From contig NZ_AP023033.1 of NCBI RefSeq assembly GCF_019670125.1, positions 2,965,001 to 3,029,000 on the forward strand: a stretch of DNA of 64,000 nucleotides, read 5' to 3'. This document shows, one piece after another, positions 1 through 64,000 of the stretch. Source of the DNA: Agarivorans aestuarii. GTDB lineage: Bacteria; Pseudomonadota; Gammaproteobacteria; Enterobacterales; Celerinatantimonadaceae. Position 1 is the first letter of the stretch, and each line of letters begins with the position of its first letter. A program made the translations under genes and the position numbers. The notes beneath the pieces were generated by a model. That model was given only the letters and a program-made list of their open reading frames with translations, had not been told where the DNA came from and searched no databases.

Positions 1-456
1 GTTGACCAATTATCCTCATTAGTCGTTCAGCACAAAGGCAACTGGTTAGCCAGCAGCCTAACTGAGCTAGCCGGCCAATTTGCAGGCATTCTGCACTTAG
101 AAGTAGACGAGCAACACCTTGAAGCCCTAAGCCATGATCTACTTAATCAACAAAATCTACTGGTGAATATTGCCGAAGGCGATAGCAGTAATAATGAAGA
201 CCACCAGCAAGTAGCTATTACCGTGACCGCCAATGACCGCGTGGGCATTGTACAAGAGGTGACCCAAGCACTTAATGCGCTGGGTGTAAGTTTAAGCGAA
301 ATAAATACCCATGTTGCCAGCGCCCCCAACTGGGGAGGCCTTATATTTACCGCTAATCTCAGTGTGCCATGTGCCAACGACGAACAGTTGGGCACAATTC
401 AAGAGTCTTTGGAATCATTAGCCGACGATCTAATGGTAGATATTGAACAAGACTAA
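1..456 (+). CDS. gcvR: GcvR-like ACT-domain regulatory protein, 5' end missing
   Basis: The reading frame is open from base 1, so the start lies outside the window; 151 codons are visible. The C-terminal half has a clear ACT-domain pattern (VAITVTANDRVGIVQEVTQ, followed by alternating strands and an INTHV segment). The visible N-terminal part looks like the end of a first ACT domain. Two ACT domains and little else is the layout of GcvR, the accessory repressor of the glycine cleavage operon, which acts through GcvA in enterics. The stretch is too short to rule out another double-ACT protein. The gene ends 36 bases before ppk, so the two could be cotranscribed. Confidence 0.7.
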   Translation, partial: VDQLSSLVVQHKGNWLASSLTELAGQFAGILHLEVDEQHLEALSHDLLNQQNLLVNIAEGDSSNNEDHQQVAITVTANDRVGIVQEVTQALNALGVSLSEINTHVASAPNWGGLIFTANLSVPCANDEQLGTIQESLESLADDLMVDIEQD

Positions 457-492
457 TTCTCCACTTTAAGAAGTAAGTATCAAAGGTGAACA

Positions 493-2580
493 ATGAGCGA
501 CAGTCTATATATAGAGAAAGAGTTAAGCTGGCTTTCGTTTAATCAACGAGTTTTGCAAGAAGCGCAAGACCATTCAGTACCGATTATCGAGCGAGTTCGA
601 TTTTTAGGTATTTTTTCCAACAACCAAGATGAGTTTTATAAAGTAAGGGTTGCTGCACTAAAACGTCGAATTATCCTTAATGAGCTTAAATCCAAAGACG
701 ATGGCTCAATTCAACTACTCAACGACGTACAAGCCAAGTTAGCAGAGCTGCAGCAAGACTTCGACGATACCTATCGCGAGATTATTCTTACCCTAGCGCG
801 CCGTAATATCTTTTTGATTAACGAAGATCAACTGAGCGAAAATCATCAAAACTGGGTAAGAAAATACTTTAAAGACAAAGTATTGCGTCATATTACGCCA
901 ATAGTATTAACCAAACGTACCGACTTAGTTCGCTTTTTAAAAGACGAATACACCTACCTTGCGGTAGAAGTAAAAAAAGCAGATAAAGAAAGCCACCTAT
1001 TGATTGAGATCCCAACCGACAGCTTACCGCGTTTTGTGGTACTGCCGCCCGATGGCTCAAAAACCCGTAAAACCTTAATCATTTTGGATAACATCATCCG
1101 CTTCTGTTTAGATGATTTGTTACGAGGTTTTTACGAATACGATTCCGTTGCGGCCTACTCAATCAAGATGACTCGAGATGCCGAGTACGATCTTACAGAC
1201 GAAGTAGACCAAGGCCTGCTAGAAAAAATGTCTGAGGGTATTAAGCAGCGTTTAACCGCCGAACCAGTGCGCTTTGTTTACGATCGAGAAATGCCCAACA
1301 GCATGGTGAAGCGTTTAAGTAAAATGCTGCACATTTCTAAACTTGACCACAGCGTAAGTGGTAGCCGCTACCATAACTTTAAAGACTTCATTGGTTTTCC
1401 AAATGTGGGCAGAAAGTACTTAGAAAACCCTAAGCTGCCTGCTCTGAACTGCCGTGACTTCGACAGCTTTGATACGGTATTTAATGCCATTAGCGCGCGG
1501 GATATTCTGCTCTACTACCCTTATCATAAATTCCGTTATATTTCGGAGTTTGTACGCCAAGCGTCTTTTGACCCCAAAGTCACCAGCATCAAAATCAATA
1601 TCTACCGCGTGGCGAAAAAGTCTCACTTAATGAACTCACTAATTGATGCCGCTAACAATGGCAAACGAGTTACAGTAGTTATTGAACTGCGCGCTCGTTT
1701 TGATGAGGGAGCTAATATTGGCTGGGCGCAAATGCTTACAGATGCTGGGGTAAAAGTAGTATTTGGCGTACCTTCGCTAAAAGTGCACTCAAAGCTCCTT
1801 TTAATCACCCGCAAAGAAGACGACCAAAGGGTGTATTACAGCCACATTGGCACTGGCAACTTTCACGAGAAAACGGCCAAAATTTATACCGATTTTGCGT
1901 TGTTCACCAAAAACCAAGAAATTGGCCAAGAAGTAGAAAACGTATTTAGTTTCATTCAAAAGCCTTATCGACGCTTTAAATTCCAACACCTTATTGTTTC
2001 GCCCAACGATACGCGCCGACGCTTGTTTAGTTTAATAGATTACGAAATCAATCAAGCTAACGCCGGCAACCCTGCGGCAATCACGATTAAAGTGAACAAC
2101 TTAGTCGACAAAGGCGTAGTCACTCGCTTGTATGCGGCCAGTAAAGCGGGAGTTAAAATCCGCATGATTATTCGTGGTATGTGTTCTTTAGTACCAGGGC
2201 TTGAAGGCAATAATGACAATATAAAAATTATCAGCATTGTCGATCGCTTCTTAGAGCACCCAAGGGTATTCCACTTCCATCATAGCGGCGAAGATCAGGT
2301 TTATATTGCCTCTTTCGATTGGATGACCCGCAACATCGAAGAGCGTGTTGAAGTTGGTGTACCTATTTACAATGACGAGCTTAAACAGCGGGTGATTGAT
2401 TTAATGGACCTACAATTTGCTGATACTACCAAGGCGCGAATTATCGATGCCAAGCAGCAAAACAAATACGTTCAGCGCGGTAACCGTCGTAAGATCCGCT
2501 CTCAAATGTGGACTCACGATTACCTAAAAGCGATTGAATCTAAGCCGCGACGCAAGGTTCAAGAAGAAGACAGTAACTAA
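493..2580 (+). CDS. ppk: Polyphosphate kinase 1
   Basis: This 695-residue protein makes long-chain polyphosphate from ATP at the membrane, by way of a phosphohistidine. Its length matches the usual PPK1 size of about 690. The N-terminal domain opens with the typical ELSWLSFNQRVLQEA segment. The first phospholipase-D-like half carries VKVHSKLLLI with the family's catalytic histidine, and the second carries the FHFHHSGEDQVYIASFDWM block. The start has a Shine-Dalgarno (AAGGTG) just upstream. It is followed at once by a strong terminator. The usual partner ppx is not in this window. Phosphate genes lie 15 kb away, but no Pho box is seen in front of this gene. Confidence 0.97.
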   Translation: MSDSLYIEKELSWLSFNQRVLQEAQDHSVPIIERVRFLGIFSNNQDEFYKVRVAALKRRIILNELKSKDDGSIQLLNDVQAKLAELQQDFDDTYREIILTLARRNIFLINEDQLSENHQNWVRKYFKDKVLRHITPIVLTKRTDLVRFLKDEYTYLAVEVKKADKESHLLIEIPTDSLPRFVVLPPDGSKTRKTLIILDNIIRFCLDDLLRGFYEYDSVAAYSIKMTRDAEYDLTDEVDQGLLEKMSEGIKQRLTAEPVRFVYDREMPNSMVKRLSKMLHISKLDHSVSGSRYHNFKDFIGFPNVGRKYLENPKLPALNCRDFDSFDTVFNAISARDILLYYPYHKFRYISEFVRQASFDPKVTSIKINIYRVAKKSHLMNSLIDAANNGKRVTVVIELRARFDEGANIGWAQMLTDAGVKVVFGVPSLKVHSKLLLITRKEDDQRVYYSHIGTGNFHEKTAKIYTDFALFTKNQEIGQEVENVFSFIQKPYRRFKFQHLIVSPNDTRRRLFSLIDYEINQANAGNPAAITIKVNNLVDKGVVTRLYAASKAGVKIRMIIRGMCSLVPGLEGNNDNIKIISIVDRFLEHPRVFHFHHSGEDQVYIASFDWMTRNIEERVEVGVPIYNDELKQRVIDLMDLQFADTTKARIIDAKQQNKYVQRGNRRKIRSQMWTHDYLKAIESKPRRKVQEEDSN

Positions 2581-2594
2581 GAGTATTGTTACCG

Positions 2595-2622
2595 AAAAGG
2601 CCGCTAACTAGCGGCCTTTTTT
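2595..2622. terminator. Bidirectional intrinsic terminator after ppk
   Basis: A 10-bp stem (AAAAGGCCGC / GCGGCCTTTT) around a 6-base loop has a T run on either strand. It can end both ppk and the converging HD hydrolase gene. Confidence 0.9.
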
Positions 2623-2666
2623 ATTGCGCAAAGCCGCTAGTTTTATTAACAAGCCGAAATTGAAAC

Positions 2667-3305
2667 TTAGTGCGGTGGTTCTAGTTCGTCGCTTAACTGG
2701 GCTAAATACGCCCTCATAAATTGACTACGTTTTTCAGCCTCGCGCTTAGCCGCTGTGGTGTGCACCGTATCTGCAATGTTCAGTAATTTAATAAAGAAAT
2801 GGTCGATGGTGTATTGACTATCATCAGGTACTCTTGATTCACACATTGGGTCATCACGATGATAAAGTGGGCGTTGTAAGCCAGTTCCTACTTGAATACA
2901 GCGACTAATGCCTATGGCGCCTAGCGCGTCTATACGATCTGCATCTTGAACAATCTTTGCTTCAAGGCTGCTTGGCTTAATATCTGCGCTGTAACTATGG
3001 GCTTCTATTGCATGATGAATGTCACTTAAGTAATGAGTTGGGTAAGCAATTGACTTAAGAAAATCAACTGCCTTATTTGCCGCTAAACTAGAAGCCAGCC
3101 TGCGCTGAGGGTGGTTTTTAGGCAGTGATACACAATCGTGTAACCAAGCGGCTGGAACCACTACTTCAAGCTTGCCCTCTTCTTGTATACACAGGTAGGT
3201 AGCCAATTTAACGACTCGCTCAATATGGTCGATATCGTGGGCAGTATCACTGGTCTGCAGCCCCTGTAAAAACTGTCTGTAATGAGTCTCTAATTGCTTA
3301 ATCAT
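2667..3305 (-). CDS. HD-domain phosphohydrolase (YedJ-like)
   Basis: The 212-residue protein has the HD metal-binding pattern: an early histidine in DTAHDIDHIERV, the HD pair in AAWLHDC, and the late aspartate in IVQDADRIDALGAIG. The order and spacing match the YedJ/YpgQ group of small cytosolic HD hydrolases, some of which act on nucleotides. The substrate here cannot be read from sequence. There is no signal peptide. It converges on ppk, with the shared terminator between them. Confidence 0.85.
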   Translation of the reverse strand: MIKQLETHYRQFLQGLQTSDTAHDIDHIERVVKLATYLCIQEEGKLEVVVPAAWLHDCVSLPKNHPQRRLASSLAANKAVDFLKSIAYPTHYLSDIHHAIEAHSYSADIKPSSLEAKIVQDADRIDALGAIGISRCIQVGTGLQRPLYHRDDPMCESRVPDDSQYTIDHFFIKLLNIADTVHTTAAKREAEKRSQFMRAYLAQLSDELEPPH

Positions 3306-3548
3306 AAAGCTCAGAATAAGAGGTTAGTTAATGGACGTAAACTACCCAAAAGCCCATTTCGAGTCAAAGCTACTAGATCAATTCTTCTCGGTTTCATCAT
3401 AACTAAAGCAAGTAAAAGCCCGCTCAACTTTACGCGATTAAAGCTAGAAAAAGTGTTTACACAAACAACTTTACCATTCATTATTTAATGATAATCGATA
3501 AATAAACATCTTTTATCAGGAAAACTGCCTATATGGAGAAGCAAGGGT

Positions 3549-4262
3549 ATGCAATCACTTGAAGCAATTAGTATCGTTGGTAAACGGATGCGACTAATGC
3601 TATGGGGCTTAGTTGCCTTAATTTTAATTTGTTTGGTGGGCTTCCCTAGCGAACTGGGCTTAGATATTGAACCAATGAAACACAGCCCTTGGGTATTTAG
3701 TTTTCACACGGTTATGGAAATGCTGCTTGGTTATCCCGAACTTATCTTTGAGAACGGTCAAATCATCGACAATGACCTGCATTTTGCTCCCCCTGAACCA
3801 CTGTCACTTACTATGCGCTTTGTTGCAGTGGCTATATTTTTCACCACTAGCCTCATTATGGCTTGTTTGATTTGGCAAATTGACCGTTTGTTCTTAGCCT
3901 ACAGTAAAGGCAAGGTTTTCACTCAAGAAACCACTCGCAGTTTTCAATATATTGGCTGGGCATTAGTTGCGCTGTTTACAGTAAACAGTATTGCGAGCTA
4001 CCTCATCGAGCAATTAGTGTTTCCTATGGAAATGCCGATTGGCTTGCCTTTCCCACCACCTCCAGAAGATTTATTTGGCTTTATGCCACCGCCGCCTCCA
4101 GAACACCTATTTGGTCTTATTCCACCGCCTCATGAATGGGTAAGCTTGGAGTATATACAGTTAGACTTCCCATTACTTCTAGCAGGCTTGTTTATGATTA
4201 TGGTCGCCCACGTGATGAAGTTGGGCATGCAAATTCAAGCCGATGTTGACGCAACCATTTAG
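3549..4262 (+). CDS. DUF2975-type membrane protein with proline-rich loop
   Basis: The 237-residue protein has four predicted membrane segments (about 14-32, 92-112, 137-158 and 208-230), the plan of DUF2975 proteins. Between the third and fourth segments lies an imperfect proline-rich repeat (FPPPPEDLFGF, then MPPPPPEHLFGL, then IPPPHE). That repeat is not a usual family trait and contains runs of four and five prolines, which normally need EF-P for translation. The next gene, 12 bases on, is a small XRE regulator; this pairing is standard for DUF2975 and resembles the Bacillus YoaS-YozG pair. No biochemical role is established for the family. Confidence 0.8.
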   Translation: MQSLEAISIVGKRMRLMLWGLVALILICLVGFPSELGLDIEPMKHSPWVFSFHTVMEMLLGYPELIFENGQIIDNDLHFAPPEPLSLTMRFVAVAIFFTTSLIMACLIWQIDRLFLAYSKGKVFTQETTRSFQYIGWALVALFTVNSIASYLIEQLVFPMEMPIGLPFPPPPEDLFGFMPPPPPEHLFGLIPPPHEWVSLEYIQLDFPLLLAGLFMIMVAHVMKLGMQIQADVDATI

Positions 4263-4274
4263 CAGGAGCGAGCA

Positions 4275-4493
4275 ATGACGATAGTAATTAATCTAGACGT
4301 AATGCTAGCCAAAAGAAAAATGCGTTTGAACGATCTGTCAGACGCTGTGGGCATATCCGTTCAAAACTTATCGATTTTGAAAACAGGCCGCGCCAAAGCC
4401 ATTAGGTTTTCAACACTAAGCGCAATTTGTCAGGTTTTAGAATGCCAACCTGGCGATTTACTCGAGTATCAGCCGGAGCAAGATGCTCGCTAA
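4275..4493 (+). CDS. Small XRE-family regulator (YozG-like)
   Basis: The 72-residue protein is almost entirely one Cro/CI helix-turn-helix (MRLNDLSDAVGISVQNLSIL through LSAICQVLECQPGDLLEY). It has no sensor domain. AGGAGCGAGC sits just before the ATG. It directly follows the DUF2975 gene and is almost certainly cotranscribed with it; regulators of this type usually act on their own operon. The short secreted protein downstream may be a third member. Confidence 0.9.
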   Translation: MTIVINLDVMLAKRKMRLNDLSDAVGISVQNLSILKTGRAKAIRFSTLSAICQVLECQPGDLLEYQPEQDAR

Positions 4494-4542
4494 TTCGATA
4501 AGAACAAACAGCAGAATCCAATAAAGTTACAAGGAACTAAAC

Positions 4543-5043
4543 ATGAACTACCGACTTAAACAAAACCTAAGACTGTTCGCACCTGTTCTTGCTTTTGCAT
4601 TCTATTTTTCGGGTTTGCACGCAGAAGAAGTTCGCAATCTAGAAAACTTAAGCGACCCGTTTGTAGTAGTAGATTATGATGCTTCGATCGCTAACTTACC
4701 GAGCGATAAACAAGCTCTTGCAAGAGACTGGCGAAAGCAAATGCTCGCGTTAGAACAGCAATTAGAAAGTGCTGAAAACACCGATAAACTCAAAGTAAAC
4801 GTCACCTTCAATACACTTTATCAGCAGTTAGATCAGCTATTCGCTGATAACCAAACAGATTTGATAAAGGTAAATGTCCTAGCAAACTTAAGTAACGAAG
4901 AACAATTACAAGCTTTGGAGCTATGGCGAGATATCCAACTTAAAGAGATAGATCTGCTAAGTCACAATTATAGTGAAACCGAAGAACAAGAATTGTACAA
5001 AAAATACGCGAAGCTAGACGCAATTTTAGCTTCTATTGATTAG
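4543..5043 (+). CDS. Small exported protein of unknown function
   Basis: The 166-residue product starts with a Sec-type signal peptide (charged start, then LFAPVLAFAFYFSGLHA, cleavage likely after HAE or nearby). The mature part is hydrophilic, acidic and largely helical, with no motif I recognise. A clear ribosome site (AAGGAACTAAAC) precedes the ATG. It lies 49 bases after the XRE gene on the same strand and may belong to that operon. Confidence 0.75.
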   Translation: MNYRLKQNLRLFAPVLAFAFYFSGLHAEEVRNLENLSDPFVVVDYDASIANLPSDKQALARDWRKQMLALEQQLESAENTDKLKVNVTFNTLYQQLDQLFADNQTDLIKVNVLANLSNEEQLQALELWRDIQLKEIDLLSHNYSETEEQELYKKYAKLDAILASID

Positions 5044-5441
5044 TTAAACTATTATATTGCAATTGAAGGAATGTTCGATTAAACGTCTTCTATTAGCCTC
5101 TAGCCAGCGTGAAATATAGCGATTGCTAAGATACACAAGCAATCGCTTATAAAGCTGCATGTCATTGTCCAAGCCCCCTTTTTACAAAGCCTTTACACTT
5201 TCTCACATGTCAATTTCGTTATCTCACAAGACGTTGAATTTCTTCGCTTAGTTTGACCAGTTCTTGAGTTTTTACTATTCGATTTGACCTTAAAATTATA
5301 TCAATCCAATACTAAGGCGTAACAAAAAATACACATTAGAATCACGTTGATAAACGTGCTCTTAACGAGTGGTATAGTCACGCTACAGGAAATCATGTGT
5401 GACTAGTTCGTTGGTAACTTTAACGGAATAGGGACACCTAA
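5044..5441. other. Intergenic leader before the GH11 gene, with inverted repeat
   Basis: This AT-rich gene-free stretch must hold the promoter of the xylanase-like gene. A perfect 10-bp inverted repeat, AGCGATTGCT and AGCAATCGCT at 5118-5127 and 5138-5147, could be an operator or a weak hairpin; no T run follows it. I see no ORF with a ribosome site and no RNA gene I can name. Confidence 0.5.
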
Positions 5442-6251
5442 ATGAAAACTCCATTGTTAGCGCTAACACTAACGCTTAGCTCTTTACTCTTAACCGCTCC
5501 AAGCACGGTAAGTGCGGCAAGCATAGGCAAAACCATCTGTGACCCAGCTGCAGACTCCGGCAACGGTTATGGCTCCGGTTACTACCGTGGTAACTTCTAC
5601 TCTTGGTTTGAATTGAGTCAAAACGATATTAAAACGTGTAAAGTGAAGCTTGGTTTATATAACGAAGCAAACCGTCATTATCGTGCCGAATGGGATATGG
5701 CTAAGTCATGGGGCGAAGATGCCATTGGCGGATTAGGCTGGAATACAGGGGCGAGATATCGCAAGATTGGTTATAACGTTGGCGAGCTCACCAGTAACTC
5801 CAATATTCAAAAAGCCTTAGTGGCCCTATATGGGTGGTCATGCAGTGGCAGTACCTCGCAAGAGTACTATGTAGTAGATACCTGGAAAGGGCCTGGAAAA
5901 TTCGTACCTTGGGATGAAAAAGTCGGCGCTCCAGCGAAAAGCAAAGGTACAGTTAAGGCCAACAACGCCACTTACGATGTATACGTCGTAGATCGGAATG
6001 GCGCACAATATTGTGGTAGCGGTAACGACCGAAGCTTCAAACAGTTTTGGAGCGTACGCCGCTCTCCTACTTCTAAGGGTAACAACCATAACTTAGATTT
6101 TGGACCTCACGTAAATCGTTGGGACAACTCGGATTTAGGTTTTAAAGCTGATGGAATATCGAACGGTTACCAAATTCTCGCTATTGAAATATTTGGTGAC
6201 GCTAACATCAATCACAAAGGCGCTGTAGATATCTCTCTTTGGCCACGATAA
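5442..6251 (+). CDS. Secreted GH11-family endo-1,4-beta-xylanase-like protein
   Basis: The 269-residue protein has a clear signal peptide (cleavage near VSA-AS, residue 25). The rest can be aligned by eye to the GH11 jelly-roll: YSWFEL (family YSFWTD), a YRAEW strand followed by GLGWNTG (family GGKGWQPG), EYYVVDTW with the nucleophile Glu at 141, YDVYVVDR, QFWSVRRSPTS, and GYQILAIE with the acid/base Glu at 249. Both catalytic glutamates are therefore kept. It differs from classical GH11 in having cysteines and an EIFGDANI segment where EGYQSSG is usual, so it is a divergent member. It would cut xylan outside the cell. It is preceded by GGGACACCTAA. Confidence 0.8.
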   Translation: MKTPLLALTLTLSSLLLTAPSTVSAASIGKTICDPAADSGNGYGSGYYRGNFYSWFELSQNDIKTCKVKLGLYNEANRHYRAEWDMAKSWGEDAIGGLGWNTGARYRKIGYNVGELTSNSNIQKALVALYGWSCSGSTSQEYYVVDTWKGPGKFVPWDEKVGAPAKSKGTVKANNATYDVYVVDRNGAQYCGSGNDRSFKQFWSVRRSPTSKGNNHNLDFGPHVNRWDNSDLGFKADGISNGYQILAIEIFGDANINHKGAVDISLWPR

Positions 6252-6272
6252 CGCTTAACCTAAAATGAAATA

Positions 6273-6300
6273 AAGCCAAGTGTTGAATAACACTTGGCTT
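6273..6300. terminator. 12-bp hairpin after the GH11 gene
   Basis: A perfect stem AAGCCAAGTGTT / AACACTTGGCTT with a GAAT loop. The + strand lacks a long T run, so it may end transcription weakly or protect the 3' end. Confidence 0.6.
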
Positions 6301-6324
6301 CAAAAGGAATAGTAGGAAGCAACG

Positions 6325-7332
6325 ATGAAAACTTATGGATGGGTACTCTCTTTAGCTGGCACCTTTATCGCAGGCTACCTCGTTGCTGTTATCTACCATC
6401 CAAAGCCGAGCACTGGGGCTTTCTCTCATGAAAACTCACAAACAGATTTAGCAACACTGGAAAACCCTGTAAATAGCAGTGCTAAAAATACAGATTTATT
6501 ATTTAGAAATAGTAACTTAGAAGATAATTTCGCCAATAAGCCTGTTAGCAAACCAGCGCAGGTTCTCGTTAAACACACTCCAGATAACATAGAGCTAAGT
6601 AACAAAGCACATAATGAAGCTAAACCAAATAAAGCAGCGCAGTTTGATGCACTAAAGCACGCTATACAAAATAATCCTGCAAGCTTAGCGAACTCAATTG
6701 AGCAACTAGCAGCGCTTAACATAGACAACCCTGACTTTGATTTACTACTCTCAGCTATTCAAAGCAGCGCTAACTCAAACAGTAAGCAAGCCTTGCTGGG
6801 CTTAGCAGAGCAGTACGCCATGCTAAGTGATGCCCAGTCTCAGCAGAAGTTTCTTTCGCTGCTAAGCAGCGCTTCGGAAATTCAGTCTCCGCTGCTGGTT
6901 CAAGGCTTGGTAGACCTAGTAACACTAGAGCAAACCGATACTAATACACGAGTAGAAGCCTTAAGTTTGTTAAAGCCTTATCAAATATCAGATCCAGAAC
7001 GACAAGTAATTACCGGTGAATTGGAACAGCAAGTATTAACAGCCGATGGTGATGAAGCAGAAATGCTGCTATCTCAGCTGATGCGCTTTAGCCACAATCA
7101 ACAGCGCTCTGTTATTGCCAGTGACATGCTTTACAACAGTTCACAAGCAATCCAACTAGCAGTACTAAACAACATTAATAGCGGCAGCATTCCTGCAGCA
7201 GATAACTTGAAAACCATTTTATTAGATATGGCCAGCGATCAACAAGATTCCTTGTGGCTTGAAGCACAACAAACGCTGCTCACCTCTTTTGATTTAAGCC
7301 GACAAGAATACGCACGCCTTAGCGCTAACTAA
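6325..7332 (+). CDS. Membrane-anchored protein of unknown function, helical repeat-like
   Basis: The 335-residue protein has one N-terminal membrane segment (WVLSLAGTFIAGYLVAVIY). A low-complexity, asparagine/lysine-rich linker follows (about 30-110), then a leucine- and alanine-rich helical region (110-335) that looks like HEAT/ARM-type repeats. No catalytic motif is visible. The body should be periplasmic, anchored in the inner membrane. It follows the GH11 gene on the same strand with only a hairpin between. I cannot assign a function. Confidence 0.7.
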   Translation: MKTYGWVLSLAGTFIAGYLVAVIYHPKPSTGAFSHENSQTDLATLENPVNSSAKNTDLLFRNSNLEDNFANKPVSKPAQVLVKHTPDNIELSNKAHNEAKPNKAAQFDALKHAIQNNPASLANSIEQLAALNIDNPDFDLLLSAIQSSANSNSKQALLGLAEQYAMLSDAQSQQKFLSLLSSASEIQSPLLVQGLVDLVTLEQTDTNTRVEALSLLKPYQISDPERQVITGELEQQVLTADGDEAEMLLSQLMRFSHNQQRSVIASDMLYNSSQAIQLAVLNNINSGSIPAADNLKTILLDMASDQQDSLWLEAQQTLLTSFDLSRQEYARLSAN

Positions 7333-7338
7333 CTTAGC

Positions 7339-12656
<5,318 letters not shown>

Positions 12657-12736
12657 TTAATAGCAGTGATAACAAGTTTATTGGCTGATTTTAGTTGGCC
12701 TATCTCGGCAAAAATGAGAGCAGAATCACGAAAGCA

Positions 12737-12750
12737 GGAAAACGTTTACA
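12737..12750. promoter_or_regulatory. Putative LacI-family operator upstream of lacZ
   Basis: GGAAAACGTTTACA contains the palindromic core AAACGTTT, typical of LacI/GalR-type operators. It sits about 155 bases before the lacZ start. The regulator is not in the window, so this is inference from the motif only. Confidence 0.45.
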
Positions 12751-12761
12751 CAAAGTAAATG

Positions 12762-12791
12762 AAATGTAACTACTAGCGAGTAGTTACATTT
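12762..12791. terminator. 13-bp perfect hairpin downstream of the PEP-CTERM gene
   Basis: AAATGTAACTACT and its exact complement flank an AGCG loop. It lies just past the stop of the PEP-CTERM gene on the minus strand and is probably its terminator, though AT-rich. An operator role toward lacZ is possible because it also lies in the lacZ upstream region. Confidence 0.5.
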
Positions 12792-12821
12792 GGTTTAGTA
12801 GAAAAACAAAGCGTAAAGCGC

Positions 12822-13769
12822 TTAGGAAACTTGAGTATTTTTGCGTGCTAGTCGCGCACTAATCACACCAAGTATAGCCAGTATGAATATGCCAAAGGTA
12901 CTTGGTTCATTGATACGCGTGATAGAAGGATCGGAAGGGTCTCGCGCCCAAACGTTTAAGTGCGATATAGCCTGTGCACTATTACCATTCGGATTAAGAA
13001 AATCCCCAGTATTTAAACTACCTGATAGCTTATATGGGGTATTAAAGTTTAAACTTGAAGCGGGATAGTCACTTAACTCCTGGGCAAAAATATCGATAAA
13101 GTCGAAGTCGTAAAGGATAAAACCATTACCTGCTTTTATCGAGAACACAAGGTGGTCGAAAGTCGCCTCACCTAACAACTGAGAGACTTGGTCGATAATA
13201 CTTGGATCGGTTTCTATAACCCAATCTACTGCTTTGCACTCGCCGTTATCATCATCCACACAAGTAAACGTCATGTTTAGTAGAGCGTCGATATCAAGGA
13301 ATAATCCACCACTAGTAATTGGTCCTGCCTGATCATAGTTCACCGCTAATTGGTCATTCTGCCCTATCGCGCCACCTACACTAGCCAAGTGAATCCAGCC
13401 AGGATCATCGGCAATGCCTGCAGGAAAGTCATCCAAATTTTGCAGCTCTTCTGGCTCAATAAAAAACAAAGAGTCATCAGGCCCATACTTAGTATTTAGC
13501 AAACCATCGTCTTTTTGACCAATATTCACCTGAGGATCGTTGGCGTTGCCGTCATCATTTCCATCAAACACCAAACAAGCACTGGCTGAATAAGATGGAT
13601 TGACACCTCCCAATAATTCACTTGCCTCTCCTGACTCCATAATAGAATTTAAGGTAGCACGAGAAGGGTCACACACTCCGCCCACCACGAAGCTTGTTAC
13701 TGGAGTAGCCCAAAGGTTGAAGGAAGATAGAATGGCAAAGAAGCCGGCCACAATAGGCAAAGTTTTCAT
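12822..13769 (-). CDS. PEP-CTERM sorted extracellular protein
   Basis: The 315-residue protein has an N-terminal signal peptide (MKTLPIVAGFFAILSSFNLWA). It ends with the tripartite PEP-CTERM tail: the EPSTF motif at about residue 288, a hydrophobic helix (GIFILAILGVISA) and a basic end (RLARKN). Such proteins are processed by an exosortase, which must lie elsewhere in the genome. The middle part is acidic, contains four cysteines and is rich in Asp/Asn (LVFDGNDDGNANDPQ), suggesting calcium-binding loops. I do not recognise a functional domain. The motif reads NEPST instead of PEPST, as often seen in marine gammaproteobacteria. Confidence 0.85.
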   Translation of the reverse strand: MKTLPIVAGFFAILSSFNLWATPVTSFVVGGVCDPSRATLNSIMESGEASELLGGVNPSYSASACLVFDGNDDGNANDPQVNIGQKDDGLLNTKYGPDDSLFFIEPEELQNLDDFPAGIADDPGWIHLASVGGAIGQNDQLAVNYDQAGPITSGGLFLDIDALLNMTFTCVDDDNGECKAVDWVIETDPSIIDQVSQLLGEATFDHLVFSIKAGNGFILYDFDFIDIFAQELSDYPASSLNFNTPYKLSGSLNTGDFLNPNGNSAQAISHLNVWARDPSDPSITRINEPSTFGIFILAILGVISARLARKNTQVS

Positions 13770-14067
13770 AAAACTAACGCTCTTTTTGGTATAGCCGATA
13801 CTGATAACGATACCAATAAAGTCCCATTATTAGTGATATCCAAATAAAAGCATAAACTAAGCCACCAGTTAAAATTAACTTCATTTCAATAACTTGAATT
13901 GTCTAATAAAAAATAAAATTATCAGTATGTAAAAAACTTAGACACTTGTAACACCTATTTTACACTGATAATTTTATCTAATAATCAAACGCTTAGTAGC
14001 TGATTTCAGATAGAGCGAATACACTATAATTGCTACACTGCGGCAAAGAATTGCAATAGGCAAAACA

Positions 14068-14553
14068 ATGACCACCGTATACTACCTAAAACTAACTCAG
14101 CTTGAGCAACTCAACGCTAAGCCCCTTCCCGAACATGTAAGAATTGAAGAAATAGAAACAAATCAGGCTGAGCTAAGTCGCCAGTTTTACACTGAAGTTG
14201 GCAAGCATTGGCAATGGACAGATAAGCTAGTATGGACTGAGCAACAATGGGTCGACTATACCCAGCCAGCAAACCTACGAACCTTTGGCGCCTATTCAGG
14301 TGAACAATTTGTTGGTTACTTTGAACTAAATAAACACCAAGATAACAGCGTAGAAATCATCTACTTTGGTCTAGATAAAGCATTCTTTGGCCAAGGCTTA
14401 GGCGGCGGTTTACTCAGCCAGTGCATTAAAACAGCATGGCAATGGCAAGCAACACGTGTCTGGGTACACACCTGCGATTTAGACCACCCGGCAGCACTTG
14501 CTAACTATAAAGCTCGAGGTATGGCGCTCTATAAAACCGAGCTTGAAGAATAA
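14068..14553 (+). CDS. GNAT-family N-acetyltransferase
   Basis: The 161-residue protein has the GNAT fold. The acetyl-CoA pyrophosphate loop is seen in FGQGLGGGLLSQCI (Q-x-x-G-x-G pattern), with the following WVHTCDLDHPAALANYKARGM strand-helix typical of motif B. The N-terminal 40 residues are variable. The substrate is unknown. The gene stands alone, followed by a terminator that also serves the converging peroxidase gene. Confidence 0.88.
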   Translation: MTTVYYLKLTQLEQLNAKPLPEHVRIEEIETNQAELSRQFYTEVGKHWQWTDKLVWTEQQWVDYTQPANLRTFGAYSGEQFVGYFELNKHQDNSVEIIYFGLDKAFFGQGLGGGLLSQCIKTAWQWQATRVWVHTCDLDHPAALANYKARGMALYKTELEE

Positions 14554-14556
14554 AAA

Positions 14557-14585
14557 TGGCGTTCATCTTAAATCGATGAACGCCA
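14557..14585. terminator. Bidirectional terminator between GNAT and peroxidase genes
   Basis: An 11-bp stem (TGGCGTTCATC / GATGAACGCCA) around a 7-base loop lies between two converging genes. A-rich sequence precedes it, giving a T run on the minus strand. Confidence 0.75.
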
Positions 14586-14604
14586 ACTAATAAGCTTGGT
14601 TAAA

Positions 14605-15480
14605 CTAAAGCTGTAGGTAGCTTAAATCTAGCTGCTCACCGTCTACTGGTGGGCACCAGTAATAAGCGGTGCTTAGTGGGCGGCTAAATTCAAACAAGCC
14701 ATCTTCAATACCATCTTCACAGCCCAGCATACGTTTTAGCTGCGCCTCAAAAGGGTAAAAGCTGTTAGCGAAACACACAAAGTTTAAACCACAATCTTGC
14801 TGCTCTATCCAAGGTAAGCTGCGGCGTAACATAAAGGCTTCTGGAGTAAAGCTCTCTTGAGCCGTACGACGCACGTGAGCTGAAGGTGGCGACTCCGGAA
14901 ATTCGACATTATCACTTTTACGACGGCCAATAATATCATCTTGATGTTTGCTAGGCAGGCTATTGAAATGCTTAAGCTGATGTTGCCACTTTTGCACCGC
15001 TAGCATGGTTGAACCAGCAATGCCCTTCTCGCCAGTTAAGGCTACCACTTGCTCAGCGTTGTCTTCTGGATTTTCGGTGCCATCTACGTAACCCGATAGA
15101 TCTCGCCCTTCTCGGTGACAAAAGCCATCTACTTGTTCGTTTAAACTAAAGCTTGGCACTAAAACATCTAACCACTCTTGCACACGCAGCATCACTTCAC
15201 CAGGATCGCTGCCACTTACTCGCAGCCATAAATCATCTTGGTTAGCTGGACTGGTGCGTTTTGGCCCTTGAATACTCTCGGCACTCTTTACACCTTCTAC
15301 AACAGTGTTATTCATAGCGAGCAATGGCTGGCCAAAACCAATCACCGTATCTTCTGCTCGGTAAAGCGCTTGAATTTGACTCAAACAATCAGCTAAGGCC
15401 TCACGGTCAACAAGACTAAAGCGCAAAAAACTAGCATGATGCTGTTGGGACTTAAGAATAAGAGGTTGAACTAACGACAT
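14605..15480 (-). CDS. Dye-decolorizing (DyP) type heme peroxidase
   Basis: The 291-residue protein has the family GXXDG signature (DLSGYVDGTENPEDN) that places the distal Asp. Further on come the HVRRTAQESF segment and RRSLPWIEQQDCGLNFVCFANS, as in class B DyP and YfeX proteins. The length is close to YfeX (about 300). There is no Tat signal, so it is cytosolic, and no encapsulin gene is adjacent. It probably uses hydrogen peroxide to oxidise porphyrinogens or other small substrates. Confidence 0.93.
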   Translation of the reverse strand: MSLVQPLILKSQQHHASFLRFSLVDREALADCLSQIQALYRAEDTVIGFGQPLLAMNNTVVEGVKSAESIQGPKRTSPANQDDLWLRVSGSDPGEVMLRVQEWLDVLVPSFSLNEQVDGFCHREGRDLSGYVDGTENPEDNAEQVVALTGEKGIAGSTMLAVQKWQHQLKHFNSLPSKHQDDIIGRRKSDNVEFPESPPSAHVRRTAQESFTPEAFMLRRSLPWIEQQDCGLNFVCFANSFYPFEAQLKRMLGCEDGIEDGLFEFSRPLSTAYYWCPPVDGEQLDLSYLQL

Positions 15481-15570
15481 AAAAGTTTCTCATTTAACAA
15501 TCACTGCCTAGCAGTATAAGAAATTTTGTCGGAAAGTAATTTGATGCGGGGTAAATATTTTTTAAAACGA

Positions 15571-15605
15571 AAAATGCCTGATGCTTTTAAGCTATCAGGC
15601 ATTTT
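15571..15605 (-). terminator. Intrinsic terminator of the first micro-gene
   Basis: A 12-bp stem AAAATGCCTGAT / ATCAGGCATTTT, followed on the minus strand by more T. It lies about 100 bases past the stop of the 30-codon gene. The core GCCTGA/TCAGGC stem is shared with the terminator of the second micro-gene. Confidence 0.85.
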
Positions 15606-15703
15606 AGAACATTTGACTCATAGTGTATTCTCGCTCAGTTGACTGTCACTCTCTCGGCATTGCGAAAGGCTAAGTGCTAAGCCCACATGTTCAAATGTGA
15701 GGA

Positions 15704-15796
15704 TTAACGGTGTAGGTTGTTAGAATCTGTTGCTTTGTAATCCGCAGCTTTAGTGAAGTAGTAAGTTGTATATAAAGAACCAAAGTAATCAAACAT
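15704..15796 (-). CDS. 30-residue small protein, paralog A
   Basis: This very short gene is supported by four things. The ribosome site is strong (AGGAGA, 7 bases before ATG). Residues 1-20, MFDYFGSLYTTYYFTKAADY, match 16 of 20 with the small protein at 16114-16212, and both end in (L/I)HR-stop. Several codon differences between the two are silent (TAC/TAT, TTA/CTT, TTC/TTT), which points to selection on the peptide. It has its own promoter and terminator. The peptide is aromatic-rich (six Tyr, three Phe) and not clearly a membrane segment. The function is unknown. The RNA has a roughly 100-base 3' UTR, so it could also act as a regulatory RNA. Confidence 0.8.
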   Translation of the reverse strand: MFDYFGSLYTTYYFTKAADYKATDSNNLHR

Positions 15797-15823
15797 AGTG
15801 TTTCTCCTAGAAACCAATAAAAG

Positions 15824-15874
15824 TGTGAACCAGCTCACGGAAAGAATAATAATGTGACGCAAGTCACATTGCAA
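15824..15874 (-). promoter_or_regulatory. Promoter of micro-gene A with two CRP-type dyads
   Basis: On the minus strand, TTGCAA (15869-15874) and TATTAT (15846-15851) form a promoter with a 17-base spacer. The spacer is filled by a perfect CRP-type dyad, AATGTGA-N6-TCACATT (15851-15870). A second, weaker dyad (TGTGA-N6-TCACG, 15824-15839) covers the expected transcription start. Sites in these places would repress and not activate. FNR-type half-sites (TTGAT) are absent. Confidence 0.7.
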
Positions 15875-15952
15875 GCTTGTTTTAGAGTTTTTGCTAAAAT
15901 AATTTGTTCAGGAAACGAACAAGACGGGAAGCGCGGGGAAAAGAATAAAAAA

Positions 15953-15981
15953 TGCCTGAAGGAGCGAGCTCGTTTCAGGCA
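15953..15981 (-). terminator. Intrinsic terminator of the second micro-gene
   Basis: The stem TGCCTGAA / TTCAGGCA, with GAGC/GCTC pairing in the loop, is followed on the minus strand by TTTTTTATTCTTTT. It lies about 130 bases past the 32-codon gene. Confidence 0.88.
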
Positions 15982-16113
15982 CTGGGGTTAACTTGATTCA
16001 TTACTATTATCTCTGCTGTCGTTTACCTTGCTCTAAGCACCCGAAACGAACATAAGTTGATAATGCTGAACCAATGATCGGATGAAGAACCATATATCCA
16101 CCTATAGCTAATC

Positions 16114-16212
16114 TTAACGGTGAATATCTTTGCGAGTTTCGCAATAAAAGTTGTAATCATCAGCTTTAGTAAAATAATACGACGAGTAAAGTGCACCAAA
16201 ATAATCAAACAT
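16114..16212 (-). CDS. 32-residue small protein, paralog B
   Basis: This is the sister of the small gene at 15704-15796: it begins MFDYFGALYSSYYFTKADDY and ends DIHR. It has the same ribosome site (AGGAGA, 7 bases before ATG) and the same control layout upstream. The C-terminal third differs and contains one Cys. The two genes lie 317 bases apart in the same direction, each with its own promoter and terminator, so this is a duplicated transcription unit and not an operon. The function is unknown. The layout recalls CRP-repressed dual-function RNAs of vibrios (VcdRP, with a peptide of about 29 residues), but homology is not shown here. Confidence 0.8.
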   Translation of the reverse strand: MFDYFGALYSSYYFTKADDYNFYCETRKDIHR

Positions 16213-16257
16213 AGTCTTTCTCCTAAGTATTTAAAATCATTAGTGTCTCAAATCAAA

Positions 16258-16307
16258 CGTGATCCAAGTCACGCCTATAATTTAGTGTGACACTGGTCAC
16301 ATTTCAA
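16258..16307 (-). promoter_or_regulatory. Promoter of micro-gene B with two CRP-type dyads
   Basis: The layout is the same as for paralog A. TTGAAA (16302-16307) and TAAATT (16279-16284) flank a 17-base spacer holding TGTGA-N6-TCACA (16286-16301). A second dyad CGTGA-N6-TCACG (16258-16273) lies over the expected start. Dyad centres are 28 bases apart here and 29 in paralog A. Confidence 0.7.
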
Positions 16308-16456
16308 GTGACAATTTCATTAAAACCGAAGTTTACCTAGATATGTTGCTGAAAGGATTTTCACCGCTACTCAATCACTATAAATCACTAAATAATCTCT
16401 ATTCTCAAAATTTACCACCAAAGCTAAAACGTCGCCGATTAGCGACAAAATCTATA

Positions 16457-16903
16457 TTATTCAGTAATATAGCGAGAAATCGCCAATTCTAGCTGTTGCT
16501 GTTCTTGGCAATTACCACAATATTTTTCTAATAGCGCTAAGTTTTGCTCTGCTCGCGCTAACTCTTGCAGACTCAAGTACAGCTCTCCCGAATACTCTAA
16601 AGCGCCAAGATGAGAAGGTTTGATAGACAAGGCTTGTTGATAAGCATACAAAGCTTGCTGGTAGTGGCCTTGCTTACGCAGGCTGAAGCCTAGTAAGTTC
16701 CATGCGTCGGCTGATCGGCGACCCTTTTTGCTTTGCAGGTAATCACTAAGCCATATACTGGCTTCAAGATAATTTTGCTCGCTAAGCATGGCTTCAGCTG
16801 CGCTGAGTGGTGAACTAGCCAGTTGAGTTTCATAACGGCCACTTCCAGCAGCGTGCGCTTGCGAGGCCATTAATAGGCTAAGCAGCAGAGTAACAAGTTT
16901 CAT
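16457..16903 (-). CDS. Periplasmic TPR-repeat protein
   Basis: The 148-residue protein has a signal peptide (MKLVTLLLSLLMASQAHA) and then about three TPR units (YLEASIWLSDYL, DAWNLLGFSLRKQGHYQQAL, HLGALEYSGELYLSLQELARA). The start at 16903 is chosen because AAGGAA lies 6 bases before it and the signal peptide begins there; an upstream in-frame start adds 15 residues from inside the neighbouring repeat element. Two cysteines near the end (YCGNC) could bind metal or form a disulfide. TPR proteins hold partners together; the partner is unknown. The gene stands alone. Confidence 0.8.
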   Translation of the reverse strand: MKLVTLLLSLLMASQAHAAGSGRYETQLASSPLSAAEAMLSEQNYLEASIWLSDYLQSKKGRRSADAWNLLGFSLRKQGHYQQALYAYQQALSIKPSHLGALEYSGELYLSLQELARAEQNLALLEKYCGNCQEQQQLELAISRYITE

Positions 16904-16918
16904 GGTTATTTCCTTATT

Positions 16919-17084
16919 TGATACCAATCGTACTAAATAACGTGTCATTCAATCTGGCTAAAAATCTCGATAACTGTCTTAGAATTTTTGATTGTAGAAT
17001 AACTACTTATCGAAGAATCCTGCCTCATTCTCGAGTATTTTTTCTGCGCTATTTCTGATCACTTACTTAGTGTGATTGGTATTA
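16919..17084. mobile_element. MITE-like element with imperfect terminal inverted repeats
   Basis: The ends are inverted copies of each other: TGATACCAATCGTACTAA on the left, and TAATACCAATCACACTAA read from the right end. The match continues for several bases inward. The 166-bp interior holds no ORF. Short palindromic elements ending in ATACCAATC are common in marine gammaproteobacteria. It lies directly before the TPR gene, whose promoter must be inside or next to it. Confidence 0.6.
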
Positions 17085-17182
17085 GATATGTACCTAAAGT
17101 ACAGCGACAAGGCTTAACAAGTTCAAAGAGTGGTGAGGAAGTAATGCTGATAGGCTAGTTTTAGTAGAGGCTTAAAAAGCAA

Positions 17183-17206
17183 AAAACCCCGCCGCAGCGA
17201 GGTTTT
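17183..17206 (-). terminator. Terminator of pstS
   Basis: A GC-rich hairpin with AAAACC and GGTTTT arms around GCCGCAGC is followed on the minus strand by TTTTTTGC. It lies 19 bases past the pstS stop. Confidence 0.85.
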
Positions 17207-17225
17207 ATTATTAACTACTCTCAGA

Positions 17226-18200
17226 TTATAGAGAGATACCTAATTTTTCTAGGTCAGCCATAACTACTTTTGAAGGTAGTGGTACGTAACCGTCTTTAGC
17301 AACAATTGTTTGACCTGTTTTAGACAGAATCATTTTTAGGAACTCACGCTCCATTGGTGCTAATGGCTTGTTAGGGTGCTTGTTAACGTAAACGTATAAG
17401 AAGCGAGATAGTGGGTACTTACCAGTAGCGGCGTTGTCTAAAGTAGCTTCAATGTAGTCGTTACCTTTCTTGGCAAGAGCAACAGCTTTAACACCAGACG
17501 TTTTGTAACCGATACCTGAGTAACCGATAGCGTTCAAAGAAGAAGATACAGACTGAACAACTGAAGCAGAACCAGGCTGTTCGTTTACAGTGTTCTTGAA
17601 GTCACCCTTACAAAGTGCTTTCTTCTTGAAGTAGCCGTAAGTACCAGATACTGAATTACGGCCGAACAATTGAATGTCTTTATCAGCCCAAGAACCTTCT
17701 AGACCAACTTGGCTCCAACGGTCAGCAACAGCGTTCTCACCACACTTAAGAGTAGAAGAGAAGATAGCGTCAACTTGAGCAAGGTTTAAACCTTCGATTG
17801 GGTTGTCTTTATGAACAAATACAGCCAATGCGTCGATAGCTACGCGAACTGGAGTTGGCTTGTAACCGAAGCGCTTTTCGAAAGCTTCTATTTCTTTGCT
17901 CTTCATTTGACGGCTCATAGGGCCGAACTGAGAAGTACCTTCAGTTAGAGCTGGAGGAGCAGTAGAAGAACCAGCAGCTTGAATTTGTACGTTTACGTTA
18001 GGGTATTCACGCTTAAACTCTTCAGCCCACAAAGTCATCATGTTGGCTAAAGTATCAGAACCTACAGATGAAAGGTTACCTGAAACACCAGTTGTTTTCT
18101 TGTATTCAGGAAGAGTGGCATCCAGGCCAGCTGCAAGTACGGTAGTTGTTACCAATGAGGCAGAAATAGCTACTGCACTAAGCAATTTTTTAAATGTCAT
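17226..18200 (-). CDS. pstS: Phosphate-binding periplasmic protein PstS
   Basis: The 324-residue protein has a signal peptide (ending TTTVLAAG). Phosphate-binding protein motifs follow: [42 protein letters not shown], and [17 protein letters not shown]-like, seen as [20 protein letters not shown]. It captures phosphate for the PstCAB transporter, whose genes are not in this window. The start at 18200 has GGAG 7 bases upstream. A Pho box and a TATAAT -10 lie just upstream, so it should be strongly induced by PhoB when phosphate is low. Confidence 0.93.
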
Positions 18201-18264
18201 CTTTATCTCCATAAATGACGCGTTGAGTTATTTTCGTCATGTAGTATTGGTGAATTCGATGACA

Positions 18265-18298
18265 ATTATATTTCTGCAGTGTGACAGTTATATGTCAG
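18265..18298 (-). promoter_or_regulatory. Pho box and -10 of the pstS promoter
   Basis: On the minus strand CTGACATATAACTGTCAC (18281-18298) differs from the consensus CTGTCATAWAWCTGTCAY at one position. Ten bases later comes TATAAT (18265-18270), the expected place for a PhoB-activated -10. Confidence 0.88.
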
Positions 18299-18343
18299 TC
18301 TATTATTTTCGTAAAAAAACTGTCTTTTTTGCCAAGCCTTAAG

Positions 18344-18370
18344 AATAAGCAATTGAATTAATTGCTTATT
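18344..18370. repeat. 11-bp inverted repeat upstream of the Pho box
   Basis: AATAAGCAATT and AATTGCTTATT flank a 5-base loop. It is AT-rich and lies between the pstS control region and the alginate lyase terminator; its role is unclear. Confidence 0.4.
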
Positions 18371-18412
18371 AAATAAGGAAATAAATAGTGTTTTTTTGAT
18401 GAAAGGACTGGA

Positions 18413-18441
18413 AAAGCTCGGCAGATAGTCTGCCGAGCTTT
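18413..18441. terminator. Terminator of the alginate lyase gene
   Basis: A 13-bp perfect stem AAAGCTCGGCAGA / TCTGCCGAGCTTT with a 3-base loop lies just past the minus-strand stop at 18448. T-rich sequence follows on either strand. Confidence 0.9.
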
Positions 18442-18447
18442 TTATTT

Positions 18448-19920
18448 TTAAGGATTGTAACCTTGATGAGTATTGCTTAGTGCATAGAAAGTGGCTTGAA
18501 CGTAGTCATCAACATCGCCAGATTTATTTTGATTGTATACCCCAGCTTTAAAGTACATATATTGGTCTGGGTCATCGTAAGCGCTATCGCTCATATCATA
18601 GCTAGCAGAAACGTCAGCTTTACCCTCACGAATAATGGTAACGCTTAGGGTATTAGCGACAACTTTAATCCGATAGCTAAATTTCTCATCTAGCGCGATA
18701 CCATCGGAAGGATTGCTAGCGGTATTACTTCTGCTACCTATCATCTCCACCCAATCATCATCAGATTGATTTCGCGACTCATGAGCAAAATAGATAGCCC
18801 CTTTATCGTTGTTAGGCAACTTACGGTAATAAAGACGAATCGGCTCATCATCATTAGCATGAATTTGACCAATGATTACTCGACCAATTTGATAATCTTC
18901 CCCGGTAGTTGTGACATGGTTTACCGCCAATGTGGCAAACAGTTCACCGTTCACTCCTCCCGCATTATTTTGCGCGCTGCTAGGCGCACTAGAAAATACC
19001 CAGTTGTTTTTATTTACACCTTGGGTACTTATGCTGGTATCACCACGTCGTAGCATTTCACGTAACTCGGTACGAACATAAGTAGTATTTGCGGAGGTTT
19101 TATAACCATAGATAGGGGTTTTGAATACCATACCACCATCGGCTCCGGTATAAAAATACTCGCTGTTCTCATACCCATTGTTTAGCTCAGATTCTTTAAT
19201 CGAGTCTGCAGTGCCAGAGTTATCGGTATCAGTAGGTATGCTCAAATACCAATCTTGTAAGTCAAAGTTGCCTGATGGCGGTAAAGATGGGTTAAGGTCT
19301 TCAACCGGTTCGGTAATAACTTCGTCGTTACAGCCTTCTGCAGTCACTTCAATGACACTGTTCCAATTACTCTCTGAGTTGCCGTTGCCGGTTAAGCGCA
19401 AGTATTGAACGTTTTCAATTAACTCATCTGTTAGTGTAATCACTTCGGCACTGCCGGTAGCTTTGTCAGACATTCCGCCTGTCACTACATCCTGCCACTG
19501 CAGATTATCGGTAGAAATTGCTAAGTCATAATAGGCAAAACGACTAGTATTGTTCAGCCAATAAAGGTTAATGCTCGTAACAATTGAAGGACTACTTAGG
19601 CTGTAGGTTATTTGCTTGCCAATCCCTTCCGATGACCAACGCGACTCACTGTCATAACTACCGTCGATAGAGCTCTCTGGCCCATAACCTACTTTATGGT
19701 TTCCATCATCACTGGCTTGGCTAATGCTCAATACTTTGGGGCTGAGGCAGCTTGGCTCTGTTGGGTCTGTGGGGGTCTCAGGATTAATTGGCTCTTCGGG
19801 AGTACTCGGTTCATTACCAGGATCAACCACACCGGCGGTATCAGAAGAACCGCCACAACCTGCTAAAGATAACAGCAGTACCAAGCCAAGGGGCTTTCCA
19901 ATCAACTTCATATTAAGCAT
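18448..19920 (-). CDS. PL7 alginate lyase lipoprotein with F5/8-type C (CBM32-like) domain
   Basis: The 490-residue protein has a lipoprotein signal (lipobox LAGC), a Pro/Thr/Glu linker (EEPINPETPTDPTEPS), a discoidin/CBM32-like domain (about 55-200) and a C-terminal PL7 domain. PL7 marks are YVRTELREMLR, the catalytic QIH in IIGQIHA, and YFKAGVYNQ. It splits alginate by beta-elimination and should be held on the outer membrane. Two nearby ATGs are possible starts (19920 and 19911); I chose the first for the weak GGAC before it. It sits between pstS and the mltF-like gene, although its substrate suggests no phosphate link. Confidence 0.93.
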   Translation of the reverse strand: MLNMKLIGKPLGLVLLLSLAGCGGSSDTAGVVDPGNEPSTPEEPINPETPTDPTEPSCLSPKVLSISQASDDGNHKVGYGPESSIDGSYDSESRWSSEGIGKQITYSLSSPSIVTSINLYWLNNTSRFAYYDLAISTDNLQWQDVVTGGMSDKATGSAEVITLTDELIENVQYLRLTGNGNSESNWNSVIEVTAEGCNDEVITEPVEDLNPSLPPSGNFDLQDWYLSIPTDTDNSGTADSIKESELNNGYENSEYFYTGADGGMVFKTPIYGYKTSANTTYVRTELREMLRRGDTSISTQGVNKNNWVFSSAPSSAQNNAGGVNGELFATLAVNHVTTTGEDYQIGRVIIGQIHANDDEPIRLYYRKLPNNDKGAIYFAHESRNQSDDDWVEMIGSRSNTASNPSDGIALDEKFSYRIKVVANTLSVTIIREGKADVSASYDMSDSAYDDPDQYMYFKAGVYNQNKSGDVDDYVQATFYALSNTHQGYNP

Positions 19921-20021
19921 TGTCCATAACAACTCACAAATGTATTACAATACTATATTTATGAGATAAATTTGGCAATCTACTCGCTAGAGCAAATTGC
20001 CAGCTTGTGAACTAGCTAAAA

Positions 20022-20045
20022 AAAGCGAGCATTTCTGCTCGCTTT
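20022..20045 (-). terminator. Terminator of the MltF-like gene
   Basis: A 10-bp stem AAAGCGAGCA / TGCTCGCTTT with a 4-base loop is followed by TTTTTT on the minus strand, 40 bases past the stop. Confidence 0.9.
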
Positions 20046-20084
20046 CCGTTTATCAAACTCACCTCAAACCAATTAAAATCGGCT

Positions 20085-21572
20085 TTACTCCTCTTCCCTG
20101 TCGCCCTCTAGATCTAGGGCTAAGGTATAGGCAATGTAATACTTGTAAACGTTGGATACATAACGCACTGTTTCTCGGCCAATAATACGCCCCGCAGCTA
20201 TTTCCACATTGCCAAACCATAGATTGGGATCTAAATTCATTTCTATTGTGAGCCGGCGCATTTTGTTCATTTTAGTGGGCCCAGCATTATAAGCCGCCCA
20301 AATAAGAGCCATCCGCTCACTATCCTCTATCCCTTCTTCATTGATGTAATGCTTACGCAACCAAGCCAAGTATTTAATTCCAGCCGCGATGTTTTGTTCA
20401 GGATCGCTTAAATCGCTATAGCCCATTTGTTTAGCGGTAGAGGGCAGCAGTTGCATAATGCCACGCGCTCCGCGATGGCTAACCTTGGTATTGTCTAAGC
20501 CAGACTCCTGATAACCTTGAGCAACAATTGCTAGGTAATCAAAGTCATATTCATTGGCATACTTTTTAAAGAAAGGCACATAACGATTAAAGCGCATTCT
20601 ATCTTCAGAATTGGCTAAACGATTGATCCAAGCGGTGTGGTCGAAGTAGCGATTAAGCAAAGTATTGCCGAGTAAACTGCCTTGTTTAACCTGCTTATTA
20701 ACAAACTCTTGTAAGTTCTCTTGTAACTTAGGGTTAGCTTTACGTACCGCCCAGCCTAAGCTTTGATTACGGCTGGTCGTGAGTTGTTTGTTTATCCGAA
20801 TGTCTTTAAATACTTTTTCCCATAAATGCGCTTTGTAATCATCGATAATGGTGTAAGGCATCACGCCGGCGTTCACCAGCTCCAAAATATCTTCAGACAA
20901 CAAATTACCATCGGCTTCGACTACTTTGATAGGTTTAACGCCGCGCATTTTTAAGGTGAAGTTAAGGGCTTTTAGATGCTCGGCATAGCTACTTCCATCC
21001 ATCACATAGACCTTTTTACCCGCTAGTTGCTTCCAACTTTCAACTGCTGGCGCATCTTTGTGGCTAACCAGAACTTCATTCACACCTTCGGCATTGCCTA
21101 AAGCAAAACGCAGTTGTTTTTTACGCTCGGGAGTTGCGGTTAAAAACGCGGCTACAATGTCCCCTCGCCCAGCTTCTAAGGCGGGAATAAGCTGGTCAAA
21201 ATGTACTGGCACAATTTTAACTTTGGTTTTTTCTACATCTCGCCTAATGCCTTGATTGAGAAACGCCTCGTACAAGTGCAGCAATTCGATTTGAATGCCA
21301 AGAGGACGGCCATCGGCTAAATGAAAATCTGACTTTCCGTAGGTGACCAGAGCACGAACAATTTTGCGCTGTTTAATTTCGGCTAGGTCGCCAACAAAAG
21401 GTTCGCGAATATAAAAAGGGAATTGCAGTAAATCACTGCTCTCTGGCAGATCTACTTCGTCTTCAACAGCGATGCTAGGCAAGGCCAATAAGCTGAGCCA
21501 AAGCATGGCTAGCAATAAAATACCCTTAGGGAAAAGACGCGGTAGCTTCAAAGGAATACCATTAAAAATCAA
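20085..21572 (-). CDS. MltF-type membrane-bound lytic transglycosylase
   Basis: The 495-residue protein has an N-terminal membrane/signal segment (GILLLAMLWLSLLALP), a family-3 solute-binding domain (about 65-310), then a goose-type lysozyme SLT domain. The catalytic Glu lies in GYQESGLDNTKVSHRGARGIMQLLPSTAKQMG, and the AAYNAGPTKM block follows. This order is that of MltF, which cleaves peptidoglycan and is controlled by its binding domain. The frame has no ATG before residue 22 and an in-frame stop four codons upstream, so a TTG at 21572 is the likely start; no clear ribosome site precedes it. Confidence 0.88.
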   Translation of the reverse strand: MIFNGIPLKLPRLFPKGILLLAMLWLSLLALPSIAVEDEVDLPESSDLLQFPFYIREPFVGDLAEIKQRKIVRALVTYGKSDFHLADGRPLGIQIELLHLYEAFLNQGIRRDVEKTKVKIVPVHFDQLIPALEAGRGDIVAAFLTATPERKKQLRFALGNAEGVNEVLVSHKDAPAVESWKQLAGKKVYVMDGSSYAEHLKALNFTLKMRGVKPIKVVEADGNLLSEDILELVNAGVMPYTIIDDYKAHLWEKVFKDIRINKQLTTSRNQSLGWAVRKANPKLQENLQEFVNKQVKQGSLLGNTLLNRYFDHTAWINRLANSEDRMRFNRYVPFFKKYANEYDFDYLAIVAQGYQESGLDNTKVSHRGARGIMQLLPSTAKQMGYSDLSDPEQNIAAGIKYLAWLRKHYINEEGIEDSERMALIWAAYNAGPTKMNKMRRLTIEMNLDPNLWFGNVEIAAGRIIGRETVRYVSNVYKYYIAYTLALDLEGDREEE

Positions 21573-21573
21573 A

Positions 21574-21591
21574 CTTATACTTCAGTATAAG
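21574..21591. repeat. 18-bp palindrome at the mltF-like start
   Basis: CTTATACT-TC-AGTATAAG is a perfect palindrome directly before the presumed TTG start. It may be an operator or a hairpin that hides the translation start. Confidence 0.45.
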
Positions 21592-21663
21592 CTCAAAGGT
21601 TAAAAAAGTATCAATAGAATTGAAAGCTGTGAAGCTAAGCGACTTGCCAGCTTCTCAGCCGGG

Positions 21664-22962
21664 TTATTGCTGGATAAACAACTTACTAGGAATGATAAAA
21701 CTAAAGGTACTGCCTTTGCTCACACTACTCTTAATTTTAAGCTGGCTATCATGGTGTTGTAGCGCATGCTTAACAATAGATAAACCAAGGCCTGCGCCTC
21801 CGGTATCACGAGAGCGAGCTTTATCAACACGGTAGAATCGTTCGGTAAGGCGCTGTAGGTGCTTACGCTCAATACCTGGGCCAGAGTCTTTAACTAAAAA
21901 CAAAGCCCCCTGCGGAATCAGTGATAAACTCACGCGGATCTCACCGGGTTGGCCACAGTATTTAATGGCATTGCTCACTAGGTTGCCGCAAGCACTACGT
22001 AGCTGTTCTCGGTCGCCTTTTATCTCTATATCAGGGGCAATATCAAAACTGAAACTTAACTGTTTGCCTTTAGCTAAACCGGCCACTTCGGCTTCAAGGT
22101 TGCCTACCATGTTAGAGAAGTTAATAGTCTCTTGGTTATCTTCCACTGAGGCAGATTCGATTTTAGCCAAAGTAAGTAACTGATTAACCAAGTTCTCCAT
22201 TCGGCTACTTTGATCCAGCATGGTATTGCGTGCCTTGCCCCAAATCATTGGGTCAACTTCATCTTGATCGAACATTTCTAAATAGCCGCGCATTACCGTT
22301 AATGGAGTACGTAACTCATGGCTAACATTGGATACAAAGCGTTTGCGCATCTTTTCCAGTTTACGTAATTGGCTCACGTCTCGAATCACCAATAACAACT
22401 GTTGTTGGCTATAGGGCATAGCGCGAAACTCTAACCACACATTGCTTTGCACAGGGCTAATAATTTCTAAGGGTTGATCAAAGCGGCCTTTACGCAGGTA
22501 GTTAACAAACTTGGGAGTACGAACGAGGTTGGTTAGGTGTTGCCCAGCATCAGCAGGCCATTTTAAACCGAGCATGCCTTGCGCTAGCTGGTTACACCAC
22601 AAAATGGCGCCATCTTGATTAATCACAACAATGGCATCGGGTAGAGCTTCGGCGCCCAAACGAAAGTATTTCATTAATTGGGCTAATTCACGCTCGCGGC
22701 CTAAGCGGCGCTTTAGCATGTTGTAAATGCCGTGGAATACTGGTTCCCAGCTACCTGAACCGTGTGGCGGGGATAGTTTTCGTTGGTTATATAACCAGTC
22801 GAGTAGTTTGTGTTGTTGGCTATACATCCACACAATATGTATGACGGCTGCCAACAAACACATTTCTAGGGTATAACCGGTAAACACACCCAGAACAAAT
22901 AAAGGCGAGTACACCAAGGCCACTCGCCACAATACTCGTTGCCAAGAGAAAGGCACAAACAT
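21664..22962 (-). CDS. phoR: Phosphate regulon sensor kinase PhoR
   Basis: The 432-residue protein has two N-terminal membrane segments (about 10-45), a charged linker, a PAS domain (about 100-200), HisKA with the phospho-His in FVSNVSHELRTPLTV, and HATPase_c with N box SNAIKYC, DSGPGI and GGAGLGLSIVKHAL. It phosphorylates PhoB when phosphate is scarce and senses it through the Pst system. It lies 6 bases after phoB in the same operon. Confidence 0.95.
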   Translation of the reverse strand: MFVPFSWQRVLWRVALVYSPLFVLGVFTGYTLEMCLLAAVIHIVWMYSQQHKLLDWLYNQRKLSPPHGSGSWEPVFHGIYNMLKRRLGRERELAQLMKYFRLGAEALPDAIVVINQDGAILWCNQLAQGMLGLKWPADAGQHLTNLVRTPKFVNYLRKGRFDQPLEIISPVQSNVWLEFRAMPYSQQQLLLVIRDVSQLRKLEKMRKRFVSNVSHELRTPLTVMRGYLEMFDQDEVDPMIWGKARNTMLDQSSRMENLVNQLLTLAKIESASVEDNQETINFSNMVGNLEAEVAGLAKGKQLSFSFDIAPDIEIKGDREQLRSACGNLVSNAIKYCGQPGEIRVSLSLIPQGALFLVKDSGPGIERKHLQRLTERFYRVDKARSRDTGGAGLGLSIVKHALQHHDSQLKIKSSVSKGSTFSFIIPSKLFIQQ

Positions 22963-22968
22963 CCGTAT

Positions 22969-23670
22969 TTACTTCACCCTAGTTGAAAAACGGTAACCGG
23001 AACCTCGTACAGTTTGAATTAAACGGTCATATCCTTGAAGGCCAATCGCTTTACGTAAGCGACGAATATGCACATCCACTGTTCGGTCTTCCACATACAC
23101 GTTAGTACCCCAAACGTTGTTGAGCAACTGCTCACGACTATAAACACGCTCAGGGTGAGTCATAAAGAAGTGCAGTAGCTTAAACTCTGTTGGCCCCATA
23201 TCCAAGGGTTCATTTTCAACGCTAACGCGGTGAGAAACCGGATCAAGGCGTAAGCCTTGTACTTCAATGGTTTCTTCTAATGAAGTAGGTGATATACGGC
23301 GAATTACCGCTTTAACACGTGCCATTAACTCTTTAGGCGAGAAAGGCTTAGTTAAGTAATCATCTGCACCGGCTTCTAAACCTTGAACCTTGTCTTCTTC
23401 TTCGCCTTTTGCGGTCAACATAATAACCGGAATTTGACGAGTAAGATCGTGGCGACGCATGTGCTTAATAATTGAAATCCCACTGCCACCAGGCAACATC
23501 CAATCTAACAGAGCTAACTCTGGGTAAGGTTCTGTTAGTTTAGCTAAAGCTTGGTCATAGTCGGCGGCTTCAATCGGCTCATAACCATGCTGCTCTAATA
23601 CAAAACATAGCATTTCGCGGATTGGAGCTTCATCTTCTACAACGAGTATCTTCCTGGGCATCTCATTCAT
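22969..23670 (-). CDS. phoB: Phosphate regulon response regulator PhoB
   Basis: The 233-residue protein has a receiver domain (acidic pair VVEDEAP, phospho-Asp in [10 protein letters not shown], Thr/Lys in MLTAKGE) and an OmpR-type winged helix ([41 protein letters not shown]). It activates Pho-box promoters. Its own gene is preceded by a consensus Pho box, giving positive feedback. The two in-frame ATGs near the start (23670, 23661) cannot be told apart by ribosome sites. Confidence 0.96.
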
Positions 23671-23692
23671 CTCAATCTAAGAAACTGTGGCA

Positions 23693-23726
23693 ATTATGCG
23701 ACGTATTAATGACAGATTTATGACAG
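23693..23726 (-). promoter_or_regulatory. Pho box and -10 of the phoBR promoter
   Basis: On the minus strand CTGTCATAAATCTGTCAT (23709-23726) fits the Pho-box consensus fully. CATAAT (23693-23698) lies 10 bases downstream as -10, with the same geometry as at pstS. Confidence 0.9.
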
Positions 23727-23978
23727 GCCTCAGTGTAAATCAAAGGCTTAAGTAAATATAGCACTTGCCATTTTGGTGCAAAGCAAGAGTATATTGTTCA
23801 GCCTGCACCACTTAGGTTCAAAGCTTCCATCTCTAGAAGCTAAACCAATGAATATTAAACCCTTAACAAACTATTGATAAATATGAGATTTACTAAGTCT
23901 TTATAAAAGTTTTTTGCCTTTGTGGCATTGCTCGTGCTTCGTCTTGTAGAAACTCATTCAGTTAAATTTAGGGGCAGC

Positions 23979-24860
23979 ATGCAGTATTTCGCTAAGCAAC
24001 TATCATCAACAGAGCTATACACCACCGCCAGTAGCTTACTGGTATTTACGGATTTAGATGGCACCTTGTTAGATCATGATAGTTATAGTTTTGAGGCTGC
24101 CGTACCCAGTTTAAACCAGTTAAAGCTTCTAAAAGTGCCGGTTATCTTTAATACCAGTAAAACCTTTATGGAAGTATTAGAGCTGCAGAAAAAGATGGCC
24201 TTACAACAGCCTTTTGCCATCGAAAACGGCTCAGCCGTTTGTATTCCAGCCGACAGCCCTATTCAACATGAGCAGCTCAGCCCTATTAATGTTGGCAAAC
24301 AGCATTGGAAAATAAAGACCTTTGGCCCTAGCTACCCCGACATTTGCCAATACCTGAGTGTTTTGCGCCAACAGCACCATTTTCGCTTCCAAGGGTTTAA
24401 CGACATGAACCTAAGCGAAGTACAGCTTAATACCGGTTTAGCAAAATACGATGCGCAATTGGCCAAGCAAAGAATGGCCTCAGAGCCACTACTTTGGAAT
24501 GACAGCGATGCGCAACTAAAGGTGTTTACCGAGAAGCTTGCCGAACACAATTTAGCGGTAATAAAAGGGGGTCGCTTTTATCATGTAAAAGCCAAGTTTG
24601 ATAAAGCCGACGCCATGCACTGGTTTAACAAAATATATAAAGACCATTTTCAGCGCAACTTTACCAACATAGCCCTAGGTGATAGCGATAACGACCTAAG
24701 TATGCTGGAACAAGCTGACATTCCAGTAGTGATTCCTCGCAAACACTCGCAAGCACTGGTAATTAACCACCCCAATTCTTGCCAAGCGCCCCACCCCGGG
24801 CCGCATGGCTGGCATCAATCGATGCAACAAATTTTACATTCCTTACTTAATGGAGCATAA
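23979..24860 (+). CDS. HAD phosphatase of the mannosyl/glucosyl-3-phosphoglycerate phosphatase family
   Basis: The 293-residue protein belongs to the HAD Cof-like MPGP/YedP group. Motif I is FTDLDGTLLD, motif II is FNTSKTF, and motif IV is GDSDNDLSML. It removes the phosphate from a glycosyl-3-phosphoglycerate. The glycosyltransferase gene starts 2 bases downstream, so the likely substrate is glucosyl-3-phosphoglycerate, giving glucosylglycerate. I chose the ATG at 23979, preceded by AGGGG; a GTG 57 bases upstream keeps the frame open but has no ribosome site. Confidence 0.88.
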   Translation: MQYFAKQLSSTELYTTASSLLVFTDLDGTLLDHDSYSFEAAVPSLNQLKLLKVPVIFNTSKTFMEVLELQKKMALQQPFAIENGSAVCIPADSPIQHEQLSPINVGKQHWKIKTFGPSYPDICQYLSVLRQQHHFRFQGFNDMNLSEVQLNTGLAKYDAQLAKQRMASEPLLWNDSDAQLKVFTEKLAEHNLAVIKGGRFYHVKAKFDKADAMHWFNKIYKDHFQRNFTNIALGDSDNDLSMLEQADIPVVIPRKHSQALVINHPNSCQAPHPGPHGWHQSMQQILHSLLNGA

Positions 24861-24862
24861 CC

Positions 24863-26074
24863 ATGGCTGATTTTTATCAAAACGGTATTGTGACTACCTT
24901 ACATAACTTAACTGATCGTCCACTCGAAGAGTTAGAACAGGAGCTCATAGCGTTTTCAAAAGTTAGACCTATGAGTTTGGTTCTACCTTCGCTATTTTCG
25001 GAGCTAGAGCGCCCGGCATTGGCAACCATTGTTGAAGAGTTAGCTAAGGTGCCTTACCTAAGCGAAATCATCATTGGTTTAGATTGTGCCACCGAAGAGC
25101 AATTTGCTTACGCAAAAGAATACTTCTCGGGCTTACCGCAGCACGTACGTATTTTGTGGAACGACGGCCCTCGTCTGCGCGCCTTAGACGCCCAACTCGC
25201 CGAGCACAACTTAGCCCCTAAAGAACCCGGTAAAGGCAGAAACGTTTGGTATTGTTTTGGTTACGCGCTCGCGTCTGGAAAAAGCAAAGCAGTGGGTCTA
25301 CACGACTGTGACATTATTACCTACGACCGAAGCATGTTAGCTCGCCTAATGTACCCGGTAGCCAACCCTCTATTTAACTACGAGTTCTGTAAAGGTTTTT
25401 ACGCCCGCCATGCCGACGGCAAACTAAATGGCCGTGTGGCTCGCTTACTAGTAACGCCACTATTAAAAGCCTTGAAGAAAATTGAAGGTTACGACGATTA
25501 CTTAGAATATCTAGATAGCTTCCGTTACTCTTTAGCGGGTGAGTTTTCAATGCAGTCAGACGTATTAAATGACTTGCGCATTCCATCAGACTGGGGTTTA
25601 GAGATAGGCGTATTGTCTGAAATTTACCGCAATCACTCCACCAACCGAATTTGTCAGGTAGACATTGCGGATGTTTACGACCATAAACACCAAGACTTAA
25701 GCCTAGACAACTTAGACGCTGGTTTAGCTAAAATGGCCACCGATATTAGTAAAGCGGTCATTCGTAAGTTAGCAACCCAAGGACATACATTCAGCCCCGG
25801 CAAACTACGTACACTAAAAGCAACTTATTACCGTATGGCCTTAGATTTCATTGAAAACTACCATGCAGACGCATTAATCAATGGTTTAACCCTAGATCGC
25901 CACTCTGAAGAAGATGCAGTAGAACTGTTTTCCAAAGCGGTAATGCAAGCAGGAGAAACCTTCTTAGAAAATCCTTCAGCCACACCATTCATACCAAGTT
26001 GGAACCGCGTACAAAGTGCAGCGCCAGACTTTTTAGAGCGTTTGTACGAAGCTGTTGAAGCTGATAACTGCTAA
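24863..26074 (+). CDS. GT-A glycosyltransferase, probable glucosyl-3-phosphoglycerate synthase
   Basis: The 403-residue protein opens with FYQNGIVTTLHNL and has a GT-A nucleotide-sugar fold (SLVLPSLFSELERPAL, EIIIGLDCATEE) with the metal-binding DXD-like HDCDIITYDRSML. This fits the GpgS/GT81-type synthases that join glucose from an NDP-sugar to 3-phosphoglycerate. The phosphatase gene directly upstream and the glucosylglycerate phosphorylase-like gene nearby support it. Glucosylglycerate is a compatible solute in salt- or nitrogen-stressed cells. Mannose as donor sugar cannot be ruled out. A strong terminator follows. Confidence 0.78.
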   Translation: MADFYQNGIVTTLHNLTDRPLEELEQELIAFSKVRPMSLVLPSLFSELERPALATIVEELAKVPYLSEIIIGLDCATEEQFAYAKEYFSGLPQHVRILWNDGPRLRALDAQLAEHNLAPKEPGKGRNVWYCFGYALASGKSKAVGLHDCDIITYDRSMLARLMYPVANPLFNYEFCKGFYARHADGKLNGRVARLLVTPLLKALKKIEGYDDYLEYLDSFRYSLAGEFSMQSDVLNDLRIPSDWGLEIGVLSEIYRNHSTNRICQVDIADVYDHKHQDLSLDNLDAGLAKMATDISKAVIRKLATQGHTFSPGKLRTLKATYYRMALDFIENYHADALINGLTLDRHSEEDAVELFSKAVMQAGETFLENPSATPFIPSWNRVQSAAPDFLERLYEAVEADNC

Positions 26075-26095
26075 ATTTTCAGATTAACTCTCACT

Positions 26096-26124
26096 AAAAA
26101 GCTTGTTCTTTGAACAAGCTTTTT
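26096..26124. terminator. Terminator after the glycosyltransferase gene
   Basis: A 13-bp stem AAAAAGCTTGTTC / GAACAAGCTTTTT with a TTT loop and a T run on the + strand. Confidence 0.92.
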
Positions 26125-26203
26125 TATTGCCCCGCATTCGTAAAAAGTCAATTTAACATCCTATCCCTTCTTACAATCGCTACAGATAAAAACAACGGAA
26201 GTA

Positions 26204-26335
26204 ATGAATATGAATCGTAAACGAATGGCAGCAATGATCGTTTTTTTAGCCACCGTATTAGCGCTAGATTTTGAGATTATGGCTGAAGAATTACTAGACT
26301 CACGCAGTAGCCAAAGCTCGCAATTTGATCAGTAA
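26204..26335 (+). CDS. 43-residue small protein with one hydrophobic segment
   Basis: This short ORF has CGGAAG just before its first ATG (and well placed for the next ATG, 6 bases on). It encodes a basic start (MNMNRKR), a hydrophobic stretch (MAAMIVFLATVLAL) and an acidic, Ser/Gln-rich tail. It could be a single-pass membrane protein with the tail outside. It lies 39 bases before the PilZ gene on the same strand and may be its operon leader. No homolog is recognised. Confidence 0.55.
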   Translation: MNMNRKRMAAMIVFLATVLALDFEIMAEELLDSRSSQSSQFDQ

Positions 26336-26374
26336 AGTATAACGCCGCAGGGCAATAACAAGAGGGTTAGCAAC

Positions 26375-27085
26375 TTGAGTAAACATCAAATCACCACTGA
26401 TAGAACAACCATTGTAAATACCCTAACTAAGTTAAGCCCTGGCGCAATGGTCGACATTCAATTGTCGGCAAACAAGCAACAACGCATTAAGGCCAAACTG
26501 GTGGGTTATCAAGAAGGCGCTTACTTTGCCTTTTCATTGCCTCAACACATTTATGCCCAGCAGCAAGACCATATGTTTGAAGGTAAAAGCTGTGTGATAA
26601 GAATGATCGTTGAGGGTGATGCAGGCTTATGTGTGGCCTTTAAAACCAAGCTCATCACCATAAACAAAAAGCCACAAATTATGCTATTTGTTGAATACCC
26701 AGAGCAGATCGAGTTTATTCAGCTTCGCCATAAAAGCCGCATTAATACTCACCTACCAGTAGTAATTAGTGAGCAGCAAGCAGCCAGCGTTTCGGCTGAG
26801 CAAGCATCCTGCAATATGTTGGAAGGCGTAGTACTAGATTTGTCGGAGGGTGGCTGTCGCATAGAATTAGCAGCGCCATCTCAAATCTTAAGTATGGTGT
26901 TTGTACAAATAGTCTTACGTTTCCCACTTAATCCAGAAAAGCCAATAGTGTTAAACGGCACCATTAAAAGCCAGCAGCAAACCAGCGACAAATTGAGAGT
27001 GGGCATTCAATTTGATGCCAACAAACAGCTCAAAGCAGTATTCAACAAGCTTAATATGTTTAACCACCCTAGCTTGGCGGCCTAA
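26375..27085 (+). CDS. PilZ-domain c-di-GMP-binding protein
   Basis: The 236-residue protein has a YcgR-like N-terminal beta-barrel (about 1-115) and a C-terminal PilZ domain. The c-di-GMP motifs are the Arg-rich RHKSR (about 120-124) and DLSEGGCRIE (DxSxxG). Proteins of this plan act as flagellar brakes or adjust surface polysaccharide in response to c-di-GMP. The start appears to be TTG at 26375, with AGAGGG 8 bases before; no ATG lies near. There is no signal peptide, so it is cytosolic. Confidence 0.88.
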   Translation: MSKHQITTDRTTIVNTLTKLSPGAMVDIQLSANKQQRIKAKLVGYQEGAYFAFSLPQHIYAQQQDHMFEGKSCVIRMIVEGDAGLCVAFKTKLITINKKPQIMLFVEYPEQIEFIQLRHKSRINTHLPVVISEQQAASVSAEQASCNMLEGVVLDLSEGGCRIELAAPSQILSMVFVQIVLRFPLNPEKPIVLNGTIKSQQQTSDKLRVGIQFDANKQLKAVFNKLNMFNHPSLAA

Positions 27086-27112
27086 AAAGCAGCATCGAAC
27101 AGTGCTGCTAAC

Positions 27113-27514
27113 TTAGCCTTTTTTGTCGTGAAGCAATTTATCAATTTGATAGATAACTTCTAATTGCTCTGCATTTCTCGACAATAGAGCATCCCACATT
27201 TTTAACATAGAAGCTTTTGCCGGAGGCTTAACGCCAGCCTCTCTCTCTGCTGCAGTAAGCGGCAGTAGTTGCACCACGCTAATATCCATGGCTTTTGCAA
27301 TAGCACACATGTCTAACATGGTTAGCTGGCTGGTGCCTTCGTGACCTAATTTTGCGTAAACCGAGCTGGTAGGTAAATTCGCTTTATTTGCTAAGGTTTT
27401 TTTAGACCAAGCCAAGTTAGCCATTAAAAACTCTATACGCTCTATTTGCATCCCACGTATTTGCGCATCCTTAAGCCCAAAAAACTCATACCCTTCGCTG
27501 TCTAAATCTGGCAT
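27113..27514 (-). CDS. XRE-type helix-turn-helix regulator
   Basis: The 133-residue protein has a central Cro/CI HTH (IERIEFLMANLAWSKKTLANKANLPTSSVYAKL) and a helical C-terminal tail of unknown role. The target is unknown. It converges on the PilZ gene and diverges from the lipoprotein gene at 27633, which it might control. Confidence 0.82.
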   Translation of the reverse strand: MPDLDSEGYEFFGLKDAQIRGMQIERIEFLMANLAWSKKTLANKANLPTSSVYAKLGHEGTSQLTMLDMCAIAKAMDISVVQLLPLTAAEREAGVKPPAKASMLKMWDALLSRNAEQLEVIYQIDKLLHDKKG

Positions 27515-27632
27515 TCCAAAATCCGTAATCTTGCTCTCTCAGCCTTCCAATATATAGAAAATCCCTTTGTTAAGCTAACACCAAGCTACAACACCAAAGC
27601 GCAGTAATGCTATCAAATATGAGGATAACAAA

Positions 27633-28415
27633 ATGAGTGGGCCAACAAAGTATGGATTCAAACAAAGCTATTTATACGCTCTTCATCCAGAACTAAAAGC
27701 TTCATTAATCATTAAACTACTATTTGCAGTAAGTGCATTACTATTGCTTAGCGCCTGTGAACCTAAAGGAGGCGTAGATTTGCGCAGCAAATGCAGCAGC
27801 AATTGCGATAGAAACGGTAATAACGGCCACATTCCCGCTCCACCAAAGGGAGCCACGTTAACCACAGCCGGAATCTATCGTGACCAAGCGAATGACCATG
27901 TAGCCACCATCGACCAAAATGGCAGAGTATTGTTTTGGGATGACTACTCCCAAGACCGTGAACTTGAGCAACGAGCGTTAGTGCAACGAGTAGTGAGTCT
28001 TGAAACAGCTTACCTAGAAAACAAATCCTGCATGCTAGCTTATAACGGCAGCTTATCAGACCATCACTATAGCTTTAGCCAAGAAGACAGCAACTTACTA
28101 TTTTCAAGTTCTTGCGGAGATGCAAGATTCTACCAAAAAACACTGTCACCGAGCCCTAAAACTAGCACTCAAGTGATCTCTGACTCACCACAAATGCTGT
28201 TTCACATTTCCGGTGAAAGCCTAGAGTTAAACCAAACAATTGTTAGCAATATAGAAGGTGAAAAAGCCGAACTATCAGCCAATGGTTTCCTAAGCCTCCC
28301 TGCTCCCAATAACCATTGTGTTCAAGAGTTCTTAATAGATCATCTAGCACTTATTTTGCTGAGTAGCCCAAATTGCCAAGATACAGGTTTCGAATCAGGT
28401 ATTTATAGCTATTAG
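27633..28415 (+). CDS. Lipoprotein of unknown function
   Basis: The 260-residue protein has a lipobox LLLLSAC with Cys at 42, behind an unusually long basic n-region. GAGGA is well placed before the ATG at 27633; a later start is not obvious. After the lipid anchor comes a Cys- and Asn-rich stretch (CSSNCDRNGNNG), then a beta-rich domain with five more cysteines. I recognise no family. Its stop overlaps the stop of the small gene on the other strand. Confidence 0.7.
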   Translation: MSGPTKYGFKQSYLYALHPELKASLIIKLLFAVSALLLLSACEPKGGVDLRSKCSSNCDRNGNNGHIPAPPKGATLTTAGIYRDQANDHVATIDQNGRVLFWDDYSQDRELEQRALVQRVVSLETAYLENKSCMLAYNGSLSDHHYSFSQEDSNLLFSSSCGDARFYQKTLSPSPKTSTQVISDSPQMLFHISGESLELNQTIVSNIEGEKAELSANGFLSLPAPNNHCVQEFLIDHLALILLSSPNCQDTGFESGIYSY

Positions 28416-28588
28416 TCGTTCATTTCTTCATAAGGCCAAGCCATAAAAACGCGCTTTAACAAGGCAAAGACGCACCAGATTAAAGCGTAAGCACCACCAA
28501 AGACCACAAAGTAAGTACACAAAGCAACCAAAGCGAACAACAAATAAACAAAGGCATCAAAAATAAGCCCCATTTTAATGCAAGGCAT
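28412..28588 (-). CDS. 58-residue small membrane protein, convergent overlap
   Basis: This ORF encodes a protein with two hydrophobic stretches (LIFDAFVYLLFALVALCTYFV and GGAYALIWCVFALL) and a charged end (EEMND). It has no strong ribosome site. Support comes from its composition, its full use of the gap, and its stop, which overlaps the stop of the lipoprotein gene by 4 bases. Homologs are unknown to me. Confidence 0.5.
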   Translation of the reverse strand: MPCIKMGLIFDAFVYLLFALVALCTYFVVFGGAYALIWCVFALLKRVFMAWPYEEMND

Positions 28589-28623
28589 TAATTTTGCTTA
28601 AACAAAGGCAAAAAATAATATAA

Positions 28624-30762
28624 ATGGACTTAGACTCTATGCAATTAACACAACAAGAAAAACACTGGTTACCTATTTTTGGTAACAGCGGAAAGCTAGC
28701 TATGCGTAAAGCGAGCTGGTTAAACCGAAAACGAAAGCCACAACTAAAACAAACCTTTGAAAGCATCTCAAGTACACGAGTAAAACTATTACAAGGCTGG
28801 GCTAATACCCAATGGGACTTTCTTCAAGATGCTATGTTTTATCTCGCCACCAAACCCTTAGAACAACAACCGGAAGTGCTGTCTCAGTTGCTAAACCGCA
28901 ATAGTGACTTCTCTGAACTGTTTATTGTTGATTCTCAAGGCAAAGTTAGCGCCAGTAGCTATAAGCCACATACCGGACAAGTAGCAGCCAGTAAACAAGC
29001 CCTAGAGCAAGGCCTTAGCCAGCAATTTTTGCACGGCCCTTATCAAGATCCACGCACCCTAGCCCCTGGCCCGTCTAGCTCAAAATTTCATGACCAAGTT
29101 ACCTTAATGTTCTACCAGCCTTTGGAGGTTAACGGTGACGTGGTGGGCTGCTTGTGTGGCCGAGTGCCTAACGACGTATTAGGTGACTTAATTCAGCGTG
29201 AAGCAGGCCATATATACAGTGAGTCGGGTGACAATTACATCTTCATGGTGGATGCTAATTTTGACCAGAGCATTAAGCCAGGTACTGCATTGTCTCGTTC
29301 ACGCTTTGAAGACAATACCTTTTCTCATGGGGAAAACTTAAAGTCTGGAGTGAGCACCGATTGGGGCACAGTAAAAGTAGCCAAACATACCGAGTTTGAA
29401 ATTAGATTTACTGATCCAGCCACAAATGAGCTACACCCAGGCGTGAGAGAAACCATTAAAAATGGCAGTAACCTGTTTATCGATTACCCCGGTTATTCTG
29501 ATTACCGACACATTCCGGTAATTGGTAAAGGCATCACCTTCCAGCTGCGCGGTTCACTTGATCGTTGGGGCATGATGTGTGAAGCCGATCTTGAAGAAGT
29601 GTATCGCCACCGCTCACTAAGTCATAAGCTGAGCAACAAATATTTAGCCAGCTCGCTATTTAGCCTTGTACCTCCGCTAGTAATAGCTCAACTATTCGAA
29701 CTTAGCTTTAATCAACTGACTGGGCTGTTGGTGTTGTTTTCGGCCCTTAGCTTTCTTGGCTTTAAGCAAATCGTTGCCAAGCCATTAGCTAGGCGTTTAG
29801 AAAATATGAGCGGAGTGATTCAAACCATTGCCGAAGGTGATGGCGACTTAAAACGCCGCTTAGATGCCAATAAGTTTAAACCCGATGAAACCGGCGACTT
29901 GGGTCGTTGGATTAACAGCTTCATTGATAACCTTGAAGGCGTAGTTGGCGGTATTATTTACGCTTCAAACGAAGTTAAGCAGGTGAGCAGCTCTATGTTA
30001 CGCCGCTGCGGAGTGGTTGATAATTGTACCCAACAAACCTCTAACTCCATCGACTCGCTGCTCAATTTAGCGCAACACCAACAAAGCGATATTGTTAAAG
30101 CGACTCAGTCAGCCGAAAATCTGCAGCAAGTCATGACCAACATGGTGGAAAATGCCGAAACTGAGTACCAGCATGCCGTTGAAAATACTCAAGAAATCAA
30201 ACGCATTGTTGAAGCTTCAGCCAAAAGCGTTAACCAAGTTAATGATGAAATGAAGCAAATTGAAGACATTGTGAAGTTGATTACTGAGATTACCGAGCAA
30301 ACCAACTTATTGGCGTTAAATGCAGCCATTGAAGCCGCTCGAGCTGGTGAACATGGTCGCGGCTTCTCGGTAGTGGCCGACGAAGTAAGAAACCTAGCCA
30401 CGCGAACCTCTGAAGCTGCCAAGCACATTGGCAACACCATGGGTAAGCTGCGCATTCAAACTGAAACTGCAGTAGATTACATGGAGCAAGGCGTTAAAAA
30501 CGTAGACCAAAGCTCTGCCCTGCTGGACTCTGGCAGCCGCAGCGACGAACTACAACAAGCAGTAGAAAGCATGTTTACCACCATTAACATGATTGCCGGC
30601 AACAGTGAACGCCATAGCGAAACAGCTGAACAAGCCCAAGTGACGACTTCTTCCTTGGAGTTGTCATCGCAGCAATTAACTCGCCGAACCACGCTAGTGA
30701 AAAACTCAATTATTCGCCTACATCAACTGGTCGAGCGCTTTGAAGTAACCAAAGCAGCATAA
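28624..30762 (+). CDS. Methyl-accepting chemotaxis protein with cytosolic-side sensor domain
   Basis: The 712-residue protein has a C-terminal chemoreceptor signalling domain with the hairpin tip [37 protein letters not shown] and a HAMP domain after the membrane part. Unusually, residues 1-340 hold the sensor region and no N-terminal membrane segment or signal. The only hydrophobic block (about 346-388) can form two helices, a membrane hairpin. The sensor would then be in the cytosol on the same side as the signalling domain. The sensor region has Cache-like stretches ([16 protein letters not shown]). No ribosome site decides the start. Confidence 0.88.
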
Positions 30763-30782
30763 GCAACCATCATCCCTAAACT

Positions 30783-30812
30783 AAAAAACCAGCACTAAGC
30801 GCTGGTTTTTTT
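30783..30812. terminator. Terminator after the chemoreceptor gene
   Basis: The stem AAAAAACCAGC / GCTGGTTTTTT around a 7-base loop has a T7 run on the + strand. A-rich sequence on the other side lets it serve the converging gene too. Confidence 0.9.
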
Positions 30813-30868
30813 ATCCTAGCTTGGCCGTTGATAAAACTAACCAAGCAGACTGCTAATGCGTTTTGTGT

Positions 30869-32581
30869 TTAAGGCACTAACCACAATACTTGATAAGGCT
30901 TAAGCTTATAGTCAGACAAGGTCACTTTCGCATCACTCAGTAAGTCTTCACACTCAGATTGATATGCCTGCGGTAGCTGAGCGAGATGCTCAACTTGTTG
31001 TGGGTATTTAGTCAGGTTAAACACTGCCAATAAGCCAACTCGACTGGAGTTACTCGTACCTCTTGGTGCATCGCCTCGCTGCAATACAAACAGGGCATCA
31101 CCGCAATCATAAACCCGCTGGGCAGACTCAGGATGAAAAGCAGTGATGGTTTTACGTAAGGCCAGTAAATCGCGATAGCGCTGAAAAACCAGAGCTTGCG
31201 AGCTATGCTCTTGCGCTAAGAGTTTCTCAAAATCTTGGCGATCCCAGCGATGACGATTAATCGAGCGAGTACGGCCTGTTTGCTCAACTAAGAGTTGGTC
31301 GTTTTCTGTGGCGGTTAAACTATGAATATAAATGCCCGGAATACCTTGCAAGCTCAACAACAGTTTTTGACTACATAAAAAGCGCTCAACTTGCCATTGG
31401 TCTGATCCGGTACGTGTCCCCTGCAGCGCATCAAATAAGGAGATGTTTAGTTCGTAAGGGTTTTGTGTGCCGTCTCCGTTAGACTTCATACTCACAAAGC
31501 CACCAAAATTGTGTACCGACTCAGCTAAGTCAGAAATTTCGTGTTTGGGAATAATCTGTTCTACCGCCCTCACCCCAATGCCATCATGAGAAGCAACAAA
31601 GTTGAAGTAGTTACAGCCCTTTGGTAAAGCCACTAAATCCCTCGCCCAAGCCGTTAAGTAATGGCCGTTACCACGGTTTAAGGCATGCAGCAGCAAAGGT
31701 GGTAGCGCAAACTGATAGACCATGTGGGCTTCGTCGCCTTCACCAAAATAACTAATGTTTTCCTGGTGGGGCACGTTGGTTTCGGTGATTAACACCATAT
31801 TCGGGTCTAGCTGTTCCATCACCCAACGTAGCAGTTTAACAATGGCGTGAGTTTGTGGCAGGTGAATACAGTTGGTGCCGAGTATCTTCCATACAAAAGC
31901 CACGGCATCTAGGCGAATAAAACGCGCACCATGCTTTAAGTAGAACAAGAAAATGTCCACAAAAGCTAACAGCACTTTAGGGTTAGCAAAATTTAAATCT
32001 ATTTGATCATCGCTAAAGGTGGCCCAAACATGTTTTAAGCCTTGGCGGGTATAAACATCAACAATTAGCGGGCTAGTTCGTGGCCGGGTTACAGCGCTGT
32101 AATCAAGTGAAGGATCAGATTCAACAAAGTAGTCCTGCCCCTCACCCGAGCCATTTACAAAATCATTAAACCATAAGCTTTGGCGCGAACAATGATTCAT
32201 CACTAAATCAAACATCAACTCAAAATCTTGATTTAGCTTGGCTACATCGGCCCAGTCACCAAGGCTGTAATTCACTTGATAGTAGTCAATCACCGAGAAG
32301 CCATCATCGGAGCTAAAGGGGAAAAAGGGCAGAATATGCACCGAGCTCACTAAGCCCGATAAGTACTCGCGTAAAAACTGATGCAAGCTTTGTAAGGGCA
32401 TCAGCTCATCACTTATTACACTGTCACCGTAGGTAATTAATATCACGTCTTGTTCAGACCAAGCCTTATAACGAGGAAAACCGGCTTTGCTTTGTTCAAT
32501 CTTGTGGATGATGTCTTGGCTTAAATTGGGGTCTAAGGATGTTCCATATACTTGCTTAAGTAATAACTCGAGTTCTTCCAT
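30869..32581 (-). CDS. GH13_18 phosphorylase, probable glucosylglycerate phosphorylase
   Basis: The 570-residue enzyme has GH13 motifs: LPFFPFSSDDGFSVIDYYQV, MFDLVMNHCSRQS, nucleophile Asp in FIRLDAVAFVWK, acid/base Glu in VLITETNVPHQENISYFG, and FVASHDGIGVRAVE. Length and sequence follow E. coli YcjM, described as a glucosylglycerate phosphorylase, more than the roughly 500-residue sucrose phosphorylases. It would split glucosylglycerate with phosphate into glucose-1-phosphate and glycerate. The synthase and phosphatase for that solute lie 5 kb away and galU is divergent. The start at 32581 is set by GGGAG 6-7 bases upstream. Confidence 0.85.
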   Translation of the reverse strand: MEELELLLKQVYGTSLDPNLSQDIIHKIEQSKAGFPRYKAWSEQDVILITYGDSVISDELMPLQSLHQFLREYLSGLVSSVHILPFFPFSSDDGFSVIDYYQVNYSLGDWADVAKLNQDFELMFDLVMNHCSRQSLWFNDFVNGSGEGQDYFVESDPSLDYSAVTRPRTSPLIVDVYTRQGLKHVWATFSDDQIDLNFANPKVLLAFVDIFLFYLKHGARFIRLDAVAFVWKILGTNCIHLPQTHAIVKLLRWVMEQLDPNMVLITETNVPHQENISYFGEGDEAHMVYQFALPPLLLHALNRGNGHYLTAWARDLVALPKGCNYFNFVASHDGIGVRAVEQIIPKHEISDLAESVHNFGGFVSMKSNGDGTQNPYELNISLFDALQGTRTGSDQWQVERFLCSQKLLLSLQGIPGIYIHSLTATENDQLLVEQTGRTRSINRHRWDRQDFEKLLAQEHSSQALVFQRYRDLLALRKTITAFHPESAQRVYDCGDALFVLQRGDAPRGTSNSSRVGLLAVFNLTKYPQQVEHLAQLPQAYQSECEDLLSDAKVTLSDYKLKPYQVLWLVP

Positions 32582-32995
32582 AAAGGCTCCCACCATGGCT
32601 TGCTTAGCGTTCTATTAATTAAGTGTTTCCAATAACTGTGCCAAGGCTAGTTAACTAGGGTGCACTAGCCACTATAAAATTAAGCAATTGTTTTATATGA
32701 ATAAATAGTGAAAGAAATACCACCTAGCCTTAATGGCTAGCAAAAGGCAAGCTGAATGGCTCAGCAGCTATGTGCCATTTTAACGCAGCATTTAGCTAGG
32801 CCCTCTCTAATTGCACCACGGCAGTGCAACAATAATCATACTCAAACTTAGTTAAATCAAAAATAAACCGATTATTTATAAACAAAACAATAATTTAGCT
32901 ACTTCATATCCATTCACGGCATCGCTCTTGCTCTAGTAAATACAGATACTAACCAACCAACATTCAACAAGATTGTACGGTTACAAGGAGTTCCA
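32582..32995. promoter_or_regulatory. Divergent control region between phosphorylase and galU
   Basis: This 414-bp region with no ORF must hold promoters for both genes. A dyad TTGCAC-N7-GTGCAA (32811-32829) near the middle is a candidate operator. I cannot name its regulator. The galU side is AT-rich. Confidence 0.4.
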
Positions 32996-33826
32996 ATGAC
33001 CATGATTAAGAAATGTTTATTTCCCGTTGCAGGCTATGGCACCCGCTTTTTACCCGCTACCAAGTCTATGCCTAAAGAAATGTTGCCCATCGTAAACAAA
33101 CCTCTCGTTCAATACGGTGTAGAAGAGGCAGTAGCTGCAGACATGAGTGACATGGCCTTTATTACCGGCCGGGGTAAACGCGCAATTGCCGACCACTTTG
33201 ATATTAGTTATGAGCTTGAAAACGAAATTGCTGGCACCAGCAAAGAAGAGTATTTAAAAGAAATTCGCCACTTAGTAGACAACGTAGACTGTACCTTTAC
33301 ACGCCAGAAGAAAATGATGGGCCTTGGCCACGCAGTATTGTGTGGTGAAACCTTAATTGGCCAAGAACCTTTTGGCGTAGTGCTAGCCGATGACTTGTGT
33401 TTTGGTGATGATGGCGGCGTACTTGCGCAAATGACCAAGCTTTACGAACAATTCCGTTGCTCGATTATTGCCGTGATGGAAGTACCACGAGAAGAAGCAC
33501 ACAAATACGGGGTGATTGAAGGCGAAGCACTGCGTGATGACTTATTCCGAGTAACCTCTATGGTAGAAAAACCCGCCAAAGGAGAAGAGCCATCTAACCT
33601 TGCGGTAATTGGTCGCTACATCTTAACACCCGATATCTTTAGTTTACTTCGCGATACTAAACCGGGTAAAAATGGTGAAATTCAACTTACCGATGCGCTC
33701 CTTACTCAAGCCCAAAATGGCTGCGTAATGGCCTACAAATTTAAAGGTAAGCGATTTGACTGCGGTAGCGTAGAAGGCTTTGTTGACGCAACCAACTACT
33801 GCTTCGAGAACCTATACGGCAAGTAA
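32996..33826 (+). CDS. galU: UTP-glucose-1-phosphate uridylyltransferase
   Basis: The 276-residue protein makes UDP-glucose from UTP and glucose-1-phosphate. Marks are LFPVAGYGTRFLPATKSMPKEM, the NDP-binding GYGTRF loop, VVLADDLCF and VEKPAKGEEPSNLAVIGRYIL. AAGGAG lies 5 bases before the ATG. Its product is a possible donor for the glycosyltransferase at 24863, and its substrate is a product of the divergent phosphorylase. Confidence 0.96.
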   Translation: MTMIKKCLFPVAGYGTRFLPATKSMPKEMLPIVNKPLVQYGVEEAVAADMSDMAFITGRGKRAIADHFDISYELENEIAGTSKEEYLKEIRHLVDNVDCTFTRQKKMMGLGHAVLCGETLIGQEPFGVVLADDLCFGDDGGVLAQMTKLYEQFRCSIIAVMEVPREEAHKYGVIEGEALRDDLFRVTSMVEKPAKGEEPSNLAVIGRYILTPDIFSLLRDTKPGKNGEIQLTDALLTQAQNGCVMAYKFKGKRFDCGSVEGFVDATNYCFENLYGK

Positions 33827-33834
33827 ACATCTCA

Positions 33835-33866
33835 CTGCGTCAGTTAAGCGACTGGCGCAGTATTTT
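33835..33866 (+). terminator. Terminator of galU
   Basis: The stem CTGCGTCAGT / ACTGGCGCAG (one G-T pair) is followed by TATTTTCT. It overlaps the stop of the converging GNAT gene. Confidence 0.65.
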
Positions 33867-34335
33867 CTACAAACATCGGCTGCGGGTTAAAACCCATATG
33901 CACTAAGGGGTAACCGGTGTAACGCTCTGGCCGCTTCCACAATACTTCGAAACGATGCCTTAAATAAAAGTTAAAGGATTCGGCATTATCGGCAAATAAA
34001 TGCAGCTCTAATCGCGAACGTAAGCTCTTAGCCAACTCCAAGAGTTGCGAACCAATCCCTCTTCGCTGCCAGCATGGCGCTACAAACAGAGCAATAAGCT
34101 TGCTCTCTACCAAAGCCAAAAAACCACATACTTGGCCTTCTACTTCAGCCACCCACACTTCCGCTTTATATTGATATAAACGCTGCAAGGCATCTTGGCG
34201 CTCCCACCAATACTTGCTGGGTAAAAAGTCGTGAGCCCGTAAACTGGCAGACAGCCAAATCTCGCCTATATCTTCGTAATCGTTCTGCTCTGCTGTTCGC
34301 AGGGTTAAACCTGCAGCATTAGTAAAAGAGTTCAA
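33844..34335 (-). CDS. GNAT-family N-acetyltransferase
   Basis: The 163-residue protein has a GNAT core: VAEVEGQVCGFLALVESKLIALFVAP, the acetyl-CoA loop in CWQRRGIGSQLLELAKSL, and NAESFNFYLRHRFEVLWKRPE. It is close in layout to the YjaB-like group of small acetyltransferases. The substrate is unknown. The gene converges on galU with almost no gap. Confidence 0.88.
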   Translation of the reverse strand: MNSFTNAAGLTLRTAEQNDYEDIGEIWLSASLRAHDFLPSKYWWERQDALQRLYQYKAEVWVAEVEGQVCGFLALVESKLIALFVAPCWQRRGIGSQLLELAKSLRSRLELHLFADNAESFNFYLRHRFEVLWKRPERYTGYPLVHMGFNPQPMFVENTAPVA

Positions 34336-34746
34336 TGAGTAAAACCATTACTGTTAATCCAGACCAACAGTATGGTAACTAACAAAAGATCTCGGTGTGA
34401 ATTAGATCGAATTTTGTACGCTTGAAAACGATGAAGATCACAGCCTACTAACAAAAATGGCGCATTAACTAATCAAAAATTCTTAGCAAAGCAAGCACTG
34501 CAGACTATAAATCTAGCAAAGTAAATCTGATAAGCACTAATTCAACCAACTACAAAATCAATCACTTAAAAATTTTCATGGAAGCCAAAATACTTATAAC
34601 ATGCATCAGGAAGAAGAGCGCGATGACTCTACGATAGAACCAAACATTCAGTTTTATCCGAAGTGAGTTTGCGGGGGGAATAGCGGCCAATTACAGTTGG
34701 CCGCTACCGACAATGAATAAAGCTCTCAATGCCTCTAAATATCTAA
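34336..34746. other. Gene-free stretch with one hairpin
   Basis: This is AT-rich sequence with no convincing ORF. Near its end a 10-bp stem TAGCGGCCAA / TTGGCCGCTA (34681-34706) lies downstream of the SnoaL-like gene on the minus strand; no T run follows. The rest must carry the GNAT promoter. Confidence 0.5.
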
Positions 34747-35289
34747 TTAAAAAACACCATTTGAATTGGCGATATCACCGCCGCTAATAAGGGAATATAC
34801 CCGCATGGAAAAATCGAGTGCTTGAATTGAATCCCAATGTTCAACGATTCGGCCCTCTTCGATGCGCCAAGTATCAATTATATTCATTCCTTTTTGGTCG
34901 TTTCCCCTGTCTTCCTTCTCTAAGGTGGCATGAGAGTGAAAAATCACGAAGTCGCCATCAACGTAAATATGTTTAACATCGTATGTGTAGTCTGGGTAAT
35001 CTTCGACAAACTCTTCTAGGAAGCTGACCAGACCGGTTACTTTGTCAGGTAAGTTTCTGTTGTGCTGCACATAGGCACTATCGTTGTAGTGCTGCATAAC
35101 GTAGTCAAAATTATGGTTATTCATAAGGTTTTGAACGAAATCGCTTATTAACTCTGCATTGGCTAACTCTTGTTCTGTCCAACTGGCTTTCTTAAGTGAG
35201 GGTAAATCAATGATCAAAGTGTCTTTTGACTGGGCAAGTGCCATTGTGCTCACGAACAAAAGAATAAACGAACTAAGTACTTTAAACAT
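34747..35289 (-). CDS. Exported SnoaL-like (NTF2-fold) protein
   Basis: The 180-residue protein has a signal peptide (MFKVLSSFILLFVSTMALAQ) and a SnoaL-like domain with AYVQHNRNLPDKVTGLVSFLEEF, GDFVIFHSHAT and EEGRIVEHWDSIQ. Members of this group are often named aldol-condensation-like enzymes, without proof of reaction. The start at 35289 has GGAG 7 bases before it. It is divergent from the HxlR regulator, and a cytosolic paralog lies at 49106. Confidence 0.82.
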   Translation of the reverse strand: MFKVLSSFILLFVSTMALAQSKDTLIIDLPSLKKASWTEQELANAELISDFVQNLMNNHNFDYVMQHYNDSAYVQHNRNLPDKVTGLVSFLEEFVEDYPDYTYDVKHIYVDGDFVIFHSHATLEKEDRGNDQKGMNIIDTWRIEEGRIVEHWDSIQALDFSMRVYSLISGGDIANSNGVF

Positions 35290-35338
35290 GGTTGACTCCA
35301 ATAGTTGTTGCGCCAAATAAGTATACATTGATAACCAT

Positions 35339-35355
35339 GGTAATTATTAGTAACC
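35339..35355. promoter_or_regulatory. Possible HxlR operator
   Basis: GGTAATTATTAGTAACC is an imperfect dyad (GGTwA half-sites) in the gap between the divergent SnoaL and HxlR genes, next to ACCATGGT. The assignment is by position only. Confidence 0.3.
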
Positions 35356-35440
35356 TACAAAACAAGAAGGCACTAAATGCTTAGTTAGGCAGTTTTTGGT
35401 AACCAGTACCTAGGTTGTGTAAATGGAAGGAGTGATTAAA

Positions 35441-35821
35441 GTGGTAGAAAAAGCAAAATCAACAAGACGCATTTTTTACAACGATGCGAGCTGCCCGGTG
35501 CGTAATGTTGTGGCACAAATCGGTGATAAATGGTCTCTGCTTATTCTCTTTGCCCTAGTAGATGGAGCTGATCGATTCAATGCGCTTAAATCAAGAGTAG
35601 AAGGTATTTCTCAACGAATGTTAACCCAAACTCTGCGAGATCTAGAGCGAGAAGGTTACGTGATTAGAACGGTATACCCTGAAGTACCAGTAAGAGTTGA
35701 ATATGCGCTGACAACAATGGGTAAGGATCTGGTTAAGCCCTTATACAAATTGGTATCTTGGGCTGACGAGCATCAAGACGAGATTAATCGCGCCAGAAAA
35801 GAATATGATGAGAGCCGATAG
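35441..35821 (+). CDS. HxlR-family transcriptional regulator
   Basis: The 126-residue winged-helix protein has family marks CPVRNVVAQIGDKWSLLILF (the N-terminal Cys is typical), RFNALKSRVEGISQRMLTQTLRDLEREGYV and VEYALTTMGKDL. HxlR proteins respond to reactive electrophiles or oxidants and usually act on the adjacent divergent gene, here the SnoaL-like one. I prefer the GTG at 35441, with AAGGAG 8 bases before it, over an ATG 18 bases upstream that lacks a ribosome site. Confidence 0.9.
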   Translation: MVEKAKSTRRIFYNDASCPVRNVVAQIGDKWSLLILFALVDGADRFNALKSRVEGISQRMLTQTLRDLEREGYVIRTVYPEVPVRVEYALTTMGKDLVKPLYKLVSWADEHQDEINRARKEYDESR

Positions 35822-35913
35822 CGTTTCAAACCACTGTTAGCCACTACAAGCAGCCGCAAAACCAGCCAGCGCTAAGCACGCTGGCAAGTTTAAACTCTAT
35901 TAATGAATAAGGG

Positions 35914-36894
35914 CTAGTTAACTTGGTATCTCAATAACACTTGATTATCGAGAACCACGTTTGTTGACCAAATAAAGCTCGCTCCTGCGCCACTGAACTT
36001 GTCGATAAAGTTCATATACGCTTTTTTGTTGTTTACCCCAATTTCATCTTCTGAATACAAGCTCGCCTGTGGCCACGCACTCGCGTCAAATTCTTTAGTC
36101 ATCCAGTTGCTTGGCGTTTCCCAATGCACGGCAAAAGCATCTTGCCCATCATCAGTGCCTTGCGTTGTGCAGCTATCAGACAAGCGCTTGCCTGCAACTT
36201 CATTTAAGCAGCTAAGATCATATATTGGCGATGTGTAATAAGTTTGAGCTTGCCAGTCTGCATCGGTGACAGTTCCGTCGCTAAAGCTAGCAATAAAACC
36301 ACCATCGCCAGGATGGAACGCTTTACCTCGATTATTCTCGGAGCCTAGCCCTAGGTTCTCTTCCCAATCAATCACTTTAACAGCAATAGTGTAGGGTTTA
36401 CTGACCTTAAATTTCACGATACTGGAGTTAAATGGAGTGAAAGGCACTATATCAACGGCGATCAGCGTGCCATTAATATAAAGTTCAAAGTAGTTGTCAG
36501 CAAAGATATAACCGGTTACTTCTTCTCCTTCTGGATCAACCACTACCACTGGAACAGAGTCTTGATCTATTTCAGCGATGCTATTAGGAGTAATATTCGC
36601 GCACTCTTCATATAAATCAACGGCCTTCGTTGCGGTAGCATAGTTATTGCTCGCCGGGACCGTCCAAGATTTGCCCGTCGAATCAGTCACTTCACCTAAA
36701 CCAGCAACTCGACTCCGACCGTTTTTGCACTCAAAAATATTAGCTTCTACGGTTTTTGCAAAGCCTTGAGTAATGCTACCCGAGCCTCTGTAGTTTCTAG
36801 TATCTTTAGCAATGGCGAAGGATGATATTAAAAGCAGCGTGATGAGCAGTGTTGCTAATGAAAACCTTGTATCTCGTTGAGCTCTATTGTTCAT
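35914..36894 (-). CDS. Secreted protein of unknown function
   Basis: The 326-residue protein has a signal peptide (FSLATLLITLLLISSFAIA). Its beta-rich region (FADNYFELYINGTLIAVDIV, YTIAVKVIDWEENLGLG) looks like a carbohydrate-binding or jelly-roll fold. There are six cysteines in the mature part, probably disulfide-bonded outside the inner membrane. I do not recognise a family. The start at 36894 is set by AGGA before it; an upstream ATG adds four residues. Confidence 0.7.
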   Translation of the reverse strand: MNNRAQRDTRFSLATLLITLLLISSFAIAKDTRNYRGSGSITQGFAKTVEANIFECKNGRSRVAGLGEVTDSTGKSWTVPASNNYATATKAVDLYEECANITPNSIAEIDQDSVPVVVVDPEGEEVTGYIFADNYFELYINGTLIAVDIVPFTPFNSSIVKFKVSKPYTIAVKVIDWEENLGLGSENNRGKAFHPGDGGFIASFSDGTVTDADWQAQTYYTSPIYDLSCLNEVAGKRLSDSCTTQGTDDGQDAFAVHWETPSNWMTKEFDASAWPQASLYSEDEIGVNNKKAYMNFIDKFSGAGASFIWSTNVVLDNQVLLRYQVN

Positions 36895-37079
36895 ATTTCC
36901 TGCCACGGTAGTGCATTGTGTTCATAAGCTTAGCCGCGAAGTGATTACTACACAAAGGGATAAAAACTAAAGGTAAAATCAGAACAGAGAAACAACTTAA
37001 TTAATAGATTATTAATACAATCCAAAATAACAGCTTGTTTGTTGGTGTAGAACCAAAGCCTCAAATGGATTGGATACAG

Positions 37080-37109
37080 TCGATACCTCGCCTATTCACA
37101 AGGTATCGA
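37080..37109. repeat. 9-bp inverted repeat
   Basis: TCGATACCT and AGGTATCGA, 12 bases apart, lie downstream of the small exported-protein gene. It may act as a terminator for that gene, but no T run is seen. Confidence 0.4.
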
Positions 37110-37160
37110 CATGGCAAACTTACTTAAAGAAGAAACTAGCTAATAAGTTTGCGATTAAAC

Positions 37161-37487
37161 TTAAGGCAAGACGGTTATTGAAGTGATATCGCAAAAGCTT
37201 TCATATTGGCGAGTTTGTGCTTTTATTTTCACCTTATCATCACTACCCGCTAACTGTTCTAGCAATGCAGCATACTCATTATATTTAGGGTGTTCACTCA
37301 ATAGATAAAGGCCACCTTGACTTGCAGGGCAACTATTAATGCTTGGGGCTGGTAATACCGCCACCAGCAAACCTTGCTTTACTTCTTCTACACCAGCTAT
37401 TCGCATTTGAGATGGCAAATTAGCCAGCTCAGCCTGCGCTAGCGATGCCCATAATAGTGAGGCAACCACCATAACTTTTTTTATCAT
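37161..37487 (-). CDS. Small exported protein of unknown function
   Basis: The 108-residue protein has a clear signal peptide (MIKKVMVVASLLWASLAQA) and a mature part of about 89 residues with two cysteines. The final strand ends FCDITSITVLP. GAGAGTG lies before the ATG. I recognise no domain. Confidence 0.7.
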   Translation of the reverse strand: MIKKVMVVASLLWASLAQAELANLPSQMRIAGVEEVKQGLLVAVLPAPSINSCPASQGGLYLLSEHPKYNEYAALLEQLAGSDDKVKIKAQTRQYESFCDITSITVLP

Positions 37488-37770
37488 TTCACTCTCTCAC
37501 AGTAAGGGGCTTGAACAATCTTGTTGAACCTTAGTTTACGCTTCGTTAACCCAGAAAAGCTAAGCATTAACTGCGATTTTGCTAATGGCTTCACAGCAAG
37601 CTCATTAAATAACAAACTTGTTCGCCAACTTCATTCAACACAAACACACTCAATCATTCTTTAACTATGTGGTTAGCATCAAAGCCCTCAAAAAAAACCG
37701 AAATCCCCACTGACAAGATAAGCAGTTTTGGTAGAATAGCGCCCCAAATTTATTAAAGAGCTATTCCGTT

Positions 37771-38679
37771 ATGTGGTTTAAAAATCTAATGTTGTTTCGC
37801 ATTACCAAAGAGCTAGAGCTCGAGCCAGAGAAGCTAGACGCTACTTTAGGCGAGCTAAGCTTTACCCCTTGCGGAAGCCAAGACTTAAGCAAATTTGGCT
37901 GGGTGACCCCCATGGGTAAATTTGGCCAAAGCTTAACTCACGTTATCGGTAACGAATATCTAGTCTGCGCTAAAAAAGAAGAAAAGATGCTACCTGCATC
38001 GGTTATTCGCGACACCTTAGCCGACAAAATTGAGCTTATCGAACAAGAGCAACAGCGCCCGTTAAAGAAAGCCGAGAAAGATGCCCTTAAAGAAGAAATC
38101 GTAATGACTCTTTTACCCCGCGCATTCTCACGTACCAGCCTAACCTACGCTTGGGTAAGCCCAGACAACAACTTAATTGCGGTTGATGCCGGTAGCGCTA
38201 AAAAAGCTGAAGAAGTGATTTCTTTATTACGTAAATCTTTAGGCAGCCTGCCTGTTACACCCATTAAATTGGCTAATCAGGCTGACGTAACCATGACCGA
38301 CTGGTTAAACGAAAAAGCCATTCCAGCCAACTTTGAGTTAGGTGAAGAAGCCGAGCTACGCAGTGCCTTAGAAGGTGGCGGTATTATTCGTTGTAAAGAA
38401 CAAGATTTGTTTAGCGACGAAATCAAAGTGCACTTAGATGCCGATAAGTTTGTGACCAAGCTAGAGCTTACCTGGGCTGACTCAATTCGCTTTTTAATTA
38501 GCGAAGACATGAGCATTAAAGGGGTTAAGTTCACCGACACCATCACCGAACAAAATGAAGATATTGATAAAAGTGATGTAGCGGCACGCTTTGATGCTGA
38601 CTTTGCCCTAGCCAGTGGCGAGCTCACTAAGATGATCCCCGATTTAATCGCAGCCTTAGGCGGCGAATTAACCAGCTAA
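37771..38679 (+). CDS. rdgC: Recombination-associated protein RdgC
   Basis: The 302-residue protein matches RdgC from start to end (MWFKNLMLFRITKELELEPEKL, GWVTPMGKFGQSLTHVIGNEYLVCAKKEEKMLP, LTWADSIRFLISEDMSIKGVKF). It forms a ring around duplex DNA and limits RecA loading. It stands alone with its own terminator. Confidence 0.97.
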   Translation: MWFKNLMLFRITKELELEPEKLDATLGELSFTPCGSQDLSKFGWVTPMGKFGQSLTHVIGNEYLVCAKKEEKMLPASVIRDTLADKIELIEQEQQRPLKKAEKDALKEEIVMTLLPRAFSRTSLTYAWVSPDNNLIAVDAGSAKKAEEVISLLRKSLGSLPVTPIKLANQADVTMTDWLNEKAIPANFELGEEAELRSALEGGGIIRCKEQDLFSDEIKVHLDADKFVTKLELTWADSIRFLISEDMSIKGVKFTDTITEQNEDIDKSDVAARFDADFALASGELTKMIPDLIAALGGELTS

Positions 38680-38702
38680 GTCCTCACAGTTACTTACCTA
38701 TT

Positions 38703-38755
38703 TCACCAACCATTAACATAGTTTCAGATACTTGCTAAAGGTTGGTGATTTTTTA
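38703..38755 (+). terminator. Terminator of rdgC
   Basis: TCACCAACC and GGTTGGTGA pair across a long loop, followed by TTTTTT. Confidence 0.7.
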
Positions 38756-38856
38756 AGCAAAACCATTGCAAGCCCCGCTCGCTACGCGTAAAATGCGCGC
38801 CCTTATTGTGCTGCTTGCAGCCTTCCTCAATGATTCGACTAAGACCCGGAGCTTTG

Positions 38857-40224
38857 ATGTTTACACCTGAACTACTGTCACCTGCTGGCACCCTAAAAAA
38901 CATGCGTTATGCCTTTGCCTATGGCGCCGACGCGGTATACGCGGGCCAACCTCGTTACTCGTTGCGTGTACGTAATAACGAGTTTAACCATGAGAATCTT
39001 GCACTAGCGATTAACGAAGCGCATGCACAAGACAAAAAACTCTACGTGGTAAGCAATATTGCCCCGCATAACGCTAAGCTAAAAACCTACCTGCGCGATA
39101 TTGAGCCAGTGATTGCCATGAAGCCAGACGCCCTGATTATGTCTGATCCAGGCATGATTATGATGGTTCGCGAAGCCTTCCCCGATCAAACTATTCACTT
39201 ATCGGTTCAAGCCAACGCAATTAACTGGGCTACGGTTAAGTTTTGGCAGCAACAAGGTGTAGAACGAGTGATTTTGTCACGCGAACTATCGCTAGACGAA
39301 ATCGAAGAAATTCGAATGCAAGTGCCAGAAATGGAGCTTGAAGTATTTGTGCACGGTGCACTATGCATGGCCTACTCTGGCCGCTGTTTGCTGTCGGGCT
39401 ACATTAATAAGCGCGACCCAAACCAAGGAACTTGCACTAACTCGTGCCGCTGGAAGTACAACGCGCACGAAGCCAAAGAAAACGAAGTAGGCGATATTAT
39501 CGCTGCCCAACCGCAAGTGGTTGAACCTACCCTGGGTGCAGGCGCGCCGAGCGACCAAGTATTCTTATTGCAAGAGCAAGGGCGCCCGAACGAGTACATG
39601 CCAGCCTTTGAAGATGAGCACGGCACTTACATCATGAACTCAAAAGACTTACGTGCTATTCAACACGTAGAGCGCTTAACTAAAATGGGTGTGCACTCAC
39701 TTAAAATTGAAGGCCGTACTAAGTCTTTCTACTACTGTGCGCGTACAGCCCAAGTGTATCGCCAAGCGATTAACGACGCCGTTGCCGGTAAGCCGTTCGA
39801 CCCAAGCCTAATGGGTACCTTGGAAAACCTAGCGCACCGCGGGTATACCGAAGGCTTCTTACGCCGCCATACTCACGATGAGTACCAAAACTACGACTAT
39901 GGTTATTCGGTAAGCGATACTCAACAATTTGTAGGTGAAGTGGCAGGCCGCAACCAAGCAGGCCTTGCCGAAATCACCGTTAAAAACAAATTTGTACTGG
40001 GTGATACGCTAGAGCTAATGACACCGCAAGGTAACCTTAACTTCAAATTAGAGCATCTAGAGAACAAAAAAGGTGAGCTAATTGACGATGCTAAAGGCAG
40101 CGGCCACACTGTATTTTTGCCAGTGCCAGAAAATGTAGATTTAGAGCACGCACTTATAATGCGCAATCTTCAATCTGGCCAAGATACCCGCAACCCGCAT
40201 CAAGCTGCAGAAGTTAAGGCTTAA
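38857..40224 (+). CDS. trhP: tRNA 5-hydroxyuridine modification protein (YegQ, U32 family)
   Basis: The 455-residue protein is a U32 peptidase-like family member: FTPELLSPAGTLKNMRYAFAYGADAVY, VFVHGALCMAYSGRCLLSGY, and cysteines in DPNQGTCTNSCRWKY that can hold an iron-sulfur centre. TrhP forms 5-hydroxyuridine at position 34 of several tRNAs. The start at 38857 has GGAG 7 bases before it and matches the known length of about 453. The gene for a YfhL ferredoxin begins 2 bases later, a fit partner for an iron-sulfur enzyme. Confidence 0.94.
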   Translation: MFTPELLSPAGTLKNMRYAFAYGADAVYAGQPRYSLRVRNNEFNHENLALAINEAHAQDKKLYVVSNIAPHNAKLKTYLRDIEPVIAMKPDALIMSDPGMIMMVREAFPDQTIHLSVQANAINWATVKFWQQQGVERVILSRELSLDEIEEIRMQVPEMELEVFVHGALCMAYSGRCLLSGYINKRDPNQGTCTNSCRWKYNAHEAKENEVGDIIAAQPQVVEPTLGAGAPSDQVFLLQEQGRPNEYMPAFEDEHGTYIMNSKDLRAIQHVERLTKMGVHSLKIEGRTKSFYYCARTAQVYRQAINDAVAGKPFDPSLMGTLENLAHRGYTEGFLRRHTHDEYQNYDYGYSVSDTQQFVGEVAGRNQAGLAEITVKNKFVLGDTLELMTPQGNLNFKLEHLENKKGELIDDAKGSGHTVFLPVPENVDLEHALIMRNLQSGQDTRNPHQAAEVKA

Positions 40225-40226
40225 AC

Positions 40227-40499
40227 ATGGCCTTGCTAATCAGCAAAAAATGCATCAACTGTGATATGTGCGAACCAGAGTGCCCCAACCAGGCTATCTC
40301 TTACGACGGCATTATCACAGTAATTGACCCAGAGCGTTGCACCGAATGCAAAGGCCATTACGATCGCCCTACTTGCATAGATGTTTGCCCTATTGACTGC
40401 ATTGCCGTAGACCCAGCTTATAAAGAGAGCGAAGAGCAACTGTATGATAAGTTTGTTGCCTTGCATGGTGACATGCTAATTGCCAAAGGCTCTGCTTAG
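40227..40499 (+). CDS. yfhL: YfhL-type 2[4Fe-4S] ferredoxin
   Basis: The 90-residue protein has two cluster motifs, CINCDMCEPECP and CTECKGHYDRPTCIDVCP; the second has the long insertion typical of YfhL ferredoxins. It carries electrons in the cytosol. Coupling to the upstream trhP gene suggests it serves that enzyme, but this is inference from position. Confidence 0.95.
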   Translation: MALLISKKCINCDMCEPECPNQAISYDGIITVIDPERCTECKGHYDRPTCIDVCPIDCIAVDPAYKESEEQLYDKFVALHGDMLIAKGSA

Positions 40500-40527
40500 C
40501 GCTTTAAAGCTCGATGCTCAAACTAAC

Positions 40528-40552
40528 AAGCCGCAGCCACAAACTGCGGCTT
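40528..40552 (+). terminator. Terminator of the trhP-yfhL operon
   Basis: The stem AAGCCGCAG / CTGCGGCTT with a 7-base loop is followed by TTTGTTT. Confidence 0.88.
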
Positions 40553-40805
40553 TTGTTTATCAACTACACATGGCAGACAATAGACTCACTTCCACGTTTC
40601 TAACCCTTTACGTATTAAAAAGCTGAACTAACCCACCTATCTGCCCATGATTTTTCTATCTTTGGCTGGGTAAAAAACACTGTAATGATATACAGGAACC
40701 TGTGATTGCATACTTTCATGCTGATGTTTTTGTTATTTTTCGAGCTAGGTGGCTGATGTAGCGTAGGAAAGATGATAGCCTTGGTTTTATCAAATGTATG
40801 ATAAG

Positions 40806-40841
40806 AGGAAAAATTCCGTGTTTAAACAAGGAAATTTTCCT
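40806..40841. repeat. 12-bp near-perfect inverted repeat
   Basis: AGGAAAAATTCC and GGAAATTTTCCT differ by one base and flank a 12-base loop. It lies 46 bases before the small ORF at 40887, in a stretch (40553-40886) with no other gene. Confidence 0.45.
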
Positions 40842-40886
40842 ATTAATAAACTGTTATGTGTACGGCTACATGAGGACAATATGTAG

Positions 40887-41195
40887 ATGATATATCTTGA
40901 ACATGAAGGTACCCAAATCGCTAGTCTCGAGATATTCAGGTCTGAACAGCCGTGGCACTACTGCGAGTTTTCACCTTGCGGAATTTTTAGCGTACATGAG
41001 GAGTTCTTTAAAGAGCTCCAAGAAGAATATCGAAACAATAATGGTGAAAATTGGGAAGAACATTTTGGCAAGCTTGTGGTAAACAACTATAGACTGGTTT
41101 CTGGCAATAGGGTGTCTGTACGATTTACCCTTTTATTTGAAGAAGATTACGTGAGATTGCGAGCACATTTTGAAAAAAAACACATAATCGGGTAG
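40887..41195 (+). CDS. Hypothetical protein, probably cut at its 3' end by an intron scar
   Basis: The 102-residue frame is acidic and aromatic-rich, with no known motif. ATGAGGACAAT lies before its start. Its last codons and stop fall in the border of the group II intron remnant (domain VI begins near 41190), so the natural C-terminus has probably been lost. The upstream CTGTTATGTG is of the kind that ends integron attC sites, but I see no full attC. Confidence 0.5.
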   Translation: MIYLEHEGTQIASLEIFRSEQPWHYCEFSPCGIFSVHEEFFKELQEEYRNNNGENWEEHFGKLVVNNYRLVSGNRVSVRFTLLFEEDYVRLRAHFEKKHIIG

Positions 41196-41738
41196 CCGGA
41201 GGTATCTAGCCTCCAGCCCCCACAACACCCTGCATGCGGCTCCGCACAGGGCGTTTCACTTAGAATGGTGAAGCTTTATCCATCCATCTCGTAGCGCAAA
41301 TAGATCTTGGGATTTCAAGTAAGCATTCGATAATGCCTGCTGTATCCCCGGTGTTTTTGAGCTCCTCCATGGGCCTTTACTGGTGATACCACACGCCACT
41401 GCGGCTTGAACATGTACCCCTCGGCGCATCAGGTTCCTCACTTTGGTTCTAGGCTTACGCCATTGTCGCCAATAGGCCATTCGTACTCTGCGCCTTATCC
41501 AGTGATCTAGATCGACACACAGTTGATAGCAATTAGCGATACCAAAGTAGTTTATCCAGCCTCGGAGGTATTGACTCACTTTAGCGAGTTGATAAGTCAT
41601 CGAGACGCCCCAGTTCCGGTTGGTAAGGCGCTTTAGCTGTTGTTTAAAACGGAGTAGCGTTTTTGCGTGAATTTGTAGCCGTCCCGCTTTGAAGGTAAAT
41701 CCTAAGAACTTACTCTTCGCCGTTTTAACTACAGGCAC
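41190..41738 (-). mobile_element. 3' remnant of a group II intron
   Basis: The minus strand carries the end of a maturase reading frame. After it come a domain V-like hairpin (41225-41252, CCCTGTGCGG paired with CCGCATGCAGGG) and a domain VI-like stem (41190-41220, GGCTGGAGG with CCTCCGGCT). The 5' part of the intron and most of the maturase are absent, so it cannot splice or move. Confidence 0.85.
41256..41738 (-). pseudogene. Group II intron reverse transcriptase/maturase, C-terminal fragment
   Basis: About 150 residues of the maturase X domain and C-terminal region are recognisable: FLGFTFKAGRLQIHAKTLLR, RLTNRNWGVSMTYQLAKVSQ, YLRGWINYFGIANCYQL, IRRRVRMAYWRQWRKPR, SNAYLKSQDLFALRDGWIKL. The catalytic reverse-transcriptase palm is missing. 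The break at about 41740 joins directly to an unrelated acetyltransferase fragment on the other strand. Confidence 0.9.
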
Positions 41739-41740
41739 GG

Positions 41741-41913
41741 CTCTTTTACGAGAAGCATTAGCTCGAGTTGGTAGACCATGCAGACTATATACTTTTCAGG
41801 AAAATCGAGCAGCGAGACAATTTTATGAAAAGCAAGGGTTTGGAGCGATTGAATTTAGAGATGGCTCGGCGAACGAAGAGAGCGTTCCCGATGTTTTATA
41901 TGAACTTGTTTAG
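41741..41913 (+). pseudogene. GNAT acetyltransferase, C-terminal fragment
   Basis: The frame ending at 41913 reads RLYTFQENRAARQFYEKQGF and then a tail ending VPDVLYELV, the standard C-terminal motif B of a GNAT protein of about 150 residues. The N-terminal two thirds are gone, replaced by the intron remnant. No ribosome site or start belongs to it. Confidence 0.8.
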
Positions 41914-41932
41914 GACGGTACACATCAAATAA

Positions 41933-41956
41933 AAAGGGCTCCACAAGGAGCCCTTT
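41933..41956. terminator. Terminator of katG
   Basis: A 10-bp stem AAAGGGCTCC / GGAGCCCTTT with an ACAA loop is followed on the minus strand by a T run. Confidence 0.9.
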
Positions 41957-41975
41957 GGTTAGTTATCGATTGAGC

Positions 41976-44691
<2,716 letters not shown>

Positions 44692-46308
44692 TTAAACCTT
44701 ATAACTATTAACCATGCTTCTTAATTGGGTAGCTAATGCCACTACTCGGTCGGCTATCACGCTATCTTCTCCAGCGTCTTTGGCGGTCAACTCAGCGATA
44801 TCTTGAATATTAGTCACATGCACATTTACTTCACTAACCGCTTGATTTTGTTGATCTGCAGACAGTGCCATTTGCGAGTTTAGTTCCGCTATTTCTGCAC
44901 TATGGCTGGCAATATTATCTAAGGTATCGCACAACTCGTTAATGTGAACTTCTGAATCATGCGCTGAACGATTAGCTTCGCTCATCACATCAACCACTCT
45001 ATTTTTTTGAACATTCAACTGTTCATTAATCGCTTTAATTTCGTCGGTAGACTGACGGGTTCGACTTGCTAACGAACGCACTTCGTCCGCTACCACTGCA
45101 AATCCCCTGCCTTGCTCCCCGGCTCGCGCTGCTTCAATGGCTGCATTTAACGCCAACAAATTGGTTTGTTCGGCAATAGCCGAAATAGTATCAACCATCA
45201 GGTTTACTTTTTCGCTTCGCTCACCCAGCTCTACCAAACTTTGGTTAGCCTGATTAACAATACCAACCAAGGCTTGCATGTGGGTCATAATTTGTTGGGC
45301 TTTATTAGCACCAGATTCGACTTCCAAGTTGGCTCCTTGGGTTCGCTCTGTGGTGTAATTAGCATTTTGCTTAACCTCATTAGAGGAGGCTTCAATCTCC
45401 AATAAAGTTGCAGCGACCGAATCGGTCCCTGATTTAAGATTAACCACCGACTTTTCGGTTGACTCAGCAACACTTTTTACTCGCTCTGCCGCATGATGCA
45501 ACTCTTCACTGCTACTAGATATTTGCACCAGATTATTTTTAAATGATGTGATTAAACTTTGAATAGAGGCATACACGCCACCAATTTCATCATGCTTTTG
45601 GTCTGAGAAATCGACACTTAAATCTGAGTGAGTAGCAGCCTCTAGCAGGCGACTTCGCAACAGGTTTAAACGTTTTGCCACTGCGCCACGGAATATAAGC
45701 CCAAGCATTAACATGCCAACGAAAAACACAACAGCTAACAATCCAGCCTGTTTAAACAACGCACTATTAATCGCTTGTTGCGCATTAGCTAAGGAAAACT
45801 CCACTTGAATAACCGCAGCAACCTCTCCTTCTTTGCTGGTAACGTGACAAGATAAACAATCTATTCCGCCGTGGTCAGTACTCATAAATACTGGTTGTAG
45901 TGCTCTTATAATTGGCTGGTCGTTAACACTCGTCGCTATTGAAAAGCGCTCACCATTAAAGGCCTGCTGCTGTATATCAGTTAAAGTCGGCAATGGCTCA
46001 TTGGGATGAAACATGCTTTGAATAGCTGGTGCGGGGATTAAGCGGATATCAATGATATTATCTTGGCTTAACATCTTCTTATGAAGCAGTTGCTTATTTG
46101 CCATTGCGCCCGATAACATTAGGGTATTTAAGGCTTCGAAATAACTATCGCTTAAGGATGTAATCTGTTGATTAGCCATATTTCGAACCAATGCCTGTTC
46201 GTGGCGGTAAGTGAAACTAAGGGTAATAATCAACAGTGATATGCCAACAATAACCATAGTGATATATAGTTTTGTAGCAATCGACCAACGATGAAAAATC
46301 GCCTGCAT
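44692..46308 (-). CDS. Methyl-accepting chemotaxis protein with c-type heme motif in the periplasmic domain
   Basis: The 538-residue chemoreceptor has a first membrane helix (about 13-33), a periplasmic domain (34-187), a second helix (188-206), HAMP and the signalling tip [41 protein letters not shown]. The periplasmic domain contains CLSCH (Cys151, Cys154, His155), a CXXCH site for covalent heme c. Heme-c chemoreceptors are known from Geobacter and relatives; they may sense redox state or gases. The start at 46308 is set by GGAG 7 bases before it. Confidence 0.92.
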
Positions 46309-46577
46309 AGATATCTCCATATCGCAGATGTGAATCCATTCAAAACCTCTATTTAACAATAGTTTAAAAATGTCGAAAATAAACTGACAATATTAATTAA
46401 ATAATACCGGCGAGGCTCTCTCGTTGATTAGAATTCTACAAGGAGTTTGTCTAAGTCATCGACTGACTCATTCTAATGGACTGCTCTTGGTCTTTCCAAA
46501 GCAATAGACGAAGGACTAGAACTGCATAGTTTCAAGTCAAAGGTGATTATCAGCACCGCTAAAAGCTGTGGTTAACT

Positions 46578-47255
46578 TCAAGTAAACAGCGGCACAATAA
46601 GCGGACAAAGCATTGCACTAAAAGTGGCACTGAGCACTAAAGCTAAGGCGCCATAAGCACCTTGCTGATGCCCCTCTTCAGCAATGCGAGCAGTCCCCAA
46701 AGCGTGACAGGCCGTACCCATGGCAATACCTTGTGCTTTGCTTGAATGCACACCACATAATTTAAGTACCGGTATCCCAACCACCGCACCCACTAAGCCA
46801 GTTATCAGTACAGCAATAGCTGTTAATGCAGGCTCCCCAGCCACTTGTTCACTAATTAGCACCGCAATAGGCGTAGTGACTGATTTAGGCGCTAAAGACG
46901 CCGCGATTTCAGGCGATGCCCCAACCACCAGCGCCAAGCCAACTGTAGTAGCAATAGCCACAACAGCCGCAACAACAATAGTAATAGCAATACGTGGTAG
47001 TTCTGCTTTTATATCGTATAACTGCTTATATAAAGGAACCCCTAAGGCAACCACTGCGGGCTCTAGTAGCTTACTTAGCCACCCACTATATTGATTGTAA
47101 TCGTCAAAAGAGATGTCTAATGCCAACAAACTAACCACCAATATGCTCAGGGTAATTAGAACGGGATTAAGCCAGGTAACCGAAAAACGTTGTTGCAGAT
47201 GTTTTGCAGCAATGAACAATCCAATGGTTAGCGGCAGGTAAAGAAAATTCACCAT
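46578..47255 (-). CDS. lrgB: LrgB/CidB-family membrane protein
   Basis: The 225-residue protein has many membrane helices and the family stretch LAPKSVTTPIAVLISEQVAG, then ITGLVGAVVGIPVLKLCGV and GTACHALGTARIAEEG. LrgB works with LrgA; the pair is linked to murein hydrolase control in Gram-positives and to pyruvate transport in Bacillus. Its start codon overlaps the lrgA stop. Confidence 0.93.
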   Translation of the reverse strand: MVNFLYLPLTIGLFIAAKHLQQRFSVTWLNPVLITLSILVVSLLALDISFDDYNQYSGWLSKLLEPAVVALGVPLYKQLYDIKAELPRIAITIVVAAVVAIATTVGLALVVGASPEIAASLAPKSVTTPIAVLISEQVAGEPALTAIAVLITGLVGAVVGIPVLKLCGVHSSKAQGIAMGTACHALGTARIAEEGHQQGAYGALALVLSATFSAMLCPLIVPLFT

Positions 47256-47671
47256 TATTTTGCCTCCCCGTCTACGGATTGTGGCTGAGTAGCCTTAAGC
47301 TCATGCTTGTGCTCCCAGTGTTGGTAAGCTTTGCCAACCACTACCAGTAAAATCAGAGTCGCCAATGCACAAGTAAGCAACATTGCAGGCAAAGCCTGTA
47401 ATAAAGTTTCAATATGCTCTACTAAGCCAATACTAATAGGTACAAACAAAAGTGACATCCAGCGGACAAATTGATTAGCAGTTCGCTCTACCCAAGCCAG
47501 TTTAATCCAGCGAAACTGTAAGGCTATAGTTAACAGAAGCATACCCACAATACTTGCAGGGAGAAGGTTTCCGCTAATTTCACTTAACCAACGACCAGCC
47601 CACAACGCAGCGTAAATCACCGCTAATCCAGAGGCCATTTCTAGAACAACTGATTTCTGAAACTTTCTCAT
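47255..47671 (-). CDS. lrgA: LrgA/CidA-family membrane protein
   Basis: The 138-residue holin-like protein has four membrane helices with the family ISGNLLPASIVGMLLLTIAL and MSLLFVPISIGLVEHI segments. It has a basic, hydrophilic tail after the last helix. It is the first gene of the lrgAB operon, divergent from ldhA across a 92-base gap. Confidence 0.92.
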   Translation of the reverse strand: MRKFQKSVVLEMASGLAVIYAALWAGRWLSEISGNLLPASIVGMLLLTIALQFRWIKLAWVERTANQFVRWMSLLFVPISIGLVEHIETLLQALPAMLLTCALATLILLVVVGKAYQHWEHKHELKATQPQSVDGEAK

Positions 47672-47763
47672 AACTCTTGTCGACTTTTGTTATTCAATGA
47701 CGCTATTATGTAATAAAATTACAAAACAAGCTATCGTTAGCTAACATTGTTTTAGGAGACGCT

Positions 47764-48774
47764 ATGAAGATTAGTTTTTTCAGCGCTAAGCGCTACGACC
47801 GCGAACATTTTGATGCCCAAAATACATCTTCAGCTTTTAGCATCGAGTATTTCGATACTGCCCTCTCGGCAAAAACTGCCCGCTTAGCCCATGGCGCTGA
47901 TGCGGTATGTGCCTTTGTAAATGACGACTTGTCTGCCGCAACTTTGGAAGCCTTAGTCGAACACGGAATCCAACTTATACTGTTGCGCTGTGCGGGCTTT
48001 AACAATGTTGATCTCGCCAAAGCAGAGCAACTAGGCATTACTGTTTCACGCGTACCGGCTTACTCGCCGGAAGCAGTGGCCGAACATGCCATCGCGTTGA
48101 TGATGACCTTAAACCGTCGTATTCACAAAGCCTACCAACGCACCCGCGATGCCAACTTCTCATTAGAAGGTTTAACTGGCATGAACATTTTCGGTAAAAC
48201 CGCTGGAGTAATAGGCACCGGGAAAATCGGCTTAGCCACCGCGCGCATACTCAAGGGCTTTGGTTGCCGAGTCATTGCTTTTGACCCTTACCCAAATGAC
48301 GCAGCTAAAGAGCTAGGCATAGAGTACGTAAGCATGGCAGAGCTACTGGCGCAATCAAACATTATTACCTTGCACTGCCCGCTTACCCCTGAGAATACTT
48401 ACTTAATTGGTAAATCGGCCTTTAGTCAGATGAAAAAAGGCACTTTGCTAATCAACACGAGTCGCGGCAAACTGGTAGATTCTACGGCCTGTATTGAAGC
48501 ACTAAAAGACGGGACATTAGGCGGCTTAGCTTTGGATGTGTATGAACATGAAAAAGAATTGTTCTTTGAAGATTTATCCGCCGAAGTTATTTTGGATGAC
48601 GTGTTCCGCCGCTTGTCAGCTTGTCACAATGTTATCTTTACGGGTCATCAGGCCTTTTTAACCCAAGAAGCCTTGCAGAGCATTGCTGATACCACCTTGC
48701 TAAACGCTAATGCATTTAGCCAAGGGCAACGTAACGGCAATGAAGTAACCGCCGAAGTGGTAGACAACAGCTAA
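47764..48774 (+). CDS. ldhA: D-lactate dehydrogenase, fermentative
   Basis: The 336-residue protein matches LdhA: LRCAGFNNVDLAKAEQLGI, VPAYSPEAVAEHAIALMMTL, the NAD loop GVIGTGKIGLATARIL, catalytic Arg in NTSRGKLVDS, Glu in YEHEKELFFED and His in TGHQAFLTQEAL. It reduces pyruvate to D-lactate. AGGAGACGCT precedes the ATG. Confidence 0.95.
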   Translation: MKISFFSAKRYDREHFDAQNTSSAFSIEYFDTALSAKTARLAHGADAVCAFVNDDLSAATLEALVEHGIQLILLRCAGFNNVDLAKAEQLGITVSRVPAYSPEAVAEHAIALMMTLNRRIHKAYQRTRDANFSLEGLTGMNIFGKTAGVIGTGKIGLATARILKGFGCRVIAFDPYPNDAAKELGIEYVSMAELLAQSNIITLHCPLTPENTYLIGKSAFSQMKKGTLLINTSRGKLVDSTACIEALKDGTLGGLALDVYEHEKELFFEDLSAEVILDDVFRRLSACHNVIFTGHQAFLTQEALQSIADTTLLNANAFSQGQRNGNEVTAEVVDNS

Positions 48775-48813
48775 TCTAGATTTTGGTGAAATACCCAAAA
48801 AAAACCATAAACT

Positions 48814-48839
48814 AAAGGCAGCATAAAGATGCTGCCTTT
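48814..48839 (+). terminator. Terminator of ldhA
   Basis: An 11-bp stem AAAGGCAGCAT / ATGCTGCCTTT with an AAAG loop and a short T run. Confidence 0.9.
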
Positions 48840-48874
48840 TTAGACTTAGATTGCACATCGGCTATAAGTTGGTT

Positions 48875-49036
48875 ATGTGGACCATTGGTCCCAATGTAGA
48901 CGGTTTGTTTGGCTTCGCCGCGCTTTGGCAAGTATGGTTATTAACCGCGGTATTAGCTGTTGTGTTGTACCTGCCTACACGCGCGTTCTCCCGCTATAAG
49001 CACACTAGCAAAAAAGCTTGGATAAAGTACTTTTAA
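48875..49036 (+). CDS. 53-residue membrane protein or gene remnant
   Basis: The frame has one long hydrophobic helix (VWLLTAVLAVVLYLPTRAF) and a basic tail ending KKAWIKYF. The layout looks like the last helix and tail of a DUF1624-type or other multi-helix membrane acyltransferase, so it may be a leftover. It sits between two terminators. No strong ribosome site is seen at the ATG; a TTG 24 bases upstream is also in frame. Confidence 0.4.
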   Translation: MWTIGPNVDGLFGFAALWQVWLLTAVLAVVLYLPTRAFSRYKHTSKKAWIKYF

Positions 49037-49058
49037 CTCTTCTGCTCCCATAAACAAT

Positions 49059-49081
49059 AAAGCCGACTTTTAGTCGGCTTT
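49059..49081. terminator. Bidirectional terminator
   Basis: A 10-bp stem AAAGCCGACT / AGTCGGCTTT with a TTT loop lies between converging frames. Confidence 0.85.
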
Positions 49082-49105
49082 ATCCCCAATGCAGCTCCTT
49101 TTTGA

Positions 49106-49489
49106 TTAAAACATACTATTGCCATTAGCACTGCCTTCTGGCACTTCTTGTATGCTGTCCCAATGCTCTACAATTTTGCCATTCTCATCAAAGCGGAAAA
49201 AATCCATGGTGACATATTGGTCATTTCCCGGCCAAATTTGGTGAGTATGTAATGCCACCATGTCACCTTCGGCAATACAGCGTAAGAACTTAATTTGTTT
49301 GTTGGGATAGTCGCGCTGCATTTCATCGAAGTAGTCTATAAAACCTTGCAAGCCATTTTTAACTAAAGGGTTATGCTGAATGTATTCATCTCCGACATAC
49401 ATTTTTACCGCCTTAGCTGGCTCACCCAAATAAGCCATTTGATAAAATGCCACGGCGTTAGCTTTATTCTGCTTTAACTGGCTGCCCAT
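49106..49489 (-). CDS. SnoaL-like (NTF2-fold) protein, cytosolic
   Basis: The 127-residue protein is one SnoaL-like domain: DEYIQHNPLVKNGLQGFIDYF, GDMVALHTHQIW and DENGKIVEHWDSIQEVPE. It shares HWDSIQ and a final Asn-rich tail with the exported paralog at 34747, but has no signal peptide. The start at 49489 follows GGGAGAAGAT. The reaction is unknown. Confidence 0.85.
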   Translation of the reverse strand: MGSQLKQNKANAVAFYQMAYLGEPAKAVKMYVGDEYIQHNPLVKNGLQGFIDYFDEMQRDYPNKQIKFLRCIAEGDMVALHTHQIWPGNDQYVTMDFFRFDENGKIVEHWDSIQEVPEGSANGNSMF

Positions 49490-49546
49490 ATCTTCTCCCA
49501 AGCAATCAAGTGATGTTATCTCAATAGTAGAACAAACTAGCCAGCA

Positions 49547-49912
49547 CTAGCTTAACGCTTGGCTTGGATAAGACACTTCTAACACCAAACATTCTTGCTC
49601 ACACGTAAATGGGCCATGAACCTCGCCCGGTGGTCGACTAGCGTAGTGCCCTGCTTCTAACCACAGGTCAAACGCCGCGTCATACAAACGGCCAGAGATA
49701 ATGTAGATTTCTTCGGGATAAGTATGTGATTTAGCGCCAAAGGCTTTGGTATTTGCTCCAGCTTTAAAGCGAGTAAGGCGTGTATAGTCACCGGTGCTGT
49801 CATCTATGGCTAGGGTAAGCTGATGTAACTGCCCATCACTGCCCTCTATCTGTTCCCATTGGTTAGCATTGTTTGTAGCTAATACATTCCAGTATTGCGC
49901 GGTGGTTTTCAT
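49547..49912 (-). CDS. Cupin-domain protein (ChrR-like)
   Basis: The 121-residue single cupin has motif 1 with SHTYPEEIYIISGRLYD and motif 2 with HYASRPPGEVHGPF, which keep the Glu and His metal ligands. It resembles the cupin half of anti-sigma ChrR proteins and related small cupins. The function is unknown. The start at 49912 has AAGGA well placed. It may be cotranscribed with the SnoaL gene 57 bases downstream. Confidence 0.8.
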   Translation of the reverse strand: MKTTAQYWNVLATNNANQWEQIEGSDGQLHQLTLAIDDSTGDYTRLTRFKAGANTKAFGAKSHTYPEEIYIISGRLYDAAFDLWLEAGHYASRPPGEVHGPFTCEQECLVLEVSYPSQALS

Positions 49913-49935
49913 TAGCATCCTTAACATTTAAGTAC

Positions 49936-50046
49936 TTAATGAACATAAGCTAAAAGATAGCGAGCTAATGCAATTTCGCAATCAACATTTAATGAACATA
50001 AACTAAAAGATAGCGAGCTAATACAATTTCGCAATCAACATTTAGT
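49936..50046. repeat. Two tandem copies of a 53-bp unit
   Basis: Two near-identical 53-bp units start TTAATGAACATAA (first at 49936, second at 49989) and differ at a few positions. The start of a third (TTTAGTGAA) follows. No ORF is inside. Confidence 0.85.
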
Positions 50047-50100
50047 GAATAACAGCCACCAAAACCAAATATTTAATTGAGGGTATATCAAGGGTGTAGC

Positions 50101-50366
50101 TAGGGTCTGTTGATCTTTGCTGATGGTTTTTGCAGCAATTTATTAGCCATTTAGGCAAGGCAGTGAGTGAGCAGTTAAGTGGGCTTAATAATCACTCGCT
50201 AACGCTGAGTAAATGGCTAAGAAATGCTGCCCGAAGGGTTCGGGTAAGCGAACTTTACTCTTTGTTAAGCACTTCTTGCTTAGCCCACTAGGCTTCTAAG
50301 TGCTCGCCGCGATTAAAGCCCGCTTATCTCGAACAAAATTTCAACACCAAAGATCAACAGACCCTA
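50101..50366. mobile_element. MITE-like element with perfect 19-bp terminal inverted repeats
   Basis: The ends are exact inverted copies: TAGGGTCTGTTGATCTTTG (50101-50119) and its complement (50348-50366). TA at each outer edge could be a TA target duplication, as for IS630/Tc1-type transposons. The 228-bp interior has no ORF but holds nested palindromes, such as TTAGCCATTTA (50143) with TAAATGGCTAA (50210), so its RNA would fold strongly. It needs a transposase elsewhere. Confidence 0.78.
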
Positions 50367-50392
50367 ACAACTAATCCTAAGATACAGTCAAT

Positions 50393-50418
50393 AAAAAAGC
50401 CTCTTTAAGAGGCTTTTT
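50393..50418 (-). terminator. Terminator of the nucleotidase gene
   Basis: The stem AAGCCTC / GAGGCTT with a TTTAA loop is followed by a T run on either strand. Confidence 0.88.
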
Positions 50419-50429
50419 ATATCGTGCAA

Positions 50430-52088
50430 CTACTGGTAGCTAATCTCACCCTTATCATCATAATCGGCGGCATTAACTGGGCTTTGCTGCTCTAAGTAAG
50501 CCTTAAGCACTTCGGCATCTACAAAGCCAGTGTCCACAAAGCCACTATGGTCTGTGATTTTAGGATAACCATCACCGCCAGTAGCATTAAAATTTGGAAC
50601 AGTGAAACGGTACATACTGGCTTCATCTAAGGGTTTGCCTGCAATCACTACATCGCTCACTTTGCCATCAATTACTTTCATGCTAATGCCAGCAAATTGC
50701 GCGTAAGCACCGGTATCCACAGGCATAGCCGCAACTACCGATAAATACTCCATCACTTCTGCACCATTCATATCTACATAGGTAATGGTGTTAGAAAAAG
50801 GCTGTACGGTAAGTACGTCTTTATAGCTGATATCACCTGCCTCAATAGAGGCTCGAACACCACCAGAGTTCATTACTGCAAAATCAGCATTTACGCGTTC
50901 TTTATGGGCAGACGCAATTAATCGCCCTAGATTGGTTTGGCCAAAACGTACTTTGTCACGGTCACCCACTAAGCGGCCGCTTAGTTCAGCAATCTTAACA
51001 TTAAGCTGCGCTTGGCCTTGTTCTTGGTATGGAGTTAACAAAGCCAGTACTTCGGGATTGTGGGCAATTTCCTCTTGCACAAACACCCGCTGTTTTTTGC
51101 CGTCTACTTTGATTTTTTTCTTTAAGTTAACCGGGATGAGTTTGTAGCTGTCTAAAGTAAACTCGCCGTTTTTAAACGTGTAATCGGCGCGCCCTACATA
51201 TTTACCCCATTCATAGGCTTGGACGATCCAAGTGCCATTTTGTTGATCGGGTTTACATTCATCACCTGGCTTAAAAGTTTGGGTGTACATGTTGGGGCCT
51301 TCCATGCACACCGGCTCTTGCGAGTGGCCACCTACAATTAAATCTAACTCACCTTCGTTAAGTGAGCGCGCTAAACTTACATCTCCCGGCGCATTAACAC
51401 CATGTTTAGCATTGGCATAGTGGCCCATATGAGTAACCGCAAACACTAAGTCGGGTTGGTGCTGCTGGTTAATCTCGGCAATCACTTTTTTAGCTTCTAC
51501 TTTGGGATCTTCAAAGGCTAAATCCGCAACAGTATCTGGCAGTACCAGTTTATAGGTATCTTCGGTGGTGAAACCTACCACCGCCACTTTCACGCCTTGC
51601 AAGTCAAACATTTGATAGGCTTGAAACTTACGCTCTCCAGAGGATTTTGAATAGATGTTGGCGGATAAGAATGGAAAGTTAGCCCACTGTTGCTGCTTGG
51701 CTAACACCTCTAGGCTGTTATCAAACTCATGATTACCTATCGCCATGGCATCGTAACCCAACATATTCATGCCTTTGAAGTCTGGCTCGGCGTCTAATAA
51801 ATCTGACTCAGGCACACCGGTGTTAATGTCACCTCCGGATAACAACAATACACTGCCCCCTTCGGCGGCCACTTCCTCTCGAATACTATCAATTAAGGTC
51901 TTCCGCGCTGCTAAGCCATACTCACCATATTTGTTGTGCCAAAAGCGGCCATGATGATCGTTAGTATGTAGTACGGTAATTTTATAGCTTTGATCGACTT
52001 GCCAAGTTTGCTCAGGGCTAGAGCTACAGGCTGCGAGTAGACCAGCCAATACAGAGGGAATAAATACGCGATAAATGAAAGGCTTCAT
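50430..52088 (-). CDS. UshA-like 5'-nucleotidase/metallophosphatase lipoprotein
   Basis: The 552-residue protein has a lipobox (GLLAACSSS), a calcineurin-type metal domain (LHTNDHHGRF, SGGDINTG, AIGNHEFD, VTHMGHYAN, VGGHSQEP) and the C-terminal 5'-nucleotidase domain (MNSGGVRASIEAGDISYKD, FNATGGDGYPK). It splits extracellular nucleotides or UDP-sugars. Being a lipoprotein it resembles the vibrio NutA enzyme more than soluble UshA. Confidence 0.93.
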   Translation of the reverse strand: MKPFIYRVFIPSVLAGLLAACSSSPEQTWQVDQSYKITVLHTNDHHGRFWHNKYGEYGLAARKTLIDSIREEVAAEGGSVLLLSGGDINTGVPESDLLDAEPDFKGMNMLGYDAMAIGNHEFDNSLEVLAKQQQWANFPFLSANIYSKSSGERKFQAYQMFDLQGVKVAVVGFTTEDTYKLVLPDTVADLAFEDPKVEAKKVIAEINQQHQPDLVFAVTHMGHYANAKHGVNAPGDVSLARSLNEGELDLIVGGHSQEPVCMEGPNMYTQTFKPGDECKPDQQNGTWIVQAYEWGKYVGRADYTFKNGEFTLDSYKLIPVNLKKKIKVDGKKQRVFVQEEIAHNPEVLALLTPYQEQGQAQLNVKIAELSGRLVGDRDKVRFGQTNLGRLIASAHKERVNADFAVMNSGGVRASIEAGDISYKDVLTVQPFSNTITYVDMNGAEVMEYLSVVAAMPVDTGAYAQFAGISMKVIDGKVSDVVIAGKPLDEASMYRFTVPNFNATGGDGYPKITDHSGFVDTGFVDAEVLKAYLEQQSPVNAADYDDKGEISYQ

Positions 52089-52266
52089 CTTTCTTCCTTG
52101 ATTCGATGGTTAGTAGGCTAATCATAGTTCAATAACAATCACTTACAAGCATAACAACCAGCATTAAAATGCCTAATTAGTGGCCTTATTTTGCATCTTA
52201 GCCAAAGGTGTTGATAACAAACACTTAAAAGATGAGAAACGCAAACTTGGCTTAGATCAAACAAAC

Positions 52267-52285
52267 GCAAATGATAATGATTTAC
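52267..52285 (+). promoter_or_regulatory. Fur box upstream of hutW
   Basis: The 19 bases centred on AAATGATAATGATT match 14 of 19 positions of the Fur consensus, 31 bases before the hutW start. Iron-loaded Fur would block this gene. Confidence 0.7.
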
Positions 52286-52315
52286 ATTAAGGTTAAATAG
52301 TTATTTGAGTACAGC

Positions 52316-53680
52316 ATGTCTACCATTGATCTCGCACCACCACAGCAATTGCCCGAAGCATTAACCGGCCAAGCCAGCCCTTCTCCATTACAATTTGCCT
52401 TCACCAAAAAAACTGGCGCTCATGCAAACCATGGCAAGCGTGAGTCTTTAAATGGCGAGCAAGCACACCAGATGCTAAGCAAGCAACTAAGCCAAAGCAA
52501 AGCGAGTCAGTTACCTCGCGCTATTTACATTCACATCCCGTTTTGTCGAGTTCGTTGCACCTTTTGTAACTTCTTCCAATACGCCAGCAATCAACAGATG
52601 ATAGATGATTATTTTACGCTGTTAGAACAAGAGCTGATTGCTAAATCTCGCTACCCTTGGACACAAGCGAGAAGCTTTGATGCAGTCTATGTAGGTGGTG
52701 GAACACCCACTGATTTAAGCGCAGAGCAACTTAACCAGCTTGGGCAGCTTATTCATCGTTATTTTCCCTTAAGCGACAGCTGTGAAGTAACCCTAGAGGG
52801 CAGATTAAATCGCTTTGACGATCACAAGTTTGAGGCAGCACTTGCCGGTGGTTTCAATCGTTTTTCTTTTGGTGTACAAAGCTTTAACTCCAAAGTTCGC
52901 CGTGCTGCTAAACGCCTTGATAAGCGAGACTACATTGTAGAGCGCTTAAGCCAACTAACAGCCAGTAATCGCGCGACCATTGCGATAGACCTCATCTATG
53001 GTCTCCCCCACCAAACGCCAGAGAACTGGCAGCAAGACTTACAAGATGTGTTAGATACAGGCGCGCACGGTGTAGATTTATATCAATTGCTTACCTTTGG
53101 TGGCAGCGGCTTACAACGCAATATTGATGCGGGCCGTGAAGCCGTTCCTTTGAGCACCAGCGACAAAGCGTTAATGTACCAACAAGGGCATCAGTTCTTC
53201 GCCCAAAACGCTTTCCGACAGCTTAGTTATTGCCATTGGGCAAATGGAGAAAAAGAGCAGAGCCGCTATAACTCCTTAGCCAAACAGGGCGCCGAAATTT
53301 TGCCGATTGGCGCAGGAGCCGGTGGCAATATCAACGGTTACGCCTTAATGCAAACTCGAGATATAGATACTTGGCGCGCAGGCATAACAGAAAATAACTG
53401 GGCTTTTGAGCAGCTAAGTTTGCCGGCTAACAATGCTCAGCTAAAAGCAGCAATCACCAGTGCTTGTGATCAGGGGCTGATTGATGCAGATAAACTTCCC
53501 GATGGAAGAACGCTTTTTGAACATTGCCAACCCTTGTTTAAAGCTTGGCAAACAAATGGTCTAGTCAGTTTAACTGGCCAACAAGCCGCATTAACCATGG
53601 CAGGGCAATTTTGGTCGGTGAATTTAGCCAATGCCATGACCCAGTATTTACAGATGTACCCTTTATCTACCGGCCAATAA
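52316..53680 (+). CDS. hutW: HutW/ChuW-type radical SAM enzyme of anaerobic heme breakdown
   Basis: The 454-residue protein has the radical SAM cluster motif CRVRCTFC (Cys77, 81, 84) after YIHIPF. The coproporphyrinogen-oxidase-like fold follows (VYVGGGTPTDLSAEQL, FSFGVQSFNSKVRRAAKR, IAIDLIYGLPHQTPE). The long N-terminal extension (1-65) and gene context with a Fur box fit ChuW/HutW, which opens heme without oxygen to release iron, and fit HemN less well. The usual partners hutX and hutZ are not next to it. No clear ribosome site is seen. Confidence 0.85.
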   Translation: MSTIDLAPPQQLPEALTGQASPSPLQFAFTKKTGAHANHGKRESLNGEQAHQMLSKQLSQSKASQLPRAIYIHIPFCRVRCTFCNFFQYASNQQMIDDYFTLLEQELIAKSRYPWTQARSFDAVYVGGGTPTDLSAEQLNQLGQLIHRYFPLSDSCEVTLEGRLNRFDDHKFEAALAGGFNRFSFGVQSFNSKVRRAAKRLDKRDYIVERLSQLTASNRATIAIDLIYGLPHQTPENWQQDLQDVLDTGAHGVDLYQLLTFGGSGLQRNIDAGREAVPLSTSDKALMYQQGHQFFAQNAFRQLSYCHWANGEKEQSRYNSLAKQGAEILPIGAGAGGNINGYALMQTRDIDTWRAGITENNWAFEQLSLPANNAQLKAAITSACDQGLIDADKLPDGRTLFEHCQPLFKAWQTNGLVSLTGQQAALTMAGQFWSVNLANAMTQYLQMYPLSTGQ

Positions 53681-53758
53681 TCTATTTATTTGTTACTAGC
53701 TTGTTATTAACCATTTAAGCTGCCAAGCTGTTTGTTCTAACATTTTACGAGTAGCAAT

Positions 53759-53908
53759 ATGTTTGGCACGGTAAGGACACTGTGGGCATTAATGGTAGTA
53801 TTTGGACACTTGTTTTGGCTTAGCGACTTCGGTCGCTTTGCAGTGTTTGGCCACCCCAACATACACTACCGCTTAGTCGGTATTAGCGAAGTAGCAAAAC
53901 AGCGATAG
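53759..53908 (+). pseudogene. Acyltransferase-3 family, N-terminal fragment
   Basis: The 49-codon frame MFGTVRTLWALMVVFGHLFW then LSDFGRFAVFG is the first helix of an acyltransferase-3 protein (family pattern LRxLLALxVVxGHL). The frame then runs into unrelated sequence and stops, so most of the gene is lost. Confidence 0.6.
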
Positions 53909-54001
53909 AAAATAAAGCTTAAGCGGGAAGTTAAGATAAACATCACTAATTAGGTTACCGCCGCCCATCAACACCATTGCAGCGGCTTTCACTTTACTCA
54001 T
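53873..54001 (-). other. 42-codon frame in a decayed stretch
   Basis: The frame begins MSKVKAAAMVLMGGGNLISD and ends with a hydrophobic run. It overlaps the acyltransferase fragment and follows a frame-shifted ORF on the same strand. It is probably a scrap, with coding status doubtful. Confidence 0.3.
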
Positions 54002-54180
54002 CTAATTACGGTTGTTTTCAACGGCCATCAGCATACTAATGAGAAGAATAAATAGCTGTCGCACCCATTCAAACGACTCTTCAAGATCTTGTCTTTAATT
54101 GCATTTTTCAGAGTACTGCGCTCAAAATTATCACTATAAGGGACTGCAGCAATAAGGTAATGGGTGTCCTTTTTAGTCAT
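54002..54180 (-). pseudogene. Small gene with a likely frameshift
   Basis: From the ATG at 54180 the frame reads MTKKDTHYLIAAVPYSDNFE and on to AIKDKIL. A one-base shift near that point would continue as DLEESFEWVRQLFILLISML and stop at 54002. In the first frame it stops at 54028. The smooth, protein-like continuation suggests a broken gene of about 59 codons; no family is recognised. Confidence 0.45.
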
Positions 54181-54240
54181 CTAAGACCCGATGTCTAGAA
54201 CTACCAAAAATATGTGAATAAACGGGGAGTAAATAAATAG

Positions 54241-54486
54241 TTACCGATAAAATATGCCTAAAGTAACTTCCCTGTTCTGGCTCAAGCAGCACCAGTACAA
54301 ACATATGAGAGCAAAACAATGTAAGTACTCCCCCTGTTTACGCTTATTCATTAATCTACACATCATCAAAACGCCCACGCTATACAACAGCAGTAACAGT
54401 TGATTGAGTCCTTGGACACAAATCAGCGGTAAGCTAAGCTGTAACAAGGCCCGGCCAAAAGTTAATTGTGAAGGGCAAAATTTCAT
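54241..54486 (-). CDS. Hypothetical 81-residue hydrophobic protein
   Basis: The frame has two hydrophobic runs (LICVQGLNQLLLLLYSVGVLM and CFALICLYWCC) and a short charged loop. It has no ribosome site and lies in a decayed region, so it may be a remnant. Confidence 0.3.
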   Translation of the reverse strand: MKFCPSQLTFGRALLQLSLPLICVQGLNQLLLLLYSVGVLMMCRLMNKRKQGEYLHCFALICLYWCCLSQNREVTLGIFYR

Positions 54487-54624
54487 TTGTATTACGCTGG
54501 CGTTTCAATAAAAAGATCTAAGATGAGAAACAGAAAAACAACAGAGAGAACTTAAGGAATAGACATTTTAGCTATTAATATCAGCAGCTTAAGCTTTGAG
54601 CATTGACTAGGATATAAAACGAAA

Positions 54625-54647
54625 AAAGCCACGCTAAGCGTGGCTTT
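54625..54647 (-). terminator. Terminator of the tRNA-Ser pair
   Basis: A 10-bp stem AAAGCCACGC / GCGTGGCTTT with a TAA loop is followed on the minus strand by T6, just past the second tRNA. Confidence 0.92.
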
Positions 54648-54652
54648 AAAAA

Positions 54653-54743
54653 TGGCGGAGGAGGAGAGATTTGAACTCTCGAAGGGCTATTAACCCTTGC
54701 CGGTTTTCAAGACCGGTGCATTCGACCACTCTGCCACCCCTCC
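54653..54743 (-). tRNA. tRNA-Ser(UGA), copy 1
   Basis: A 91-base tRNA with encoded CCA. The acceptor stem GGAGGGG pairs across to the 3' end, the anticodon loop CTTGAAA gives anticodon UGA, a long variable arm (AAGGGTTAATAGCCCTT) marks class II, and the T arm has GTTCAAATC. It reads UCA and related serine codons. Confidence 0.97.
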
Positions 54744-54796
54744 GCAGGGGTGTTGCTGCGATTAAAAAAACCATGCAGTGCATGGCTAAGTTAATA

Positions 54797-54887
54797 TGGC
54801 GGAGGAGGAGAGATTTGAACTCTCGAAGGGCTATTAACCCTTGCCGGTTTTCAAGACCGGTGCATTCGACCACTCTGCCACCCCTCC
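54797..54887 (-). tRNA. tRNA-Ser(UGA), copy 2
   Basis: Identical over 91 bases to the copy at 54653, separated by a 53-base spacer. The two are probably one transcript ending at the terminator at 54625. Confidence 0.97.
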
Positions 54888-55070
54888 GCAGCGGTGTGAA
54901 TATTACGTTTATGATTTTCGAATGTAAAGACCCATTAAGTTTAACCGCTCGCAAATCAGACAATTATCCACAACTTTTTTAAGGCAAGATGATAATTTGT
55001 CCAAATCTATAAGCTTCGAGGAAAGCGATTACGCATTAATAGCCCTTTTTACAGCAAAAAACCAATAGCT

Positions 55071-56063
55071 TTACTCACTTAAAAATGGATATCTCACACC
55101 TATTTGAGAGCGAATTTCATCCATAATCTGCATGGTTTCAATACTCTCTTGCCAGCTCATCACTTCACTTTGTAATTTACCAGCAGCAACACAACTCATT
55201 ACTTCTTCTATTTGATACTCAAAGCCCGATGCTCGAAACGGAAAGTCTTCAATTATATCTAGCTCGTCATGCACACTCAGACAAGCTTGAGTCCCAACCC
55301 AGAACATACTCGGTACGCGAATATGTCCTTTTGAACCAAAAATGGTGAAGCTGTTTTCTGTATTAGCCAAAAAGTTACAGGTAAATTGGCTGGCGCAAGG
55401 GCCATAATTCATAATCACACTGCTGCGCTCGTCTACCCCCGTGCTGCCAACAAGACCATCAGCTACAATTTTATGAGGTTTGCTTTGGGTAACAAACTGA
55501 GACATAGATACGTTATACACACCCATGTCCAATAAACACCCACCGGCTAACTCACGGTTAAGCAGGCGATCATCTTCGTCACGAGGGATATTAAAACCAA
55601 AACTGGAACTGATGAATTTAATCTCACCAATTTTTTGCTGCTCAAGCCAAGCGCGAACCTGTTGCCAAGCAGGCTGAAAACGCGTCCACAATGCTTCCAT
55701 CAAAAACACATTGTTGGTTTTGGCTAAAGCGACCAATTGTTTCGTTTGAGCGGCGTTTACCGTTAGCGGCTTTTCACACAATACTGGCTTGCTTGCTTCT
55801 AGGCACATTTTAATACTGTCGAAATGAAACCGATGAGGGTTGGCAATATAGATGGCATCAACCTTGGGATCGTTTGCTAACAGTTGATAATCATCTAGCG
55901 CTATTTGGCCATCAAACTCATCAACAAAGTCCTGCGCACGTTGCAGATTAGAGCTAGCTACAGCATATAAAGTAGCTTGAGGAATAACTGCTATGGCTTC
56001 GGCAAAATTACGTGCAATACGACCGGGAGCAATGACTCCCCAATTAAATTGACCTTTTGTCAT
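55071..56063 (-). CDS. Gfo/Idh/MocA-family oxidoreductase
   Basis: The 330-residue protein has an N-terminal Rossmann fold (NWGVIAPGRIARNFAEAI), the family signature VLCEKPLTVNAAQTKQLV and a C-terminal alpha/beta domain with GGCLLDMGVYNVSM. It oxidises or reduces a sugar or polyol with NAD(P); the substrate is unknown. It stands alone. Confidence 0.93.
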   Translation of the reverse strand: MTKGQFNWGVIAPGRIARNFAEAIAVIPQATLYAVASSNLQRAQDFVDEFDGQIALDDYQLLANDPKVDAIYIANPHRFHFDSIKMCLEASKPVLCEKPLTVNAAQTKQLVALAKTNNVFLMEALWTRFQPAWQQVRAWLEQQKIGEIKFISSSFGFNIPRDEDDRLLNRELAGGCLLDMGVYNVSMSQFVTQSKPHKIVADGLVGSTGVDERSSVIMNYGPCASQFTCNFLANTENSFTIFGSKGHIRVPSMFWVGTQACLSVHDELDIIEDFPFRASGFEYQIEEVMSCVAAGKLQSEVMSWQESIETMQIMDEIRSQIGVRYPFLSE

Positions 56064-56221
56064 CTTTATTCTCTAAGGCATTATCAATGAGTTAATATTA
56101 ACCAGATTAAACAGACATTCTAGATAGGTATACCGCGCAATTTCACTTGCAAATGTAAACTGTGAACTGGCGCTATACATTGTGAATTGTAATGAAATTA
56201 TTCATCATCAAACACTAGATA

Positions 56222-58303
56222 TCATGATGCCAGTTCAACGACTTGTTTGCTGCTTCTTTGAATATAAAACATTACACCCAATAAACTCACTAAAGCGATA
56301 ATTTGCCAGTGCATTGCTAAGGGGCTTAACAACGCGACGGCTATGACTATCAAAAGCGCCCTCTCCCAATGTTTCAGCTGACGTTTTTGCCAGCCTTGCA
56401 TCACTAAAGTAAAGGCATACAAGCCAGGCAAGGCGAAGATAAATACCTGAAAAGCAGCTAACCAATCGCCCTGCGCTAGCGGGGTGTAAGCAAACAAAAT
56501 AGGAATAATGTACAAACCTTTGGCGATTTTCCATGAGGTAAATCCGGTGGCCATAGGCGGAGACTTAGCAATAGCCGCTGCGGTAAAGGTACACAAGCAC
56601 ACCGGAGGCGTAACGTTGCTATCTTGAGAGAGCCAAAAAATCACTAAATGAGCCGCCAATAGCAACATCGACAGCTTGTGTTCATCCAGTAACATTGGCC
56701 GTAGTATAGCCATCATTTCATCTGGCATATCGTTGATTACTGCTTGCGCTTGGGCAACTGTCATTGCCCCTTGCTCTGGACTAACTCCAACCAACATAAG
56801 AATAGCTTGTACATCGGCGCTTAACTCACCAGCGCTTAAAGCACTTACCAACTCTACGTTTGCCATTAATTGTAATAGCGCAGGAGCAGACAAGGTGGCC
56901 AGTACAATATAAGAAGCGGTTACGGGTAGGCCCATGCCCAACACCAAAGACGCCACGGCTACCAGCAATAGCGCCACTAACAAGCTCCCTCCAGACCACT
57001 CTGTAATCATCAAGGAGAAGGTATTACCAATACCAGCGGTAGCAATAACATTCACTATTAAGCCTACCGAGCAAAGCAGCACCGCAGTGACTACCATGTT
57101 GCGCGAACCAAGCGCGAAGGCATCTGCAATGGCCGAGAGCCCCATTTTATTTGGGGTAAACCACGAGCTCACAATCACCGCAATAATCGCAATCACCGCC
57201 GCATAGGTAGGCGTGTAGCCCATCACCAGCAATACAATTAACAAGGTGACCGGCACAATAAACGACAAGCCTTCGCGCATTACCATGGGCAATAACGGTG
57301 CTGTTTGCTCCATGGTGCGCGTTAAGCCTGCTTTATAAGATTCAGTTCGCACATAAAAAACCAGCGAAGCAAAATATAGAATGGCTGGCAGAATGCTCAC
57401 CATCACAATGGTGCTATAGGGAATTTGCGTATAACTGGCCATTACAAAGGCGCCGGCCCCCATAATAGGAGGAACAATTTGTCCACCGGTAGACGCCGAT
57501 GCCTCAACAGCCGCAGCAAAGCGCGGGCTAAAACCAGCATTTTTCATTAATGGAATCGTCACCACTCCCGTAGACGCGGTATTGGCTACAGCACTTCCAG
57601 AAATAGTACCAGTAAGGCCAGAGGCGATAATCGCCACAATACCGGGACCACCAACCAAGCGGCTAGCAATGCTCTTAGAGAGGTGAATTACAAAATCACC
57701 AGCGCCCGAGCGCAGCAAAAATGCGCCAAACAGGATAAACATGAAAACAAAGCTTGCGGAAATTCGTGCGATGTTGCCAAAAATAGCATCATCGCCATAG
57801 ATGCTTCTAAACAACAGAGTCTCTAGGCTAAGGCCTTTAAATTGAAACACTCCCGGCACATAGTTTCCCCACCAAGCAAGGTAGGATATCGCGGTTACAA
57901 TTAATATCGGAATCACCCAGCCAGTGGCTCGGCGTGTCATATCTATCGCACCTAAAATCACCATAGTGCCGCACAACCAATCTAATGCCACCAAACGTAC
58001 ACCACGTTCATAAATAAGATCTTCGGCAAACAATAAATATATCGCTGAGCAGGCAATGGCGAGTACCCAAAGTTTGTCTAAAATGGCTAATTGACGCTGC
58101 GAGCTGAGGGGCTTTAGCAGGCCGCAAAGCAGAATAAATCCGGCAAAGTGGAGGATGTTTTGCTGTAGCACGGCAATATCCGCAAAAATATTGAAGTAGA
58201 CATGAACCAAGCTAATAATAATGCCTAAAACGTAAATAAGGGGTAAAGCGCGGGTATCTTCAACTTCTTGACGAATACTGTCAGGTACGGCATTCCATTG
58301 CAT
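56222..58303 (-). CDS. TRAP transporter fused permease (TAXI-type, 4TM+12TM)
   Basis: The 693-residue membrane protein joins the small and large TRAP subunits. Typical blocks are GTISGSAVANTASTGVVTIP, SASTGGQIVPPIMGAGAFVM, GMGLPVTASYIVLATLSAPA and NVTPPVCLCTFTAAAIA. It works with the binding protein encoded upstream, driven by an ion gradient, for organic acids. Start at 58303 (ATG with AGGA 10 bases before). Confidence 0.94.
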   Translation of the reverse strand: MQWNAVPDSIRQEVEDTRALPLIYVLGIIISLVHVYFNIFADIAVLQQNILHFAGFILLCGLLKPLSSQRQLAILDKLWVLAIACSAIYLLFAEDLIYERGVRLVALDWLCGTMVILGAIDMTRRATGWVIPILIVTAISYLAWWGNYVPGVFQFKGLSLETLLFRSIYGDDAIFGNIARISASFVFMFILFGAFLLRSGAGDFVIHLSKSIASRLVGGPGIVAIIASGLTGTISGSAVANTASTGVVTIPLMKNAGFSPRFAAAVEASASTGGQIVPPIMGAGAFVMASYTQIPYSTIVMVSILPAILYFASLVFYVRTESYKAGLTRTMEQTAPLLPMVMREGLSFIVPVTLLIVLLVMGYTPTYAAVIAIIAVIVSSWFTPNKMGLSAIADAFALGSRNMVVTAVLLCSVGLIVNVIATAGIGNTFSLMITEWSGGSLLVALLLVAVASLVLGMGLPVTASYIVLATLSAPALLQLMANVELVSALSAGELSADVQAILMLVGVSPEQGAMTVAQAQAVINDMPDEMMAILRPMLLDEHKLSMLLLAAHLVIFWLSQDSNVTPPVCLCTFTAAAIAKSPPMATGFTSWKIAKGLYIIPILFAYTPLAQGDWLAAFQVFIFALPGLYAFTLVMQGWQKRQLKHWERALLIVIAVALLSPLAMHWQIIALVSLLGVMFYIQRSSKQVVELAS

Positions 58304-58333
58304 AGTGATCAATCCTGAAGAGAGTAAAGGAGA

Positions 58334-58353
58334 CCTAGGCCCTGAGGCCTAGG
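58334..58353 (-). promoter_or_regulatory. GC-rich hairpin between TRAP binding protein and permease genes
   Basis: A perfect 8-bp stem CCTAGGCC / GGCCTAGG with a CTGA loop lies in the 58-base gap. With no T run it is more likely an mRNA-stabilising stem that favours the binding protein over the permease. Confidence 0.6.
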
Positions 58354-58361
58354 CAAAACAA

Positions 58362-59366
58362 CTATTGTGCAACTAAGTTATCAGGAATGTTTAAACCAGC
58401 TTCACGGTAGTAACGCGCAGCACCAGGGTGTAAAGGAGCAGGTAAACCCGCTAATGCCTTATCTAAGGCCATTGCATTTGTCGCCTTATGAATAGCTTGT
58501 AAAAAGCCTAAGTTTTCATAAATGGTTTTGGTAAGTAAATAAACAAATTCCTCGTCTACATCTGCATGCACAGCCAAAAAGTTAGGCTGCGCCATGGTGT
58601 TCCAATCTTTATCAAGATTTGGATAAGTACCCGCTGGAATAATATAACGCGTCCACAGACCTAAGCCACCGTTAGCTTTTTCCATTTGCTCATCGGTTAC
58701 ATCTAATGGGCTCACATCCTTTGCCGCTGCGGCAAACAGTTTGGTTACTGCCCCTGTTGGTGCGCCGGCAGGAGTATTAATGGCTTCTACTTGCCCATTT
58801 TGTAGCGCTTCTGCGGAAGGACCATAACCAGCAGAAAACAGTTCCATCTGTTTGTCGACATCTACACCTAAATTACCTAACAAAAAGCGATTAGAACCAA
58901 TGGTTCCAGAGTTCTTTTTACCTAAAGCGACTTTTTTACCCGCTAAGGCCATTAAGTCACTTAGATCACCATTTTTAGCATGCTCATTTTTAACCACAAA
59001 CTGCTCTACGTTTTGCCACAACATGGTGATTGAACGTAAATGAGTTTGCTTGCCTTCTTTCTCTAAGGGGCCACTGCCATTCACCGCATAAGAACCATAT
59101 AAACCTTGAAGAATGGCAAATTGAGCTTCTTTATCACGTAGCAATTTAATATTTTCGCCCGAGCCTGCAGAGTTAATAGCAGAAACACTGACCTTGTGTT
59201 TTGGCTGAATTTTCACCTTAGTTAATGTTGCCAGCGCAACACCAACCGGATAGTAAGTACCGCCAGTACTGGCGGTAGCCAGTAGGTAGTTTGTCCCCGT
59301 GTCGGCCTGTACTGAAAAAGATAAAGCACTAGTGATTAGCGCAACCTTGCATAACCAATGACGCAT
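58362..59366 (-). CDS. TAXI-family TRAP solute-binding protein
   Basis: The 334-residue protein has a signal peptide (ending SFSVQA) and TAXI-family blocks: YLLATASTGGTYYPVGVALA, SAGSGENIKLLRDKEAQFAI and DLMALAGKKVALGKKNSGT. It captures an organic acid in the periplasm for the downstream permease. The start at 59366 is preceded by AAGGAG. Confidence 0.94.
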   Translation of the reverse strand: MRHWLCKVALITSALSFSVQADTGTNYLLATASTGGTYYPVGVALATLTKVKIQPKHKVSVSAINSAGSGENIKLLRDKEAQFAILQGLYGSYAVNGSGPLEKEGKQTHLRSITMLWQNVEQFVVKNEHAKNGDLSDLMALAGKKVALGKKNSGTIGSNRFLLGNLGVDVDKQMELFSAGYGPSAEALQNGQVEAINTPAGAPTGAVTKLFAAAAKDVSPLDVTDEQMEKANGGLGLWTRYIIPAGTYPNLDKDWNTMAQPNFLAVHADVDEEFVYLLTKTIYENLGFLQAIHKATNAMALDKALAGLPAPLHPGAARYYREAGLNIPDNLVAQ

Positions 59367-59527
59367 GATGTTACTCTCCTTAGTAAACAGCCCTGCTAGC
59401 GCTAGAGCCAAACAAATAGCTAATTAGTCAATCATAATGATTTTATTGAATTTTCATCCTAGACACAGTTGCAAGCATTAACAAGTTATTAACAAGCCTA
59501 GTAAGACTAAAGTTGCAGCCTTAAGTC

Positions 59528-60247
59528 TTAATAAAAGTATTTTTGATAGAGCTGTTGAAAAGCTTCGGATTCTCTTACCTGCGCAAGAGCATGTTGAAAC
59601 CTGGTTAATTGTTGCTGGCTAATTGAGCGATTGAAAGCAAAGCAGTAATCATTTTCAAACAGAGTGTACAAGGGCTTAAAACTAGACTGATGCCCTTCCA
59701 AGCTTTGTTCTGTTAAGGCGATTAAATCGACTCTTCGCAGTGCGAGTAATTTAAAAGCTTGCTCAACACTTTTTACTGGTATTAGCTCTGCAGTAAAGTC
59801 TGATCTAGTTAAGAAACCGTCGATAGCCTGCCCTTTCATAATCGCTATCTTCAGATTCTCAGCATCCTTAAGCGAAGTGATTTCTAGCTCGCTATCGGTT
59901 AAACCATAAAGCTTGCCTCGGCTTATATTGATAGGACAAGCCCACTCAAACTTATCTATGCGTGGTTGAGTCTTAATGGTGGAAAACAGCACGGTAAATG
60001 CTTGATGTTGCAAGGTGGCGTAACCGCGCGTCCATGGCACAATTTTCACCTTGGGTGCAGGGCTCTCTAGTTGAGCAAAGATCAGTGCAAGCAACTCAAC
60101 TGAAAAGCCTACTGCTTTCCCATCTTCAAGGTAGTTATAAGGGAAAAACTCTTCGCTGTAATAGTCTAGTTGCTCAAGCGTTCGCGCGCTTAATTGGCCA
60201 CAACAAAGCAGGCTTACAATGAATACAGTAAGTCTAAAAACCGACAA
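59528..60247 (-). CDS. Family-3 solute-binding protein, amino-acid type, without transporter
   Basis: The 239-residue protein has a signal peptide (MSVFRLTVFIVSLLCCGQLSA) and an SBP_bac_3-like domain (EEFFPYNYLEDGKAVGFSVELL, YATLQHQAFTVLFSTIKT, LKIAIMKGQAIDGFL). No permease or ATPase is adjacent, so it may be a sensor-type binding protein. I chose TTG at 60247, with AGAGGA 6 bases before it; the frame is open further upstream but without a ribosome site. Confidence 0.82.
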   Translation of the reverse strand: MSVFRLTVFIVSLLCCGQLSARTLEQLDYYSEEFFPYNYLEDGKAVGFSVELLALIFAQLESPAPKVKIVPWTRGYATLQHQAFTVLFSTIKTQPRIDKFEWACPINISRGKLYGLTDSELEITSLKDAENLKIAIMKGQAIDGFLTRSDFTAELIPVKSVEQAFKLLALRRVDLIALTEQSLEGHQSSFKPLYTLFENDYCFAFNRSISQQQLTRFQHALAQVRESEAFQQLYQKYFY

Positions 60248-60379
60248 GTAAAATCCTCTTCTTATTTGTGAACACAGAGTAAGCGTCGCGGCTTTCACTC
60301 CCATTAAAGTGTCAACTATGGCGCTCGCCAGCAACTACAAGTACACTTCTCTCTCACTTAATCGATAGAGTATTAACTT

Positions 60380-61084
60380 TTGCGTTTTTATCGACTGTGC
60401 TGCGCGGCGCTTATGGCTTGCTGCAGCTTTTCACTGTTTGCCAACGATTGGTCTGAGTCGTCTTCACTACCAGCGAGTAAACGGTCGATTAAACAAGTAA
60501 TTAACACTTACCATAACGATAGTCTAAAGCGACTATTGCCGCTATTTGTAGCTGCAAAAGTGGATTACCCACCACAAAAAATCACCTTATTGGCCAGCAA
60601 GCGCTCGCGCAGACTAGAGTTATGGGCTGATTCTGGAGAGGGGTTTAAGTACATCCATACCTATTGGATACGCCATGCAAGCGGAACCGCGGGCCCCAAA
60701 TTACGTGAAGGTGATTTACAGGTTCCAGAAGGTATCTATGAAATTGAAGGCTTAAACCCTAACAGCAAATTCCATTTATCGATGAAGCTGAACTATCCCA
60801 ATAGCTTTGATTTAGCCATGGCCAAAAAAGAGCAACGTCATCAACCCGGTTCCAATATATTTATTCACGGTAAAACATCCTCGGTTGGCTGTTTAGCTAT
60901 GGGGGATCAAGCTATAGAAGATTTGTTTGTATTGGTTGAACGCATTGGACCGGGTAACAGCCAGGTTGTTATTGCCCCACATGACCCAAGGCTATTACCG
61001 CTGTTCCCAGTTCCAGATCATCTACCAGAGTGGACCGCCGAGCTATATCAACAAATTCAACAACAATTTGAACAATTTAATTAA
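60380..61084 (+). CDS. YafK-like L,D-transpeptidase (YkuD domain)
   Basis: The 234-residue protein has a signal peptide (CCAALMACCSFSLFA) and a YkuD domain with catalytic His163 and Cys171 in IFIHGKTSSVGCLAMGD. It is in the group of YafK/DpaA, which can cleave lipoprotein from peptidoglycan, and other L,D-transpeptidases. The frame starts at a TTG with only a weak ribosome site. Confidence 0.88.
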   Translation: MRFYRLCCAALMACCSFSLFANDWSESSSLPASKRSIKQVINTYHNDSLKRLLPLFVAAKVDYPPQKITLLASKRSRRLELWADSGEGFKYIHTYWIRHASGTAGPKLREGDLQVPEGIYEIEGLNPNSKFHLSMKLNYPNSFDLAMAKKEQRHQPGSNIFIHGKTSSVGCLAMGDQAIEDLFVLVERIGPGNSQVVIAPHDPRLLPLFPVPDHLPEWTAELYQQIQQQFEQFN

Positions 61085-61133
61085 TGCGTTAGGCTAGAGG
61101 AAAGTAATAACAACCAAGTGGGAGAAGCTGTAA

Positions 61134-61526
61134 ATGCCAATCGTGCATATTCGCTCCTTAGCCTTACCCAACGCCATTGATATGCCTAGCCTACTAGATA
61201 AGCTGGCCAATGCTTTTGCCCAACAAGCCAAGATTCAACTAGAGCATATAAGCATAGAATGGAATTATACTCAGCCGGGCCACTACTTTGTAAACCAACA
61301 AGTTCACCACCAGCAACAGGCTAATCAACCACCACTCATGGTTGAACTGTTTATTCCCGATGTACATAGCGACAAGCGCCAACAACAACTTATTAGTGTT
61401 TTAGCCAAGGTAATTCATCAACATAGCCACATCGCCTTGGATAACATATTTGTCTCTTTGAGAGTGGCTCAGTCTGGCAGTATTTTTGATAATGGACGCA
61501 TTGTTACCTGGCCTAAGAAAGGCTAA
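61134..61526 (+). CDS. Tautomerase-like small protein with N-terminal proline
   Basis: The 130-residue protein starts MPIVHIRSL, with Pro directly after Met as in tautomerases, where Pro1 is the base. A beta-alpha-beta unit follows (LDKLANAFAQQAKIQLEHISIEWNYT, PLMVELFIPDV), then a second (QQQLISVLAKVIHQ, LDNIFVSLRVA). It fits the MIF/tautomerase fold but is not clearly in a named family. GGGAGAAG precedes the ATG. It overlaps the end of the sensor kinase gene on the other strand by 4 bases. Confidence 0.7.
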   Translation: MPIVHIRSLALPNAIDMPSLLDKLANAFAQQAKIQLEHISIEWNYTQPGHYFVNQQVHHQQQANQPPLMVELFIPDVHSDKRQQQLISVLAKVIHQHSHIALDNIFVSLRVAQSGSIFDNGRIVTWPKKG

Positions 61527-63442
61527 GCCGCGTGATTTTTTCCATACTCGCGAGGTAAACGGATGGTAAAACCTAAACCTTGAGGCTCGGCATTGAAGGT
61601 TTCTACGCTACCTAACAGGTGTTGATGAACCAAGTTGTATACCTGATTTAGGCCTAAACCCACATTTCCAGAGCTACGGCCGGTGGTATAAAAGGGATTG
61701 AAAATAAGGTTTATATCTTCATTAGAAACGCCGCTGCCATTATCTTGATAGTTGATTTCTACCATTTCTTGGTTAGATTCAATATCCACTTTCACGTGCG
61801 GATAGCCATGACTAGCGAAGCCATGCTGAATGGAGTTATCAATGAGACAAGACAACACCAGCTCTAGCGCCCGTTGGTTGACCAACATACTCGGGTTACT
61901 GCCAGAAACACTAAGCTGTATATGTAAGTCGGTAAAAGGTTGCAAAAACATCTGCAACTGCTGTTCTAACCAAGTTTTCAAATTTAGCCGCTGTAGACTA
62001 GAGTCAATGTCACTTCCAGCTAAGGCTTTAAAAGTGTTCACTAAGGCCGCTGAGCGCTGCAAGCTACTTTCAAGTAACTTCCCACCTTCAATACCTTGAT
62101 CCAGCATAGATTCCAGCTCTGAACGTGCTAAGGAACCATCTTTAAGCTGCTGCCCTATGCTCTGATAGTTGCTGATTAACTGGGATGCTGCCGTAATGCC
62201 CACACCTAAAGGCGTGTTAAGTTCATGGGCCATGCCCGCAACTAAGCCACCTAATGCGGCCATTTTTTCTTTTTCAACAAGCTCTAGTTGGGTATCGTTC
62301 AATTTTGCTAAAGTATGCTGCAAAGTATGATTAGCCTGCTCTAACTCTTGGGTTCGCTCTGCTACCCGTTGCTCTAACTGCTCCTGATCGCTGATAACTT
62401 TTGCCGCCATGCTTTTAAGCAAGCCCCCAACCTGATTAAACTCATCATAGGCCAGCGAGGGTACCTTGGTGTCATAGCGGCCCTTAGAGTAATTGCTTAC
62501 CAAGCGACTTAAGTGCTCTAAGGGCTCAATAATTCTCCGTGTCATCGCTATAGCAATAACGGCCACCAGCACAAACACAACCAACAATACGATAACCACA
62601 TTTGATTGACGTTCCACCAACAGCCCCCAAAGCGAGCGGCTTTGTGCGCTCAATGATAGAGAAAGAGGCTCGGCCATTTGGCTTAAATCTAAATCAACAT
62701 CTATGTAAAATCGTCTTTTAGGTGGCTCTCCCTTAGAGCCTTTAAACAATAAGCGCTGTGAATGAAATAACTCTAAGGAGCCTTGCTGAGAAATTCGTGA
62801 AGCCGCTTCGCGCCAAATCGACTGCATAGGCACAAACACCACTAAAGCGCCAACTTGCTGGCTATCTTGAATAGCGTTTAGATTTTTTTGCAACAGTGGC
62901 TGCATAAATAGCAGACCCGAATCGCTATCGATATCATCAATACCAGTCACTAGCTGAGCGAACTCGGAATCTTGGTAAACTTCGATTAATGCTTCTTTGC
63001 TCCCTGCTTTTACTTGTTGATTTAAACGTTGGATGGCCGCGTAATGCACCTGTAAGTCCAATATCTCTGCCTGTAGAGGGGCTCCTTCAATTATTTGCCC
63101 TTCTAAATCGACAATATAAATCGCTGAAGCCCAACTGTTTTGCTGCAATACCTCACTAATCAGTTGATTAGAATGGAAGCCAAAAATGGCTGAAGTTGGC
63201 GTAAGTACTACGTCGTTAACTTGAGCCAGACTTTGTAAATCAAGCAGCAGTTGCCTTACTTGATACTGAATGTTCTGGGCAATATTGTTAGCCTTAAGGT
63301 ATAAGGTTTGCGTTACAGCTTGTTGGTCTTGTTCAGAAATTTGCTTAAGAAGAAAAGAGCCGATGAGTATGCTGGGCAATAAAGCCCCTAACAAAATACT
63401 AAGCGCCAATGTTGTTCTCAGCTGATTAGCTTTTATCATCAT
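61523..63442 (-). CDS. Sensor histidine kinase with periplasmic sensor domain
   Basis: The 639-residue protein has a first helix (LALSILLGALLPSILIGSFL), a periplasmic Cache-like region (about 33-275), a second helix (VVIVLLVVFVLVAVIAIAM), HAMP, a coiled coil and HisKA with AGMAHELNTPLGVG. HATPase_c has DNSIQHG, DNGSGV and GLGLNQVYNL. It overlaps the upstream binding protein gene by 4 bases, so the two are made together; the binding protein may deliver the signal. No response regulator is in the window. Confidence 0.93.
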   Translation of the reverse strand: MMIKANQLRTTLALSILLGALLPSILIGSFLLKQISEQDQQAVTQTLYLKANNIAQNIQYQVRQLLLDLQSLAQVNDVVLTPTSAIFGFHSNQLISEVLQQNSWASAIYIVDLEGQIIEGAPLQAEILDLQVHYAAIQRLNQQVKAGSKEALIEVYQDSEFAQLVTGIDDIDSDSGLLFMQPLLQKNLNAIQDSQQVGALVVFVPMQSIWREAASRISQQGSLELFHSQRLLFKGSKGEPPKRRFYIDVDLDLSQMAEPLSLSLSAQSRSLWGLLVERQSNVVIVLLVVFVLVAVIAIAMTRRIIEPLEHLSRLVSNYSKGRYDTKVPSLAYDEFNQVGGLLKSMAAKVISDQEQLEQRVAERTQELEQANHTLQHTLAKLNDTQLELVEKEKMAALGGLVAGMAHELNTPLGVGITAASQLISNYQSIGQQLKDGSLARSELESMLDQGIEGGKLLESSLQRSAALVNTFKALAGSDIDSSLQRLNLKTWLEQQLQMFLQPFTDLHIQLSVSGSNPSMLVNQRALELVLSCLIDNSIQHGFASHGYPHVKVDIESNQEMVEINYQDNGSGVSNEDINLIFNPFYTTGRSSGNVGLGLNQVYNLVHQHLLGSVETFNAEPQGLGFTIRLPREYGKNHAA

Positions 63443-64000
63443 TGCTTCTGGGTCTGCCTATAATCTCTTTCAGCAAATTGCTGCATATATGCTCTAGCTT
63501 TGGCGGCATCTAACACGCCCTTACTAAATAACTCAAAGCCTTTACGTAACCCTAGCCATGCACTAGCTTGTGCAGCCTCTGCTGACATAGGAACGGCTTG
63601 TTCTAGCTGGGCTAACATTGCCGCTTCATTAGGGTTTGATTGCTGTTTTATTTGGCTCAGTAAATTCGCATTTACTGGGAGGAATCGAGCTTCTTGGTAT
63701 AAACGCTGCTGTACTTTTTCGCTTTGTAAATACTCACTCAACTCCTTCAGTGCTGCTACTTTTTTAGAGCTCAGGCTATTGTCAGGGAAAACCAATACCA
63801 AACTCGAGGAAAGCGGCTTAAAGGCCCGATTGCCGATATCTGGGATTAAGGCAATGCCTAGCTCGTCTCCGAGGTGATGTTCAAAGTCTGCGATAGCCCA
63901 TTCACCATTAATAGCGTAGGCCACTTTTCCTTCAATAAAATCTTTATAACCACAGTCGTAGGTGCACTCTGCACTCACTAAACCGCGTTTAGCTAGGCTC
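63439..64000 (-). CDS. Extracellular solute-binding protein (sugar type), N-terminus outside window
   Basis: About 187 C-terminal residues are visible; the frame runs off the window end. GKVAYAINGEWAIADFEHHL, then DIGNRAFKPLSSSLVLVFP, is the pattern of family-1 (maltose-type) binding proteins (maltose-binding protein has KGETAMTINGPWAW). It is cotranscribed with the sensor kinase. A sensing role with the kinase is inferred from the 4-base overlap. Confidence 0.82.
   Translation of the reverse strand, partial: SLAKRGLVSAECTYDCGYKDFIEGKVAYAINGEWAIADFEHHLGDELGIALIPDIGNRAFKPLSSSLVLVFPDNSLSSKKVAALKELSEYLQSEKVQQRLYQEARFLPVNANLLSQIKQQSNPNEAAMLAQLEQAVPMSAEAAQASAWLGLRKGFELFSKGVLDAAKARAYMQQFAERDYRQTQKQ

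Follow-up and report, generated by a model that had tools for sequence, protein, structure and literature searches.

Two small open reading frames (ORFs) lie close together on the minus strand of the analyzed stretch of 64,000 nucleotides from Agarivorans aestuarii, referred to here as the window. The first (unit 1, 15704..15796) encodes a peptide of 30 amino acids, MFDYFGSLYTTYYFTKAADYKATDSNNLHR, and the second (unit 2, 16114..16212) one of 32 amino acids, MFDYFGALYSSYYFTKADDYNFYCETRKDIHR. An earlier note on this DNA had described them as a pair of paralogous micro-genes, and both frames were confirmed at these coordinates. As it had also said, 16 of the first 20 residues are identical between the two peptides and both end in HR followed by the stop codon. 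The spacing between AGGAGA and the ATG is 6 bases, however, and not 7 as had been claimed. The DNA differences are indeed mostly silent: the first 60 bases contain 15 differences, corresponding to 9.5 synonymous differences on 11.2 sites and 5.5 non-synonymous differences on 48.8 sites. Local alignment of the two peptides gave a score of 96, compared with a top score of 49 in 5000 shuffles.

Summed over all pairs from seven Agarivorans genomes, the unit 1 ORF showed a pS of 0.40 and a pN of 0.024 (ratio 0.06), and the unit 2 ORF a pS of 0.278 and a pN of 0.032 (ratio 0.116). These ratios bear out the proposal of selection at the peptide level and show that both units carry an ORF selected as a peptide, as would be expected of a dual-function RNA. 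The frame of the unit 1 orthologs was preserved across a three-base indel, and the ribosome site and the HR end were present in all 18 copies that were found. By these features, the two paralogous ORFs look like genuine small genes. Proteins of such size are frequently overlooked by gene callers.

Copies were sought in the 12 genomes of the family (f1) with a profile (A1) derived from nine peptides. Homologous frames might have been missing outside the locus or broken, which the earlier note had named as grounds for rejecting its reading; instead, intact full-length copies were found in 10 of the 12 genomes, at 18 places without a stop. All seven Agarivorans, both Aliagarivorans, and the single Alginatibacterium genome searched carry orthologs. 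Six Agarivorans genomes have two copies and the seventh (G006) has three, while Aliagarivorans taiwanensis (G009), Aliagarivorans marinus (G011), and Alginatibacterium sediminis (G007) have one each. The profile search of the family detected no intact copy in the two genomes of genus g3 (G008 and G010). The raw tally at E up to 1 was 11 of 12 genomes, before the removal of three weak partial matches in G003, G006, and G008 (E from 0.15 to 0.46, stops in two of them) that were judged to be due to chance. The third copy of G006 (L007, L020, L022), MFDYFGALYMSYYINKADEYRFNNQPTKDIHR, is also in tandem; it has its own operator block and terminator and a different 3' half.

Searches beyond the family gave few further matches. 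Using the 30-aa peptide as a single query, both copies were recovered in their own genome and 14 of 60 relatives were listed, four of these weak and outside the family. A search of 345 genomes from the order gave 13 with a match at E up to 0.1, namely the 10 family genomes and three with weak partial matches (E between 0.03 and 0.06, one containing a stop), which were taken as chance. At class level (321 genomes), the own genome was found together with one partial match (E 0.0099), likewise attributed to chance. An exact-pattern scan of named genomes, which may omit genomes near the window and is blind to peptides not starting with MFDYFG, returned 15 stretches. Four were real (Aliagarivorans twice, Agarivorans, and Alginatibacterium); the other 11 were judged to be chance by their length, their sequence, and the lack of an exact CRP palindrome. 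The search of plasmids for the micro-gene gave no match. Taken together, the peptide family appears to be confined to Agarivorans, Aliagarivorans, and Alginatibacterium. Invariant across the nine distinct peptides are M1, F2, D3, Y4, F5, Y12, A17, H29, and R30.

No Pfam or NCBIfam model matched either window peptide or two of their relatives, and a text search of the literature for four peptide strings did not find them. The paralog family is therefore undescribed in the collections searched. To this extent, the suggestion of an undescribed small-protein family stands, limited to three genera and to a peptide that is only part of each unit. In the titles and abstract openings of Agarivorans literature on 'small protein' or 'small RNA', such genes are not named.

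In Aliagarivorans, one copy has pstS on one side and a DyP-type peroxidase gene on the other, and a GNAT gene comes after the latter (gene names are our reading of the sequences). Identical neighbors flank the pair in Agarivorans, with an additional TPR gene on the pstS side. As Aliagarivorans has a single copy at the same pstS - micro-gene - dyp - GNAT locus, the most plausible origin of the micro-gene pair is a tandem duplication within Agarivorans. In an 8-kb stretch of Alginatibacterium, none of the nine window neighbors used as queries matched. Elsewhere in the window, the minus strand contains a match to a group II intron Rfam model (41187-41256; 48.2 bits, cut-off 40) and two nearby tRNA genes with equal scores (54656-54743 and 54800-54887).

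Conservation pointed to a promoter/operator block upstream of each ORF. The predicted block of unit 1 (15825..15874, minus strand) consists of a -35 element TTGCAA (15869-15874), a first palindrome TGTGACTTGCGTCACA (15853-15868), a -10 element TATTAT (15846-15851), and a second CRP-like palindrome GTGAGCTGGTTCAC (15825-15838), with transcription expected to start near 15839. In unit 2, the predicted block (16259..16307, minus strand, start likewise deduced, near 16272) comprises TTGAAA (-35, 16302-16307), the first palindrome TGTGACCAGTGTCACA (16286-16301), TAAATT (-10, 16279-16284), and the second palindrome GTGACTTGGATCAC (16259-16272). The same layout was found in all 18 copies: (i) the -35 element reads TTGMAA, i.e. 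TTG(C/A)AA; (ii) a CRP-like palindrome TGTGA-6-TCAC fills the 17-bp spacer; (iii) a TA-rich -10 element is placed at constant spacing 17 bp past the -35 element; and (iv) a second palindrome, GTGA-N-YTG-NN-TCAC, lies 13-14 bases past the first, over the predicted start. TTG, TGTGA, and TCAC are invariant. The distance from the second palindrome to the ATG ranges from 25 to 50 bases across copies; thus, the leader is free and the block rigid.

Across 340 genomes of the order, the operator pattern matched at exactly 18 places, all of them at micro-genes, and at none in a backward control; as the pattern was built from these copies, the result shows specificity and is not an independent discovery. 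A plain consensus promoter scan of the region gave 6 promoter-like sites compared with 4.2 (sd 1.9) in shuffles, which is not above chance and thus alone no evidence for promoters. It is the conservation over 18 copies that backs the earlier proposal of a separate promoter and terminator for each ORF. Both units are presumed to be transcribed and translated. The palindromes resemble the CRP consensus and we take them to be putative CRP sites. Judging from this consensus and from their position over the promoter, binding of cAMP-CRP to the palindrome between -35 and -10 and to that at the start would most likely repress both units, so that their expression would be expected while preferred sugars keep cAMP low. 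A relative of the Crp/Fnr type could use the same palindromes instead. Class I or class II activation by CRP was weighed by eye on the copy sequences and judged unlikely, since no -10 element at a suitable distance was seen in all copies.

Downstream of its ORF, unit 1 contains a conserved 3' RNA module (15608..15703, minus strand) and a predicted intrinsic terminator (15569..15607, minus strand) with 14 pairs, one of them changed on both sides. From the stop codon onward the sequence reads TAATCCTCACATTTGAACATGTGRGCTTAGCACTTAGC, with block A corresponding to alignment columns 7-41; block B, CTGAGCGAGAATACACTATGAGTCAAATG, has few variable positions and follows 22 to 35 bases after TAATCCTCACATTTGAACATGTGRGCTTAGCACTTAGC. 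Block A differed in 6 of 735 base comparisons (0.8%) and block B in 18 of 624 (2.9%), compared with 40% per synonymous site in the unit 1 ORF. Columns 42-70 between the blocks showed 135 differences in 456 comparisons and the terminator 65 in 724. The blocks are able to pair (ACAUUUGA with UCAAAUGU, and GCUUAG with CUGAGC) around a hairpin, and RNAalifold likewise paired block A with block B and folded the variable part between them as a hairpin.

In the module and terminator, 97.8% of the pair cells were kept, compared with 31.5 to 41.6% in slid controls. Three of 45 pairs (two in the hairpin, one in the terminator) were changed on both sides, a number reached by 9 of 500 shuffles; the number of pair types was reached by 14 of 500 and the covariation score by none of 500, in an alignment with only five distinct rows out of seven and for related sequences, which can exceed such shuffles. 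The A-B helices are nearly invariant, so most of their pairs provide almost no covariation evidence. Four distinct inner sequences fold to the same outer helix (z -1.58, -3.71, -2.23, and -0.74), and the folding of unit 1 is energetically unremarkable (whole unit z -0.88, 3' part z -0.23). When run on 12 sources, a covariance model of the module matched the window, L118, and G006 (two overlapping loci), and it was absent from the five Aliagarivorans and Alginatibacterium loci searched. Two weak matches on the reverse strand, at the window terminator (E 0.0033) and in L118 (E 0.26), were set aside. No Rfam family reached its gathering score over the gene-pair stretch; the best match below threshold (22.8 bits, cut-off 48) was at the unit 1 terminator.

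The 3' parts of both RNAs were also compared with four PTS start regions from the window's genome (two of HPr type, one of these with an uncertain TTG start, and two of EIIB). In eight pairing tests by whole-duplex folding, which may miss short seeds, z ranged from -1.47 to +1.33, no better than shuffles. For unit 1 as a regulatory RNA, the evidence is thus a conserved module with some covariation, and none of the four candidate targets tried was predicted to pair with it better than shuffles.

Unit 2 has a different 3' part. Here, a second ORF of 28 amino acids, MVLHPIIGSALSTYVRFGCLEQGKRQQR, is preceded by AGGTGG (16007..16093, minus strand) and is intact in all seven Agarivorans genomes. Its pN/pS across these genomes was 0.33 with a pS of 0.126, and at such a low synonymous rate this ratio is compatible with constraint on the peptide and on the RNA alike; peptide selection is possible, with RNA constraint as the alternative. 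The search for this ORF listed 8 of the 12 family genomes, and weak extra matches in G001, G005 (Agarivorans sp. Toyoura001), and G007 were inspected and set aside. The tail of unit 2 (15946..15989, minus strand) consists of TTAACCCCAG and a predicted terminator, TGCCTGA-15 bases-TCAGGCA with a T run. All seven copies have this perfect 7-bp TGCCTGA/TCAGGCA stem, a loop of 14-15 bases, and a T-rich run. The C-rich stretch reads CCCC in five of the seven genomes, and CCC and CCTC in the other two. The fold energy (z -1.81) is slightly better than that of unit 1, and by eye the tails of the two units are alike (ATGA-TCAA, then GCCTGA). Terminators were located by script in 12 of the 18 copies (the unit 1 orthologs, the third copy and unit 2 of G006, Aliagarivorans, and Alginatibacterium); owing to its loop limit, the script returned nothing or a neighboring palindrome for unit 2 of six genomes. 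A first consensus scan with a loop limit of 8 lists neither window terminator. The Aliagarivorans micro-gene (L009, L010) is followed by a 33-codon ORF that has a GGAG site (translated by eye), MQQTITSTRPTTFACGGSVYRLPKPKEQGNEKS, for which no Pfam or NCBIfam family match was found. The CRP palindromes, the second ORF of unit 2, and the conserved 3' RNA of unit 1 extend the pair beyond what the earlier note had described.

A simpler reading of these 3' parts would be that both units are ordinary mRNAs under CRP control that encode small proteins, in which the 3' part of unit 1 forms stability or terminator structures, that of unit 2 is a second cistron, and neither acts by base pairing. In its favor, unit 2 and the Aliagarivorans unit have, in place of the unit 1 module, a second ORF whose ribosome site is plausible, no PTS target signal was present at the four start regions, and fold energies are unremarkable. 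Blocks A and B, however, are conserved beyond the need of a stability hairpin, including the unpaired UAAUCCUC before the stem. We consider this reading unlikely, although it deserves serious attention.

Spot 42 / SpfP and AzuCR of E. coli are RNAs with a role in carbon use that encode a small protein as well. SgrST, as discussed in a report on VcdRP (PMC8672173), is of the same kind. The Agarivorans units share the proposed carbon link and the small protein with these RNAs, to which similarity was sought through Rfam and NCBIfam/Pfam only, with no match at the cut-off. According to that report, VcdRP of Vibrio cholerae is a CRP-repressed transcript of 306 nt, whose 29-aa peptide VcdP binds and activates citrate synthase; with VcdP residues 15-18 changed to alanine, citrate synthase was no longer efficiently activated (PMC8672173). 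The seed of VcdR, four C, was conserved in all species tested, and the CRP site is located upstream of the -35 element (PMC8672173). The similarities comprise a transcript of ~300 nt, a peptide of 29-30 amino acids, a conserved 3' part with terminator, and a CRP site in the promoter region, represented in Agarivorans by the CRP-like palindromes of all 18 copies; the Agarivorans units, too, would be expected to be made at low cAMP. The two differ in that the peptides have no detectable similarity, the Agarivorans units lack a strict CCCC seed, and their palindromes are inside the promoter (spacer and start), whereas the Vibrio site is upstream of -35. The Agarivorans units are also located at pstS-dyp, in contrast to the inspected VcdP loci by pepD, and they are tandem copies with different 3' halves and a function predicted from sequence.

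Relatedness to VcdP was examined at several levels. The VcdP model NF053523 (cut-off 50 bits) gave no match for the two window peptides and two relatives, whereas scores of 63 and 65 bits were obtained for VcdP-like peptides from other families. In the comparison of the micro-peptide profile with a VcdP profile, hhalign returned a probability of 0.2%, and in each of 12 pairwise tests at least 266 of 2000 shuffles reached the observed score; 23 pepD loci were scanned for the VcdP comparison peptide, seven of them more closely. Between the stop codon and the terminator end of unit 1, CCCC was absent in all seven genomes. At E 0.01 or less, 29 of 340 genomes of the order contained VcdP, and in 22 the score exceeded the cut-off. 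Family f21, very probably Vibrionaceae, accounts for 23 of the 29; none was found in the 12 genomes of f1. On the grounds of model, profile, pairwise shuffles, seed, and locus, we rejected membership in VcdRP. Perhaps the micro-gene units work like VcdRP. Outside f21, VcdP-like peptides were seen above the cut-off in two genomes of f10 (L042/L081 of G020 and L075 of G044) and below it in f25 (L048, L100, L102), e.g. MPGSNSTYWFAPSLYTQGFSYPNPFVTRR with 18.9 bits, which in L048 is upstream of pepD with a perfect CRP palindrome nearby. VcdRP may therefore be wider than one family.

A diverged VcdRP would still be conceivable, with the peptide as a remote VcdP whose SLYT-like stretch mediates the activation of citrate synthase and the CCCC of unit 2 as the VcdR seed. 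The similar size, the CRP site, the order of small ORF, C-rich stretch (unit 2), and terminator, and the finding of no VcdP in any of the 12 family genomes would agree with such an origin, as would VcdP residues 15-18, counted as VYTS in the VcdP of a searched genome, beside SLYT in unit 1. Against this, neither model, profile, nor pairwise comparison connected the peptides, CCCC is lost in two of seven unit 2 copies, the locus is different, and the palindromes are within the promoter; we regard descent from VcdRP as improbable. Finally, chance alone can produce short frames, the 3' RNA of unit 1 shows stronger conservation than the synonymous sites of its ORF, and the second ORF of unit 2 could be leader-controlled, but chance ORFs in two conserved non-coding RNAs, or leader peptides, are very hard to reconcile with the low pN/pS of both ORFs, the frame-keeping indel, the ribosome site and HR end of every copy, and a unit 1 in which no further gene was seen ahead of the terminator.

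The explanation that we favor, with moderate confidence in the full model including a dual-function unit 1, is that the units are catabolite-linked peptide/RNA regulators, repressed by CRP and duplicated in tandem in Agarivorans. The pair would give rise to two RNAs of ~270 and 330 nt from units that lie in tandem and are transcribed separately, and each RNA would encode one of the related peptides of 30-32 amino acids. By analogy with VcdP, the peptide probably has a partner protein in central carbon metabolism to which it binds. For unit 1, a dual function is most likely, with the conserved and folded 3' part working as an RNA, and unit 2 would contribute the second small ORF.

More tentatively, and with odds that we would place below even, the units may represent a modular family, in which the CRP double-operator promoter and the peptide are kept, the 3' half is exchanged between copies, and the resulting carbon regulators take the place of VcdRP in this family. 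If this holds, unit 1 would have a structured RNA as its 3' half and unit 2 a second small protein, with other parts in the third copy of G006 and in Aliagarivorans, and tandem duplication would build a small set of peptide-plus-RNA carbon regulators.

To our knowledge, only a small number of RNAs regulate both through an encoded peptide and as RNA. As CRP-controlled RNAs with conserved 3' parts, the units look like a kind already known from VcdRP, and in the tandem paralogs the peptide and the 3' part can be tested separately. A CRP-linked family in a marine genus that has no detectable similarity to VcdP, and whose genomes gave no VcdP match, would suggest that peptide-plus-RNA control of carbon metabolism arose more than once.
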